Source: Lysobacterales bacterium (GTDB taxonomy: Bacteria > Pseudomonadota > Gammaproteobacteria > Xanthomonadales > Xanthomonadaceae). From it: a DNA stretch of 64,000 bases. Shown piece by piece: positions 1-64,000 of this stretch. The notes below the pieces were generated by a model that worked only from the letters and a program-made list of their open reading frames with translations, did not search any database and had not been told where the DNA came from. The stretch is from NCBI GenBank assembly GCA_017302035.1, contig JAFLEA010000001.1, forward strand, positions 1 to 64,000. The letters run 5' to 3'. A program made the position numbers and the translations under genes. Positions within the stretch are counted from its first letter, which is position 1. Each line of letters opens with the position of its first letter.

Positions 1-1264
1 GGCCGGCACGGTCGAGCAAGCGGCCGAACCAGGCACGCGCGGCCACGCGCGCGTCGCCGGCCGCCTGGGCCGCGACCATCGCCCGTCCGCGGGCCAGGGC
101 GGCATCCGGATCCCGGGCCAGCGAGCATTCGACCAGGAACTGTTCGGCCAGCGGATGCCCGGGCTGGGCTTCGGCCACGCGCCGGGCGAAATGCTCCGTG
201 CCTTGCAGGTCCCCGGCGCGATCGCGCTGCCTGAGTCCAGCCTCCAGTGCCGGCAGGTGACCCGGCATTGCCGTGAGCCATCGTTCCAGCACCTGCTCGC
301 TTTCACCGCTGCCGGAAGCTTCCAGCGCCAGCCGCGCGGCCCACAGGTCACCGGCGTCGCGGTGAGTGGCCAGCGCCGCCTCCAGCGTGGCCAGCGCATC
401 CGCGCGGTCGCCGCTGCGGTTCCACAGCAGCATCAAGCCCTGCAGCACGGCGCGATCGACGCCTGCCGCCAGCGTGGCGCGCAGCAGTGCCAGCGCCTGT
501 TCGCCGCGCCCGGCCTGCAGCGCGTACAGGCCTGCGATGCGACGCAACGCCGGGTTGGCGACGGCCTCGTCCTCCGTCAGCGGCACGACCAGGTCGGCGG
601 CCTCCCCGAAACGGCCCTGGCGGGCGGCCAGTTGCGCCAGCAACGGCCGCAGCGCACGGGCATCGGGCAAGAGTTCGGCAACCCGGACGAACGCCTGTTC
701 GGCGAACGCCCAATGGCCCTTGGCGAAGTAGCTGAATCCCAGGATCGACAGCAGTTGCGGGTCGTCCCGCAGCACGGCGCTGGCCGTGGATGCCAGGGCC
801 AGCGCCCGGTCGGCATCGCCGCGGCGCAGCGCCAGCAGCGCGTCCAGGGCCAGCAGGCGCGGGTCGTCGGCCTCGACGATGCGGGCGACGGTACGGCTGA
901 GCCGCTCCGCCTCGGCCAGGTCGCCGCGGGCCAGGGCGACCTGCGCACGCGCCAGGTACGACGGGACGTGGTTCGGATCCAGGCCCAGGCCCTGGTCCAG
1001 CGCGGCGCCGGCGTCCTCCAGGTTGCGCGTGCGCAGCAGCAGGGAGGCACGTTCGAAATGCAGGCCCGCGTCTTCCGGCGCCAGCAGGATCGCCCGGTCA
1101 AGCGCCTCCAGCGCGGCATCCGTGTCGCCACCGCAGGCCAGCACGCCGGCCAGCGCGCGCTGCGCCTGCGCGTCATCGGGGGCGGAGGCGACCCAGTCCC
1201 GGGCCAGGGCCAGGGCTTCGTCCACGGCATCGCGCCGCAGCGCTTCTTGAATACGTTCCTGCAT
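1..1264 (-). CDS. Tetratricopeptide-repeat protein, 3' end outside window
   Basis: The first 421 residues of this gene are visible. The start is ATG at 1264 (MQERIQEALRRDAVDEAL) and the C-terminus runs off the left edge. The protein is built of repeated helix pairs of TPR type, about 34 residues each, with recurring small and large residues (for example an ALA-GVLACGGD segment followed by ALEALDRAILLAPEDAG). No signal peptide or membrane segment is seen, so it should be cytoplasmic, acting as a protein-binding scaffold. In this family a catalytic domain (sulfotransferase or 2-oxoglutarate oxygenase) often follows TPR arrays at the C-terminus, but that part is not in the window, so no specific role is assigned. 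It lies 56 bp downstream of the hydrolase gene on the same strand and may be read with it. Confidence 0.8.
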   Translation of the reverse strand, partial: MQERIQEALRRDAVDEALALARDWVASAPDDAQAQRALAGVLACGGDTDAALEALDRAILLAPEDAGLHFERASLLLRTRNLEDAGAALDQGLGLDPNHVPSYLARAQVALARGDLAEAERLSRTVARIVEADDPRLLALDALLALRRGDADRALALASTASAVLRDDPQLLSILGFSYFAKGHWAFAEQAFVRVAELLPDARALRPLLAQLAARQGRFGEAADLVVPLTEDEAVANPALRRIAGLYALQAGRGEQALALLRATLAAGVDRAVLQGLMLLWNRSGDRADALATLEAALATHRDAGDLWAARLALEASGSGESEQVLERWLTAMPGHLPALEAGLRQRDRAGDLQGTEHFARRVAEAQPGHPLAEQFLVECSLARDPDAALARGRAMVAAQAAGDARVAARAWFGRLLDRAG

Positions 1265-1320
1265 TGCTTCGGGTCTTCCGGAAAAACCCGCAGTCTACCG
1301 TGCCGCCTGCCCGGCGCCGT

Positions 1321-2313
1321 TCAGCGCGGCAGGGCGGCGCCCAGCCGCGCCGCCACCCAGCGCTCGGAAAAGCCGTCGCCGGCCAGGTTTTCCACGAACG
1401 CGCAGTGCCCGCCCCAGCGCGCGACCTCCAGCCCGGCGCCTGCGGGCAGGCGCCAGTGGCGGAAATGCTCGATCGGGATCACCGGGTCGTCCTCGGCCAT
1501 CAGGATGCTGGCCGGCACTTCCAGCCCCGCCAGGCGGTCGCCGGCGATGGAGTAGCTGTCGAAGTATTCCTCGGCGCTGTCGAAGCCGGCGTGCCTGCGC
1601 GCCAGCCAGCCGATCAGCCCGCGCATGTCCAGCGCCAGGGTGGCATCGTCGTAGCCGAAGTGCTCGGGGAACAGTTCGCGCTTGCGCTGCAGCGAACTGC
1701 GCCACTGGCGGCGGAAATACCAATCGTAGAACCGCGCATCGCGCTCCATGACGTCCATGGTCCCGGCCGGGTCGACCAGCGGGCAGACCGCGGCGATGTG
1801 GCGCAGTGGCAACCCGGCCCGCGGCGCGTGCAGGCCCAGGCGCAGGGCATGGTTGCCGCCGAGCGAATAGCCGGCCACCACCAGGTCGCGCACCTGCAGG
1901 CGCCGGACCATGTCCGCGGCCGCGTGCACCACTTCGCCGATGCGGTTGGAGTGGAACAGCCCTTCGTTGAGGTGGTGGGTATCGCCGTGGTCGCGGAAGT
2001 TCAGGCGGAACACGTCCAGCCCGTCGGCCAGCAGGCGCGCGGCGGCCAGGCGCATGTAGCTGGATTCGGCGCTGCCTTCCCAACCGTGCAGCAACAGTGC
2101 GGTGCCGCGCGGCTCGCGGCCGGGGACGTGGCTGTGCCAGCCCTGCAGGCGCGCACCGTTGCCGCCGTCGAGGATGTGCTCGGTGGAGGTCGCGCCGCTG
2201 GCGGCCAGCGCGCGCTGGCCGCGGCGGCGGCGCAAGCCGCTGGATCCGAGCACCGATTGCAGGTGCGGATTGCGCAGCAGGCGCGGGGGTTGGAAATCGG
2301 CGGCGTGGGTCAT
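1321..2313 (-). CDS. YheT-family alpha/beta hydrolase
   Basis: A 330-residue alpha/beta hydrolase of the YheT/UPF0017 type. The start MTHAADFQPPRLLRNPHLQS is typical of this family (FxPPxxLRNPHLQSxL). The nucleophile elbow GYSLGG supplies the catalytic serine, an acidic residue lies in AEDDPVIP, and the histidine is in GGHCAF near the C-terminus, so the triad is complete. An early HGWEGS segment forms the oxyanion-hole region. There is no signal peptide, so it is probably a cytoplasmic esterase; the physiological substrate of the family is not settled. It sits on the minus strand 85 bp after the PlsC-type acyltransferase gene and probably belongs to the same transcription unit, consistent with a lipid or ester-related role. 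Confidence 0.88.
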   Translation of the reverse strand: MTHAADFQPPRLLRNPHLQSVLGSSGLRRRRGQRALAASGATSTEHILDGGNGARLQGWHSHVPGREPRGTALLLHGWEGSAESSYMRLAAARLLADGLDVFRLNFRDHGDTHHLNEGLFHSNRIGEVVHAAADMVRRLQVRDLVVAGYSLGGNHALRLGLHAPRAGLPLRHIAAVCPLVDPAGTMDVMERDARFYDWYFRRQWRSSLQRKRELFPEHFGYDDATLALDMRGLIGWLARRHAGFDSAEEYFDSYSIAGDRLAGLEVPASILMAEDDPVIPIEHFRHWRLPAGAGLEVARWGGHCAFVENLAGDGFSERWVAARLGAALPR

Positions 2314-2398
2314 GGCGGGGAGGGCGGGTTCGCCACGGCCAATCTTGCATCGCCGCGGGCCCGGCGCAAGCGCGGCCGCGCGGGGATTCAGCCTTCCA

Positions 2399-3205
2399 TC
2401 ACGAGCCCATCGCCGCCACGATGCGCTCGCGCGACAGCTCGGCGATGCGGCGCCGGCCATCCACGTCGCCGGGCGGGACCGGCTCCAGGAAGTGGACCTC
2501 GGCGATGCGCGCGGGCTCGCCGAGCAGGCGCAGGAAGTTCTGGGCGAAATTCTCGCGCGGGCCGAACGCGACCATGGTCTGCGCCGCGCCGCGTTCGCCG
2601 TAGCGCAGCGCCACCGGCTGCACCGGCACCCGGGCCTCGACCGCGGCCAGGAAGATCCGCGCATGGAACGGCCCGACTTCGTGGCCGCCGCGGGTGCGCC
2701 CCTCCGGGAACACGCCCACCGACTTGCCCTGGCGCAACCGCTCGACCATCTGCTCCAGCACGTCGTTGAGCGAGTCGGTGCTGCCGCGCTGGTGGAAGAT
2801 CGTCTGCCCCTGCGCCGCCAGCCAGCCCACCAGCGGCCAGCCGGCGATCTCGCGCTTGGCCACGAAGCCCATCATCCGCTGGCTGTGCAGGATCTCGATG
2901 TCGACCCAGCTGACATGATTGGCCACGAACATCGTCGCCCCCGGCAGCGGCGTGCCGAAGCGACGCAGGCGGAAGCCGAAGATCCACGCCAGCCCGCCCG
3001 ACCAGGCGCGCACCGCGCGGTCGCCCAGGGTCTCGGCGCCGCAGCGGATCGTGCGCAGCGGCGGGGCCAGGCACAGCAACGTCAGCGGCAGCGGCAGCAG
3101 GACGTGCAGCAGCAGCAAGGGGGTGCGGCAAAGGTAGCGGAAGGCGCGCCCGACGCCGCCCGACCGGGCCGGCTGGCGGGCCGCACGCGGGGGAGCGGGG
3201 TCCAT
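2399..3205 (-). CDS. plsC: 1-acyl-sn-glycerol-3-phosphate acyltransferase (PlsC family)
   Basis: A 268-residue membrane-associated acyltransferase expected to add an acyl chain to lysophosphatidic acid during phospholipid synthesis. A hydrophobic stretch at about residues 29-50 (LLLLHVLLPLPLTLLCLAPP) is the membrane anchor. The HX4D catalytic motif is seen as NHVSWVD, followed by FPEGRT, the glycerophosphate-binding block, and a later VPVQPVAL. Length and motif spacing fit PlsC. It is followed by the YheT hydrolase gene and preceded by a thioesterase gene on the same strand. Several PlsC paralogues usually exist per genome, so it may be a secondary (for example ornithine-lipid or lyso-lipid) acyltransferase rather than the sole PlsC. 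Confidence 0.88.
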   Translation of the reverse strand: MDPAPPRAARQPARSGGVGRAFRYLCRTPLLLLHVLLPLPLTLLCLAPPLRTIRCGAETLGDRAVRAWSGGLAWIFGFRLRRFGTPLPGATMFVANHVSWVDIEILHSQRMMGFVAKREIAGWPLVGWLAAQGQTIFHQRGSTDSLNDVLEQMVERLRQGKSVGVFPEGRTRGGHEVGPFHARIFLAAVEARVPVQPVALRYGERGAAQTMVAFGPRENFAQNFLRLLGEPARIAEVHFLEPVPPGDVDGRRRIAELSRERIVAAMGS

Positions 3206-3262
3206 GGACGCGCACGATACCGCGCCGCGGGCGAAAAGGGCACGCGGGCGGCTGAACGCCGG

Positions 3263-3694
3263 TCAGGCCGGCTGCGTCGCCGGCACCACCGCCAGGGTCA
3301 GCCGCGATACGCACGTCGCGCGTCCGCGCGCATCCTCGATGCGGATTTCCCAGACCTGGGTGCTGCGGCCCACGTGCAGCGCCTTCGCCGTGCCGGTGAC
3401 GCTGCCCTCGCGCACCGCGCGCAGGTGGTTGGCATTGATCTCCAGGCCCACCGCCATCTGCTCGCAGGTGTCCAGGCACAGGTTGCCGGCGCTGCTGCCC
3501 AGGGTCTCGGCCAGCACCACCGAGGCGCCGCCGTGGAGCAGCCCGTACGGTTGCCGGGTACGCGGCTCGACCGGCATGGTCGCCTGCAGCCAGTCCTCGC
3601 CGGCGGCGGTAAAGACGATGCCCAGATGTTCGATCAGGGTGCCGCGGCTGAGCCGGTTGAGTTCGTCGATGGAAACGGGGGCGCGGAAAGCCAT
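3263..3694 (-). CDS. Hotdog-fold acyl-CoA thioesterase (PaaI/YdiI-like)
   Basis: A 143-residue single hotdog domain. The family signature is seen as YGLLHGGASVVLAETLGS, where the glutamate and the HGG segment form the thioesterase active site, followed by the GLEINANHLRAVREG strand-turn typical of YdiI/EntH-like hydrolases of aromatic or acyl-CoA esters. Length is normal and no signal peptide is present, so it should be cytoplasmic and tetrameric as in the family. In E. coli the closest type acts on 1,4-dihydroxy-2-naphthoyl-CoA or aryl-carrier proteins; here neither menaquinone nor siderophore genes lie nearby, so the substrate is unknown. It is followed by plsC 57 bp downstream. Confidence 0.85.
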   Translation of the reverse strand: MAFRAPVSIDELNRLSRGTLIEHLGIVFTAAGEDWLQATMPVEPRTRQPYGLLHGGASVVLAETLGSSAGNLCLDTCEQMAVGLEINANHLRAVREGSVTGTAKALHVGRSTQVWEIRIEDARGRATCVSRLTLAVVPATQPA

Positions 3695-3771
3695 TGGGGG
3701 GTTGCCGGATCAGGAAAGGGTCCGATTATCTTCCCAGCAGGGGCGCACCGGCGCACCGCCGGGTGCGGAGA

Positions 3772-4326
3772 TCAGTTTCCGGCCAGCAAGTCCGGCTGCG
3801 GCGGCGGGTACGACAGGCGGCCGTCGCGGACCTGCGCGGCGGCGCTGTAGCGATGCTCCTGCGCATGGGCCGCGCCGAGGATGTGCACCACCTCGATCCC
3901 GCGCAGCTTGAGCACGTCGGCGATCAATGCCCGGTGGCAGCGCCACCACACCGCCTCCGCACACATGATCGCGGTCCGCCGGCGCGCGGCCAGTTCCAGC
4001 AGCTGGGCCATGCCTTCGGCGAATTCATCGCTGTCCAGATGGTCGGCATAGCCCTGGAAGGACGCGTTGCGCCAGCCGCCGTTGGGCGATCCGGTGCGCA
4101 CCCTGCGGCGCCCGCCCAGCTGCGGCAACCAGCGGTATTCGATGCCCACGGCGGCCAGGTCCAGGGCCAGCGCCTCGCCGGCGAACCACGGACAGCGGCG
4201 CGAGCCCGGGAAGCGGCGCACGTCCGCCAGCGCCTGGATGGCGTAGGCCTCGAGCAGGGCCAGGAACTCCTCCCGGGTGCGGGTGGAGTGGCCGATGGTC
4301 CACACCGTCGCCGGCGCGGCGTCCAT
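3772..4326 (-). CDS. DUF488 family protein
   Basis: A 184-residue DUF488 protein. The family hallmarks are visible: the N-terminal TIGHSTRTREEFLALL, the ALADVRRFPGSRRCPWF block, and the cysteine-containing RTAIMCAEAVWWRCHRALIAD segment, in which the conserved Cys and His residues lie. The GGRRRV and NASFQGYADHLDSDEF segments also match the family. The molecular function of DUF488 is not established. It starts 2 bp after the stop of the small DUF2945-like gene, so the two are surely co-transcribed. No export signal is seen. Confidence 0.88.
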   Translation of the reverse strand: MDAAPATVWTIGHSTRTREEFLALLEAYAIQALADVRRFPGSRRCPWFAGEALALDLAAVGIEYRWLPQLGGRRRVRTGSPNGGWRNASFQGYADHLDSDEFAEGMAQLLELAARRRTAIMCAEAVWWRCHRALIADVLKLRGIEVVHILGAAHAQEHRYSAAAQVRDGRLSYPPPQPDLLAGN

Positions 4327-4328
4327 CC

Positions 4329-4541
4329 TCAGTCGATCCGGTGCAGCACGGCGCCACGGTGCAGGGCGACGTGGTCGGTGCGGTCGCTCTGGATCTCGTA
4401 CTGCGGATCGTCCTCGCTGCAGTGGTGGGTATACCCTTTGTAGTCGACGTCGCGGGTATGCACCTTGACGATCCGGCCGCTGACCTCTCCGGCCTCGGAA
4501 TTCCAGCGCACGTGGTCGCCGACCTTGAATGCATGGGCCAT
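4329..4541 (-). CDS. DUF2945/Tudor-like small protein (hypervirulence-associated family)
   Basis: A 70-residue protein beginning MAHAFKVGDHVRWNSEAGEV and continuing SGRIVKVHTRDVDYKG, a small SH3/Tudor-like beta barrel found in the DUF2945 family (HVA1 in fungi). Family members are short, often stress-associated, and of unknown molecular function. The ATG at 4541 is chosen because the family begins exactly at the K-x-G-D-x-V-x-W strand; the longer upstream reading frame has no resemblance to anything. It is the first gene of a two-gene unit with the DUF488 gene, 2 bp apart. Confidence 0.82.
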   Translation of the reverse strand: MAHAFKVGDHVRWNSEAGEVSGRIVKVHTRDVDYKGYTHHCSEDDPQYEIQSDRTDHVALHRGAVLHRID

Positions 4542-4612
4542 GGTTGCCGCTCCCTGGATGCGAGTGCCAAGCATACGGCGGCCGGCGTGGCCGCGGCGCA
4601 TGCGCGCCACCG

Positions 4613-6583
4613 TCACAGGATCGGCACCAGGCCCGCTCCGAACGCAGTCAGCATCCGGGTGAAGATCGATTTCGGGCCCAGGCTGACCTCGGGGAAGTCG
4701 CCGACCGACACGTAGCAGCGATGGAAGCCCGGATCCCGCCGCGACAACGGCGCCGGGCAATCGGGGCCGGGCTGGAACTCGTAGTTGGTGGCATAACGCC
4801 AGGGCCACACGTCCAGCACGGGCGAGGCTTCCAGCACCTTGCCCAGGCTGTAGTTCAGCCCCGACAGCAGCGGCGGCTTGCCGCGCGCGGCCACGGCCCA
4901 GGAGTTGCCCGGGGCGATGTCGCGCTCGATGCTCTCGGCCAGTGCCTGCGCGAACACCGGATCCTCGATCACCAGCACCGCCTCGGTATTGTAGGTCTCG
5001 CTGCGCGGATCGAAGTTGTGGGTGCCGACCACGCCGATCCGGCGGTCGATCACCATCGACTTGGCGTGCAGGCCCATGCGCGGGCCTTCGCCGAGTACCG
5101 GAACCGGGCGGTTGGCCGGGGCACTGGCACGCAGCAGCGAAGGCCTGGTTTCGGTGCGCAGCTTGTCCTCGACGCGACCGTCATCGGCGCCGGTGTGCAC
5201 GCCGCCGGAACGGCCGGACGCGCTGCTGCCCAGGCTTCCCGGCAGCTCGCTGCGCGCGGGGGCGGGCGCGCTCGCGGGACCGGGCGGATCGCCCGGCTGC
5301 CATGCCCCCAGCGCCGGATCCAGCGGCGGATCGGCCGGGAACGGCTTGTACTCGAATATGTCGAAGCCCAGCTCGCGCACGTGCCGGCGCTTGTACTTGT
5401 AGGTGAGCGCGTAGACGATCGGGTTGTCGGTCGCCGCCAGGCTGTTGGTGGATACCACCACCCGCGGCGGATCCGGGTGGGCGCGCAGTTCGCGGAACAG
5501 TTGCAGCGCACTGTCGGACAACACCAGATAGGGCGTCTGCAGCAGGATCTCCTCCCGCGCGCCGGCCAGCAGCCCGGCCAGGCCCGGCACGCCGGTGCCT
5601 TCCGCCGGGCCTTCGTGGTGCTTGCGCGGCAGGTCGGCGATATAGGCGACGTCGCCGACCGGAATCGTCCGCTGCACCAGCCGCTCACGCACCAGCGCGG
5701 GGTCGCCGGCCGCGCGCGACATCGTCTCCACCCGGTCAGGCCGCAACGGCGCAGCCGGCGGCAGCGGCGGCACACCGTGCCCGAGCAGGATCTGCGCCAC
5801 GTCGTCCAGGCGCTCGGCCGGCACGCTCAGCGGATCGTCCCAGTAGTGTTCGAAGTTGCGTTCCATCTCTCGCGCCACCGGCCCGGCCACCAGCACGTCG
5901 CGGTCGCGGAAGTTGTACTCGGCATCCCAGTCGTAGTAGTCGTCCTGGTAGTTGCGCCCCCCGGCGATGGCCACCGCCCCGTCGACCAGCAGCAGCTTGT
6001 TGTGCATGCGCTGGTTGAAGCGGCGGAAGCAGCAGATCACGCTGGCCGCATAGTCCAGGTAGCCGGGCATCGCCTCGCCGAAGGTGGGGTTGTACACCCG
6101 CAGTTCCAGGTTCTCGTGCGCACCGGCCAGCGCGGCCAGGATCTGCAGGTCGGCGATCGCCGAGAGCTGGTCGATCAGGACCCGCACCCGGACCCCACGC
6201 TTGGCCGCGGCCAGCAGCTCGTCGATCACCAGGCGCGCACTGTCGTCCTTGTCGAAGATGTAGGTCTGCAGGTCGATCCTGGCACTGGCCGCGCGGATCA
6301 GGTTGATCCGCGCCAGCAGCGCGTCGCCGCCCTGGTCCAGGATCAGGACGAAATGATGCGGGGTCGCATCGGGCGACGCCTGCGACTGCGCGAACGCGGC
6401 CGCGCCCAGCGCATGCAGTTCCGACGGCGCCGCGCAACGGTCCTCGCGGTCGCACGTCAACGTGGCATCACGCGCCGACACCGCTATCGCCGCGGCCTGC
6501 TCGTGCCCGGCAGGGGCCAGCGTGCTGCAGGCGGTGGCCGACAACAACAGCAGCGCGCACAGCAGCCGGGCGATCGCGTTCAC
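4613..6583 (-). CDS. Phospholipase D-family lipoprotein (cardiolipin synthase C/YmdC-like)
   Basis: A 656-residue protein with two HKD phosphodiesterase motifs: HNKLLLVD (about 194-201) with GGRNYQDD, and HAKSMVID (about 506-513) with GTHNFDPRS. This layout matches the ClsC/YmdC group, which transfers phosphatidyl groups between phospholipids, although hydrolytic activity cannot be excluded. The N-terminus has a hydrophobic segment ending SATACS, a plausible lipobox with Cys19, suggesting export and membrane anchoring. GTG at 6583 is taken as the start because it overlaps the stop of the upstream YceI gene (GTGA) and leads straight into the signal peptide. A Pro/Ala/Gly/Ser-rich linker at about 418-500 separates the second HKD motif from the rest and is longer than usual. 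Confidence 0.85.
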   Translation of the reverse strand: MNAIARLLCALLLLSATACSTLAPAGHEQAAAIAVSARDATLTCDREDRCAAPSELHALGAAAFAQSQASPDATPHHFVLILDQGGDALLARINLIRAASARIDLQTYIFDKDDSARLVIDELLAAAKRGVRVRVLIDQLSAIADLQILAALAGAHENLELRVYNPTFGEAMPGYLDYAASVICCFRRFNQRMHNKLLLVDGAVAIAGGRNYQDDYYDWDAEYNFRDRDVLVAGPVAREMERNFEHYWDDPLSVPAERLDDVAQILLGHGVPPLPPAAPLRPDRVETMSRAAGDPALVRERLVQRTIPVGDVAYIADLPRKHHEGPAEGTGVPGLAGLLAGAREEILLQTPYLVLSDSALQLFRELRAHPDPPRVVVSTNSLAATDNPIVYALTYKYKRRHVRELGFDIFEYKPFPADPPLDPALGAWQPGDPPGPASAPAPARSELPGSLGSSASGRSGGVHTGADDGRVEDKLRTETRPSLLRASAPANRPVPVLGEGPRMGLHAKSMVIDRRIGVVGTHNFDPRSETYNTEAVLVIEDPVFAQALAESIERDIAPGNSWAVAARGKPPLLSGLNYSLGKVLEASPVLDVWPWRYATNYEFQPGPDCPAPLSRRDPGFHRCYVSVGDFPEVSLGPKSIFTRMLTAFGAGLVPIL

Positions 6584-7164
6584 TCCACCGGCCCGCGCAA
6601 TTGCAGGCTGGCCAGCAGCCACACCTTGTCGGCCAGCGCCACCTGCCACTGGCGCATGTCGAAGTCGCTGCGGTCGATGCTGCCGTTGACCTGGATGCCA
6701 CAGTCCAGGCCCGGCCGGGCGCAGGCCGCGGGCAGGACTTCCAGCCGCTGCGGCCGGGTCACCCCGCGCAGGGTCAAACGGCCGTGCAGCGGTCCGCCCT
6801 TGCGCAACAGGTCCGCCGGGTAGGGGTCGGACACGAATTCCATCCAGGGATGGCGCACGGTGTCGAAGAAGCTGGCTCCGCGCATCCAGGCCGTGTAGCG
6901 CGGCCGGTCCGGGATCACCGCCTCGGAGGTGGCCACGCGCAGACGCACCTGTTGCCGCCCGTCCGGCAGGGGTTCGACCACCCCCTGGAAACTCGGGAAT
7001 TCGCCCGCCACGCGCTGGCCGAAGCGGGTATAGACCTCGAAGCCCAGCCAGCTCTGCCCATCGTCGAACCTGGCCTGCGCATGCGCCTGCGGGACCAGGG
7101 CCGCCGCGGCCAGCGCCAACGCCGCCTGGGCCCGCAGCCACGCGCGCGCCGTGGTCCGGCGCAT
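6580..7164 (-). CDS. YceI-family periplasmic protein
   Basis: A 194-residue YceI-like protein. A signal peptide is clear (MRRTTARAWLRAQAALALAA, ending AHAQA). The mature part shows the lipocalin-like YceI fold: SWLGFEVYTRFGQRVAGEFPSF, an internal FFDTVRHPWMEFVS segment, GRLTLRGVTRP and a final FDMRQWQVALADKVWL. Family members bind isoprenoid or other amphiphilic molecules in the periplasm; the ligand here is unknown. It starts 4 bp after the stop of sixA and its own stop overlaps the GTG start of the phospholipase D gene, so sixA, yceI and the phospholipase gene form one tight operon. Confidence 0.87.
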   Translation of the reverse strand: MRRTTARAWLRAQAALALAAAALVPQAHAQARFDDGQSWLGFEVYTRFGQRVAGEFPSFQGVVEPLPDGRQQVRLRVATSEAVIPDRPRYTAWMRGASFFDTVRHPWMEFVSDPYPADLLRKGGPLHGRLTLRGVTRPQRLEVLPAACARPGLDCGIQVNGSIDRSDFDMRQWQVALADKVWLLASLQLRGPVE

Positions 7165-7168
7165 CGGC

Positions 7169-7645
7169 TCAGGGCCACCAGAACGCGGTCAGCCGCGCCA
7201 TGCCCGGTTCGATCGCCGCCTGCGCCGGCAGCGCCAGCACCGCTACCGCCGCGGTCGGCATGCCGCGATAGTCGCCGGACTGGCCGCTGTGCAGCAGCGC
7301 CACCAGCCGCTCCATGCCCGGGTTGTGCCCGACCAGCAGCAGCCTCTCGACCTCGCCATGCGCCTGCAGCACGCCGAACAGCGCCCCGGGAGTGGCGTCG
7401 TAGATGGCCGGTTCCAGCCGTTGCTCGGCATAGCCGGCGACCGCAAGCACCGCCTCCAGGGTTTCCCGGGTGCGCCGCGCCGGCGAGCACAGCACCCGGT
7501 CCGGGACCAGGCCATGCTCGGCCAGCCAGCGCCCGGCGGCCTCGGCCTCGGCCAGGCCCTGCGGCGAGAGCGGCCGGTCGAAATCGTCCTGGCCGGCCAC
7601 GGCCGGCTCGGCATGGGCATGCCGCAGCAGAATCAGTTCGCGCAC
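7169..7645 (-). CDS. sixA: Phosphohistidine phosphatase SixA
   Basis: A 158-residue histidine-phosphatase superfamily member. The catalytic RHG-type motif appears as LILLRHAHAEP at the very N-terminus, with the second histidine in VGHNPGMERL and the SSPARRT-like CSPARRTRET segment between. This size and the RHAHA variant are typical of SixA, which removes phosphate from phosphohistidine in HPt domains or the nitrogen phosphotransferase system. It is the first gene of the sixA-yceI-phospholipase D unit, and follows the parA gene by 22 bp on the same strand. Confidence 0.87.
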   Translation of the reverse strand: MRELILLRHAHAEPAVAGQDDFDRPLSPQGLAEAEAAGRWLAEHGLVPDRVLCSPARRTRETLEAVLAVAGYAEQRLEPAIYDATPGALFGVLQAHGEVERLLLVGHNPGMERLVALLHSGQSGDYRGMPTAAVAVLALPAQAAIEPGMARLTAFWWP

Positions 7646-7667
7646 GCCGTTCCCCTCCCGCCTGCGC

Positions 7668-8300
7668 TCATGCCTTGGCCAGCCATTTCAGCAACGGCTC
7701 CCAGTCGGCCTGGTGCTCGCGCACCTGCGCCGAGTGGTAATCGAACAGGCTGCGGCCGAGCCCGACCAGGACCACGTAGGCCTGGGTGTCGCGCAGCTGC
7801 GCCACCACCGGATACGGCCAGGTCTTGAGCATGTCCAGCGCCTGCTGGCTGGCGTTGGTCCACGGCTTGCTGCGATTGAGCACCAGGCCCACCGGCAGTT
7901 TGTGCTTGCGCACCCGCTTGACCTTGGCCACGGTGTTGAGGAACCCGACCGTGGCCTCGATGTCCATCGCCGAGGGCTGCACCGGCACCACCATCGCATC
8001 GGCGTGGTCGATGAAGTCCTCCAGGTCCTCGGCCATGGCCCCGGCCGGGGCGTCGATCACCACCTGGTCGGCGTCGTCCGGCAGGCGCAGGCGCCAGGCG
8101 CGATGGCGGCTGGCGTCGATCGGCAGGACCGCGCTCTCCAGTTCGGCCCGGCGCTCGGCCCAGCGGGTGGCCGAACCCTGCGGGTCGGCGTCGGCCAGCA
8201 CCGTACGCCGGCCCTGCAGCGCCGAATGCGCCGCCAGGTGGGTGGCGATGGTGGTCTTGCCCACCCCGCCCTTGGAACAGGCCACCAGGATCGTCTTCAT
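7668..8300 (-). CDS. Orphan ParA-family ATPase
   Basis: A 210-residue ParA/MinD-type ATPase. The deviant Walker A motif is [10 protein letters not shown] at residues 10-19, a switch I region follows ([11 protein letters not shown]), and switch II is VVIDAPAGA. Start ATG at 8300 gives [15 protein letters not shown], the standard beginning. No parB or other partition partner is adjacent, so it is not the chromosome parAB pair; similar stand-alone ParA proteins position various cellular cargos. It is divergent from the AAA ATPase gene across 171 bp and is followed closely by sixA. Partner and cargo are unknown. Confidence 0.85.
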
Positions 8301-8471
8301 GCGCGCAATGCCTCCGCGTTGGGCTGCCCGCAGGGTACACCGGGCCCCGCGGCGGCGGTAGGAACGTACCCGTAACGGCGAGCCGGATCGGGACGGCCGG
8401 GACCCGGCGTGGCGGCTGGGAACCGGGGGCCCCCGCTTGCTATCGTGCGCCGGTCCCTTCGCGGAAACCCC

Positions 8472-12304
<3,833 letters not shown>

Positions 12305-12320
12305 TTCCGACGCGGCATCG

Positions 12321-12347
12321 CGCAGCCCGGCCTTGTGCCGGGCTGCG
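12321..12347 (+). terminator. Probable terminator after icd
   Basis: A perfect 11-bp stem (12321-12331 with 12337-12347) closes a CTTGT loop 16 bp after the icd stop. The following sequence CATTTGCG holds only a short T run, so termination may be partial. Confidence 0.65.
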
Positions 12348-12442
12348 CATTTGCGCCCGCGCGGCGACGATGCGGCCGGCGCGTGGCGTGGTCTTCCGGG
12401 TCGCGTGCTAGGCTCGGATTTCCCTCGCACTGGAGTCCCGCG

Positions 12443-13324
12443 ATGATCCGAAATCCCCTGGCTGGCGCCTGTCTGGTCGTCCTCGCCCTGGCAGCCTGCT
12501 CGCCGCAGCAGAGCGCCACGCCCGCAGCTGCCGAACCCGCCACCGAAACGGTCGCTCCGGCCACCGCAGCCGATGCCACCCTCGACGCGGCCATCGCCGG
12601 CGCCTGGCGCGATCCGGCCAATGCCGCGCGCGACCCGTACCGCCATCCCGGCGAAACCCTGGCGTTCTTCGGCATCCGCCCGGACATGACCGTGGTCGAG
12701 ATCACCCCCGGCGGCGGCTGGTACGCGGAGATCCTGGCGCCGTACCTGAAGGAGCATGGCCACTACGTGGCGGCCGTGGTCGATCCGATGGCGGTGCCCG
12801 AAGGCCGCGGCCGCGACTACCAGCAGAAATCGAAGGATGGCCTGGAGAAGAAATTCGCCGAGGCACCGGCGCAGTTCGAGCGGGCCACGGTGGTGACCTA
12901 CGATCCGACGGCACCGGTGCTCGGCGAGCCCGGCTCGGCGGACCTGGTGGTGACCTTCCGCAACGTGCACAACTGGCGTGGCGACGGCCAGGCCGAGGGC
13001 ATGTTCAAGGGGTTCTACGAGGCGCTCAAGCCCGGCGGCACGCTCGGCGTGGTCGAACATCGCGCCAGCGGCGACGTGGCCGACGACGACCAGAGCGGCT
13101 ATGTCGGCCAGGACCAGGTCATCGCCCTGGCCACCGCCGCCGGCTTCGAGTTGGCCGCGACCAGCGAGGTCAATGCCAATCCGCTGGATACCAAGGACCA
13201 CCCGAACGGGGTGTGGACGCTGCCGCCGTCCAACAACCACCCGGAGGAGGATCGCGCCAAGTACCAGGCGATCGGCGAGAGCGACCGGATGACGCTGCGC
13301 TTCGTCAAGCCGCGCCAGGAATAA
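12443..13324 (+). CDS. Lipoprotein with class I SAM-methyltransferase fold
   Basis: A 293-residue protein. The N-terminus MIRNPLAGACLVVLALAACS has a lipobox (LAAC), followed by an Ala/Thr-rich linker to about residue 45. The body resembles a class I methyltransferase: motif I is VVEITPGGGWYAEIL, an aspartate follows in VVDPMAV, motif IV is DLVVTFRNVHNW, and post-motif LKPGGTLGVVEHRA is also typical. Such exported methyltransferase-like lipoproteins are common in Xanthomonadales and related groups, yet SAM is not expected in the periplasm, so the fold may have been reused for another task. It is monocistronic, with an 88-bp gap to the next gene. Confidence 0.8.
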   Translation: MIRNPLAGACLVVLALAACSPQQSATPAAAEPATETVAPATAADATLDAAIAGAWRDPANAARDPYRHPGETLAFFGIRPDMTVVEITPGGGWYAEILAPYLKEHGHYVAAVVDPMAVPEGRGRDYQQKSKDGLEKKFAEAPAQFERATVVTYDPTAPVLGEPGSADLVVTFRNVHNWRGDGQAEGMFKGFYEALKPGGTLGVVEHRASGDVADDDQSGYVGQDQVIALATAAGFELAATSEVNANPLDTKDHPNGVWTLPPSNNHPEEDRAKYQAIGESDRMTLRFVKPRQE

Positions 13325-13412
13325 TGGCTCGGGGTGGATGCCGGGACCGTCCCCGCGGCGGCCCGGCGTTTCCGACGTCTCGGCACCTCTCGCTGGCGCG
13401 CGGCACGGCACG

Positions 13413-13976
13413 ATGCTGATCGCTTTCAACAAGCCCCATGGCGTGCTGTGCCAGTTCACCGACCGCAGCACGCCGCCGCGCCCGACCCTGGCTGCTTTCG
13501 GCCTACCGCCGGAGGTCTACGCCGCCGGCCGCCTGGACCACGACAGCGAAGGCCTGCTGCTGCTCACCGACGACGGCACCCTCGCGCACAGGCTCACCGA
13601 TCCGCGGCACAAGCAGCCCAAGACCTACTGGGTGCAGGTGGAAGGCGAACCACGCGAGGAGCAACTGGGCATCCTGCGCGAAGGCGTGGTCCTCAACGAT
13701 GGCCCGACCCGGCCGGCGCAGGCGCGCCGACTCGACCCGCCGCCGACGTTGTGGCCACGCGAGCCGCCGGTGCGCTACCGCAAGACCGTGCCCGACGCCT
13801 GGCTGGAAATCGTCATCGGCGAAGGCCGCAACCGCCAGGTGCGGCGCATGACCGCCGCCGTCGGCCTGCCGACGCTGCGGCTGGTGCGGGTGGCGATCGG
13901 TCCGTACCGGCTGCACGGGTTGGCCGGTGCTGAAGGTTGGCTTCCGCCCGGCCAATGGCGCCGCGTCGATGGATGA
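13413..13976 (+). CDS. rluE: 23S rRNA pseudouridine synthase (RluE-type)
   Basis: A 187-residue RsuA-family pseudouridine synthase lacking the N-terminal S4 domain, as RluE does. The start MLIAFNKPHGVLCQFTDRS is characteristic, the catalytic aspartate lies in AGRLDHDSEGLLLLTDDG, and the RNA-binding end is GEGRNRQVRRMTAAVG. RluE isomerises a uridine in helix 89 of 23S rRNA (U2457 in E. coli numbering). ATG at 13413 is preferred over an upstream in-frame ATG because the family begins with the xxxxNKPxG block. It is slightly shorter than E. coli RluE (217 residues). Confidence 0.87.
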   Translation: MLIAFNKPHGVLCQFTDRSTPPRPTLAAFGLPPEVYAAGRLDHDSEGLLLLTDDGTLAHRLTDPRHKQPKTYWVQVEGEPREEQLGILREGVVLNDGPTRPAQARRLDPPPTLWPREPPVRYRKTVPDAWLEIVIGEGRNRQVRRMTAAVGLPTLRLVRVAIGPYRLHGLAGAEGWLPPGQWRRVDG

Positions 13977-14093
13977 TCCCGATCCGCGCCCGTCCTGCGG
14001 CGCGGGGGGCGGATGGACGGATCTTCCGCGAAAGAAACGGAAGCAGCCGACCCGCCGTCGGCGCCACCCCGAAACACCGCTCCGGTGCGGCCG

Positions 14094-14477
14094 TCAGGCC
14101 TTGGCAGGTTGCCGGCGCCGGCGCGGCGTGCGCGGACGGACGACCGCCGCTTCGCTTTCGTCGCTGGCGATGCGCCGGGCCTGGCCTTCGATCGCTTCCT
14201 GCTGCCGGCGCTTGCGGCCCTTGCGGTACAACACGTAGGCCAACACGCCGGCGCCGACCACCGCCGCGGCGGTGGCCACCGCGACCGGATGCCGGCGCAC
14301 GGTGCCGCGGGCGTAGCCGAGCCCGGCCTTGGCCGCGCCCAGCGCTGCGCCGGTCTTGATCCACTGCTCGGCGTCGACGCCGGCGTCGCGCAGGCTGGCG
14401 CTGGCCTGGCGCAGCCCGGCACCGGCCTGTTCGGCCAGGTCCAGGGCGCGATCGGTGAGATGGGACATCCTGCTCAT
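14094..14477 (-). CDS. Small membrane-anchored protein (DUF883/ElaB-like appearance)
   Basis: A 127-residue protein: an N-terminal amphipathic helix (MSRMSHLTDRALDLAEQAGA onward), one transmembrane segment (VAVATAAAVVGAGVLAYVLY, about residues 74-93) and a very basic tail ending RRRRQPAKA. This plan resembles ElaB/YqjD-type membrane proteins that bind ribosomes or phage-shock type stress proteins, but similarity is by layout only. A GGAG sequence lies a suitable distance before ATG 14477. It stands alone between the rluE end and the hrpB end. Confidence 0.65.
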   Translation of the reverse strand: MSRMSHLTDRALDLAEQAGAGLRQASASLRDAGVDAEQWIKTGAALGAAKAGLGYARGTVRRHPVAVATAAAVVGAGVLAYVLYRKGRKRRQQEAIEGQARRIASDESEAAVVRPRTPRRRRQPAKA

Positions 14478-14685
14478 GGGAGACTCCGCGGGAGGCAAGG
14501 GGGACATTGCCAGTATCGGCGATGCATATGTGCAAGATACGTCAGCAACGGCGGCGAGTGGCCGCTTCCGCGGCCGGGCGAAGGGTGCGGTTCATCACCG
14601 CGGCAGGCGAGGGGACCGCGATCCAGGTTCCGCCGGTCCGCCGGCCCGCCCATGGCCGGCCACCGGCACGTCGTACCGCCGGCCC

Positions 14686-17196
14686 TCACGTCCCGCGCGG
14701 TTTCGCACGATGCGTGGCCACCGCATTCCAGGGGTCTTCCGGCCAGGGATGCCGGGGGTAGCGCCCCTTCATCTCCTTGCGCACTTCCGGATAGGTCCGG
14801 TCCCAGAACCCCTTCAGGTCGCGGGTGACCTGCAGCGGCCGGCCGCCGGGGGAGAGCAGGTGCAGGGTCAGCGGCACCCGACCTTCGGCGATCGCCGGGG
14901 TATCGGCCAGGCCGAACAGTTCCTGCAGCTTCACCGCCAGCACCGGCGGCTGCGGCACGCCGTCGTGGTCCAGCGCGTACTCGACCCGCCGCTCCATCCC
15001 GGAGGGAACCGCGATCCGGGTTGGCGCCAGCCGGTCGAGTTGCTGGCGCAGGCCCCAGGGCAGCGGCGATTTCAGGGCCTCGCCCAGTTCCTCCTCCGAT
15101 ACCGCATCGAGCCGGGTCTTGCCGGCGAAGGCAGGCCTGAGCCACGCATCCAGGGTGGCCAGCAGGGCCGCGTCGGACAGGTCCGGCAAACCCAGCTCCG
15201 GCATCCAGTGCCGCAGCGAGACTTCGCGCGCCTGCCACTGGCGCAGACCCTCGGTCCACGGCAATGCGTCGATGCCCAGTTCGCGCACCGCTTCGGTCAG
15301 CGCCTGCGCGGCCTGGGCCGGATCGACCCGGCCGGCGGGGCGGCTGTCGAGCACGATCCGGTCGAAACGCGATTCGCGCCGTGCCACCAGCGCGCGCTTG
15401 CCCGCGTCCCATACCGCGCCTTCGCGCTCGACGAAGCGCTCGGGGAAATCGGCGCGCAGGCGCACTTCGTCCACCGGCGCGGCGCGCAGCAGCAGGGCGT
15501 CGCCACGCGGCTCGAAGCGCAACTCGCTGGCCACCAGCCACGGCTCGCCGCGCAGTGCACTGTCGTCGAACAGGCGCGCGCTGCGGCCGTTGGCCAACTG
15601 GTAGCGCAGGGGATCGACCGGATGCCGGGCCGCGATCCGGTCGGGGTAGGCGTGGGCGAGCAGGTCGCCCAGCGCGTGCGCTTCGACGTCCGATGGCGGC
15701 GCGGCTTCGCAACGCAGGCGGCGGCGCCATTGCTGGGCCGCCGCATCGATCGCGGCCAGGGCCGAACGACTGGCATCGGCCGGTGCGCGACCACCCCGGA
15801 ACGCGGCCAACGCCCGCCAGCGTTCGGCCAGCGCATCGCTGCGGCTGCGCAGCGGATCGCGGGCCTCGACCAGCGCGGCCAGATCGGCGGCCAGCGCCTG
15901 TTCGCGCGGGTCGCGCGCGGCCAGCAGCATCGCCGCCAAACGCGGGTGGATGCCGAGCGCGAGCATGCGCCTGCCGAGCGCGGTGATGATGCCGCCCGCC
16001 TCCGACAACGCGCCCAGCCGCAGCAGCAGTTCGCGGGCGGCAGCCATCGCCCCGGGCGGCGGGGAATCGACGAAACGCAAGCCGGCACTGCCCCAGGCCG
16101 CCAGTTCCAGCGCCAGCCCGGCGAGTTCGACCTGGGCGATCTCCGGCCGGCGCTGCGCATCCAGCCGCTGCGATTCGGGCCACAGGCGCCAGGCCCGGCC
16201 CGCGGCGACGCGGCCGGCACGGCCGGCGCGCTGCTCGGCCGAGGCCTGGGAGATGGCCACAGCGTCCAGGCGCGAGAACCCGCTGTTGGGGTCGAAGCGC
16301 GGCTCGCGCGCCAGGCCGCTGTCGATCACCACGCGCACGCCGGGCAGGGTGACGGAGGATTCGGCGACGTTGGTCGCCAGCACCACGCGGCGGCGACCGT
16401 CCGGCGCCGGCTGCAGCACCCGCGACTGTTGTTCCACCGGCAGCTCGCCGTGCAGGGCGAGGACATCGGTGGCGGGTGGCAGCGCGGCCGCTTCCAGCGC
16501 CGTGCCCAGCCGCGCGATTTCGCGCTGGCCGGGCAGGAACACCAGCACGTCGCCAGGATGCTGCGCCAGCGCCTGTTCGGTGGCCCGGCGCGCCTGCGAT
16601 TCCAGCGATTCGTCGCGCCGGGCGGGGAAGTGCGCCACCTGCACCGGGTAGCTGCGGCCCGTGCTGGAGAGGCGGGGTGCATCGAGGAATGCAGCCAGGC
16701 GCTCGCCGTCGAGCGTGGCCGACATCACCACGATGCGCAGGTCCTCGCGCAGGCCGGCCTGCACGTCCAGCGCCAGCGCCAGGCCGAGGTCGGCCGACAG
16801 ATGGCGCTCGTGGAACTCGTCGAACAGCAGCGCGCCGATCCCTTCGAGCAAGGGGTCGTCCTGGATCATGCGGGTGAGGATGCCCTCGGTGACCACTTCG
16901 ATCCGGGTTCGCGTCGAAACCCTGTTCTCGAAACGGATGCGGTAACCGACCGTCTGGCCCGGCTCCTCGCCGAGCTGGCGGGCCATGAACATCGCCGCGC
17001 TGCGCGCCGCCACCCGGCGCGGTTCCAGCACCACGATCCGGCGACCCTGCAGCCACGGCGCGTCGAGCAGGGCCAGCGGCACCTGGGTGGTCTTGCCTGC
17101 GCCGGGCGGCGCCTCCAGGACCAGGCGCGGGTGCGTCGCCAGGCTGTCGGCGATCGCGGGCAGCAGCGCGGCGATGGGGAAGTCGCGGGGATCCAT
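14686..17196 (-). CDS. hrpB: ATP-dependent helicase HrpB
   Basis: An 836-residue DExH-box helicase. Motifs in order: Walker A APPGAGKTTQVP (about 29-40), LEPRRVAARS, the DEFHERH box, MSATLDG, VVLATNVAESSVTLPGV and QRAGRAGR, followed by the winged-helix/ratchet region and the long HrpB-specific C-terminal domain ending in RYPRHPWPEDPW. This domain order and size identify HrpB rather than HrpA. Its nucleic-acid substrate is not well defined; it is unrelated to type III secretion despite the name. ATG at 17196 is the start because MDPRDFPIAALLPAI aligns with the family; the longer upstream frame lies antisense to tatD. It is divergent from tatD over 105 bp. Confidence 0.95.
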   Translation of the reverse strand: MDPRDFPIAALLPAIADSLATHPRLVLEAPPGAGKTTQVPLALLDAPWLQGRRIVVLEPRRVAARSAAMFMARQLGEEPGQTVGYRIRFENRVSTRTRIEVVTEGILTRMIQDDPLLEGIGALLFDEFHERHLSADLGLALALDVQAGLREDLRIVVMSATLDGERLAAFLDAPRLSSTGRSYPVQVAHFPARRDESLESQARRATEQALAQHPGDVLVFLPGQREIARLGTALEAAALPPATDVLALHGELPVEQQSRVLQPAPDGRRRVVLATNVAESSVTLPGVRVVIDSGLAREPRFDPNSGFSRLDAVAISQASAEQRAGRAGRVAAGRAWRLWPESQRLDAQRRPEIAQVELAGLALELAAWGSAGLRFVDSPPPGAMAAARELLLRLGALSEAGGIITALGRRMLALGIHPRLAAMLLAARDPREQALAADLAALVEARDPLRSRSDALAERWRALAAFRGGRAPADASRSALAAIDAAAQQWRRRLRCEAAPPSDVEAHALGDLLAHAYPDRIAARHPVDPLRYQLANGRSARLFDDSALRGEPWLVASELRFEPRGDALLLRAAPVDEVRLRADFPERFVEREGAVWDAGKRALVARRESRFDRIVLDSRPAGRVDPAQAAQALTEAVRELGIDALPWTEGLRQWQAREVSLRHWMPELGLPDLSDAALLATLDAWLRPAFAGKTRLDAVSEEELGEALKSPLPWGLRQQLDRLAPTRIAVPSGMERRVEYALDHDGVPQPPVLAVKLQELFGLADTPAIAEGRVPLTLHLLSPGGRPLQVTRDLKGFWDRTYPEVRKEMKGRYPRHPWPEDPWNAVATHRAKPRGT

Positions 17197-17301
17197 GCGC
17201 GCAAGGATACGGTGCCTGTCCGTTCGCGTGGCCGTGCGGCTCCGGCGTATGCAGCCCACCGTCGGCTCTACAATGGCGATCCCGCACCGGTTCCATCCCG
17301 C

Positions 17302-18114
17302 ATGCAACTGATCGACACCGGCCTCAACCTCACCCACGACAGCTTCGACCGCGACCGCGACGCGGTCTGGCGGCGCGCGCGCGAAGCCGGAGTGACCCGC
17401 GCGATCCTCACCGGCGCCAGCCGCGAACATTCGCCCAGGGCGCTGGAACTGGCGCGCACCCGGCCGGGCGAATGGTTCGCCACCGCCGGCGTGCACCCGC
17501 ACCATGCGCTCGAATACACCGACGAGTGCGACGCGGAACTGCGTGCCCTGCACGCGCACCCGGACGTGGTGGCGGTGGGCGAGTGCGGGCTGGACTACTT
17601 CCGCGACTTCTCGCCGCGTCCGGCGCAGCGCAAGGCGTTCGAACGCCAGCTGCAGATCGCGGCCGACCTGGCCGTCGCCGGCGTGGCCAAGCCGCTGTTC
17701 CTGCACCAGCGCGATGCGCACGCCGATTTCATGGCGATCATGAAGCAGCTCGATGGCCGGCTCGGCCCGGCGGTGGTGCACTGCTTCACCGGCACCCGCG
17801 AGGAACTGTTCGACTATCTCGACCAGGACTGGTACGTGGGCATCACCGGCTGGCTGTGCGACGAGCGCCGCGGCCGGCACCTGCGCGAGATCGTCGGCAA
17901 CATCCCCGCCAACCGGCTGTTGGTCGAGACCGACGCACCCTACCTGCTGCCGCGCACGCTCAGGCCGATGCCGAAGGACCGCCGCAACGAGCCGGCGTTC
18001 CTGCCGCACATCGTCGAGGAACTGGCGCGCGACCGCGGCGAGGACGTGACCGCCACCGCGGCGGCCAGCACCGCCGCCGCGACCGCATTCTTCCGCCTGC
18101 CCGAACCGGCCTGA
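17302..18114 (+). CDS. tatD: TatD-family metal-dependent deoxyribonuclease
   Basis: A 270-residue TIM-barrel metal hydrolase. The TatD signatures are present: the N-terminal LIDTGLNLTHDSF (metal ligands normally include HxH here, but this protein has TGLNL as in true TatD), GVHPHHA, AVGECGLDYFRDFSPR, FLHQRDA, VVHCFTGTREE and LVETDAPYLLPR. TatD is a 3'-5' exonuclease/3' phosphodiesterase for DNA damage and is not part of Tat export. A -10-like TACAAT lies at 17269-17274, 27 bp before the ATG, without a good -35. The gene is convergent with panE. Confidence 0.93.
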   Translation: MQLIDTGLNLTHDSFDRDRDAVWRRAREAGVTRAILTGASREHSPRALELARTRPGEWFATAGVHPHHALEYTDECDAELRALHAHPDVVAVGECGLDYFRDFSPRPAQRKAFERQLQIAADLAVAGVAKPLFLHQRDAHADFMAIMKQLDGRLGPAVVHCFTGTREELFDYLDQDWYVGITGWLCDERRGRHLREIVGNIPANRLLVETDAPYLLPRTLRPMPKDRRNEPAFLPHIVEELARDRGEDVTATAAASTAAATAFFRLPEPA

Positions 18115-18231
18115 CGGCCGCCGTCCCGGCACAGGCCGAAGGCGCTGCGGCGGCCGCATGGCGGGGCAGCCCGCGCCTTGGCGCCCGAAGGCAGGAAATC
18201 GCCAGATTCCGGCCCGTGCCGCAGCGCCGGA

Positions 18232-19158
18232 TCACGCGCCTTCGTATACCTGCAGGTGTACCCAGGCCGCGCGCAGGTTGGGGGCATCGATGCCGTGCGC
18301 AAGGGTGCGCCGGAACATGTCGCCGACGATGTGCGCCGCCTCCACCCGCCCGCCGGATTCGAGGTCGCGCAGCATCGAGGCCTTCACTTCCGAGCCGGCG
18401 AGGGTGAGGCCGGTGCGCGCGGTATCGCGCGCCTTCTGCGGCACCGGCCGACCCTCGGCCCGGGCCACCGCCAGGCATTCCTCGTGCAGCGCAGCCATGA
18501 ATTCCGCGCCGCCTTCGCTGGCGACGATCCTGCCGACGCCGGCACGCATCAGGCAGGTGCCGGCGGCGAGCGTCGCCAGGAAACTGAACTTGTTCCATTG
18601 CGCCTGGGCGATGTCGGCGCTGGCCTCGTGCTCGATCCCGGCCTTCGCGCACAGGGCAGCGAAGGCCTCAACCCGCGCGCTGGTGCCGCCGTCGCGCTCG
18701 CCGAAGGTGATCGACGCCGGCCGCCCCAGGTGCAGGATGCCGCCATCGGCCGCCTTGGCCGCGCTGATGAAGCACAACCCGCCGAGCACCCGTTCGCGGC
18801 CGAAGCGCGCGTCCAGCAGCGGGTAGTGGCGCAGGCCGTTGAGGATCGGCATCACCGCGGTGCCGGGCCCGACCGCCGGTGCGATCGCCTCGACCGCGCT
18901 GTCCAGGTCGTAGGCCTTGCACGACAGCACCACCAGGTCGAACGGCGCGGCCGCCGCCAGCGCGGGCAGATCCCCGGCGACGACGTGCACGACCGGGACC
19001 GTGGCATCGCCCAGCGGACTGTGGATCGACAGCCCGTCGCGTTCGAGCTGGGCTGCGCGCGCCGGGCGCACCAGGAAGGTCGCGTCCGCGCCCGACTGGG
19101 CCAGGCGCCCGCCGAAGTAACCGCCGGTGCCGCCGGCGCCGAGAACCAGGATGCGCAT
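18232..19158 (-). CDS. panE: 2-dehydropantoate 2-reductase
   Basis: A 308-residue NADPH-dependent ketopantoate reductase family enzyme that makes pantoate for coenzyme A. The N-terminal Rossmann motif is VLGAGGTGGYFGGRLAQSG, the family block VLSCKAYDLDSAVEAI contains the conserved lysine, and the C-terminal helical domain has WNKFSFLATLAAGTCL (with the catalytic lysine) and SMLRDLESGGRVEAAHIVGD. All expected residues appear present. Many genomes carry several ApbA/PanE paralogues, so the physiological role as the pantothenate enzyme is likely but not certain. Confidence 0.88.
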   Translation of the reverse strand: MRILVLGAGGTGGYFGGRLAQSGADATFLVRPARAAQLERDGLSIHSPLGDATVPVVHVVAGDLPALAAAAPFDLVVLSCKAYDLDSAVEAIAPAVGPGTAVMPILNGLRHYPLLDARFGRERVLGGLCFISAAKAADGGILHLGRPASITFGERDGGTSARVEAFAALCAKAGIEHEASADIAQAQWNKFSFLATLAAGTCLMRAGVGRIVASEGGAEFMAALHEECLAVARAEGRPVPQKARDTARTGLTLAGSEVKASMLRDLESGGRVEAAHIVGDMFRRTLAHGIDAPNLRAAWVHLQVYEGA

Positions 19159-19269
19159 GGACGCGCTCGCTTCGTCCGTGGGGGTGCCTGCATTCTAGGC
19201 CGCCCGCGCAATCGCACGAGCCCCCACATTGTTATGCTCGCCGCGCCGCCTTTCCCTGGGAGTCGCCGC

Positions 19270-20463
19270 ATGCACCGACGCTCGTTCCTGGGCACGGCCG
19301 GGGTCTCGCTGGCGCTGGCTGCCACGGCGGCCCGCGCGCGACCGCTGGCGGTGGACGCCGCCGCCGATCCGGATCCGGGCAAGTTCGCCCGCCCATCGCC
19401 GCTGGCTCCGATCCACGCCAGCGCCGACCGCATCATCGACATCGGCGCCTGCACCCGGCCGTTCCGCGCCCAGGGCCCGCGCATCGAAGCCGAGCGCGTC
19501 GGCCGCCACACCGTGATCCACAACTACGGCCATGGCGGCAGCGGCTGGTCGCTGTCCTGGGGCGCGGCCCAGGAAGCGGTCGCACTGGCGATGGCCACCC
19601 GGCAACCGCGCATCGCGGTCGTCGGCTGCGGCGTGATCGGCCTGACCACCGCGCTGGTCGCGCAGCGCGCAGGCTTGCAGGTGCGGATCCATGCCCGCGA
19701 GTTGCCTCCGGACGTGCGTTCGTTCCACGCCACCGGCGTGTGGTCGCCGGATTCGCGCCTGTGCGCCGCCGAGCATGCCACGCCGGCGTTCCAGCAACGC
19801 TGGGAGCGGATGGCGCGCGCCTCGTTCCGGGTCTACCAGACCCTGCTCGGCCTGCCTGGCGAACCGATCGAATGGCGGGACGGCTATGCCCTGTCGGACG
19901 TACCGTTCGACCAGCCTGCCGGCGGCGACGGCGACGACGGGGAGCCGGACTACGCACACCTGGAATGGCGCCTGCTGCGCGACCTGGGCCCGCGCTCGCG
20001 GCCGCTGGCGGCCGGGCAACATCCGTTTCCGGTACCGCACGTGCGCGCCTATACCCAGATGACCTTCAACATCGCCGCCTACGCGCGCCTGCTGATGGAG
20101 GATTTCCGCCGCGCAGGCGGCGAGGTCGCCATCGCCGAGTTCGCCGATCTGGGCGACCTGGTCCGGCTGCAGGAGAAAACCGTGGTCAACGCCACCGGCT
20201 ACGGAGCGCGTGCGTTGCTCGGCGATGACAGCGTCGTGCCGGTGCGCGGCCAGACCGCGCGGCTGGTACCGCAGCCAGAAGTGCGCTACGGCCTGAACTG
20301 GCGCGGTCACAACCTGTTCGTGGTGCCGCGCCGCGACGGGATCCTGGTGCAGGCGCAGGCCCCGGGCGATTTCGGCAATCCCGACGACCGCGTCGACCGG
20401 GCCGCCTCCGAGGCGGCGGTGGCCCGACTGGCGTCGCTGTTCCCTGCACCCGCCGGCGCATGA
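19270..20463 (+). CDS. Tat-exported, circularly permuted D-amino-acid-oxidase-like flavoprotein
   Basis: A 397-residue protein starting with a twin-arginine signal (MHRRSFLGTAGVSLALAATA, cut near ARA). It has all parts of a D-amino-acid oxidase but in changed order. The block that ends the usual enzyme comes first: CTRPFRAQGPRIEAER (61-76) with the substrate-binding arginine, then VIHNYGHGGSGWSLSWGAA (82-100). The FAD-binding start follows: IAVVGCGVIGLTTALVAQRAG (115-135). The protein ends in RGQTARLVPQPEV and VVPRRDGILVQAQ, just where a normal oxidase would go on to the GFRPVRP block. It should bind FAD and oxidise a D-amino acid or similar amine in the periplasm, producing peroxide. Substrate is unknown. 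It is followed 3 bp later by the convergent ABC permease gene. Confidence 0.85.
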   Translation: MHRRSFLGTAGVSLALAATAARARPLAVDAAADPDPGKFARPSPLAPIHASADRIIDIGACTRPFRAQGPRIEAERVGRHTVIHNYGHGGSGWSLSWGAAQEAVALAMATRQPRIAVVGCGVIGLTTALVAQRAGLQVRIHARELPPDVRSFHATGVWSPDSRLCAAEHATPAFQQRWERMARASFRVYQTLLGLPGEPIEWRDGYALSDVPFDQPAGGDGDDGEPDYAHLEWRLLRDLGPRSRPLAAGQHPFPVPHVRAYTQMTFNIAAYARLLMEDFRRAGGEVAIAEFADLGDLVRLQEKTVVNATGYGARALLGDDSVVPVRGQTARLVPQPEVRYGLNWRGHNLFVVPRRDGILVQAQAPGDFGNPDDRVDRAASEAAVARLASLFPAPAGA

Positions 20464-20466
20464 GGA

Positions 20467-21257
20467 TCAGCTGCGCAGGCCCACCCCGCGCCGCAGCAGC
20501 CACAGCGACAGTGCGGCCAGCGCCGCGGCGAAGCCCAGCATCAGCGTGTACGCCACCCACAGCGGCACGTCCGAGGTGCCGAGCAGGCCGAAGCGGAACG
20601 CGTTGACCATGTAGAAGATCGGGTTGGCGTGGGTGGCCGCCTGGGCCCAGCCCGGCAGCAGCTTCACCGAATAGAACACGCCGCCCAGGTAGGTCAGAGG
20701 GGTCAGGATGAAGGTCGGCACGATGGTCACGTCGTCGAACTTCTTGGCGTAGACCGCGTTGACGAAACCGGCCAGCGAGAAGATGGTCGCGCCCAGCACC
20801 ACCGTGCTCAGGGTCACCAGCGGATGCGGCACCCGCACCGTGGTGAACAGCATGGCGATGCCCAGCACGATCGCGCCCACCATCATCCCGCGCAGGACCG
20901 CGCCGGCGACGTAGCCCCACAGGATCACCCAGTTCGGCATCGGGCTGACCAGCAGCTCCTCGACGTGGCGGCCGAACTTGGCGCCGAAGAACGAGGAGGA
21001 GATGTTGCCGTAGCTGTTCTGGATCACGCTCATCATCACCAGGCCGGGGACGATGAACTGCATGTAGGTGTAGCCGCCCATGTCGCCGATCCGCGAGCCG
21101 ATCAGGCCGCCGAAGATCAGGAAGTACAGGGTCATGGTGATCGCCGGCGGCACCAGGGTCTGGGCCCAGATGCGCAGGATCCGGCTCACCTCGCGGCGGA
21201 CGATCGTGCCCAGCGCGACCAGGTTGCGCTGCATGGAGGTCGGTTCGGCGGACGCGC

Positions 21258-21261
<4 letters not shown>
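20467..21261 (-). CDS. ABC-2 type transporter permease (YadH-like)
   Basis: A 264-residue membrane protein with about six hydrophobic segments and the ABC-2 signature region LGGVFYSVKLLPGWAQAATH NPIFYMVNAFR near the C-terminus. The N-terminal cytoplasmic stretch holds IVRREVSRILRIWAQTLVPP, the family start. It is the membrane partner of the ATPase gene immediately upstream: its ATG at 21261 overlaps that gene's stop (ATGA), so translation is probably coupled. YadGH-type exporters have no firmly known substrate; drug, lipid or polysaccharide export are possible. Confidence 0.88.
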
Positions 21262-22211
<950 letters not shown>

Positions 22212-22259
22212 GGACGCCTTCGCGCCGCTTGCCGGCGCCTGATTCGGGGGGCTGCGGCT

Positions 22260-22265
22260 ATTATA
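22260..22265 (-). promoter_or_regulatory. Candidate -10 element of the YadGH-like transporter genes
   Basis: TATAAT on the minus strand about 49 bp before the ATP-binding protein start. The -35 region is poorly conserved (CGGGAC at 17 bp spacing). The overlapping plus-strand reading TATTAT could serve the divergent reductase gene. Confidence 0.4.
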
Positions 22266-22316
22266 GGTCGCCGCCGGGCTTCGTCCCGGCCACGGACTGT
22301 TGCGAAAACCGCCATC

Positions 22317-23078
22317 GTGCCCGCCCATTTCCCGCTCCGCCTCGTCGGCCGCCGCATGCTGGCGCCGAGCGTCGGCCACTACACACTCGCCCGCGACGAC
22401 GGCCAGCCGCTGGACTTCCGTCCGGGCCAGTTCATCCAGATCCACTTCGAGCGCGGCGACGGCGCCGCGGTACGCCGCAGCTACTCGCTGGCCACCCGCC
22501 ACGACCACGCGCTCGGCCCCGGCGAGGTAGTGGAGATCGCGGTCAGCCACCTGCCCGGCGGCGCGGCCACCGCCCTGTTCGAGGGCCTGGCCATCGGCCA
22601 GCGGATCGAGGCCAGCGGCCCCTATGGCCGCTTCTGCCTGGTGCCCGGCGACGGCAACCGCCGCTACCTGCTGATCGCCACCGGCACCGGCGTCACCCCG
22701 TACCGATCGATGCTGCCGGACCTGGCCGCGCAGATCGCCGGGCGGGGCGTGGAGATCGTGCTGCTGCTGGGCGCGCGCACTCCGGCCGAACTGCTGTACG
22801 GCGACGAGTTCCGCGCCTTCGCCGCCGCCCACCCCGGCTTCCGCTTCGTGCCCTGCTTCTCGCGCGAGTTGCCCGAACCGGGCTCGGCGCACGCCCACCC
22901 CGACGTGCGCCGCGGCTACGTGCAGCAGCACCTGGCCGAATTCGCCCCGGACCCGGCCGCCGACATCGCCTACCTGTGCGGCAACCCGGACATGGTCGAT
23001 GCCTGCTTCGAGGCGCTGAAGGAGTGCGGCCTGCCGGTACCGCGGATCCGGCGCGAGAAGTACGTCAGCAACGCCTGA
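22317..23078 (+). CDS. fpr: Ferredoxin-NADP reductase
   Basis: A 253-residue flavoprotein moving electrons between NADP(H) and ferredoxin or flavodoxin. The FAD domain shows FRPGQFIQIHFERGDG and the RSYSLATRHD motif that binds the isoalloxazine; the NADP domain shows LLIATGTGVTPYRSMLPDL, LLLGARTPAELLYGDEF and AYLCGNPDMVDACFEALK, ending in EKYVSNA, a C-terminal ending typical of this bacterial subclass. GTG at 22317 is chosen because related proteins start a few residues before the FPLRLVGRRMLAPSVGHYTL block; ATG 22356 would cut into that conserved part. The gene stands alone, divergent from the ABC genes. Confidence 0.88.
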   Translation: MPAHFPLRLVGRRMLAPSVGHYTLARDDGQPLDFRPGQFIQIHFERGDGAAVRRSYSLATRHDHALGPGEVVEIAVSHLPGGAATALFEGLAIGQRIEASGPYGRFCLVPGDGNRRYLLIATGTGVTPYRSMLPDLAAQIAGRGVEIVLLLGARTPAELLYGDEFRAFAAAHPGFRFVPCFSRELPEPGSAHAHPDVRRGYVQQHLAEFAPDPAADIAYLCGNPDMVDACFEALKECGLPVPRIRREKYVSNA

Positions 23079-23097
23079 AGCCATCTGTAAAGGACGC

Positions 23098-23126
23098 TTG
23101 ACATACCGGGCCGCCGACCGTATCGT
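23098..23126 (+). promoter_or_regulatory. Sigma-70 promoter of the membrane protein/XRE pair
   Basis: A consensus -35 TTGACA (23098-23103), a 17-bp spacer and a -10 TATCGT (23121-23126). Transcription would start near 23133, inside the operator just downstream. Confidence 0.75.
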
Positions 23127-23128
23127 TC

Positions 23129-23146
23129 TGTCAAGTTAGCTTGACA
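23129..23146 (+). promoter_or_regulatory. Probable operator of the XRE regulator
   Basis: A perfect inverted repeat TGTCAAG-TTAG-CTTGACA covering the predicted transcription start. A further half-site CTTGACA overlaps the -35 at 23097-23103. Such a site is expected for autorepression by the small XRE protein encoded as the second gene of this unit. Assignment to that regulator is inference from position and symmetry. Confidence 0.65.
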
Positions 23147-23160
23147 CACCCGCCCGCACC

Positions 23161-23742
23161 ATGAACCGCATCAAAGCCCGCCACCTGCTGGTCGCCGCCG
23201 TGGTCTTCGGCGTGACCGCGTTCGCCCTGTCGCGACTGATCCCCGGCGGGATCCCGCGCCCGACGCTCGTGGTCCTGTACGGCACCGCGCTGCTGCTGGC
23301 CTTCGCCGCACTGTTGCGCGGCAATCTGCCCGGGCCTTGCGATGCCGCGACGCCCACGCTGCGCCGCCGCTACACGCGCGAGCTGATGCTGGCGATGGCC
23401 AGCTACGTCATGGTCCTGTTCGTCTCGATCTGGCTGCTCAAGCGGATCGAGGAGCCTGCCCTGCGCGCCCTGGTTGCACTGGCGCCGCTGCCGCCGATCG
23501 CGCTGGCGATGCGCGCGATCGTCCGCTACATCCGCGACGTGGACGAGATGCAGCAGCGCATCGAGCTGGAAGCGGTCTGCATCGCCACCGCCTTCGTCTC
23601 GCTGCTGTACATGGCCGGCGGCTTCCTGCAGATCGCCAGGGTCATCGCCGTGGACGCCGGCGCCGCGATGATCTGGGTGTTCCCGCTGGTCTGCCTCGCG
23701 TACGGCCTGGCCAAGGTCGTCGTGCTCAGGCGCTATCGGTGA
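23161..23742 (+). CDS. Four- to five-helix inner-membrane protein, unknown function
   Basis: A 193-residue membrane protein with hydrophobic segments near residues 8-28, 37-56, 75-94, 100-120 and further pairs to the end. No catalytic motif or known domain was recognised. A charged stretch RYIRDVDEMQQRIELEA lies in a loop in the middle. It is translationally coupled to the small XRE regulator gene (its TGA overlaps the GTG start). Pairs of a small membrane protein and a 65-residue XRE repressor are widespread; the membrane partner may sense or modulate the regulator, but this is not established here. Confidence 0.8.
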   Translation: MNRIKARHLLVAAVVFGVTAFALSRLIPGGIPRPTLVVLYGTALLLAFAALLRGNLPGPCDAATPTLRRRYTRELMLAMASYVMVLFVSIWLLKRIEEPALRALVALAPLPPIALAMRAIVRYIRDVDEMQQRIELEAVCIATAFVSLLYMAGGFLQIARVIAVDAGAAMIWVFPLVCLAYGLAKVVVLRRYR

Positions 23743-23936
23743 ACAACCGCCTGCGCGAACTGCGCGATGCGCAAGGCTGGTCCCAGGGTGAACTGGCCGA
23801 CCGGCTGGACGTGTCGCGGCAGACGGTCAACGCGCTGGAGACCGGGAAGTACGACCCCAGCCTGCCACTGGCGTTCCGGATCGCGCGCCTGTTCGGGCTG
23901 CGCATCGAGGACGTGTTCCTGCCGGACCAGGCCTGA
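23739..23936 (+). CDS. Small XRE-family transcriptional regulator
   Basis: A 65-residue stand-alone helix-turn-helix protein. The HTH is LRDAQGWSQGELADRLDV followed by SRQTVNALETGKYDPSLPLA, the typical YozG/small-Cro-like form with recognition helix SRQTVNALE. The C-terminal helix ends FGLRIEDVFLPDQA. GTG at 23739 is the start because it overlaps the upstream stop (GTGA) and the family begins immediately before the first helix. It is likely to bind the inverted repeat at 23129-23146 and control its own two-gene operon. Confidence 0.88.
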   Translation: MNNRLRELRDAQGWSQGELADRLDVSRQTVNALETGKYDPSLPLAFRIARLFGLRIEDVFLPDQA

Positions 23937-23991
23937 CCGGCGCCACCGCTACCGCAATCCCATTTCCACCGAACCACGAGGGACCGTTCCG

Positions 23992-25518
23992 ATGAATCCA
24001 CGCAAGGCCCACCCTCTCCCGGCCCTGGCCGCGCTGGCCGCCGTGGCCGCCCTGCTGGCCGGTTGCGATTCCGGCGCCGATCCGGCGACGGACACCACCG
24101 CCACCCGCCACTACGGCAGCATCGCCTTCGAGCCCTGCACCCTGGCCAGCGGCCAGGGTGCGCGCAACGTGCAGGCGCAGTGCGCGAAGTTCGAGGTGCC
24201 GGAGGATCGTTCCGCGCCGGACGGCCGCCGGATCGAGCTCAACCTGGCGTGGCTGCCGGCCACCGAGGAAGGCTCCGCCACCGACGATCCGGTGTTCTTC
24301 CTCGCCGGCGGCCCCGGCCAGTCGGCGGTGCAGGTGTGGCCGCAACTGGACCCGGCCTTCGCCGCGGTGCGCAAGCAGCGCCACGTGGTGCTGGTCGACC
24401 AGCGTGGCACCGGCGGCTCCAATGCCCTGGAATGCCGGCCGGCCGACGACACCCTGGACACCCCGGCCACCGATATCGATGCCGATGCCATCGCCGCCAT
24501 GGCCCGCCGCTGCGCCGCGGAAGTGGCCGATCGCGCCGACCCGCGCTTCTACACCACTACCGACGCGATCGCCGACCTGGACGCGGTGCGCGAGGCGATC
24601 GGCGCGGCGCAGGTCAACCTGGTCGGCGTTTCCTATGGCACCCGCGTGGCCCAGCAGTACGCGGCGCGTTTCCCCGACCGCGTGCGCAGCATCGTGCTCG
24701 ATGCGGTGGCACCCAACGACCTGGTGGTCGGCGGCGAATTCGCTCATACCTTCGAGGACGCAATCCGCCTGCAGTCCGGGCAATGCCGCGAGCTGCCGGC
24801 GTGCGCGCAACGTTTCCCCAGGGACGCGCACGCCCAGCTCGAATCACTGGTGGCGCGCCTGCGCGATGCACCGGTGGAAGTGGAATTCCGCGACCCGGCC
24901 AGCGGCGAGAGCCGCAAGGGCACCGTGAACGCCGACACCGTCACCGGCCTGGCCTTCATGTTCTCGTACATGCCGCAGACCGCCTCGCTGCTGCCGCTGG
25001 TGCTGGACGAAGCCGACCACGGCCGCTTTGCGCCGCTGATGTCGCTGTCGGAACTGATGGGCCGCAACACCGCCGGGTCGATGGCGCGCGGCATGCAGTG
25101 GTCGGTGATCTGCGCCGAGGACGCCGACCGCCACGTGGAGGACGCCGCAACCAAGGACACCCTGCTCGGCCAGGACGTGGCACGGATGTTCTTCGCCGGC
25201 TGTGCAGGCTGGCCGCACGGCAGCCGCCCGGATGGCTTCACCGAGCCGCTGCGTTCGCAGGCGCCGGCGCTGCTGATTTCCGGCGAATTCGACCCGGTCA
25301 CGCCGCCACGCTATGGCGAACGCGTCGTCCAGGGCCTGCCCAACGGCCGCCACCTGGTGTTGCGCGGCCAGAGTCACGGCGGCCTGGCGCTGGGCTGCAT
25401 GCCGCGCCTGCTGGGCCAGTTCATGGAATCGGCCGACGCCAAGGCGCTCGACACCGCCTGCCTGGACACGCTGACCTACGTGCCGCCCTTCACCAGTTTC
25501 AACGGATGGGAACCCTGA
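23992..25518 (+). CDS. Secreted alpha/beta hydrolase lipoprotein (tripeptidyl/prolyl aminopeptidase-like)
   Basis: A 508-residue protein with signal peptide and lipobox (AALLAGCDSG, Cys near 24). The catalytic domain has FFLAGGPGQSAVQVWP (oxyanion loop), LVDQRGTGGSNALEC, and the nucleophile elbow VGVSYGTRVAQQYA. The C-terminal TAP-like domain includes ALLISGEFDPVTPPRYGE (acid) and LRGQSHGGLALGCMP (histidine), so the catalytic triad is complete. Members release N-terminal residues or short peptides from substrates outside the cytoplasm. It precedes the NatAB-like transporter genes by 43 bp and may be co-transcribed with them, a pairing often seen in this group of bacteria. Confidence 0.86.
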   Translation: MNPRKAHPLPALAALAAVAALLAGCDSGADPATDTTATRHYGSIAFEPCTLASGQGARNVQAQCAKFEVPEDRSAPDGRRIELNLAWLPATEEGSATDDPVFFLAGGPGQSAVQVWPQLDPAFAAVRKQRHVVLVDQRGTGGSNALECRPADDTLDTPATDIDADAIAAMARRCAAEVADRADPRFYTTTDAIADLDAVREAIGAAQVNLVGVSYGTRVAQQYAARFPDRVRSIVLDAVAPNDLVVGGEFAHTFEDAIRLQSGQCRELPACAQRFPRDAHAQLESLVARLRDAPVEVEFRDPASGESRKGTVNADTVTGLAFMFSYMPQTASLLPLVLDEADHGRFAPLMSLSELMGRNTAGSMARGMQWSVICAEDADRHVEDAATKDTLLGQDVARMFFAGCAGWPHGSRPDGFTEPLRSQAPALLISGEFDPVTPPRYGERVVQGLPNGRHLVLRGQSHGGLALGCMPRLLGQFMESADAKALDTACLDTLTYVPPFTSFNGWEP

Positions 25519-25561
25519 TGCGCACGCACGCACCCCTGCCCCCACACGCCGGAGACGCGCC

Positions 25562-26308
25562 ATGATCCGCGCCCACGACCTGCACAAGCGCTTCAAGACC
25601 AAGACCGGCACCGTGAACGCGGTGGCCGGCGTCGGCTTCGAGGCCCACGACGGCCAGATCACCGGCCTGCTCGGGCCCAACGGTGCCGGCAAGACCACCA
25701 CCCTGCGCATGCTCTACACCCTGATGAAGCCCGACCAGGGCCGCATCGAGGTGGACGGCGTGGATCCGGCGAAGGATCCGGTCACCGTGCGCCGCGCGCT
25801 GGGCGTGCTGCCCGACGCGCGCGGCGTGTACAAGCGCCTGACCGCGCGCGAGAACATCGCCTACTTCGCCCGCCTGCACGGGCTGTCGACGCAACGCACC
25901 GCCGAGCGCATCGCCAGGCTGTCGGAGGCGCTGGACATGGAGGAGATCCTGGACCGGCAGACCGAGGGCTTCTCCCAGGGCCAGCGGACCAAGACCGCGA
26001 TCGCCCGCGCCCTGGTCCACGACCCGCGCAACGTGATCCTCGACGAGCCGACCAACGGCCTGGACGTGATGACCACGCGCGCCATGCGCACCTTCCTGCG
26101 CGGACTGCGCGACGAGGGTCGCTGCGTGATCTTCTCCAGCCACATCATGCAGGAGGTCGCCGCGCTGTGCGATCGCATCGTGATCGTGGCCAAGGGCCAG
26201 GTGGTCGCCGCCGGCACCGCCGACCAGCTGCGCGAGCAGACCGGCGAGGACAACCTGGAGGACGCCTTCGTCAAGGCAATCGGTTCGGAGGAGGGCCTGC
26301 ACGCATGA
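25562..26308 (+). CDS. natA: ABC transporter ATPase, NatA-like
   Basis: A 248-residue ATPase: Walker A GLLGPNGAGKTTTLRML, Q-loop region in GVLPDARGVYKRLTARENI, signature FSQGQRTKTAIARALVHD (a variant of LSGGQ typical for NatA), Walker B NVILDEPTNGLD and switch histidine FSSHIMQEV. It works with the overlapping permease gene; NatAB in Bacillus exports sodium, but the substrate in proteobacterial homologues is not proven. Strongly coupled to natB (stop overlaps the next ATG). Confidence 0.9.
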   Translation: MIRAHDLHKRFKTKTGTVNAVAGVGFEAHDGQITGLLGPNGAGKTTTLRMLYTLMKPDQGRIEVDGVDPAKDPVTVRRALGVLPDARGVYKRLTARENIAYFARLHGLSTQRTAERIARLSEALDMEEILDRQTEGFSQGQRTKTAIARALVHDPRNVILDEPTNGLDVMTTRAMRTFLRGLRDEGRCVIFSSHIMQEVAALCDRIVIVAKGQVVAAGTADQLREQTGEDNLEDAFVKAIGSEEGLHA

Positions 26309-27486
26309 ACGCGCTGACGACGATGTGGACGGTGATGCTGAAGGAGCTGCGCGACATCGGCCGCGACCGGCGGACCCTGGCGCTCACCCTGTTCCTGAGC
26401 CCGCTGTTGTTCCCGGTACTGATCCTGGGCATGGGTACCTTGACCGAAAAGCGCATGCGCACCCAGATCGAGAAGACTCTGGAGGTGCCGACCATCGGCA
26501 TCGAACGGGCGCCCAACCTGGTCGCTTTCCTGGCCACCCAGGGAATCGAGGCAGTGGAAGCACCGCCGGATCTGGAAGCGGCATTGCGCGACCAGCGCCA
26601 GGACATCGGCCTGCGCATTTCCGATTCCTTCGCCCAGGACTGGCATGCCGGCAGGCCGGCGCTGGTGGAGGTGATGCTGGACAGCACCCAGCGCGACTCG
26701 AACATCCTCGAACGCCGCGTGCGCGGCGCGCTGGCGGCCTACTCGGGCCAGGTCGGCGCATTGCGCCTGTTGGTCCGCGGCGTGGATTCGGCGGTGGCGC
26801 AACCGGTGAACGTCGGTACCCTGGACGTGGCCACGCCCGAAGCCCAGCGCGGCGCGATGCTGTCGATGATCCTGCCGTACTTCCTGATCATCACCGCCTT
26901 CCTCGGCGGTGCGGCGCTGGTACTGGACGCCACTGCAGGCGAGCGCGAGCGGCAGTCGCTGGAGCCGTTGCTGGCCACGCCGGCGCCGCGCGGGGCGATC
27001 GTCAGCGGCAAGATCGCCGCCGCCTGCCTGCTCGGCCTGGGCACGCTGCTGCTGTCGCTGCTGGCGATCAAGCTCAGCGCGCAGTTCGCCACCAGCATGG
27101 CCCGCACCCTGGACGTGTCGCTGCTGTCGATCGCCAAGATGCTGTTCGTGCTGCTGCCCATGCTGCTGATCGGCACTTCGCTGCTGACCTTCCTGGCCGC
27201 CGCGGCGAAGAGCCTGAAGGAAGCGCAGAGCCACATGACCTGGCTGATGCTGCTGCCGATGATCCCGACCATCATGCTGATGGTCAATCCGGTGAAGACC
27301 CAGCTGTGGCAGTTCTCGGTGCCGTTCCTGGCCCAGAACCAGCTGCTGCTGAAGGTGATCCGTGGCGAACCGATCAGCCCGCAGGTGTGGGCGGTATACC
27401 TGGGCTGCAGCCTGGGCCTGGCCCTGTTGCTGTGGCTGGCCGCGGTCGTCCGCTACCGCCAGGAGAAGCTGGCGATCTCGACCTGA
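26305..27486 (+). CDS. natB: ABC transporter permease, NatB-like
   Basis: A 393-residue membrane protein. The first transmembrane segment (RTLALTLFLSPLLFPVLILG) is followed by a long extracytoplasmic domain of roughly 170 residues, then five to six membrane helices at the C-terminus including LSMILPYFLIITAFLGGAAL and the intracellular motif GERERQSLEPLLATPAPRGAIVSGK, which is diagnostic of the NatB/ABC-2 exporters. Its ATG at 26305 overlaps the natA stop. A strong terminator follows at 27515-27543. Confidence 0.9.
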   Translation: MNALTTMWTVMLKELRDIGRDRRTLALTLFLSPLLFPVLILGMGTLTEKRMRTQIEKTLEVPTIGIERAPNLVAFLATQGIEAVEAPPDLEAALRDQRQDIGLRISDSFAQDWHAGRPALVEVMLDSTQRDSNILERRVRGALAAYSGQVGALRLLVRGVDSAVAQPVNVGTLDVATPEAQRGAMLSMILPYFLIITAFLGGAALVLDATAGERERQSLEPLLATPAPRGAIVSGKIAAACLLGLGTLLLSLLAIKLSAQFATSMARTLDVSLLSIAKMLFVLLPMLLIGTSLLTFLAAAAKSLKEAQSHMTWLMLLPMIPTIMLMVNPVKTQLWQFSVPFLAQNQLLLKVIRGEPISPQVWAVYLGCSLGLALLLWLAAVVRYRQEKLAIST

Positions 27487-27514
27487 GCGCCGTCGGCAAC
27501 CGGGGTGCGGAAAA

Positions 27515-27543
27515 GGAAAGGCCCGGCGATGCCGGGCCTTTCC
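27515..27543. terminator. Bidirectional terminator between natB and the TonB-like gene
   Basis: A perfect 13-bp stem (27515-27527 with 27531-27543) with a GAT loop, flanked by A-rich and T-rich ends, so it can stop transcription from both converging genes. Confidence 0.85.
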
Positions 27544-27579
27544 ATTCGTTCGCTGCCCGGGCGCCAGTGCCCGGAGCGG

Positions 27580-28590
27580 TCAACCGCCTGGGTTGAAAGC
27601 CAGCGTGCGGCGCGTGGTGACCGGCGCATCGACCGGCTCGAAGCGCCAACGGCGCACCGCATTGAGGGCCTCGCGGTCGAAGGTGCGCGCTGGATTGGCG
27701 CGCAGCACGCGTGCATCGGTCACGCTGCCGTCGGTGCCCACGGTGAACTCGACCAGCACTTCCCCGGACGTGCCCGAACGCAGTGCCTCGGGCGGATAGC
27801 GCGGCGAAGGCGTGCTGATCGCGCGCAGGCTGCGCTGCGCGGGCGCGGCGGCAGGAGGCGGCGAGGTCGCGGTGGTGGCGGCCGCAGCGGCCTGGCGCGC
27901 AGCGGCGGCTTCGCGCTCGGCTTCGCGCTGGATCTCGGCCTGGCGCGCGGCTTCCTGCTGTTCGGCCAGGCGGCGCGCGGCCTCGGCCTCGGCCTGCTGC
28001 TGCGCGGCCTGTTGCTGCTGCTGTTGCTGCAGGCGGGTTTCGGCCTCGACCTGGGCGCGCGTGGCCTCCGCTTCGGTGCGCTTGGCCGCGGCCTGCTGGG
28101 TGGCCACGATGCTCTGGCGGATGCGCGGCAGCGCCGGCGCGGTCCCGTCCGCCTTCTCGATCAATGCGACCAGGCGCTGCGCCTCGTCGAACTGCTCGCG
28201 CACCACCGCCTGCTCGGCGGCGATGACGGTATAGGGCATCAAGTCGGTCAGCGCGCTGGACACGGCCGCGTCGTCGGGCAGCTTGTCGCGCAGGGCCAGG
28301 TAGTACTCCATGGCGTTGTCGCTGGCCGGCGCGTACATGCGGTTCTCGCGCAGCGCCTTGCTGGCCGCCTCGCGCAGCTGGTCGGCGCTCATCGCCTGGA
28401 CGGTGGCCGCGACCGCAGGCGCCTGCGGGCTCGCCGCCGCAGGCGTGGTGGTGGCCGGCGCATCGCCGGTCGCGGCGGCAGGCGCAGGCGTGGCGGCCGG
28501 TTGTTCCTGCCTGGAACAGGCGCCCAGCGCGACCGCCAGCAACAGGCACGCGCACAGGCGCGATCCCGGCGATATGTTCATGGACAACAT
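27580..28590 (-). CDS. TonB C-terminal-domain lipoprotein
   Basis: A 336-residue protein. The N-terminus MLSMNISPGSRLCACLLLAV is a signal peptide with lipobox LGACS, so it should be lipid-anchored. An alpha-helical, Gln/Ala/Glu-rich region (about 150-235, including a run of seven glutamines) forms a likely coiled coil. The last 80 residues are a TonB-type domain: STPSPRYPPEALRSGTSGEV, LVEFTVGTDGSVTDARVL and REALNAVRRWRFEPVDAP. Unlike real TonB it has no N-terminal membrane helix that could contact ExbB/ExbD. ATG 28590 is supported by a GGGGGAG ribosome-binding site; another ATG lies three codons later. Confidence 0.82.
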   Translation of the reverse strand: MLSMNISPGSRLCACLLLAVALGACSRQEQPAATPAPAAATGDAPATTTPAAASPQAPAVAATVQAMSADQLREAASKALRENRMYAPASDNAMEYYLALRDKLPDDAAVSSALTDLMPYTVIAAEQAVVREQFDEAQRLVALIEKADGTAPALPRIRQSIVATQQAAAKRTEAEATRAQVEAETRLQQQQQQQAAQQQAEAEAARRLAEQQEAARQAEIQREAEREAAAARQAAAAATTATSPPPAAAPAQRSLRAISTPSPRYPPEALRSGTSGEVLVEFTVGTDGSVTDARVLRANPARTFDREALNAVRRWRFEPVDAPVTTRRTLAFNPGG

Positions 28591-28760
28591 GCGTAACTCC
28601 CCCTTGCAAAACACAGTGGTACCGCCCGGCGGCACGGCCCCTAGCTCGCGCCATCCATCCGCGATTGTCAACCGCCCGGAGGCCCGCCACAAGCTCCTGT
28701 CCGGCCCGCGTGCACCGGCGCCGATGCCGGAAACGTGACGGCGGTCAAGTCGCGGCGATG

Positions 28761-30116
28761 CTATTTGCCGATGCAGAAGCTGGAAAAGATGTGGCCCAGC
28801 AACCGGTCGGCGTCGACCTGGCCGGTGATCCGGCCCAGCGCGACATGGGCCAGGCGCAGCTCCTCGGCGGCCAGTTCCAGCCGTTCCACGGCCAGTTCGG
28901 CGGCGGCGGCTTCGGCATGGGCCAGGGTCTGGCGCAATCCTTCGACCTGGCGCGCGCGCGCACTGAACTCGCCTTCCGCCGATTCTGGCGCACCGCCGGC
29001 GGCCAGCCGGCGCAGTGCAGCATGCAGGTCGTCCAGGCCCTGCCCGGTCAATGCCGAGACCCGGATTTCACCGGCAGCCGGCATGCCGGCTGCGGCCACG
29101 GGGTCGAGCAGGTCGGCCTTGTTCAGAATCCACAGTCGCGCCGGCACGCCGGCCGCGGCCTGCTCCAGCTCGGTGCGGCCCGCCTGCGGGGCGCACGCGT
29201 CGAGCACCAGCAAGGCCACGTCGGCGCGCCGTGCCTCGGCATGGGCGCGGCGCATACCTTCGCGCTCGATCGCGTCGCCGCCCTCGCGCAAGCCGGCGGT
29301 ATCGGACAGCTCCAGTTCCAGGCCATCGATGCGCACGGCCTCGCGCAGCACGTCGCGGGTGGTGCCGGCGACATCGGCGACGATCGCCCGCGCTTCGCCG
29401 GCCAGGGCGTTGAGGAGCGAACTCTTGCCCGCGTTCGGCGGTCCCAGCAGCACCGCGTGCAGGCCGTCGCGCAGGCGCCGGCCGCGCTCGGCGCCTTCTA
29501 TGAGCGTACCCAGCCCGACGCGCAGGCTTTCCAGCTCGGCGCGCACGGCGCCGATTCCCAGGGTCTCGATCGGCTCGTCGACGAAATCGATCGCCGCCTC
29601 CACTTGCACGCGCAGGCGCAGTAGGTGCTCGGCGATGGTGTCGACGCGTTGCGAGAACACGCCCTGCAGCGACCGCCGCGCCGCACGCGCGGCACGCAGG
29701 TCGGACGCGGCGATCAGGTCGGCGACGGCTTCGGCCTGGACCAGGTCCAGCTTGCCGTTGAGGAAGGCGCGTTCGCTGAACTCGCCCGGGCGGGCCGGTC
29801 GCGCACCCAGTTCGCAGCACCGCTCCACCAGCCGGCGCAACAGCACCGGGCTGCCGTGAGCCTGCAATTCGGCCACATCCTCGCCGGTGAAACTGTGCGG
29901 CCCGGGAAAGGCCAGTACGAGGCCGTCGTCGATCGGCTCGCCGGCCGCGTCCGCGAACACGGCGCGCAAGGCCTGGCGCGGCAACGCTTCCCGGCCGCTG
30001 AGCGCGCGCGCGATCTCCAGCGACCGCGGCCCCGACAGGCGCACGATGCCCACGCCGCCGGCGCCGGGCGCCGTGGCGATCGCCGCGATCGTTTCGCCGG
30101 CCATCGGGTCGCTCAT
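28761..30116 (-). CDS. mnmE: tRNA modification GTPase MnmE (TrmE)
   Basis: A 451-residue GTPase that, with MnmG, installs the carboxymethylaminomethyl group on the wobble uridine of certain tRNAs. N-terminal folate-binding domain: [20 protein letters not shown] and [17 protein letters not shown]. The G domain within the helical region: G1 [15 protein letters not shown]2 GTTRD, G3 DTAGLR, G4 NKAD. The C-terminal FCIGK carries the conserved catalytic cysteine. ATG 30116 gives [10 protein letters not shown], matching relatives; 30104 and 30134 are alternatives. It lies downstream of yidC, with a terminator between them. Confidence 0.96.
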
Positions 30117-30138
30117 CGCCGCCCAGTCTGGCACAGCA

Positions 30139-30161
30139 AAAACCCGCCGGTGAGGCGGGTT
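30139..30161 (-). terminator. Rho-independent terminator downstream of yidC
   Basis: On the minus strand an 8-bp stem AACCCGCC/GGCGGGTT (loop TCACC) runs into TTTTT at 30136-30141. It lies between yidC and mnmE, so mnmE likely also has its own promoter or depends on readthrough. Confidence 0.75.
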
Positions 30162-30189
30162 CCTGCAGGACCGCGAAGCGACGGCACGG

Positions 30190-31911
30190 TCACTTCGCCG
30201 GCGCGGCCTTCGGTGCCGGCTCGCCGTGCTTCTTCATCATCCACCACTGCTGGAGCAGGCCCAGCGAACCGTTGGTGACCCAGTACAGCACCAGGCCGGC
30301 GGGGAAGAACGCCATCATCACGCCGAACGCGACCGGCATGAACTGCATCATCTTCTGCTGCACCGGGTCCATGCCCGGGGACGGCTGCAGCTTCTGGGTG
30401 AACCACATCACCGCCACGTTGATCACCGGCAGGATGAAGTACGGATCGCGCGCGGTCAGGTCCTGGATCCACCAGATCCACGGCGCGTGGCGCAGCTCCA
30501 CCGACTCCACCAGCACCCAGTACAGGGCCAGGAACACCGGCATCTGCACCAGGATCGGCAGGCAGCCGCCCATCGGGTTGATCTTCTCCTTCTTGTACAG
30601 CTCCATCATCGCGGTCTGGAACTTCTGCTTGTCGTCCCCGTAGCGCTCCTTCAGCTGCTGGATGCGCGGCTGGAACTTGCGCATCTTGGCGAAGCTCTTG
30701 TACTGCGCGGCCGACAGCGGATACAGCGCCAGCTTGACCAGGAACACCAGGCCGATGATCGCCCAGCCCCAGTTGCCGAACAGCGCGTACAGGTGGCTCA
30801 ACACCCAGAACAGGCCTTCGCCGAGGATGGCCAGGATCGAGAACTGGCTGTAGTCCACCGCCCGTTCCAGGCCCGGCACCTGCTGAGCGCGGATTTCCGA
30901 AACCAGCTTCGGACCGACGTACAGACGCGCCTGGGTGGTCGCGGTCGCGCCCGGGGCGACCTGCAGCGTCTGGCCCAACTCGCGCACCAGCGCGCCGCTG
31001 GGCGGGGCGTCGAGGGAGATGGTGGACGGCTGCTGCCCTTCCGGGATCCACGCACTGAAGAAATGGTGCTGCAGCATCGCGATCCAGCCATTGGCGGCCT
31101 GCTGGTCGACGCGACCGTCCTCGAGGTAGTCCTCGCCGAACCGGCGCCGCTGGTATTTGCCGTCGAACCAGGCCGTGCCGGTGAAGCTGAAGGACTCCGG
31201 ATGGGTATAGCCGCGCTTGATCACCGGCGGCTTGCGGATCAGCTGGCGATAGACCTGGCCCTGCCAGGGCGTGGTGCCCCGGTTGACGACCTCGTCGCGC
31301 ACTTCCACCGCATAGGAGCCGCGGGTGAGGGTGTAGGTGCGGCGGATGCTGACTCCGTCCGGACCGTTCCAGACGAAGGGCACCTCCACCTGCTGCTGGC
31401 CGTCGGCGAGGACGAATTCGGTCTGTGCTCCCTCGGGCACGAATCCGGACTGGTGGCTGGGCGCGGCGCCGGTGGCGCTGACCCAGCCGGCCTGGGCGGC
31501 ATAGAAGTTGGCCGGGTCGGCATCGAACAGCCGGACCGGCGCACCGCCGCCCTGGCGGGTCTGCGGGAACTGCGGCAGGTCGGCCTGCAGCACGCTGCCA
31601 CCGTCCAGGACCAGGTCGAGCACGTCGGTGCGGACCGTGACCCGGTGGGCGTCCGCCACCGGCGCGGTCGCGATGGCGGCTGGCGACACGGCCGGGGTCG
31701 CGGCCGGAACGGCAGGATCGCCGGCGGCGGCCGGGGTGGCGGGGCCAGGAACCGCGGCCGGGATGGCCGCAGCGGCCGCAGCGGAAGCGGTCGCGGCGGC
31801 AACTGGGGTCGCGGCCGCCGGTGGGGCGGCCCGCTCCTTGCCCCACTCCATCCACAGCAGCATCGCCACCATCAGCCAGGCAAAGATCAGGAATACGCGG
31901 GTCTGGTTCAT
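30190..31911 (-). CDS. yidC: Membrane protein insertase YidC
   Basis: A 573-residue insertase that integrates proteins into the inner membrane alone or with SecYEG. The N-terminal anchor is [20 protein letters not shown]. It is followed by an Ala/Pro-rich segment, the large periplasmic beta domain (about 80-340) and five transmembrane helices. The conserved core is seen in [40 protein letters not shown], and the last helix [20 protein letters not shown]. It is in the usual rpmH-rnpA-yidC-mnmE order; 22 bp separate it from rnpA, leaving no room for yidD. Confidence 0.97.
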
Positions 31912-31933
31912 CGGGCAGGCTGGCTCGGCCGGA

Positions 31934-32377
31934 TCAGGCGTCCGGCGTGGAAGAGGGGATCGGGGGAGGGATCGGGGAATCGGGCGGAATGGCCGTCGGC
32001 ATTGTGCCGTCGGCGACCGGGTGGGGCAATGCGCCGGCCCGGCGCAGCAGTTTCAGGTAGGCCTCGACCAGCTGCGCGTTGCCGGCGCCGCGGGCGGCCG
32101 CGCGCGCCACCACCACATAGTCGCCCCCCGCCAGTTGCGGGCCCAGGCGCCGGGTGGCATCGCGCAGGACGCGCTTGATCCGGTTGCGGCCGACCGCGCG
32201 CGGATCGACCTTGCGCGACACCGCCAGTCCCAGCCGCGGCGGTTGCGGGCCGGCTACCCAGTGCAGGGCGAACAGGGGGTCGGCGCAACGGCGGCCATGC
32301 TCGAACACGGCGGCGTATTCGGCGCGCAAGCGAACCCGCGCGCTGCGAGGGAATCGCGCGCGCGGGGCGGGAATCAT
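31934..32377 (-). CDS. rnpA: Ribonuclease P protein component
   Basis: A 147-residue protein subunit of RNase P, which assists removal of tRNA 5' leaders. The RNR motif is seen in [20 protein letters not shown], after the N-terminal [20 protein letters not shown]. The C-terminus carries a proline-rich tail ([17 protein letters not shown]) that is longer than in E. coli. Located 85 bp downstream of rpmH and probably expressed from the rpmH promoter. Confidence 0.94.
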
Positions 32378-32462
32378 CGGGGGTTTCCGATCGTCGTGGC
32401 CCGGCTATGTCCGGCGCCGGCTGCAGGTGCAGCCTTGGCGCGGGGCGCGGGCCAGCCGCCGA

Positions 32463-32603
32463 TCAGGCGCAGAGGCGCTTGCGGCCCTTGGCGCGGCGAC
32501 GCGCCAGGACCTTGCGGCCGTCGGCGGTCTTCATGCGGGCACGGAACCCGTGGTCGCGCTTGCGCTTGAGGTTGCTGGGCTGGTAGGTGCGCTTGGTGGC
32601 CAT
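32463..32603 (-). CDS. rpmH: 50S ribosomal protein L34
   Basis: A 46-residue, highly basic protein ([20 protein letters not shown], ending [12 protein letters not shown]). It is the complete bL34 in size and sequence. It is the first gene of the rpmH-rnpA-yidC unit, divergent from dnaA. Confidence 0.98.
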
Positions 32604-32641
32604 GGCGGCACTCGGCTGTGTTCGGATCGAAAGAACCGGAA

Positions 32642-32671
32642 ATTCTAGGGGGTCGGCCCGTGCCGGGTCAA
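32642..32671 (-). promoter_or_regulatory. Sigma-70 promoter of rpmH
   Basis: On the minus strand, -35 TTGACC (32671-32666), 18-bp spacer and -10 TAGAAT (32647-32642). The predicted leader before the rpmH ATG at 32603 is about 30 nt. Confidence 0.8.
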
Positions 32672-32722
32672 GCGGCCCGCGCCAGACGCGCCGGGCGGGC
32701 ACCGCAAGACCACGGACGGCCC

Positions 32723-32731
32723 TGTGGATAA
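32723..32731 (-). other. Consensus DnaA box upstream of dnaA
   Basis: TGTGGATAA, the exact reverse complement of the consensus TTATCCACA. It lies immediately before the predicted dnaA -35, so DnaA may autorepress its gene from here. Confidence 0.85.
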
Positions 32732-32734
32732 CCC

Positions 32735-32763
32735 TTGGGGAATGGCAGGCCCGATGGTAGGCT
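32735..32763 (+). promoter_or_regulatory. Candidate dnaA promoter
   Basis: -35-like TTGGGG (32735-32740), 17-bp spacer, -10-like TAGGCT (32758-32763). Each hexamer matches the consensus moderately; support comes from spacing and from the adjacent DnaA box. Confidence 0.45.
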
Positions 32764-32857
32764 GGCCCGTCCCGCTTTCCGATCCACCCCCGACCCGTCG
32801 CGGTCGCCCGGCGCCGTCATGGCGCGGGGCTTCCGCCCTGCGAGCATTGCCTTTCCG

Positions 32858-34192
32858 ATGGAAGCCTGGCCCCGCTGCCTGGAACGCCTGGAGGCCGAAT
32901 TCCCGGCCGAGGACGTCCACACCTGGCTCAAACCCCTGCAGGCCGAGGAGCGCGCCGACGGCGTGGTCCTGTACGCGCCCAACGCCTTCATCGTCGAGCA
33001 GGTCCGCGACCGCTACCTGCCGCGGATCCGTGAGCTGGCCCAGTATTTCGCCGGCCTGAACGTGGCCCTGGAGATCGGCTCGCGGCCGCGCGCGGCCGAT
33101 TCCGCGCCGCCGCCGTTGGCGACCGCCGCCGCGGCCGTGCCGCGGGCAGCCGCATCGGCCGAACCATTCAACGGCAACCTGGACCCGCACTACACCTTCG
33201 AGAACTTCGTCGAGGGCCGCAGCAACCAGCTCGGCCGCGCCGCGGCCTGGCAAGCGGCGCAGCGCCCCGGCGACCGCACCCACAACCCGTTGTTGCTGTA
33301 CGGCGGCACCGGCCTGGGCAAGACCCACCTGATGTTCGCCGCCGGCAACGAGATGCGCCGGCTCAATCCGGGCGCACGGGTGCTGTACCTGCGCTCGGAG
33401 CAGTTCTACAACACCTTCTTCCGCGCCCTGCAGGAGAAGACCGCGGACCAGTTCAAGCGCCAGTTCCAGCAGATCGACGCGCTGCTGATCGACGACATCC
33501 AGTTCTTCGCCGGCAAGGACCGCACCCAGGAAGAGTTCTTCCACACTTTCAATGCGCTGTTCGACAGCCGCCAGCAGATCATCATGACCTGCGACCGCTA
33601 CCCGCGCGAAGTCGACGGCCTGGAGCCGCGGCTGAAGTCGCGCCTGGCGTGGGGCCTGTCGGTGGCGATCGATCCGCCCGATTTCGAGACCCGCGCGGCG
33701 ATCGTGCTGGCCAAGGCCGACGAGCGCGGCGCGAGGATTCCCGACGAAGTCGCATTCCTGCTGGCCAAGAAGATGCGCAGCAACGTGCGCGATCTGGAAG
33801 GCGCGCTCAACACCCTGGCCGCGCGCGCCAACTTCACCGGCCGCGCGATCAGCGTCGAGTTCGCCCAGGAAACCCTGCGCGACCTGCTGCGCGCGCAGCA
33901 GCAGGCCATCGGCATCCCCAACATCCAGAAGACCGTGGCCGACTACTACGGCCTGCAGGTCAAGGATCTGCTGTCCAAGCGCCGCACCCGTTCGCTGGCG
34001 CGGCCACGGCAGGTGGCGATGGCCTTGACCAAGGAACTGACCGAGCACAGCTTGCCGGAGATCGGCGACGCGTTCGCCGGCCGCGACCACACCACGGTGC
34101 TGCACGCCTGCCGGCAGATCCGCACCCTGATGGAAACCGACGGCAAGCTGCGCGAGGACTGGGACAAATTGATCCGCAAGCTGAGCGAGTGA
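32858..34192 (+). CDS. dnaA: Chromosomal replication initiator DnaA
   Basis: A 444-residue initiator. Domain I begins [20 protein letters not shown], domain II is a short Pro/Ala linker (about 80-105), the AAA+ domain III has Walker [17 protein letters not shown], Walker [13 protein letters not shown], and sensor regions, and domain IV carries the DnaA signature [14 protein letters not shown] for DNA recognition. ATG 32858 is chosen over upstream in-frame ATGs (32735, 32819) because Xanthomonadales DnaA proteins start at this M[11 protein letters not shown] block. It binds the boxes at 32723 and in the dnaA-dnaN interval. Confidence 0.97.
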
Positions 34193-34474
34193 GCCGCGAA
34201 GCGAGCGGGTGCGGTAGATTCTCTACCTGCGAGGATCCACGAGGGGACAATGCGGGGAGGGGTTGGGGACAAGTCGTGGACAGAAGCGGGCGCCGGAAAC
34301 CATCCACAGCTTGTCCTAGCGCGGCAAGAACCCTTGTCCGCAGCCTTCACCCGCGGGAAATAATGTTGTAATTCAATAAGTTGAGTCTGTTTTCCACAGA
34401 TCCAGGGCGACTCCTAGCACCACCGCCTTTAGATTTATTCCACATTCCTTCAAAGCGTAGAGGCACGGACTCCC
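34193..34474. other. Candidate origin of replication (oriC)
   Basis: A 282-bp dnaA-dnaN interval that is more AT-rich than its surroundings. It holds several DnaA-box-like 9-mers: CCATCCACA (34300-34308, two mismatches), TTGTCCGCA (34334-34342, two), TTTTCCACA (34390-34398, one) and TATTCCACA (34436-34444, two). An AT-rich stretch at about 34357-34386 (AAATAATGTTGTAATTCAAT region) may be the unwinding element. The known oriC of Xanthomonas campestris lies in the same dnaA region, so the assignment rests on synteny plus these motifs. Confidence 0.7.
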
Positions 34475-35575
34475 ATGCGTTTCACTCTGCAACGCGAGGC
34501 TTTTCTCAAGCCCTTGGCCCAGGTCGTCAACGTGGTCGAACGGCGGCAGACCCTGCCGGTACTGGCCAATTTCCTGGTTCAGGTCCAGGGCAACCAGCTC
34601 TCGCTGACCGGCACCGATCTGGAAGTGGAGATGGTGGCCCGCGCCGCAGTCGACGAGGCGCAGGACGGCGAGACCACGATCCCGGCGCGCAAGCTGTTCG
34701 AGATCGTGCGCGCATTGCCGGACGGCAGCCGGGTCACGGTGAGCCAGACCGGCGACAAGGTGACGGTGCAGGCCGGGCGTAGCCGTTTCACCCTGGCTAC
34801 GCTGCCGGCCAACGATTTCCCCTCGGTGGACGAGGTCGAGGCCACCGAGCGGATCGGGGTGCCGGAGGCCGGGCTGAAGGAGCTGATCGAGCGCACCGCG
34901 TTCGCCATGGCCCAGCAGGATGTGCGCTACTACCTCAACGGCTTGCTGTTCGACCTGCGCGAGCAGACCCTCCGTTGCGTGGCCACCGACGGCCATCGCC
35001 TGGCCCTGTGCGAGGCACCGCTGGACCAGGCGGTCGGGGCCAAGCGCCAGATCATCGTCCCGCGCAAGGGCGTGACCGAACTGCAGCGCCTGCTGGAGGG
35101 CGGCGACCGTGCGCTGGAGCTGGAATTGGGCCGGAGCCACATCCGGGTCAAGCGCGACGACGTCACCTTCACTTCCAAGCTGATCGACGGCCGTTTTCCC
35201 GACTACGAGGCGGTGATCCCGATCGGCGCCGAGAAGGAGGTCAAGCTGGACCGCGAGGTCCTGCGCGCGGCCCTGCAGCGCGCGGCGATCCTGTCCAACG
35301 AGAAGTATCGCGGCGTGCGGGTGGAGGTTTCCCCGGGCCAGCTGAAGATCAGTTCGCACAACCCCGAGCAGGAAGAGGCGCAGGAGGAAATCGAGGCCGA
35401 TACCCGGGTCGACAACCTGGCCATCGGCTTCAACGTCAATTATCTGCTCGATGCACTGGGCGCCCTGCGCGACGAATACATCGTCCTGGCCCTGCGCGAT
35501 GCCAACTCCTCGGCCCTGGTACGCGAGGCCAGCAGCAGCAAATGCCGGCATGTGGTGATGCCGCTGCGGCTCTGA
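34475..35575 (+). CDS. dnaN: DNA polymerase III beta clamp
   Basis: A 366-residue sliding clamp giving processivity to DNA polymerase III. Three repeated clamp domains are visible from MRFTLQREAFLKPLAQVVNV, with the middle RSRFTLATLPANDFPSVDEV and the ending HVVMPLRL that is typical of the beta clamp (usually VVMPMRL). Length equals the E. coli clamp. It lies between oriC and recF in the classical order. Confidence 0.98.
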   Translation: MRFTLQREAFLKPLAQVVNVVERRQTLPVLANFLVQVQGNQLSLTGTDLEVEMVARAAVDEAQDGETTIPARKLFEIVRALPDGSRVTVSQTGDKVTVQAGRSRFTLATLPANDFPSVDEVEATERIGVPEAGLKELIERTAFAMAQQDVRYYLNGLLFDLREQTLRCVATDGHRLALCEAPLDQAVGAKRQIIVPRKGVTELQRLLEGGDRALELELGRSHIRVKRDDVTFTSKLIDGRFPDYEAVIPIGAEKEVKLDREVLRAALQRAAILSNEKYRGVRVEVSPGQLKISSHNPEQEEAQEEIEADTRVDNLAIGFNVNYLLDALGALRDEYIVLALRDANSSALVREASSSKCRHVVMPLRL

Positions 35576-35594
35576 CCGCCGGAGCGGGTGCTCG

Positions 35595-35610
35595 TGTTCC
35601 ACGTGGAACG
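35595..35610. other. parS-type site 1 (upstream of recF)
   Basis: TGTTCCACGTGGAACG contains the perfect 14-bp palindrome GTTCCACGTGGAAC, the core of the parS centromere recognised by chromosomal ParB (well documented in Pseudomonas as this GTTCC form). It lies in the dnaN-recF interval. Confidence 0.85.
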
Positions 35611-35673
35611 TCTGCGACGCCCGGCTCCGGCCGGGCGTCCTGTTTCCAGGGGATGTTTCCCGGGAGCCGACCG

Positions 35674-36765
35674 ATGCGGGTAACCCGGTTGTCCCTGTGC
35701 AACATGCGCCGCTTCGAGGCAGTCGAACTGGCGCCGGGGCCGGGATTGAACCTGCTTGTCGGCGCAAACGGGGTCGGCAAGACCACGGTCCTCGAAGCTC
35801 TGCACCTGATGGCCTATGGCCGCAGCTTCCGTGGCCGGGTGCGGGATGGCCTGATCCGGGAACACACGCCGGCGCTGGAGGTGTTCGTCGAGTGGGAGGA
35901 GGCCGCCACAGGCATTCCCTTGCAACGTCGAGCCGGCTTGCGCCATGCCGGCCAGGAATGGACGGGTCGTCTCGACGGGCGCGACGTGGCCCACCTGGGC
36001 CAATTGTGCGCGGCCTTGGCCGTGGTGACCTTCGAGCCGGGCAGCCATGCTCTGGTTGCCGGCGGGGCAGAGAACCGGCGTCGCTACCTCGATTGGGGCC
36101 TGTTCCACGTGGAACCGGAGTTCCTGCCTCTGTGGCGCCGGTACGCGCGTGCCCTGAAGCAACGCAATGCGCTGCTCAAGGCCGGGAGCACGGGCCGCCA
36201 GCTCGATGCCTGGGACCGTGAGCTGGCCGACGCCGGCGAGATGCTGACCGCCCATCGCGAACGCTACCTGGCCGACCTGGCGCCCCAGGCCGCCACGGCC
36301 GCTTCCCGGCTCAGTGCGGGTTTGCAATTGCAGGGGCTGGAATTCCACCCCGGCTGGCGGCGCCAGGAGCTTTCCCTGGCCGATGCGCTGCTGCTGGGGC
36401 GGGACCGGGACCGGATGGCTGGCCATACCGGGGTCGGCCCGCACCGGGCGGACTGGAGCGTGGGTCTGGCGGGCCTGCCGGGCAGGGAGGCGCTCTCCCG
36501 TGGCCAGACCAAGCTCACCGCGCTGGCCTTGCTGCTGGCGCAGGCGGCCGATTACGCCGGGCGACGCGGCCATTGGCCGATCATCGCCCTGGACGACCTG
36601 CCCTCGGAACTGGACCGCGACCATCAGCGCCGCACCCTGGACTTCCTCCTCGGCCAGCCGGATCTCCAGCTGTTCGTCACCGCCACCGAGATTCCAGCGG
36701 CCTTGCAAGAACAGGGGGCCGGTTATCGGTTGTTCCACGTGGAACACGGACGGATCGCTAGCTGA
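35674..36765 (+). CDS. recF: DNA replication and repair protein RecF
   Basis: A 363-residue SMC-like ATPase that loads RecA with RecO and RecR at gapped DNA. Walker A is LVGANGVGKTTVLEALHLM, the signature region is LSRGQTKLTALALLLAQA, and Walker B is IIALDDLPSELDRDH; the family's VTATEI follows. ATG 35674 begins MRVTRLSLCNMRRFE, the normal start. Two parS-type palindromes are embedded in the coding sequence, each encoding an LFHVE peptide (near residues 146 and 356), which shows that the DNA site is tolerated within the protein. Confidence 0.96.
   Translation: MRVTRLSLCNMRRFEAVELAPGPGLNLLVGANGVGKTTVLEALHLMAYGRSFRGRVRDGLIREHTPALEVFVEWEEAATGIPLQRRAGLRHAGQEWTGRLDGRDVAHLGQLCAALAVVTFEPGSHALVAGGAENRRRYLDWGLFHVEPEFLPLWRRYARALKQRNALLKAGSTGRQLDAWDRELADAGEMLTAHRERYLADLAPQAATAASRLSAGLQLQGLEFHPGWRRQELSLADALLLGRDRDRMAGHTGVGPHRADWSVGLAGLPGREALSRGQTKLTALALLLAQAADYAGRRGHWPIIALDDLPSELDRDHQRRTLDFLLGQPDLQLFVTATEIPAALQEQGAGYRLFHVEHGRIAS
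36101..36116. other. parS-type site 2 (inside recF)
   Basis: TGTTCCACGTGGAACC within recF, with the same perfect 14-bp core palindrome as site 1. Encodes LFHVEP. Confidence 0.85.
36731..36746. other. parS-type site 3 (3' end of recF)
   Basis: TGTTCCACGTGGAACA, a full 16-bp palindrome at the end of recF, encoding LFHVEH. It is the best match to the consensus of the three sites. Confidence 0.88.
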
Positions 36766-40462
<3,697 letters not shown>

Positions 40463-40542
40463 GCATCGGCGCTTGACGAAAAGTTAAGACGGCTGCGCGG
40501 ACACTGTCCCCGGCGCATCGGACGGGGGAGGACGGATCGCAC

Positions 40543-41361
40543 ATGCAAGGCAAGCCGACAGCATGGGTGCTGGCGTTGGGGGTGGCCCTGGTCCTGGCCG
40601 GGTGCGCGACCACGACGTCGCCGACCGGGCGCAGCCAGTACCTGATGTACTCGGACGGCCAGCTCGAGCAGATGGGCGCGCAGGCCTTCACCGAGATGAA
40701 GGCCAAGCAGAAGACCGTCTCCGGCGGCCAGCAGAACGCCTACGTGCAGTGCGTAGTGGATGCGCTCATCCAGCAACTGCCCGCGGAATGGCGCGACCGG
40801 CGCTGGGAGACGGCGGTGTTCGTCGACGACTCGCCCAACGCCTTCGCCTTGCCCGGCGGCAAGGTCGGGGTGAACACCGGCATGTTCAAGGTGGCCAAGA
40901 ACCAGGACCAGCTGGCGGCGGTGATCGGCCACGAGATCGGCCATGTCTACGCGCGCCACACCAACGAACGGGTCTCGCGCCAGGCGGCCACTTCCACCGG
41001 CCTGGCGGTGCTTGGTGCGGTGGCCGGCGCGCGCTATGGCCAGAGCGGCAGCGACCTGGTCACCCAAGGAGGCGGCGCGGCGGCGCAGCTGGGCCTGCTG
41101 CTGCCGTTCTCGCGCACCCAGGAAACCGAGTCCGACGAGATCGGCCAGCGGCTGATGGCCCAGGCCGGATTCGATCCGGCCCAGGCCGTGGGCCTGTGGC
41201 GCAACATGCTCGAAGCTTCCGGCGGGCGTTCGCCCGAATGGCTGTCCACCCATCCCGATCCGCAGAACCGGATCCGGGCGCTGGAAGCGAGGGCGCCTTC
41301 CCTGCAGCCGGTATTCCAGGAGGCGCGCAAGTCCGGCCGTTCGCCCCGGTGCGGCCCCTGA
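40543..41361 (+). CDS. loiP: M48-family metalloprotease lipoprotein (LoiP-like)
   Basis: A 272-residue zinc metalloprotease. The N-terminus MQGKPTAWVLALGVALVLAG CATTTS contains a lipobox (LAGC), so it is membrane-anchored in the periplasm. The catalytic HEIGHVYARH (HExxH) and the third zinc ligand glutamate in TESDEIGQRLMAQAGF are present, and THPDPQNRIRAL closes the domain. E. coli LoiP is an outer-membrane protease acting on misfolded proteins at low osmolarity. A TTGACG sequence at 40473 may be part of its promoter. Confidence 0.88.
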   Translation: MQGKPTAWVLALGVALVLAGCATTTSPTGRSQYLMYSDGQLEQMGAQAFTEMKAKQKTVSGGQQNAYVQCVVDALIQQLPAEWRDRRWETAVFVDDSPNAFALPGGKVGVNTGMFKVAKNQDQLAAVIGHEIGHVYARHTNERVSRQAATSTGLAVLGAVAGARYGQSGSDLVTQGGGAAAQLGLLLPFSRTQETESDEIGQRLMAQAGFDPAQAVGLWRNMLEASGGRSPEWLSTHPDPQNRIRALEARAPSLQPVFQEARKSGRSPRCGP

Positions 41362-41476
41362 GTCTCGCCGAAGAGGCGTTCGGGACGGCATTCCGTAAGC
41401 GTTCCCGTTCTGTTAGCGTTTCCGCTCTGGTTATCGCCACCGCCCCGAAGCGCGGTGGCCCGTACGAGGTGATCCA

Positions 41477-42661
41477 ATGAACTTCCGCAGCAAGCAAGCC
41501 CTCCTGTCGTTCTTCATCGCCGCCGCCCTCGGTGGCGTGGTGGTGGCCGACGCCTCGGCGCAGTCGCGCGGTGCAAAGCAGTCGTCCAGCAGCAAGAAGT
41601 CCGAGAAGGCCCAGGTCCTGTACCCGGACGCCACCCGCGAGCAGCCGACCGTCAAGGCTTCGGCCAAGGCCGGCAAGAAGCTGCAGAAGCTGATCGACGT
41701 CTACAACAAGGACGACTTCGCCCAGACCCTCACCCTGGCCCAGGAACTCCTCGGCCTGGAGGAAGCCAACGAATACGACAAGTCGCTGGCCGCGCAGCTC
41801 GCCGCGCAGGCCGCGTACAACCAGGAAGACACCGCCGCGGCCAAGGGTTACCTGCAGCAGGTGCTCCAGTTCGGCGGCCTGGACAACAATGGCCACTACC
41901 AGTCGATGCTGATGCTGGCCCAGCTGCAGCTGGCCGACGACGAGCTCGAGCCCGGCCTGGCCACCCTGGACCGTTACCTGGCCGAGACCAAGTCGGTCCG
42001 GCCCGAGGATCTGGTGATCAAGGGCCAGGCCCTGTACCAGCTGGAACGCTTCAAGGAAGCGATCGGTCCGCTCAAGCAAGCCATCGACTCCTCCCCGGAG
42101 CCGAAGGACAACTGGGTGCAGCTGCTGATGGCGGCCTATGCCGAAGCCGAGCAGAACACCGAGGCGGTCGCCCTCGCCGAGAAGCTGGCGGCCAAGAACC
42201 CGGGGGACAAGAAGGCCCAGACCAACCTGGCCACGGTCTATGCCCAGGCCGACCAGATGGACAAGGCCGCCGCGGTGATGGAAAAGCTGCGTGCCGCCGG
42301 CCAGCTGACCGACGAACGCGAATACCGCCAGCTGTACATCACCTACGCCAACATGGACGGCCACGAGAAGGACGTCATCTCGGTGATCACCGAGGGCCTG
42401 CAGAAGGGCGTGCTCAAGCCGGACTATCAGACGTACCTGGCCCTGGCCCAGTCCTATTACTATAGCGACCAGATGGCACAGGCGATCGACAACTGGCAGA
42501 AGGCCGCGCCGCTGTCCAAGGATGGCGAGACCTACCTCAACCTCGCCCGGGCGCTCTGGCAGGAGGATCGCGTTCCCGAGGCCAAGCAGGCCGCCCAGAA
42601 GGCCTTGGACAAGGGTGTGAAGAAGCCCGAGGATGCACGGAAAATCATCAACTTGAAGTAA
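41477..42661 (+). CDS. Periplasmic TPR-repeat protein upstream of tonB
   Basis: A 394-residue protein with a signal peptide (MNFRSKQALLSFFIAAALGG VVVADASAQ) and a Ser/Lys-rich linker, followed by about eight to nine TPR helix pairs (for example LDRYLAETKSVRPEDLVIKG, ALYQLERFKEAIGPLKQAID). It has no enzymatic motif. Because it lies directly before the tonB-exbBD genes, it may act as a scaffold for TonB-dependent transport or cell-envelope assembly; such a TPR gene occurs near this operon in related bacteria, but its function is unknown. Confidence 0.8.
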   Translation: MNFRSKQALLSFFIAAALGGVVVADASAQSRGAKQSSSSKKSEKAQVLYPDATREQPTVKASAKAGKKLQKLIDVYNKDDFAQTLTLAQELLGLEEANEYDKSLAAQLAAQAAYNQEDTAAAKGYLQQVLQFGGLDNNGHYQSMLMLAQLQLADDELEPGLATLDRYLAETKSVRPEDLVIKGQALYQLERFKEAIGPLKQAIDSSPEPKDNWVQLLMAAYAEAEQNTEAVALAEKLAAKNPGDKKAQTNLATVYAQADQMDKAAAVMEKLRAAGQLTDEREYRQLYITYANMDGHEKDVISVITEGLQKGVLKPDYQTYLALAQSYYYSDQMAQAIDNWQKAAPLSKDGETYLNLARALWQEDRVPEAKQAAQKALDKGVKKPEDARKIINLK

Positions 42662-42704
42662 TGTGGCCGAAAAGCGCCGCGAGCTAGGCAAAGGTTCGCG
42701 GGAT

Positions 42705-42713
42705 TGGTATAAG
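42705..42713 (+). promoter_or_regulatory. Candidate extended -10 promoter of the tonB operon
   Basis: TGGTATAAG (TGn plus TATAAG), 92 bp before the tonB ATG. The -35 is weak. No convincing Fur box was recognised in the interval. Confidence 0.45.
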
Positions 42714-42804
42714 CTTGACGGTTCGTGCGGTGCCACCACGAGAAACCGGGCCGGGCGGCGGCAACAGCTGTCGGTCCGACCCCCATACCCGAGTCGCTAG
42801 GCGC

Positions 42805-43476
42805 ATGGCAGAACAACTGATCGTAAACAGGCATTACGAAGAGTCCGAGGAAAGCGGGCTGAGCTGGCCGCGCATCATCGGCATTGCGTTCGTCATCGCG
42901 CTGCATCTGGCTGCGCTGATGTTGCTGCTGATCCCGGCCGTTGCGCCGAAGGCCGACGTGGAACAGGAGCGCAATATCCTGGTCACCCTGGTCGATGCCC
43001 CGCCGCCGCCCCCGCCGCCGCCGCCGCCGCCGCCGCCGCAGGACAAGCCGCCGCCGCCGATCAAGGAGCTGTCGCCGCCGAAGCCTTCGACGGTGCCGCC
43101 GCCGCCGGAAGCCCCGCCGATCGACGTGGCCGATCCGCGCCCGACCGACGTGTTCCAGCCGCCGGCCCCGCCGGCCCCGCCGGCCCCGGTCGCCGACATC
43201 GGCGCCAGCGTCGACATTTCGTCCAAGAACATGAATCCGCCGCGCTATCCGCCGGCAGCCGCCCGCTCCGGCATCGAAGGCGAGGTCATTCTCGTGATCG
43301 ATGTCGACGCCAACGGCAACGTGACCAACGTGTCGGTCGAGAGGTCCAGCCGCAACCGCGACCTGGATCGTGCCGCCATGGAAGCCGCGCGCAAGTGGCG
43401 TTTCAATCCGTCCATCGTGAACGGCCAGAAGGCGGCCGGTCGCGTTCGGGTCCCGGTGAACTTCACCCTGGGTTGA
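42805..43476 (+). CDS. tonB: Energy transducer TonB
   Basis: A 223-residue TonB. The N-terminal helix anchor (WPRIIGIAFVIALHLAALML) carries the conserved histidine in ALHLAAL that couples to ExbBD. A long proline-rich spacer follows, including a run of 13 prolines coded by CCG/CCC triplets at about 43000-43040, and the C-terminal domain has NPPRYPPAAARSGIEGEVIL and AAMEAARKWRFNPSIVNGQK. It transmits proton-motive energy to outer-membrane receptors. In Xanthomonas campestris the same tonB-exbB-exbD1-exbD2 order occurs, where the genes are needed for iron uptake. Confidence 0.96.
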   Translation: MAEQLIVNRHYEESEESGLSWPRIIGIAFVIALHLAALMLLLIPAVAPKADVEQERNILVTLVDAPPPPPPPPPPPPPQDKPPPPIKELSPPKPSTVPPPPEAPPIDVADPRPTDVFQPPAPPAPPAPVADIGASVDISSKNMNPPRYPPAAARSGIEGEVILVIDVDANGNVTNVSVERSSRNRDLDRAAMEAARKWRFNPSIVNGQKAAGRVRVPVNFTLG

Positions 43477-43556
43477 TGTCCGTTCGTTTCCCCAGCGGGA
43501 ACCGGGCCTAGCGTTTCCGCCTTCTTTCTCAACCAAACAAACAAAAGGTAAGCGAC

Positions 43557-44315
43557 ATGCTGCAGGAACTCTTCATCGCAACCGCTGCCGGGGGTGGCAA
43601 TGCCTCCGCCCTGACGCAGATGGGCTTCGACCACCTGCTGAGCGAGATGATCTCCAAGCCGGGCGAGTACGCCGTCTCCTGGATCGTGCTCCTCACCCTT
43701 GTTCTGATGTCGGCCGCGTCCTGGTACTGGACGATCTTCAACGCCATCAAGAACACCCGGCTGAAGTCCTACGCGGACCGCGTGGTCAATGCGTTCTGGG
43801 AGGCTCCGAACGCCCAGGAGGCCATCCGCGCCATGGAAGAGCAGCCGCGCAGCGAGCCGTTCTCCAAGATCGCCCTGGACGCGGCCCAGGCCGCCGCCCA
43901 CCACCAGCGCGCCGAAGGCGCGGGCGCAGGCCTGGGCGAAGCCCTGTCCCGCTCCGAGTTCGTCGACCGCGCCCTGCGCCAGGCCGTGACCCGCGAGAGC
44001 AGCAGGTTGCAGTCCGGCATGATCCTGCTGGCGACCGTCGGCGCAACCGCGCCGTTCGTGGGCCTGCTGGGCACCGTGTGGGGCATCTACGGCGCGCTGA
44101 TCAAGATCGGTGCGACCGGCTCGGCCTCGATCGACGCCGTCGCCGGCCCGGTGGGCGAGGCGCTGATCATGACCGCAATCGGCCTGTTCGTCGCGATCCC
44201 GGCGGTGTTCGCCTACAACTTCTTCAGCAAGATCAACAGCGCCACGATCGCCAAGTTCGATTCGTTCGCCCACGATCTGCACGACTTCTTCGCCACCGGC
44301 TCGCGCGTGCGCTGA
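43557..44315 (+). CDS. exbB: Biopolymer transport protein ExbB
   Basis: A 252-residue MotA/TolQ/ExbB-family proton-channel subunit. Three transmembrane segments are seen: SWIVLLTLVLMSAASWYW at the front, and SGMILLATVGATAPFVGLLG plus ALIMTAIGLFVAIPAVFAYN at the back, the last with the family's conserved GLFVAIPAVxAYN motif. It forms the pentameric ring with ExbD that powers TonB. Lies 80 bp after tonB. Confidence 0.95.
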   Translation: MLQELFIATAAGGGNASALTQMGFDHLLSEMISKPGEYAVSWIVLLTLVLMSAASWYWTIFNAIKNTRLKSYADRVVNAFWEAPNAQEAIRAMEEQPRSEPFSKIALDAAQAAAHHQRAEGAGAGLGEALSRSEFVDRALRQAVTRESSRLQSGMILLATVGATAPFVGLLGTVWGIYGALIKIGATGSASIDAVAGPVGEALIMTAIGLFVAIPAVFAYNFFSKINSATIAKFDSFAHDLHDFFATGSRVR

Positions 44316-44359
44316 GCCGGTTCCGAAGCGTCGACTAGAAGAAACTACGGAGAGCCCGC

Positions 44360-44782
44360 ATGGCCTTCAGTTCGGACAACAGCGGCGGCCCGATGGCCGA
44401 CATCAACGTCACGCCCCTGGTGGACGTGATGCTGGTGCTGCTGATCATCTTCATCATCACCGCGCCGCTGATGCAGCACAAGGTGAAGATCGACCTGCCG
44501 CAGACCGACATCGTGGCGAAGGACGACGACGTACCGAAGGTCATGCCCATCACCATCTCGGTGAAGGAGAATGGCTCCCTGTTCTGGAACGACGAGGAGA
44601 TCACCCGCGAGGTGCTCGAATCGCGCCTGTCCAGCGTCGCCCAGCAGGTTCCGCAGCCCAAGTTGAACCTGCGCGGCGATCGCACCACCAAGATGCGCAC
44701 GATCACCGAAGTGACCAAGATCGCACAGGGTCAGGGCATGCTCGACGTCGGTTTCGTCGCCACCAAAGAAAAGGGACCCTGA
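44360..44782 (+). CDS. exbD: Biopolymer transport protein ExbD1
   Basis: A 140-residue ExbD/TolR-family protein. The single N-terminal helix contains the conserved proton-pathway aspartate in [20 protein letters not shown], and the periplasmic domain ends GMLDVGFVATKEKGP. It is paired with a tandem paralogue (exbD2) beginning 3 bp downstream. In X. campestris the first ExbD is the one needed for iron uptake. Confidence 0.95.
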   Translation: MAFSSDNSGGPMADINVTPLVDVMLVLLIIFIITAPLMQHKVKIDLPQTDIVAKDDDVPKVMPITISVKENGSLFWNDEEITREVLESRLSSVAQQVPQPKLNLRGDRTTKMRTITEVTKIAQGQGMLDVGFVATKEKGP

Positions 44783-44785
44783 GCC

Positions 44786-45202
44786 ATGGCTTTCAGTTCC
44801 GGTTCCGGCAAGGGCCCGATGGCCGACATCAACGTCACGCCCCTGGTGGACGTGATGCTGGTGTTGCTGATCATCTTCATCGTCACCGCGCCGATCATGA
44901 CCTACCCGATCGACGTGGCGCTGCCGCAGCGGGTCATCAACCCGCCGCCGGTGAGGAAGGAGCCTCCGCCGCCTATCGACTTGCGCATCGACGCCAGCAA
45001 CCAGGTGTTCTGGAACAACAGCCCGGTGTCGCTGGGTGCGTTGCGCCAGATGATGGAGACCGAGGTCCAGCGCGATCCCACCAACCAGCCGGAGCTGCGC
45101 ATCGACGCCAGCAACGACTCGGAGTACGAGGCCACGGCTCGCGTCCTGGCCGCGGCCAAGAACGCGCAGATGATCAAGATCAACTTCGTCAACCAGCAGT
45201 AA
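44786..45202 (+). CDS. Biopolymer transport protein ExbD2
   Basis: A 138-residue second ExbD. Its first 35 residues are nearly identical to ExbD1 (the same [20 protein letters not shown] segment) but the periplasmic part has diverged, with a proline-rich stretch [19 protein letters not shown]. In X. campestris the ExbD2 protein is dispensable for iron uptake but needed for other effects on host plants, so a distinct receptor or sensor role is plausible here. It is followed by a terminator and faces pdxJ. Confidence 0.93.
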
Positions 45203-45261
45203 GGCCACGGTCTTGCGGTCGCCGCTTCCTGCAGCGGCGGCGGGCGCAGGGCCAGGTCGAT

Positions 45262-45293
45262 GGAAGCGCCGCCTCCGGGCGGCGTTTCCTTTT
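45262..45293 (+). terminator. Terminator after exbD2
   Basis: A 12-bp stem with one G-U pair (45262-45273 with 45278-45289), TCCG loop and a trailing TTTT. It ends the tonB operon before convergent pdxJ. Confidence 0.82.
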
Positions 45294-45317
45294 GCCCCGC
45301 CGGAGGGCCGCACGTAC

Positions 45318-46076
45318 TCAGGCGTGGCGAGCCAGGATAGCCAGGTAGCCGCGCACGGTGGCGTCGAGGCCGGCATACAACGCTTCGCCGATCAGGGCGT
45401 GGCCGATCGACACTTCCTGCACCCCGGGGACTGCGGCCAGGAACGCACCGAGGTTGGCTTGCGACAGGTCGTGGCCAGCGTTGGTGCCCAGCCCGGCCGC
45501 CTGCGCGCGCCGGGCGGTGTCGGCACAAGCGGCCAGGGCCGAGCGGGCATCGCCGGTGGCGAAAGCCTCGGCGTAGGGCCCGGTATAGATCTCGATCCGG
45601 TGAGCGCCCAGCGCAGCGGCGTGCTCCAGCCCGGCCACGCCGGCATCCACGAACAGGCTGACCCGGCAGCCGAGCGCGGCGAAGGCAGCGACCTGCCCGG
45701 CCAGCGCGGCGGTGTCGCCGTCGAAGGCAAAGCCATGGTCGGAGGTGAGCTGGCCGTCGCCGTCGGGGACCAGAGTGACCTGGGCCGGTCGCACCTGCGC
45801 GCACAGGGCCAGCAGGCCGGGATACCCGGCGCGGGGCGGGGCGAACGGATTGCCTTCGACGTTGAGCTCCACCCCGAACCGCCCGGCGAGCGCGGCCAGC
45901 GGCGGCAGATCCTCGGCGACCACATGGCGGCGGTCCGGGCGCGGGTGCACGGTGATGCCGTGGGCACCCGCTTCCAGGCAGGCGCGCGCGGCGGCGATCA
46001 CGTCCGGCTCGCCACCGCCGCGCGAGTTGCGGAGCACCGCCACCTTGTTGACGTTGACGCTGAGCCGGGTACTCAT
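45318..46076 (-). CDS. pdxJ: Pyridoxine 5'-phosphate synthase
   Basis: A 252-residue TIM-barrel enzyme that joins 1-deoxyxylulose 5-phosphate and 3-amino-2-oxopropyl phosphate to make pyridoxine 5'-phosphate. Family motifs: [75 protein letters not shown] and [28 protein letters not shown]. Starts with ATG 46076, which overlaps the stop of the upstream small membrane protein gene. It lies convergent to the tonB operon, as in Xanthomonas. Confidence 0.97.
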
Positions 46077-46345
46077 GCCTGGGGCGGGACCTGGTCCGGC
46101 CCCTGCGCGGCGGCCTCGCGCTTGCGCGCCTCGGCCTGTTCCCGCAGCCTGCGCAGCTCCAGTGGATCGATGATCGCCGACTCGTCGCGCTGCTGCCCGC
46201 CGATCCGGTCCAGGTACCAGCCGCGCATCCAGGCCACCAACAGCGCCAGCGCCGCCAGCAAGGCCAGGAACAGCAACCAGCCATAGGGAGTGGTAAGCGC
46301 CAGCCATAGGGCGCCGAGGGCCAGCAGCAGATAGAGCCAGTGCAT
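46073..46345 (-). CDS. Small two-helix membrane protein
   Basis: A 90-residue protein with two hydrophobic segments (about 2-18 and 22-40: [20 protein letters not shown], then [20 protein letters not shown]), then a charged cytoplasmic tail rich in Arg, Glu and Gln ([19 protein letters not shown]). No domain is recognised. It overlaps pdxJ (ATGA) and is likely co-transcribed with it. Confidence 0.75.
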
Positions 46346-46582
46346 CGCGAATCCTCCCGGGTGGTTGCCGGACGGGCATCGCGCCGCCGGCCGCCGCCAT
46401 CATGCCGCGCCGGAGTGGGGGGCGGCCACCGTGCGTCCGCGGCAACGCCCGCCCGTCGCGCTGCCCCATGACCGGCGGCGAGCAGAGTTCCGCCGGATAC
46501 AGCAGGGAGGGGTGCATGAACGGTTCAAGCCATCCCTCTGCCCGTCGCGTGCGGCGAGACGCCGCAGGCGTAGGCTGCGACG

Positions 46583-47665
46583 ATGACCGAGACGATCAAG
46601 GGCCGCGGCTCGCGGCACTACCTGCCTGGCCGTTTCGAAGTCGCCACGACCGAAGCGGTCGATGACGGCTGGGATGCGCCGGCCGGCGAGGCATCCGGAC
46701 CCGACCCGCTGCGCCCGCGCACCGAGGTACGCGAGGAAGTGGCGCGCAGCATCATCAGCCGCAACGATTCGCCCGATGTCGGGTTCTCGCAGTCGGTGAA
46801 CCCCTATCGCGGATGCGAGCATGGCTGTTCGTACTGTTTTGCCCGGCCCACCCACGCCTACCTCAACCTGTCGCCCGGGCTGGACTTCGAGACCAAGATC
46901 TTCGCCAAGATCAACGCCCCGGACCTGTTGCGTCGCGAATTCTCGCGGCGGGGCTACCGGCCGAGCCCGATCGCGCTGGGGATCAACACCGACGCCTACC
47001 AGCCGGCCGAACGCAGGCTGCGGCTGACCCGGCACTTGATCGAGGTGATGCTCGAATTCCGCCACCCCTTCACCCTGATCACCAAGAACGCGCTGGTCGA
47101 ACGCGATCTCGACCTGCTGCAGCCGCTGGCGGAACAGCGCCTGGTGCAGGTGCACTTCTCGGTGACCACGCTCGACCCGCACCTGGCCGCCAGGCTGGAG
47201 CCGCGCGCGGCGGCGCCACATGCGCGCCTGCGCGCGATGCAGCGCTTGCACGCGGCGGGGGTACCGGTGGGGGTGATGTTCGCGCCGGCGATTCCCTGGG
47301 TGAACGACCACGAGCTGGAAGCGGTACTGGAGGCGGCGCGTGGCGCCGGTGCGGCCAGTGCCGGCTATGTGTTGCTGCGCCTGCCGCACGAGGTGGCGCC
47401 CCTGTTCGGCGACTGGCTGCAGGCACACGTCCCCGATCGCGCCGCGCGGGTAATGGCCGCGATCAGGCAGATGCGCGGCGGCCGCGACTATGTCGCGGAG
47501 TTCGGCACGCGCATGCGCGGCCAGGGGCGCTATGCCGACCTGCTCGCGCAGCGCTTCGCACTGGCCCGGCGCCGTCTCGGCTACCACGGCGTGCGCCCGC
47601 CGCCGCTGGATTGCGGGCGTTTTGCCGTACCGCCCGAGCAATCGCCGCAAGGCCAGCTGTTCTGA
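46583..47665 (+). CDS. PA0069-family radical SAM protein
   Basis: A 360-residue radical SAM enzyme. The iron-sulfur cluster motif is [16 protein letters not shown] (CxxxCxxC) and [18 protein letters not shown] follows, typical of the PA0069/SplB-related group. SplB repairs spore photoproducts in DNA, but these proteobacterial relatives are of unproven function. Other conserved blocks are [24 protein letters not shown] and [14 protein letters not shown]. The gene is monocistronic with 237 bp upstream. Confidence 0.86.
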
Positions 47666-47840
47666 GGGTGTAAACCCCCGGTCCCGCTGTATCAGCGGCG
47701 AAACAGCATCGGCAAGCCCAGCAGCCACGCGGCTTTCCGCCGCGGCCGTCGCAGCCGCCCGACACGCCGCTGCTACACCCGGGTGGCTGGCACGGCTCCG
47801 GAACATGCGGCAAGCCATTGATCCACAAGGGAGGGGTGGG

Positions 47841-47856
47841 TTGGCACGGGTCGTGC
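47841..47856 (+). promoter_or_regulatory. Sigma-54 (-24/-12) promoter of the Fap-like operon
   Basis: TTGGCACGGGTCGTGC, with GG at 47843-47844 and GC at 47855-47856 exactly 10 bp apart, matches the sigma-54 consensus TTGGCACG-N4-TTGC with a single deviation in the -12 element (GTGC for TTGC). The start codon is about 37 bp downstream. A sigma-54-dependent activator gene sits at the far end of the same cluster. Inverted repeats upstream (CCGCTG-TAT-CAGCGG at 47684-47698; CACCCGGGTG at 47776-47785) may bind the activator. Confidence 0.8.
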
Positions 47857-47893
47857 GCTTGTGTTCCCGCCGTCTCTTGCGGGAGTACCCATC

Positions 47894-48397
47894 ATGCGAA
47901 CGTTGCCGGTTGCGATCGTTGTCCTGTGCCTGGCGGGCTCGCCGTTGCAGCAGGTCCGTGCCGCCGACGCGCACGTGGGCGTGCATCCGGAGAAGGGAGA
48001 AATGGTGCTGCTGCGCGACGTCAGCGCGCGCCCGGCCTACCGTCCCGCCCCGCCGGGCATCGCCCTGATCGTCGATCCGACACCGAACCGGGAGATCAAC
48101 GGCAGCCTGGGCACCGGCGAGATGTCGGACGAGGACATCGCGGCGATGTCCTCCGGCCGCCTGGACGCAGCCGGTGGCGTGCAGGCCTCGCTGCCCGAGC
48201 GGATGGTCGGCCGTGCGCTGCAGGGTTCGATCGGCGGGATCGCCGGCACGAACGGCGTCGTTTCCGGCGATGGCATCGCCCGCGGGATCGGCGGTGTCAC
48301 CGGCGCGCTGGGCGGGGCAACCCGTTCGATCGCCCCCACCGTGACCGGCGCACTGTCGCAATTCCCGCTGGGCGGGCAGCAGGGCACGGGCCCGTGA
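47894..48397 (+). CDS. FapA-position secreted small protein
   Basis: A 167-residue protein with a signal peptide (MRTLPVAIVVLCLAGSPLQQ, cut after VRA). The mature part is low in aromatic residues and rich in Gly, Ala and Ser towards the end (SIGGIAGTNGVVSGDGIARG). A motif EMSDEDIAAMSSGR at 76-89 resembles the double-glycine leader type LSxxELxxxxG. It is the first gene after the sigma-54 promoter and occupies the place and size of FapA (about 150 residues in Pseudomonas), which guides amyloid assembly; similarity to FapA itself could not be confirmed by eye. A GGGAG ribosome-binding site precedes ATG 47894. Confidence 0.6.
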   Translation: MRTLPVAIVVLCLAGSPLQQVRAADAHVGVHPEKGEMVLLRDVSARPAYRPAPPGIALIVDPTPNREINGSLGTGEMSDEDIAAMSSGRLDAAGGVQASLPERMVGRALQGSIGGIAGTNGVVSGDGIARGIGGVTGALGGATRSIAPTVTGALSQFPLGGQQGTGP

Positions 48398-48399
48398 CC

Positions 48400-49050
48400 A
48401 TGATGGCCGCCAGTCTTCCGCGGTTGCGTCTCCGGTTCCAGGCGGTGCTGCTGGCCGTGGCGGCATTGGTTGCCGCCGGCGCTGCGCGGGCCGGGGATGG
48501 ATACGCCGAGATGCTCGGCTACCTGGCGCAGACCCGGATCGATGGCGATGCCCTGTCCGGGAGCCGCGGCGCGATCGCGGTGAACATGACGGCCGGCGAC
48601 TTCAATCGGCAGGCCAACCTGCGCGCGATCGCGGTCGGCTCCAGCGCCCGGGCCCAGGCGGACGCGCGCCAGCGCAGCCGCGACGACCTGTACGACGCGC
48701 CCACCCATGCCAGCGCCAGCATTGGCGGCTCGGCGCTGGCCGGCGCCGGCGGTCTGGTATCGATCAACCAGGCCAGCGGCAGCGGCAACGCGGAATTCAA
48801 CGCGGTGTCGCTGGCGCTGGCCCAACAAGGCATACGCGAAACGCCGGACAACCTGCTGTCGTCCAGCGTTTCCGCGTCGGCGGAGCGGCAATCCGTCCCC
48901 GGCCCGGCGGGGAGGACCGCCAGCCGCAACGTGGCCGTGGAGGCCACTGCGCTGCGCGGGTTCGAGGGCGTGCTGCAGCTCAACCAGATCGCGGGATCGG
49001 CCAACGAGACCGGCAACGTCCTGACGTTGTCGATCGCGCCGGGCCCGTGA
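48400..49050 (+). CDS. FapB-like minor amyloid repeat protein
   Basis: A 216-residue secreted protein (signal near 8-31: LRLRFQAVLLAVAALVAAGA, cut near ARA). It carries three diverged copies of a repeat with the pattern G-x-hydrophobic-x-hydrophobic-N-x-x-AG-x-x-N: GAIAVNMTAGDFNRQANLRA (57-76), GGLVSINQASGSGNAEFNAV (117-136) and GVLQLNQIAGSANETGNVLT (190-209). The same unit occurs in the next, larger protein, so this looks like the minor or nucleating subunit (FapB position). No cysteine is present. GTG 48394 overlaps the previous stop and is an alternative start; ATG 48403 is another. No clear ribosome-binding site favours one. Confidence 0.68.
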   Translation: MMAASLPRLRLRFQAVLLAVAALVAAGAARAGDGYAEMLGYLAQTRIDGDALSGSRGAIAVNMTAGDFNRQANLRAIAVGSSARAQADARQRSRDDLYDAPTHASASIGGSALAGAGGLVSINQASGSGNAEFNAVSLALAQQGIRETPDNLLSSSVSASAERQSVPGPAGRTASRNVAVEATALRGFEGVLQLNQIAGSANETGNVLTLSIAPGP

Positions 49051-49093
49051 GGCGGTAAATCCACCCAACCCGGAGCAAGAGAGAGAGGACACC

Positions 49094-50641
49094 ATGAAAA
49101 GCAACCTGAAGTGGACCGTGCTCGCCGTGGCCATCAGTGCCGCTGCCGCCGCGCAAGCCGACGAACCCTCGCCGCCTGCGTCATCCGAAACCATCATCGT
49201 CTATGACGAGGATGTCACCATCGACGACACCCGGAACTACGAGACCAACGTCACCAACACCACGGTCAACTATTCCGACACGTTCGACTGGAACACCAAG
49301 ATCAACGAGGAATACAACTCCCTGGTCAACGAGGAAGTCAACCGCGTCGATTCCTTCGAGTGGTACACGACCATCAACGAGGAAATGAACACGCTGTACA
49401 ACTCCACGACCAACTATACCGACAACTTCGATTGGTCGACCACGATCGACGAGACCTTCGTCAGCTATGACGAGCGGGTCAACGTCGATCGCGACATCGA
49501 TTCGCACGAGATGGCGGTCAGCCTGAAGAAGAGCCTCTCGCTCAGCTCGGACATCGCCTTCAGCGGCAGCCCGACCGTCAGCGGCGACATCAAGCTGGAT
49601 TCGGCCGCCATCGCGGTGATCGACAACCGCCAGTCCGTGGGCAACAACCTGGGCGACAACCAGCAGCTCGAGAACGAAGCCGCCATCGGCGACGACACCG
49701 GCACCAAGGCTTCCGGCAACCTGCAGTTCAACGTCGCCGCCGGCGACAACAACGTGCAGGACAACGCGGCCGCGCTGTCGGCTGCAGACGCCAGCTTCGC
49801 CTTCGGCCTGGCTGACGCCGAGATCTTCGTCAACCAGGCTGGCGTGAGCAACCAGACGATGAACCTGGGCGTGACCAACAGCGCAACGGTGTCCGGCAAC
49901 GCATTCTCCGATGCCGCCGGCAACATCGGGGTCAACGTGACCTCCGGCAACAACAACGCGCAGAAGAACGCGCTGGCCGCTTCGGTCGCCACCAGCGCCT
50001 ATGCCCAGGCCAGCGTCAGCTCGAACCAGGTGTCCGGCGGCAACATGACCCTCAATGCGCCGCTCCTGCGCGAAGGTTCGGAAACCGTCGAGATCAGCTT
50101 GTCCGGCACCGTCCAGGGCGAGACTTCCGCCCGCGGCTCCGGTGGGTACACGGGTACGGCCGAGGGCAGCTACGCTGGCCGTGGCAACGCCTACCAGCAG
50201 GACAACTTCTACCTCGACACCTGGGACGGCCAGCTCAATCACCCCAGTGGCGGCAGCACGGGCCATCTGGACATGGACAACGAAATCCAGAACGCGGTCG
50301 GGAACCCGTACAAGGACGGCGTGGGCGGCATCGCCTTCGACACCGACGAGAAAGGCGACTACGCGGGTAGCGAGGAAGGCGATCTGTCCTTCAGCGAACT
50401 CGGGTACGCCGACCTGGAAGCCAGCCTGAGCGGCACCCTGGAGATCCCGACCACCGTGGTGGTCGCCGACGCCCGCAACAGCGCCACGCTGTCCGGCAGT
50501 GCCTTTGCCCGCGCTTCCGGCAACATCGGCGTGAACGTGTCGGCCGGCACCGGCAACCAGCAGGCCAACAGCCTGGCGATGGCCGTGGCCCAGCCGTCCG
50601 CGGCGCCGCCGCCGTCCAATGGCGGTGGCGAGGGCGGTTGA
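49094..50641 (+). CDS. FapC-like major amyloid/surface-fibre subunit
   Basis: A 515-residue secreted protein, signal peptide MKSNLKWTVLAVAISAAAAA QA. The N-terminal part holds three imperfect copies of a 24-residue unit starting at D62, D86 and D110 (DTFDWNTKINEE, DSFEWYTTINEE, DNFDWSTTIDET). The body has three amyloid-type repeats: R1 206-230, R2 263-297 and R3 463-497, with R2 and R3 identical at 21 of 35 places (SGNIGVNV and GNIGVNVTSG segments), separated by linkers, one of them Gly-rich. Asn, Gln and Ser are abundant, cysteine is absent. Such Asn/Gln ladders form amyloid cores in FapC and curlin. A GAGAGAGAGGAC ribosome-binding site precedes ATG 49094. Two hairpins follow the gene. Confidence 0.7.
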   Translation: MKSNLKWTVLAVAISAAAAAQADEPSPPASSETIIVYDEDVTIDDTRNYETNVTNTTVNYSDTFDWNTKINEEYNSLVNEEVNRVDSFEWYTTINEEMNTLYNSTTNYTDNFDWSTTIDETFVSYDERVNVDRDIDSHEMAVSLKKSLSLSSDIAFSGSPTVSGDIKLDSAAIAVIDNRQSVGNNLGDNQQLENEAAIGDDTGTKASGNLQFNVAAGDNNVQDNAAALSAADASFAFGLADAEIFVNQAGVSNQTMNLGVTNSATVSGNAFSDAAGNIGVNVTSGNNNAQKNALAASVATSAYAQASVSSNQVSGGNMTLNAPLLREGSETVEISLSGTVQGETSARGSGGYTGTAEGSYAGRGNAYQQDNFYLDTWDGQLNHPSGGSTGHLDMDNEIQNAVGNPYKDGVGGIAFDTDEKGDYAGSEEGDLSFSELGYADLEASLSGTLEIPTTVVVADARNSATLSGSAFARASGNIGVNVSAGTGNQQANSLAMAVAQPSAAPPPSNGGGEGG

Positions 50642-50683
50642 TGGTGAACCCGGCACCCCGCGCAGGGGTGCGCAAGGAGTGAC

Positions 50684-50708
50684 TCCCGGCCATCCGCCGT
50701 GGCCGGGA
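50684..50708 (+). terminator. Hairpin 1 after the major subunit gene
   Basis: A 9-bp stem TCCCGGCCA / TGGCCGGGA with a 7-nt loop, 43 bp after the subunit stop. It may stabilise the upstream mRNA or cause partial termination. Confidence 0.55.
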
Positions 50709-50719
50709 AATCACGGAAT

Positions 50720-50750
50720 GCCCCGTCCCGCCTCCCCCGCGGGACGGGGC
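50720..50750 (+). terminator. Hairpin 2 (terminator-like) after the major subunit gene
   Basis: A perfect 11-bp GC stem (50720-50730 with 50740-50750) with a 9-nt loop and a short TT run, before the C39 protease gene. It is consistent with high subunit and low protease/export expression. Confidence 0.6.
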
Positions 50751-50831
50751 TTCCACTCCATGCCGGCTTGGCCGGACGGCGGATCTTTTCCCGTAATGCC
50801 CGGAACCGGAACCGCAACAGGAATCGCCGCC

Positions 50832-51548
50832 ATGTCGCGATTGTCGCATTGGAAGCTGGCCTGGATTTTCTCGGTGCTGCTGCTGCCCATCCTCCCGGTG
50901 GCCGGCGTCAGCGCCGCCGACGTGGCCTTCTCCGGGGTGCTGCCCAACGGCGCGCTCTACACCGCACCGGTGCAGAGCATGCGCGAGGGCCGCTATGCCA
51001 ACCTGGTCCGGCAGCAGACCGATTACAGCTGCGGGGCGGCCTCGTTGGCCACGATCCTGCGGTATGCCTACCGCCTGGATGCCGACGAGGGCACCGTGAT
51101 CGAGGGCATGCTCTCGATCGCCGATGCCGAGGTGGTCAAGGAGCGCGGATTCTCGCTGCTGGACATCAAGCGCTACGTCGAGTCCATGGGCATGCGTGGG
51201 CGCGGTTACCGGGTCGACGAGGCCAGGCTGCGCTCGCTGCGCGTGCCCAGCCTGGTGCTGATGGACGTCAATGGGTTCCGCCACTTCGTCGTGCTCAAGC
51301 AGGTACGCGGAGACCTGGTCGAGATCGGCGACCCGATCCTGGGCAACCGGGTAGTGCCGTTGCCGGAATTCCTCGAAGCGTGGCCGTCGCGGGCGGTATT
51401 CGTCGTCATCGGTAGCGACTTCGACCGAAACACCGTGCTGCTGCAGCCGACCACCCGGCCCAGCGCGCGGGCGCTGTACGCACGGCAAGGCCCGATCACC
51501 GACGCCGAGCTGCTGGATTTCGGCTTCAGCCATGCCGACCTGTTCTGA
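50832..51548 (+). CDS. C39-family cysteine protease (FapD-like)
   Basis: A 238-residue C39 peptidase. A signal peptide is present (MSRLSHWKLAWIFSVLLLPI LPVAGVSA), so it acts in the periplasm. Catalytic Cys lies in QQTDYSCGAASLATILRYAY, the histidine in NGFRHFVVLKQV, and the acid in EIGDPILGN. C39 enzymes cut after double-glycine leaders in bacteriocin export; in the fap operon FapD is the C39 protease needed for fibre formation. No ABC transporter domain is attached, matching FapD. Size (FapD about 225 residues) and position (fourth gene) also match. Start ATG 50832 is preferred because it leads into the signal peptide. Confidence 0.85.
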   Translation: MSRLSHWKLAWIFSVLLLPILPVAGVSAADVAFSGVLPNGALYTAPVQSMREGRYANLVRQQTDYSCGAASLATILRYAYRLDADEGTVIEGMLSIADAEVVKERGFSLLDIKRYVESMGMRGRGYRVDEARLRSLRVPSLVLMDVNGFRHFVVLKQVRGDLVEIGDPILGNRVVPLPEFLEAWPSRAVFVVIGSDFDRNTVLLQPTTRPSARALYARQGPITDAELLDFGFSHADLF

Positions 51549-51560
51549 GAGGAGCGGACC

Positions 51561-52358
51561 ATGAACGTCCGACGCAAGCTGTGCATCGCCATGGGCCTGG
51601 TCACCGCGCCGGCGGCACTGCCGGCCTGGGCGCAGCAACCGCCCGACCAGGGGCCGCAGTCGCCCGGCAGCGGGCTGAGCGAACTGAGCGACGAGGAACT
51701 GGGCGACATGCGCGGTCGCTACACAGTGGACCAGAACACGGTGGCCTGGTTCGGCGTGACCATGGTGTCCACCTGGCAAAACCAGGCCGGACAGACCATG
51801 CAGAGCCGGGTGACCCTGGGCATCGACGTGAGCCAGCCCGACAAGCCCAAGGTCACCTTCCAGCCCCACGTGAGCATCACTGCCGCCGGCGCGCCGCCAC
51901 CGCCGCCGTCCGGCGAGCGGAGCATCGACCATGCCGGTCTGGCCAACGTCAACGGCATGGTCCAGAGCGTGCAGGTCGCCGGCGACGGCAATCGCGCCAG
52001 CAATGTCGCAAGCATCACCGTGCGCGAGCAAGGCGAACGGCCAGGCTCGCCGGCAGGCCCGTCCGCGGGAACCATGGAACTGTCCGCCGCCGCGCAGGCG
52101 CAGGGCATGAGTGCGGTCGCCTCGCTGCAGGACAACGCAGCGCGCGTGTTGCTGCAGATCGATGGGCAAGGTGCGGTCGAGCAGTGGATCGGCAGCAGCG
52201 GCATGGGCCAGAGCATCCGCCTGGCCGCCGATGGCCACCAGGCCAGCAACTGGATGGAGCTGGACCTGGTGCGCAGCCCCTCGTCGGCGCGCGCGTCGCT
52301 GGGCCAGAACGTGGCCCAGGCGATCGCGCTCAGCCGCGGGATCGGGATTCGCTATTGA
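51561..52358 (+). CDS. FapE-like secreted amyloid-associated protein
   Basis: A 265-residue secreted protein with a signal peptide (MNVRRKLCIAMGLVTAPAAL PAWA). A striking motif LSELSDEELGDMRGRY at 39-54 resembles double-glycine-type leaders with GG replaced by GR. After it comes TVDQNTVAWFGVTMVSTWQN and a repeat-like region (GMVQSVQVAGDGNRASNVA) with an amyloid-style Asn pattern. FapE in Pseudomonas is a minor fibre component of similar size (about 231 residues); classical FapE has a CxxC motif, absent here. The gene lies 12 bp after the C39 gene with a GAGGAG ribosome-binding site. Confidence 0.65.
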   Translation: MNVRRKLCIAMGLVTAPAALPAWAQQPPDQGPQSPGSGLSELSDEELGDMRGRYTVDQNTVAWFGVTMVSTWQNQAGQTMQSRVTLGIDVSQPDKPKVTFQPHVSITAAGAPPPPPSGERSIDHAGLANVNGMVQSVQVAGDGNRASNVASITVREQGERPGSPAGPSAGTMELSAAAQAQGMSAVASLQDNAARVLLQIDGQGAVEQWIGSSGMGQSIRLAADGHQASNWMELDLVRSPSSARASLGQNVAQAIALSRGIGIRY

Positions 52359-52391
52359 ACGGGACCGGCATGGGCCGGTGGGGGAAAGCAC

Positions 52392-53735
52392 ATGATCAGG
52401 AACCATCAGACCGCCGCGGCCCCTGGCCTGCGCCTGGCCATCCTCGCCGCGCTGGGCGCCGGAACGTCGATGCTGGCGCCGGCCGCGTTCGCGCAGGACG
52501 CCGGCGACGAGGCCGAACTGCTGCAGCTCAGCCAGGAATTGGCCGCGCTCAAGGCCTCTTACGCCCAGGAAGTGCGGCGCCTGCGCGAGCTGGACATGCA
52601 GGTGCAGGCGCTGCAGGCACGGCTGGCGGGCAAGGTTCCGGCCACGGCCGCCCCCGTGGCCGCCGCGCCGCCCGCTCCTGCTCCCGGACCCGGCCAGGCG
52701 GCTGCGCCGCCGCCATCGCCGGATGGCTACGCCAGCACCGCCGCCGAGGCGGAAAAGGCCAAGAGCGAAGCGATGTCGCGCAGCGTGGCCGACGTGAAGC
52801 AGCAGGCGCGCGCGCTGTTCGACCAGAAGCTGGTGATCGAGAACGGCCTCACCTACAACCGCTACGACCGCAAGCAGCTCACCCTCAACGGCTTCCTCGC
52901 CCTTGACGCGATATTCCTGGGCAACATCGCCATCGAGAACGTCGAATCGGACACGCTCACCTACAACCTGGCCGCACGCTGGGGCGTGAGCCCGAACCTG
53001 ACCTTGAACCTGGATGTACCCTACATCGCGCGCAAGACCGTCTACCAGAAGGGTGGCGCCGGCGGCGCGGCGGCGGCGATCGCGCAGGAGCAGACCACCG
53101 GCAACGGCATCGGCGACGCCGTGGCCAGCCTCAACTACCGGCTGCTGGGCGAACGCGGCGCGCGCCCGGAAACGGTGCTCAACTTCGGCCTGACCATGCC
53201 TACCGGGCGCGAGCCCTACGGCATTCCATGGCGGGTTCTGGAGCGCGACGACGACGACTTCATCCGCTTCGCCGTGCCCGAACAACAGCCCACCGGCAAC
53301 GGCGCCTGGCAGGCCAGCATCGGTGTGTCGGCGGTCAAGACCAGCGACCCGGCGATCCTGTTCGGCAACATCGGCTACACCTATTCGTTCAGGGCCAGCT
53401 TCGATGACATCGACAGCAATCCGGACACCGTCAATCCCGGAGACGTCAGGCTCGGCCAATCGTTCTACTACGGCGCGGGCGTAGCCTTCGCCTTCAACGA
53501 GCGGACCAGCTTCAGCATGTCGCTGAGCAACCGGCTCAGCGCACGCGCGCGGACCCGTACCGAAGGTCAGCCGTGGCTCAAGGTGATCGGCAGCGACGCC
53601 AATGCGGCGATGTTCAACCTGGGCGTGACCTATGCGATGAGCCGGCACGCGACCATGGTCGGCCTGCTTGGCATCGGCCTGACCCCGGACGCACCGGACT
53701 TCAGCCTCGGCTTCAAGATCCCCTACAGCCTGTAG
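52392..53735 (+). CDS. FapF-like outer-membrane amyloid exporter
   Basis: A 447-residue protein. Signal peptide to about residue 35, a coiled coil at about 39-80 (AELLQLSQELAALKASYAQE, VRRLRELDMQVQALQARLA), a Pro/Ala linker (82-110), a helical plug-like part (113-146) and a C-terminal beta barrel of about 300 residues with alternating hydrophobic strands (LTYNLAARWGVSPNLTLNLD and ASIGVSAVKTSDPAILFGNI). This coiled-coil-plus-barrel plan is that of FapF, the trimeric exporter of Fap fibres. It ends FSLGFKIPYSL. It is the sixth gene, as fapF is in Pseudomonas (about 430 residues). Confidence 0.75.
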   Translation: MIRNHQTAAAPGLRLAILAALGAGTSMLAPAAFAQDAGDEAELLQLSQELAALKASYAQEVRRLRELDMQVQALQARLAGKVPATAAPVAAAPPAPAPGPGQAAAPPPSPDGYASTAAEAEKAKSEAMSRSVADVKQQARALFDQKLVIENGLTYNRYDRKQLTLNGFLALDAIFLGNIAIENVESDTLTYNLAARWGVSPNLTLNLDVPYIARKTVYQKGGAGGAAAAIAQEQTTGNGIGDAVASLNYRLLGERGARPETVLNFGLTMPTGREPYGIPWRVLERDDDDFIRFAVPEQQPTGNGAWQASIGVSAVKTSDPAILFGNIGYTYSFRASFDDIDSNPDTVNPGDVRLGQSFYYGAGVAFAFNERTSFSMSLSNRLSARARTRTEGQPWLKVIGSDANAAMFNLGVTYAMSRHATMVGLLGIGLTPDAPDFSLGFKIPYSL

Positions 53736-53747
53736 CGCGGGCAGGCG

Positions 53748-53776
53748 TCCGGCTCCGGCCGGATACCGGAGCCGGA
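53748..53776. terminator. Bidirectional terminator between the exporter and activator genes
   Basis: A perfect 11-bp stem (TCCGGCTCCGG 53748-53758 with CCGGAGCCGGA 53766-53776) with a 7-nt loop, between two convergent genes. Confidence 0.75.
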
Positions 53777-53787
53777 TGCCGGCGTCG

Positions 53788-55116
<1,329 letters not shown>

Positions 55117-55504
55117 CGTTCCCTGCTCCATCGTTCTGATTTGCCGGGCTGCGGGAGACGTTCCCCGGACGGTCGCCCATGGGCGACCGTCGTCGCTGCA
55201 GCCTGCCATCGCTCCATGACAGTGGTCGGTCGGATTGGGTGGGTGGAGAGAGGCGTCGGCAAGCGTCGCCGTGCAGCCGTCAGTGCCTTCGACACGCCGC
55301 TGGGGGGCGATGGCGGGCATCGCCGGACAGACTGGATGGGTCGAACGGATACGGCATGACGCTTCCCCCGCGGGCGCACCGCATCAGGCGGCGCGCTTCA
55401 TTCGGATGTGACTTAGGGAATAACGCGGCCGATGCCGGGGACAGGACAAGGATCGGCATGACGTCCTGGCGCAGCAGATCTGTTCAGTGAAGTGAAGGGA
55501 GCTC
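55117..55504. other. 388-bp interval upstream of the activator gene
   Basis: No gene recognised. It contains a perfect 22-bp palindrome at 55169-55190 (described separately), placed 53-74 bp before the activator start, and is the likely promoter and control region of that gene. The remainder shows nothing I can name. Confidence 0.5.
55169..55190. promoter_or_regulatory. Perfect 22-bp palindrome, candidate autoregulatory operator
   Basis: Each 11-bp arm reads ACGGTCGCCCA and the whole is its own reverse complement, with no spacer. It lies in the activator gene's upstream region. Binding by the activator is inference. Confidence 0.55.
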
Positions 55505-55807
55505 CTAGCTCCCCAGGCCGGTAAAAATGCCGACCGCCAACTCCGCCCAGAGATACAGGAAGCCGAGCAGGAACAGTCCCCCGATCGGCAGCAGGAGTCG
55601 GCCTGGCACTTTCCTCGCCACCAGCACGAACAGGCTGGCCATTCCCGCCAGGAGCGCGCCCATGACGACGAAATCCATGGCGCTCCAGGCCACCGCATCG
55701 GTGAACCGCATGGCGACGAGGGGAACCAGCAGCACCAGGCCGGTGCCGAGCGCGATCCATGCAAAGACCGAGTTGCGGGCAATGAAGTTGCGGATCGTGG
55801 CATTCAT
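55505..55807 (-). CDS. Small inner-membrane protein
   Basis: A 100-residue protein with three hydrophobic segments (about 15-33, 42-63, 69-90: VFAWIALGTGLVLLVPLVA, SAMDFVVMGALLAGMASLFV and PIGGLFLLGFLYLWAELAVG). No domain recognised. It lies 11 bp downstream of the response-regulator gene on the same strand, so it may be co-transcribed with the two-component pair; sometimes such small proteins are controlled by the pair. Confidence 0.72.
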   Translation of the reverse strand: MNATIRNFIARNSVFAWIALGTGLVLLVPLVAMRFTDAVAWSAMDFVVMGALLAGMASLFVLVARKVPGRLLLPIGGLFLLGFLYLWAELAVGIFTGLGS

Positions 55808-55818
55808 GGGGGGCGGCC

Positions 55819-56463
55819 TCAGATGATCCGCAGCGTGATCGCCTTCAGCACCGCGCGGGTACGGTCCCGGGTGCCGAGCTTGTCGAGGATGGTGGAGACG
55901 TAGTTTTTCACCGTGCCTTCGGCCAGGAACAGGCTGCGGGCGATCTCCTTGTTCGAGTAGCCGCCGGCAAGCAGGCGCAGGATCGCCACTTCGCGCTCGC
56001 CGAAGTTGTCGTGCGGTGGGGCCTCGTCGTGGAAGCGGTAGCGTGCGCGCACCGGGTCGGTGCTGACCGGGGCCAGCAGGGTCTCGCCGGCGGCCACGCG
56101 CAGGACCGCTTCATGCAGGTCCTCGGGCGCCGCGTCCTTGAGCAGGAAGCCCTGCGCACCGGCCTCGCTGGCTTGCAGCGGCAGGTCGCTGTCGTCGAAG
56201 GTGGTGAGCAGCAGCACCGGGGTGCGGTCGCCGATGGCGCGCAGTTCGCGCAATGCGGCAATGCCGTCCACGCCGGGCATGCGGATGTCGCTGAGGATCA
56301 CGTCCACCGGCTGCAGCTGCAGGGCGTCGAGCAGGTCCTGGCCGTCCTCGGCCTCGAACGCGACCACGATGCCGAGTCGTTCCAGCAGGGCACGCAGGCC
56401 GGCGCGGACCAGGGCCTGGTCGTCGGCGAGGGCGACGCGCAACGGCAGCCCCGCGCCGCTCAT
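55819..56463 (-). CDS. NarL/DesR-type response regulator
   Basis: A 214-residue response regulator. The receiver domain has LRVALADDQALVRAGL (acidic pocket), the phosphorylatable aspartate in VDVILSDIRMPGVDG, the threonine in VLLLTTFDD and lysine in GFLLKDA. The C-terminal LuxR HTH reads FGEREVAILRLLAGGYSNKE and IARSLFLAEGTVKNYVSTIL. It overlaps the sensor kinase gene (ATGA, 56460-56463) so the two are co-translated. Its targets are unknown; the small membrane protein gene next to it is a candidate. Confidence 0.9.
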   Translation of the reverse strand: MSGAGLPLRVALADDQALVRAGLRALLERLGIVVAFEAEDGQDLLDALQLQPVDVILSDIRMPGVDGIAALRELRAIGDRTPVLLLTTFDDSDLPLQASEAGAQGFLLKDAAPEDLHEAVLRVAAGETLLAPVSTDPVRARYRFHDEAPPHDNFGEREVAILRLLAGGYSNKEIARSLFLAEGTVKNYVSTILDKLGTRDRTRAVLKAITLRII

Positions 56464-57575
56464 GCCGGCAGCGTCGCCTGCAGGCGCAAGCCACCCTGCG
56501 GGGTGCGGCCGACCACGAGGGTGCCGTCCAGCGCCGCCAACCGTTCGCGCATGCCGGCGATGCCGTTGCCTTCGCGCAGCAGGGAGCCGCACTGGCCGTC
56601 GTCATGGATGTCGATGTGCAACCGTTGTTCCTCGCTGTCGATCCGCAGCCACACCTGTCCGGCACCGGCGTGCCGTGCCGCGTTGGTCAGCGCTTCCTGC
56701 GCCAGCCTGAGCACGGTTTCGGCCACGGCCGGATCGGCGACCCGGACTCCGGGTGCGATTGTGAGTTGCAGCGCCGGGCGTGGGAAGGGGGCGGCGAGCG
56801 CATGCAGCGCGGTGGCCAGGTCCAGGCCGCGTTCGTCGCGCAGCGACTGCACCACCCGGCGGATGTCGCTGAGCAGTTCGCCGGACAGGCGTTCGGCCAG
56901 CGCGATGCCTTCGTGCCCGGCCAGCGCGGGGTCCGCGGACAGCTCGCGCAGGTTCAGGCGCATGGCGGTGAGCTTGTGCCCGGCCACGTCGTGCAGTTCC
57001 CGGGCCATGCGCAGGCGCTCGGCATCGCGCGTGCTGTCGGCCAGCAGCGCGCGGGTGGCGAGCAGGCCGGCGTTGACCCGGGCCAGTTCGTCGCGCGCGC
57101 CCTCGGCCGAACGCGCGTAGTAGATGCAGATGCCGGCCAGCGCCTGGAAGCCCATGTTGATCACGACCATGGGCAGCGGCGAGTCGATCCCGGTCCGGCG
57201 CAGTCCCACGTAATAGGCGGCGTTGACCAGCAGCACCGCCAGGGCGGCCGTGCGCGGGGTCCAGACCGCGAACGCGCACGCCGCCCAGATCACCAGCAGC
57301 ACGGGCGAAGCGCCCACGCGCAGGGACAGGCCGTGCAGGGCCAGGATCACCGGCGGCATCGCCAGCAGGATCAGTTGCTGGGGCAGGCGTCGCCGGTCCG
57401 GCACCAGCTGCAACGCCACGAACAGCAGCAGGAATACGCCCAGCAGCATCAGCGCCGCGGGCCGGTGCGACGCCTCCACGAAACGCAGCGAGTAGCCGAC
57501 GGTAAGGATGGTCAGCAGCCCGGCCAGGGGCAGGGGCTGGAGCAGGGTCTTGAGGAACTCGGGCATCCGGCGCAT
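56460..57575 (-). CDS. DesK-type sensor histidine kinase
   Basis: A 371-residue membrane sensor kinase. Five to six transmembrane helices fill the N-terminal 170 residues (LAGLLTILTVGYSLRFVEAS and ALMLLGVFLLLFVALQLV), with no large sensory loop. The HisKA_3 domain has the phosphorylated histidine in RELHDVAGHKLTAMRLNLRE, and the catalytic ATPase domain carries LAQEALTNAARHAGAG (N box) and GNGIAGMRERLAAL (G box). DesK in Bacillus senses membrane fluidity; this one probably senses an envelope or membrane signal. Start ATG 57575 (MRRMPEFLK) is tentative; ATG 57566 is close by. Confidence 0.88.
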   Translation of the reverse strand: MRRMPEFLKTLLQPLPLAGLLTILTVGYSLRFVEASHRPAALMLLGVFLLLFVALQLVPDRRRLPQQLILLAMPPVILALHGLSLRVGASPVLLVIWAACAFAVWTPRTAALAVLLVNAAYYVGLRRTGIDSPLPMVVINMGFQALAGICIYYARSAEGARDELARVNAGLLATRALLADSTRDAERLRMARELHDVAGHKLTAMRLNLRELSADPALAGHEGIALAERLSGELLSDIRRVVQSLRDERGLDLATALHALAAPFPRPALQLTIAPGVRVADPAVAETVLRLAQEALTNAARHAGAGQVWLRIDSEEQRLHIDIHDDGQCGSLLREGNGIAGMRERLAALDGTLVVGRTPQGGLRLQATLPA

Positions 57576-57719
57576 CGCGCCATGCTGTGCCGGGTGGCGC
57601 GGGTTGGCAACGCCCAGGGTGGCGAAGGTGACTTCCGGCACCCGCAACGGGTGACGGCTGGCCCTGCCGGGCGGGCATGGCGGTGTGGAGACTGGGCCCA
57701 ACCCGCCAGGAGGATCGCC

Positions 57720-58139
57720 ATGCGCACCACGACCGTTCTCGTTTCCCTGTGCTTCGCCGTGTTGTCACCCGCCGCCGCTGCCGCCGACCTGGCCATCGAA
57801 CTCGACGATGTCCGCGTCGCTACCGGCCAGCTAATGGTGTCGGTGGTCGATTCCGCCGATGCCTGGAATGGCAAGGCCAGGCCGGTACGCGGGCAGTCCG
57901 CCGCGCCGACCGGAACCCGCGCGCGCTTCGAGTTCAAGGACCTGCCGCCGGGCGACTACGCGGTGATGGTCATGCATGACGAGAACGACAACGGCAAGCT
58001 CGACAGCAACATGATCGGGATGCCGGTGGAAGGCTACGGCTTCAGCAACAACCCGAACGTGATGCGCAAGCCGACCTTCGAGGAGGCGCGCTTCACCCTG
58101 CCGCAGGCAGGTGCGACGATCGGCATCTCGCTGCGCTGA
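57720..58139 (+). CDS. DUF2141 family secreted protein
   Basis: A 139-residue secreted protein, signal peptide MRTTTVLVSLCFAVLSPAAA with cleavage near AADLA. The DUF2141 fold is a small beta-sandwich; recognised segments are RARFEFKDLPPGDYAVMVMH and DENDNGKLDSNMIGMPVEGY, followed by GFSNN. Function in general is unknown, though members are often near carotenoid-processing genes; here a carotenoid oxygenase starts 17 bp downstream, matching that pattern. A GGAGG ribosome-binding site precedes ATG 57720. Confidence 0.85.
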   Translation: MRTTTVLVSLCFAVLSPAAAAADLAIELDDVRVATGQLMVSVVDSADAWNGKARPVRGQSAAPTGTRARFEFKDLPPGDYAVMVMHDENDNGKLDSNMIGMPVEGYGFSNNPNVMRKPTFEEARFTLPQAGATIGISLR

Positions 58140-58156
58140 GCGGACCGGAGCCACGC

Positions 58157-59668
58157 ATGGACCGTCGCCGCTTCCTGCGCAACCTGTTCGCCGGTGCCGT
58201 CGCCGGCACCGCCGCGATGCGAGGCTTCCCGGCGCTGGCCGGGGATCCGGCGCGCTTTGCGGCCGGCCTGCGCGAGTATCCGTGGCTGGCCGGCTGGCGC
58301 AGCGTGGCCAGCGAGACGCTGGGTCCGGCCACGGTGCCGGTGCAGGGGCGGTTGCCGGCCGGCTTCGCCGGCACCTTGTACCGCAACGGCCCGGCCTGGA
58401 CCGAACGCAACGGTTTTCGCTACGAGCACTGGTTCGACGGCGACGGCATGGTTCACGGCTGGCGCTTCAACGGCGACGGCACGCTCACCCATCATGCACG
58501 CATGGTTGCCACGCCCAAATTCGTGCGCGAGCAGGCGGCGGGGCGGTTCCTGTTCCCCGCGGCCGGCACGACGGTTCCGGAGACGCAGCCGGTACGCAAC
58601 AACGACGACGCCAATGCCGCCAACACCTCGGTGATGGTGCTCGACGGCCGCCTGTTCGCGCTGTGCGAGGCCGGTTCGGCGTTCGAGCTGGATCCGGACC
58701 GCCTGGAAACCATCGGGCCGGTGACCTGGCGGCAGGACCTGGCGGCGATGCCGTTCTCCGCGCATCCGCTGGTCGATGCTGACGGCAGCGTCTGGAACTT
58801 CGGTTCGATCGGCCTGATGGGCGGCACCGGGTTGCTGGTCTGGCACCTGGGCGCTGACGGCCACCTGCGCGAGGCACAGGTGCTGGACGCGCCCGGCCAT
58901 GGCTATCTGCATGCCTTCGCGATGACCGCGCGCCACCTGGTGTTCGTGCTGATCCCGTTCCGCTTCGACGAACATGGCGGTGCGTTCTTCGAGCGGATGC
59001 GTTTCACCCCGGACCAGCCCAGCAGGATCGCGGTGGTGTCGAAGGATGCGCCCGGGCAGGCGCGATGGTTCGAGGCGCCGTTCGCGGCGATCTACCATTT
59101 CGGCGACGCGTTCGAGCGCAACGGCACGATCGTGGTGCGCGCGGTGCGCCACGCCGACATCGACTCCGCGCGCTCGCCCATGCACGGGGCGATGAACGGC
59201 GATGGCCGGCCACGGGCGGGATCGGGTGCCAGGTTGGCGGAACTGCACCTGGACCTGCGCGACGGACGCGCCCGCTGGGAGGACACGGGCATCGCCGGCA
59301 TCGAGTTCCCGTTGTTCGATCCGCGCAGCCCGGGCGATCGCGGCGCGCGCCTGTACGCACCGGCCACCGACGGCGACGAGGCGACGCCGTACTTCAATGC
59401 GGTGGCCGCGTTCGATCCGGCGCGGGGACGGCGCCAGCTGCATCGCTACGGCACCGGCATCCTGGCGGAGGAGCATGTGTTCGTGCCGCGCCCCGGCCGT
59501 GGTGGCGTGGATGCGGGCTGGCTGGTGGGCACGTTGCTAGACGCGGACCGCCAGCGCAGCGGCATCGCCGTGTTCGACGCGCGCCATGTCGATGCCGGCC
59601 CGCTGGCGCAGGCCTGGTTGCCCTACACCGTTCCGCTCGGCTTCCATGGCCGTTTCGCCGCGGCGTGA
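58157..59668 (+). CDS. Carotenoid oxygenase, Tat-exported
   Basis: A 503-residue iron-dependent carotenoid or stilbene cleavage oxygenase. The N-terminus has a twin-arginine signal (MDRRRFLRNLFAGAVAGTAA). The seven-bladed propeller family features are visible: GTLYRNGPAWTERNGFRYEH and WFDGDGMVHGWRF, and four histidines for the iron centre at FSAHPLVD, GYLHAFAMT, IYHFGDAFE and GFHGRFAAA. It would split a carotenoid or related polyene with O2 in the periplasm or at the envelope. It forms a pair with the DUF2141 gene. Confidence 0.88.
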   Translation: MDRRRFLRNLFAGAVAGTAAMRGFPALAGDPARFAAGLREYPWLAGWRSVASETLGPATVPVQGRLPAGFAGTLYRNGPAWTERNGFRYEHWFDGDGMVHGWRFNGDGTLTHHARMVATPKFVREQAAGRFLFPAAGTTVPETQPVRNNDDANAANTSVMVLDGRLFALCEAGSAFELDPDRLETIGPVTWRQDLAAMPFSAHPLVDADGSVWNFGSIGLMGGTGLLVWHLGADGHLREAQVLDAPGHGYLHAFAMTARHLVFVLIPFRFDEHGGAFFERMRFTPDQPSRIAVVSKDAPGQARWFEAPFAAIYHFGDAFERNGTIVVRAVRHADIDSARSPMHGAMNGDGRPRAGSGARLAELHLDLRDGRARWEDTGIAGIEFPLFDPRSPGDRGARLYAPATDGDEATPYFNAVAAFDPARGRRQLHRYGTGILAEEHVFVPRPGRGGVDAGWLVGTLLDADRQRSGIAVFDARHVDAGPLAQAWLPYTVPLGFHGRFAAA

Positions 59669-59683
59669 AGCCCGCGGCGAAAC
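59652..59683. terminator. Terminator between the oxygenase and aminotransferase genes
   Basis: A perfect 12-bp stem (59652-59663 with 59672-59683) with an 8-nt loop containing the oxygenase stop codon region, flanked by GTTTC/GAAAC, between converging genes. Confidence 0.75.
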
Positions 59684-59692
59684 CGTCGCCCG

Positions 59693-60895
59693 TCAGCCGC
59701 GGCTGACCACCGAGATGGCCTTGGCCACGTAGTCCAGGTTGCTCTGGTTGAGGGCGGACAGGCAGATGCGGCCGGTGCCCACGGCATAGATGCCGAACTC
59801 GTCGCGCAATCGTTCCACCTGGGCCTTGCCCAGGCCCGAGTACGAGAACATGCCGGTCTGGCGGCGGATGAAGTCGTATTCCGGATGGCCGAGCGCGGCC
59901 AGGCGGTCGACCAGCTGCCCGCGCAGTTCGTGGATGCGCGCGCGCATCGCGCCCAGTTCGCGCTCCCACAACGTGCGCAGTTCCGGATCGTTCAGCACGC
60001 CGGCGACCAGCGCCGCGCCATGGGTGGACGGGCTGGAGTAGATGGTGCGGATGATGCGCTTGACCTGCGATTGCACCGCCCGGGCCTCGTCGGCGCTGCC
60101 GGACACGACCGACAGCGCGCCCACGCGCTCGCCGTACAGCGAGAACGACTTGGAGTACGAGCTGGAGACCACGAACGCATCGATCCCGGCCTCGACCAGA
60201 GTGCGGATCGCGACCGCGTCCTCCGCGATGCCCTTGTCGAAACCCTGGTAGGCCATGTCCACGAACGGGAACAGCTGCCGCTCCTTGAGCAGCGCGGCGA
60301 CCTGCTGCCACTGCCCGGCATCCAGGTCCGCACCGGTCGGATTGTGGCAGCAGGCATGCAGCAGCACGGTGGTGCCCGGTTGCAGCCGCCCCAGGTCGGC
60401 GAGCATGCCGGCGAAGTCCACGCCATGGCTGGCCGGGTCGAAGTAGGTGTAGTCCACGATCTCGAAACCGGCGGCGCCGAACACCGCGCGGTGGTTTTCC
60501 CAGCTCGGATTGCTCAGCGCCAGGGTCGCGTGCGGCAGCGCCTTGCGCAGCAGTTCGGCGCCGACCCGCAGCGCGCCGGAGCCGCCGACGGTCTGGGTCG
60601 TGGCGACGCGGCCGGCGGCCAGCAACGGCGAATCCTTGCCGAACAGCAGTTCGCGGGTCGCGGCGGTATATGCCGGCAGGCCGTCGATCGGCAGGTAGCC
60701 GCGCGGGCGCGCGGCCGCGGCCAGCGCCTGCTCGACCCGGCGCACGGCCTCGGGCAGCGGGATCCGGCCCTGTTCGTCGTAGTAGATGCCCACGCCCAGG
60801 TTGACCTTGGTGGGACGCGGGTCGGCGTTGAAGGCTTCGGTCAGGCCGAGGATGGGATCGCCCGGCACCAGGTCGACACTGGAGAAGAAGGACAC
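59693..60895 (-). CDS. tyrB: Aromatic amino acid aminotransferase (TyrB/AspC type)
   Basis: A 400-residue class I aminotransferase dependent on pyridoxal phosphate. The typical start VSFFSSVDLVPGDPILGLTE (here with GTG 60895, read as Met) is followed by KVNLGVGIYYDEQG, the SYSKSFSLYGERVG region containing the PLP-binding lysine, LLHACCHNPTGADLD and the arginine-containing TGRICLSALN end. It interconverts aspartate, tyrosine or phenylalanine with their 2-oxo acids. GTG 60895 is preferred over ATG 60970 because it gives the family length (396-400). Together with phhA it fits aromatic amino acid metabolism. Confidence 0.9.
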   Translation of the reverse strand: MSFFSSVDLVPGDPILGLTEAFNADPRPTKVNLGVGIYYDEQGRIPLPEAVRRVEQALAAAARPRGYLPIDGLPAYTAATRELLFGKDSPLLAAGRVATTQTVGGSGALRVGAELLRKALPHATLALSNPSWENHRAVFGAAGFEIVDYTYFDPASHGVDFAGMLADLGRLQPGTTVLLHACCHNPTGADLDAGQWQQVAALLKERQLFPFVDMAYQGFDKGIAEDAVAIRTLVEAGIDAFVVSSSYSKSFSLYGERVGALSVVSGSADEARAVQSQVKRIIRTIYSSPSTHGAALVAGVLNDPELRTLWERELGAMRARIHELRGQLVDRLAALGHPEYDFIRRQTGMFSYSGLGKAQVERLRDEFGIYAVGTGRICLSALNQSNLDYVAKAISVVSRG

Positions 60896-61034
60896 GGCTT
60901 GGCTCTGCGGTTCGGGGGGAGGGATGCGGCGTCGGCGGGGTGCTACCGGCGCATTCGCAAACTCGCCCATCGTAGCAGGCCGCCGTGGCGGCCTCGACCG
61001 TTTCCGCCGCGACCGGAACCCGGTGCCGGCGTGC

Positions 61035-61862
61035 TCAGCGACGCAGGACCAGGCCCAGGCGCAAGCCGCTGTCGCGCAGGTCCAGGTGCCCGGTGAAATG
61101 CTCGCGCTCGGTGCTGGCGCGGACGTCGGTGAAGTTGTATTCGAGGGTCAGGCCGGCATGCTTCCAGGGATGCCATTCCGCACCCAGGCGGGCAAAGGAC
61201 ACGGTGCCATCGATGCGGTTGATCGTGGTGGACAGCATGCCGGCATCGGCGGAGATCCGCCAGTTCTTGGCCGGGGTCCAGCGCCAGCCCGCGCCCAGGG
61301 TCGGTGCCGGGAGGTCGCCCCGGTACCTGCCCTCGGCCGAACCACCGCCGACCGGATTCCCGTTCACGTCCAGGGTCAGTTCCAGGCCCAGGTCGACCCG
61401 GTACACGGTCAGGCCCAGGCGCGGCCCCAGCGCCCACGTGTCGTTGGAGATCCCCCACCAGGTGTAGTACGCCTCGAGACTTTGCAGCCTGAAGTGCGCG
61501 TGCGCGGTGGCCTCCGCCTGATACAGCTCGTCCTCGAATTCGATGTCGTGGGTCAGCCGATGGTCGGCGCTGACCGAATCGCCGTAGTAGGACAGGCCGA
61601 ACTCGTGGCGGTCGAACGGCCGCCAGGACAGCCGGGCGAAGGCGATCAGATCGTCCGGGTTCAGGCCAAGGTCGCGTTCCAGGTTGATCGTGGTGCCGCT
61701 GCCGGTGTGATGTCCATCCGCGCGCAATTCGGTGTCGAAGCGGTTGACGTAGCTGCCCACACTGAAACTGAGCGTGTCCAGCGGCTCGACCGCAGCGGCC
61801 GTGCCGGGCAGCACGGCCAGCAACGGCAACAGGGTTTTCCAGCGGCGCAGCGCGGTCGGCAT
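61035..61862 (-). CDS. Outer-membrane beta-barrel protein, unknown function
   Basis: A 275-residue protein with signal peptide (MPTALRRWKTLLPLLAVLPG, ending TAAAVE) and alternating strands of a barrel, such as LSWRPFDRHEFGLSYYGDSV, GPRLGLTVYRVDLGLELTLD and LRDSGLRLGLVLRR at the end. No specific family was recognised; it may be a porin-like or lipid A-modifying type barrel. It lies between the aminotransferase and phhA genes on the same strand, though 139 bp and 189 bp away. Confidence 0.72.
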   Translation of the reverse strand: MPTALRRWKTLLPLLAVLPGTAAAVEPLDTLSFSVGSYVNRFDTELRADGHHTGSGTTINLERDLGLNPDDLIAFARLSWRPFDRHEFGLSYYGDSVSADHRLTHDIEFEDELYQAEATAHAHFRLQSLEAYYTWWGISNDTWALGPRLGLTVYRVDLGLELTLDVNGNPVGGGSAEGRYRGDLPAPTLGAGWRWTPAKNWRISADAGMLSTTINRIDGTVSFARLGAEWHPWKHAGLTLEYNFTDVRASTEREHFTGHLDLRDSGLRLGLVLRR

Positions 61863-62051
61863 CTCGTTCCCCTTGGACTTGGAGGCTGCTGCGTCTTCCG
61901 GCGGGGTGCCGGGATGGGAGCAGCGGCGGACGCGCCGACTATACGACGGTTGTCTGTCCAGGGGTTGCCGAAAGCCGTCTGCCCGCAGGCGGGAGGGGTA
62001 CGGTGGCGCGTTCCGGCAGGAGGGGTCGTGACGGGCCTCGCGGATACCGCC

Positions 62052-62960
62052 TCAGACGTCGCCGCCGCTCGCCCAGCCCTCGCCGGTGCCGCGCTGGTGC
62101 ACCCGGTCGCCTTCGCGTATTTCGCCGGCCGGGATCGTGTCCTGCGCGGCCAGCCGTGCATACAGCGGGGTGAAGTCCGGCTCGGTCGCGCGCATCAGCT
62201 GTTCGAAGCTGTCGATCACGAAATAGGTCTTCTGGAAGGTGTCGATCCGGTAGCGGGTGCGCATGATCCGCTCCAGGTCGAAGCCGATCCGGTTGGGCGC
62301 CGGCGAACCCAGCGCATGCAGCGACTCGCCGCTGGACGACACGATCCCGGCGCCGTAGATGCGCAGTCCGCCGGCTTGGCGGATCAGGCCGAACTCCACC
62401 GTGTACCAGTACAGCCGGGTCAGGTTCTGCAGGGCCTCCGGCCCGAGCGCGTGCGCCTTCACCCCGCCGGCGCCGTAGGCCTGCATGTAGTCGGCGAACA
62501 TCGGGTTCATCAGCAGCGGCACGTGGCCGAACAGGTCGTGGAACAGGTCCGGCTCGGCGATGTAGTCGATCTGTTCGGGACGGCGGATCCACCAGGTCAC
62601 CGGGAAGCGGCGGTTGGCCAGGTGTTCGAAGAAGTCCAGTTCCGGCAACAGGCCTTCCACGCCGACCAGGGTCCAGCCGGTCGCGGCGCCAAGGACTTCG
62701 TTGAGTTGGTCGAAGCGCGGGATTGCGCGCGCGTCCATGCCCATCGCGTCCTGGGCCTGCAGGAATTCGTCGCAGGCGCGGCCGACCAGCAGTTCGCGCT
62801 GGCGCTGGTACAGCGCACCCCAGGTGCCGTGGTCGTCGCCGTCGTAGTCCAGCCACGGCTGCTCCACCACGGCGGTGGTGTAGACCGGGACGTAGCCCTT
62901 GTCGGTTTGCATGCCTTCGGCGGGCTTGTACTCGACGCGGCGCGGTGCGGCTTCGGACAT
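62052..62960 (-). CDS. phhA: Phenylalanine-4-hydroxylase
   Basis: A 302-residue non-haem iron, pterin-dependent enzyme turning phenylalanine into tyrosine. The metal motif HDLFGHVPLLMNPMF carries two histidines, with the glutamate in RLYWYTVEFGLIRQAGG. N-terminal VYTTAVVEQPWLDYDGDDHG and GVEGLLPELDFFEHLANRRF match bacterial PhhA. The protein lacks the ACT regulatory domain of animal enzymes. It is divergent from the Lrp-type regulator gene, and a cluster of operator-like repeats lies between them. Confidence 0.96.
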   Translation of the reverse strand: MSEAAPRRVEYKPAEGMQTDKGYVPVYTTAVVEQPWLDYDGDDHGTWGALYQRQRELLVGRACDEFLQAQDAMGMDARAIPRFDQLNEVLGAATGWTLVGVEGLLPELDFFEHLANRRFPVTWWIRRPEQIDYIAEPDLFHDLFGHVPLLMNPMFADYMQAYGAGGVKAHALGPEALQNLTRLYWYTVEFGLIRQAGGLRIYGAGIVSSSGESLHALGSPAPNRIGFDLERIMRTRYRIDTFQKTYFVIDSFEQLMRATEPDFTPLYARLAAQDTIPAGEIREGDRVHQRGTGEGWASGGDV

Positions 62961-63005
62961 GGAGGCGGGTTCCGGCGGTGACGGACCAGATTAGGACAGG
63001 CGCCG

Positions 63006-63084
63006 CGCAACGGGATTGCAAAGTTGCGCACCTATCGGCCAATGGCGCAACATCGTTGCGTAATAATGATGTTGCAAGGCAACA
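63006..63084. promoter_or_regulatory. Operator array between phhA and the Lrp-type gene
   Basis: Several copies of GCAAC/GTTGC form inverted repeats: CGCAAC-N11-GTTGCG (63006-63028), CGCAAC-ATC-GTTGCG (63046-63060) and TGTTGC-AAG-GCAACA (63070-63084). The last two have centres 24 bp apart and the third ends directly at the start codon of the regulator. Lrp-type proteins bind such multi-site arrays with wrapping of DNA; the regulator next door is the likely binder. Confidence 0.65.
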
Positions 63085-63564
63085 ATGAAGGCCATACCTG
63101 CCCTAGACCGCACCGACCTGCGCCTGTTGGCCCTGCTCCAGCGCGACGGCCGGGCCAGCAATGCCGACCTGGCTGCTCAGGTGAACCTGTCGCCATCGGC
63201 CTGCCTGCGCCGGATCCAGCGCCTGGAAGCCAGCGGCGTGGTAGCCGGCTACGCCGCGCGGCTGGACCCGCAGGCGCTGGGCCTGGGCCTGCAGGCGTTC
63301 GTCCGGGTGCAATTGGAAAAGCACGGCGCGGCCGGGATCGAGCGCTTCGTGGAGGCGGTGCAGGACTGGGACGAGGTGGTGGCCTGCCATGCCCTGACCG
63401 GCGACATGGACTATCTGCTGCAGGTCTACGTGCGCGACCTGCAACACTTCTCCCGTTTCCTGCTCGACCGCCTGCTCGACGCCTCCGGAGTGGCCGATGT
63501 CAATTCCAGCTTCGTGCTGCGTACGGTGAAGGCCTCCGGCGGATTGCCGCTGCCGCCGGGCTAG
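63085..63564 (+). CDS. Lrp/AsnC-family transcriptional regulator
   Basis: A 159-residue regulator. N-terminal HTH: LDRTDLRLLALLQRDGRASN and ADLAAQVNLSPSACLRRIQR, typical of Lrp/AsnC; the C-terminal RAM domain contains VRVQLEKHGAAGIERFVEAV and CHALTGDMDYLLQVYVRDLQ HF, the amino-acid-binding region. It is divergent from phhA, so it probably controls phenylalanine and tyrosine metabolism and its own gene. An AAGG sequence 5 bp before ATG 63085 serves as the ribosome-binding site. Confidence 0.92.
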   Translation: MKAIPALDRTDLRLLALLQRDGRASNADLAAQVNLSPSACLRRIQRLEASGVVAGYAARLDPQALGLGLQAFVRVQLEKHGAAGIERFVEAVQDWDEVVACHALTGDMDYLLQVYVRDLQHFSRFLLDRLLDASGVADVNSSFVLRTVKASGGLPLPPG

Positions 63565-63579
63565 CCCCGCGGCAGTGCC

Positions 63580-64000
63580 TCAAAGCGCGCCGGCCAATGG
63601 CTGGGCCAGTGCGGTCGCCTCGGCGGCGCAGTCGCGATCGGGTGCCAGGCCCTGCGCCCGCGCCGCAGCCAGTTCCGTCGTCGCCGCGTCCATGTCGGCG
63701 CGGAAAGCCGGATCCGACTGCAGCCGCGCGAAGGTGCCCGCGCCCAGGAAGCGCCCCTGCAGGATGTCGCTCTGCCAGTGCACGTTGCACACCAGCCTGC
63801 TCTCGCCGAAGTTGCGACCGCGCGCCAGCAGCGCGTCGGTGCGCTCGGGCGCGGCCTGGGTCAGCACCAGCGCCCACAGCCAGCCGATCGCGGTATGGCC
63901 CGAGGGATAGGAACCGTTGCCGCGCAGGTCCGCCTCGTCTTCCGGCGTGCAGGTCGGGGCGCCGTTCTCCACGAACGGCCGGGCGCGCTGGTAGCGCAGT
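63580..64000 (-). CDS. Class A non-specific acid phosphatase (PAP2 superfamily), 5' end outside window
   Basis: About 140 residues of the C-terminal part are visible. The PAP2 motifs are RARPFVENG (motif 1 end), GSYPSGHTAIGWLWALVL (motif 2) and FGESRLVCNVHWQSDILQGR (motif 3 SRx5HxxxD with catalytic histidine and aspartate). This spacing matches PhoN/PhoC-type periplasmic acid phosphatases, which remove phosphate from many organic esters. The N-terminal signal peptide, if any, lies beyond the right edge. It converges on the Lrp-type gene, 15 bp apart. Confidence 0.85.
   Translation of the reverse strand, partial: LRYQRARPFVENGAPTCTPEDEADLRGNGSYPSGHTAIGWLWALVLTQAAPERTDALLARGRNFGESRLVCNVHWQSDILQGRFLGAGTFARLQSDPAFRADMDAATTELAAARAQGLAPDRDCAAEATALAQPLAGAL

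Follow-up and report, generated by a model that had tools for sequence, protein, structure and literature searches.

The window, which is the whole analysed stretch of 64,000 nucleotides (Lysobacterales bacterium, GCA_017302035.1, contig JAFLEA010000001.1), carries homologues of fapA, fapB, fapC, fapD, fapE, and fapF in that order on a single strand, and all six reading frames are open; that they form an operon is read from gene order. They are preceded by a putative control region and followed by a convergent gene coding for a sigma-54 activator:

47688-47705, + strand: putative activator site (UAS), TGTATCAGCGGCGAAACA, an inverted repeat with 9 of 10 specified bases
47842-47856, + strand: predicted sigma-54 (-24/-12) promoter of fapA, TGGCACGGGTCGTGC, 10 of 11 specified bases
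47894-48397, + strand: fapA, 167 aa, predicted secreted chaperone (first gene position; NF058617, E 1.7e-8)
48403-49050, + strand: fapB, 215 aa (216 if the start is 48400), predicted minor subunit/nucleator (NF058557, E 4.5e-24)
49094-50641, + strand: fapC, 515 aa, predicted major amyloid subunit (three Fap repeats, no CxxC)
50832-51548, + strand: fapD, 238 aa, C39 cysteine protease (NF058616, E 4.5e-76; PF03412, E 1.1e-17)
51561-52358, + strand: fapE, 265 aa, predicted minor secreted component (NF058559, E 1e-30)
52392-53735, + strand: fapF, 447 aa, predicted outer-membrane exporter (NF058560, E 1.6e-113)
53788-55116, - strand: brfA-like sigma-54 activator gene, convergent with fapF and encoding about 442 aa (possible start at 55131)

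An earlier note on this DNA had proposed a divergent Fap-type functional amyloid operon of six genes in a row, and we indeed find six consecutive + strand genes from 47894 to 53735. Their products have the sizes it gave (167, 216, 515, 238, 265, and 447 aa), FapB being 215 or 216 aa according to whether the ATG at 48403 or the one at 48400 is the start (its stop codon is 49048-49050). The note placed the beginning of the locus at 47841, where no gene starts and which coincides with the -24 element of the sigma-54 promoter; it made no mention of the promoter or of the adjoining activator gene.

Identity of the six proteins

We compared the six proteins with Pfam, NCBIfam (which holds one model per Fap protein), and PDB. 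The sole notable Pfam matches were Peptidase_C39 and weak barrel families. In NCBIfam, each of the six genes best matches its own Fap model, in gene order, from the weak match of FapA (35 bits against a cut-off of 110) to those of FapC (E 1.3e-52) and FapF, and none of the six window proteins reaches its equivalog cut-off. Concerning the exporter, FapF residues 128-445 match the FapF crystal structure (PDB 5o65, E 9.8e-80), and its beta-barrel is assigned by this homology, while its N-terminal helical region is coiled-coil-like by eye and by profile. The Cys-His-Asp residues of the C39 protease, already pointed out in the earlier note, are C67, H151, and D167, and are invariant in all 79 aligned FapD sequences, the window's included. 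The C-terminal half of FapE contains two weak Fap-like repeats, each resting on a single hhalign comparison (internal repeat, E 2.5e-4, probability 43%; with a FapB repeat, E 4.2e-4, probability 34%), and structure prediction gives it an all-beta core (about residues 60-240), where pLDDT is mostly 80-96. Judged by eye, all six proteins, FapC among them, appear to carry Sec-type signal peptides.

One alternative is a system akin to Fap that makes a fibre or pilus which is not amyloid. The putative Fil pilus system, an example of this kind, has a related C39 protease and outer-membrane protein, and the NCBIfam Fil models did match FapD (FilB, E 4.5e-28) and FapF (FilC, E 9.1e-18). However, the Fap models score far above them (E 4.5e-76 and 1.6e-113, respectively), FapB, FapC, and FapE are present, the repeats of FapB and FapC are canonical Fap repeats, and FapC is predicted to adopt an amyloid fold (see below), all of which makes such a system very improbable. 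By homology, the locus is a complete and ordinary fapABCDEF, as the earlier note had rightly identified it; bacteria such as Pseudomonas make the amyloid fibres of their biofilms with this set of genes. The two outcomes that it had named as contrary and that sequence can address, an exporter from another barrel family and six proteins unrelated to Fap, are not what we found, given the six Fap profile matches, the homology of the exporter to the solved FapF, and the predicted FapC amyloid fold.

A scan of public genomes yielded 106 FapF relatives, and the best 80 of these 106 were used as loci; they are mostly labelled Pseudoxanthomonas, Stenotrophomonas, Luteimonas, or Lysobacter, and most are Lysobacteraceae by label, with FapF identities of 64-85% over best segments. 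The closest (85%) comes from a Pseudoxanthomonas MAG, and this one protein suggests that the window's host may belong to that genus. The six genes are colinear on one strand in 77 of the 80 loci, so their arrangement in the window is not due to chance. The three exceptions are two loci at contig edges (L049 and L083) and one that lacks only a blastp-recognised FapC (L075).

As for divergence, the word used in the earlier note holds in that all six proteins lie under the NCBIfam cut-offs, but the operon is typical both of its family and of Fap outside Pseudomonas. In a class-wide sample of 369 genomes, the window genome included, FapF is found at E 1e-60 or better in 17 and FapE at E 1e-3 or better in 16, none of them over the respective cut-off; since none of the 17 FapF-positive genomes reaches it, the cut-off is not a biological criterion. 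Fap has been in print for Xanthomonadales (Stenotrophomonas, Rhodanobacter) since 2013 (PMC3792158), and by 2025 the number of fap clusters surveyed stood at 1602 (PMC12822426). Compared with the Fap named in the 2013 paper, the window has the same operon in another species of the family, and nothing material differs. The operon is therefore one further species of a known and well-surveyed system. It shares with Pseudomonas fapABCDEF the six genes, their order and families, the C39 protease, the FapF barrel, three repeats in both FapB and FapC, and the predicted FapC core fold; it differs in that all its sequences fall under the curated cut-offs, in the lack of CxxC in FapC, and in a long variable tract rich in T/N/D/E ahead of the first FapC repeat.

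The FapB and FapC subunits

FapC contains three Fap repeats, with motif starts at 208, 276, and 476, and exactly three are present in all 76 relatives checked. FapB also has three (at 56, 117, and 189) and is a shorter three-repeat homologue of FapC (hhalign probability 97%). The earlier note considered the repeats to differ from those of Pseudomonas FapC, but they do not differ in kind, since they align by sequence with those of the FapC fibril entries 9u4u and 9nqd (E 5e-15 for the 515-residue protein) and the predicted structure of the core has the FapC amyloid fold present in PDB. This prediction suggests that the amyloid core may be kept despite differing sequence, linkers, and N-terminal tract.

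The absence of CxxC from the window FapC, also reported in the earlier note, is borne out. This motif, described as conserved in FapC (PMC6173800), occurs in none of the 77 related proteins and in 4 of the 12 stretches from other families having a FapC, and is thus not a defining feature of Fap.

A distinguishing mark of the family is the location of length variation in FapC. Of 77 proteins, 69 have a clear start, and in these the most variable part is the distance from the start to the first repeat (109-277, sd 33), which corresponds to the T/N/D/E-rich N-terminal tract predicted to be without fold. The first linker is invariant (68 from R1 to R2 in all 69), and the second, which is long, varies modestly (149-215 from R2 to R3, sd 10). 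According to a 2025 survey, it is the linkers joining the repeats that differ in length among FapC proteins (PMC12392863).

The control region upstream of fapA

Sigma-54 promoters have a -24/-12 consensus, whose 11 specified bases served as the pattern for our upstream scans. The predicted site before fapA has the GG-N10-GC core. We scanned 79 regions (the window plus 78 loci), each consisting of the 300 bases ahead of fapA, and found a best site with 10 of 11 bases in 74 regions, 9 in four, and 8 in one, as compared with 0.6%, 4.8%, and 17% for the same scores in dinucleotide shuffles; these counts, like those for the palindrome below, are not independent because the loci are related. At L047 the best match is distant, and a site of the conserved form also lies nearer the gene.

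An alignment of 11 upstream regions revealed a palindrome conserved amid otherwise diverged sequence, with the form TGTNNCA-N4-TGNNACA. In the 68 loci outside those that defined the pattern, it is present at 10/10 in 48, at 9/10 in 12, and at 8/10 in 8, while 1360 shuffles gave none at 10/10 and 1.2% at 9/10. Its distance from the promoter falls into two ranges: measured to the TGG of the -24 box, the best match starts 149-168 bp upstream in 74 of the 79 regions and 71-82 bp upstream in the other five. A second copy (8/10 or better), whose spacing is not fixed, occurs in 44 of 79 regions, as against 9.5% in shuffles. Across the window genome there are four distinct matches (with the first T of the second half-site relaxed to Y), one of them the site before fapA, and a reversed control pattern has eight.

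A decayed or silent fap operon would be at odds with the six open frames, the invariant catalytic residues, the intact repeats, and this conserved control region, and hardly deserves credence.

A sigma-54 activator linked to fap

The gene convergent with fapF codes for a protein with a sigma-54 activator domain (PF00158, E 1.2e-69) and a Fis helix-turn-helix (PF02954, E 1.3e-7); it contains the GAFTGA motif, as do 62 of 80 aligned proteins. This setting resembles that of P. fluorescens PF07, where brfA, a reverse gene adjoining fapF, encodes an RpoN-dependent Fis-family regulator, the mapped fapA start is preceded by a -24/-12 element, fap transcription drops without rpoN or brfA, and fapF is regulated unlike fapA-E (PMC9207406). 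The two activators are likened by type (sigma-54/Fis), position, and length (a 1326-bp ORF in PF07), and the two operons share the -24/-12 promoter. BrfA has been called c-di-GMP-responsive, and BrfA-type factors are said to be widespread across Pseudomonas (PMC13101488).

It could be argued that the activator has other targets or merely happens to lie beside fap, a reading compatible with the identity of the operon as Fap. The activator lies upstream and divergent, rather than downstream and convergent, in 16 loci; yet it is beside fap in 79 of the 80 loci altogether (63 in the downstream position), and at the sole locus without it (L062) the contig stops about 350 bases past fapF. Sampling by FapE match gave 16 stretches from 15 genomes, 13 from other families and three from the same family, and a sigma-54 activator gene is present in 15 of them (12 of the 13 from other families), in L115 as a fragment where the contig begins. 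The one stretch that has none, L103, holds a cluster in which fapABC could not be recognised.

As any sigma-54 activator matches the model to some degree, two further tests were made. When the window activator was compared with 13 of those genomes, the best match was the fap-adjacent protein in 11. In the other two it lies away from fap: the adjacent activator ranks second in G253, and is well below the best match in G008 (233 against 295 bits). We also built an IQ-TREE phylogeny of 39 activators, 21 of them fap-adjacent (7 hand-picked from the 80 loci), the others being next-best matches with fetched loci and not a random sample. All 21 fap-adjacent activators, joined by one other (L122), fall on one side of a branch supported at 100/96, and the remaining 17 on the other; owing to L122, the fap-adjacent proteins alone do not make up one side. 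This branch, the linkage across loci, the conserved promoter and palindrome before fapA, and the published brfA case (PMC9207406) all favour linked control, and we consider an unrelated neighbour, or one that controls other genes, unlikely. The window activator would appear to be a brfA-like member of a fap-linked clade.

Our core reading, in which we are highly confident, is that of a Fap operon to which a sigma-54 control circuit is linked; the individual steps that follow are drawn largely from Pseudomonas work, notably activator binding, the c-di-GMP response, the order of secretion, and fibre formation. A signal, probably c-di-GMP as for P. fluorescens BrfA, would activate the adjoining enhancer-binding protein, which would bind the palindrome, some 154 bp upstream, and open the sigma-54 promoter before fapA. 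In the periplasm, FapA would prevent FapB and FapC from folding, and FapD would process a component, probably FapE and/or FapF. FapB, FapC, and FapE would exit through a FapF trimer, after which FapB may nucleate and FapC polymerise into fibres of the biofilm matrix.

The main addition of this analysis is regulatory, namely a predicted activator, palindrome, and sigma-54 site for fap switching in the window's family, together with evidence that fap and the activator also stay together in other families. Among the open-access matches listed, no study deals by title or abstract with fap regulation in this family. The conserved control circuit and the co-inherited activator group are the added element, which we regard as moderately interesting; control of a widespread biofilm amyloid thereby becomes testable in hosts other than Pseudomonas.

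The regulatory sites are less clear outside the window's family than within it. In a crude 950-base scan, a sigma-54 site of 10/11 or better was present in 3 of 13 stretches from other families. The palindrome was found at 9/10 or better in 8 of 14 (those 13 plus Aeromonas L147; counted without a shuffle control), and was absent even at 8/10 from L102, L103, L113, and L147. On balance, we lean towards the view that fap may be a self-contained seven-gene module across much of the Gammaproteobacteria (in the GTDB sense), in which a dedicated activator clade and its palindromic site would have been passed on together with fapABCDEF or fapBCDEF from a time before the families split. Activator-gated, and probably c-di-GMP-gated, amyloid would then be ancestral rather than a peculiarity of Pseudomonas. 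As a minor observation on the activator phylogeny, L116 forms a long branch.

FapC N-terminal tract

The beginning of FapC in the window has the following composition:

49094-49500, plus strand: N-terminal tract of FapC, in which T, N, D and E residues are abundant

Inspection by eye revealed imperfect repeats in this tract, arranged around 'DxFDWxT', and structure prediction of the window FapC gave no predicted fold for it. Within the family, the segment preceding the first Fap repeat is where FapC length varies most.

Activator and other genes of the window

The product of the activator gene (53788-55116) matches PDB 7vbs, a sigma-54 dependent transcriptional regulator (query 15-439, E 2.4e-56), over nearly its whole length, including the N-terminal domain. 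Two further groups of genes in the window were tentatively identified by eye from the ORF list only, the second lying immediately past the activator gene:

43557-45202: exbB-like gene, then two tandem exbD/tolR-like genes
55819-57701, minus strand: response regulator and sensor kinase pair

Fap-type loci in other genomes

Two fap-type clusters, apart from each other, are present in the single genome G253:

G253:C6:219000-238000: fap-type cluster L111
G253:C6:529500-548500: fap-type cluster L103, with only D, E and F recognisable

The same genome carries a fap-type activator (L122) on a different contig from both clusters. In a published survey, double fap clusters were found in only three genomes (PMC12392863).

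A Stenotrophomonas-like fap operon, whose FapF is 70% identical to that of the window, was found in a record titled Bacillus subtilis (JAHREJ010000021.1); this assembly is probably mislabelled or contaminated. A FapF-like transporter that shares 26% identity with the window FapF across residues 129-447 is also encoded on a plasmid of Vibrio sp. SCSIO 43009, with genes for a recombinase and a terminase nearby.
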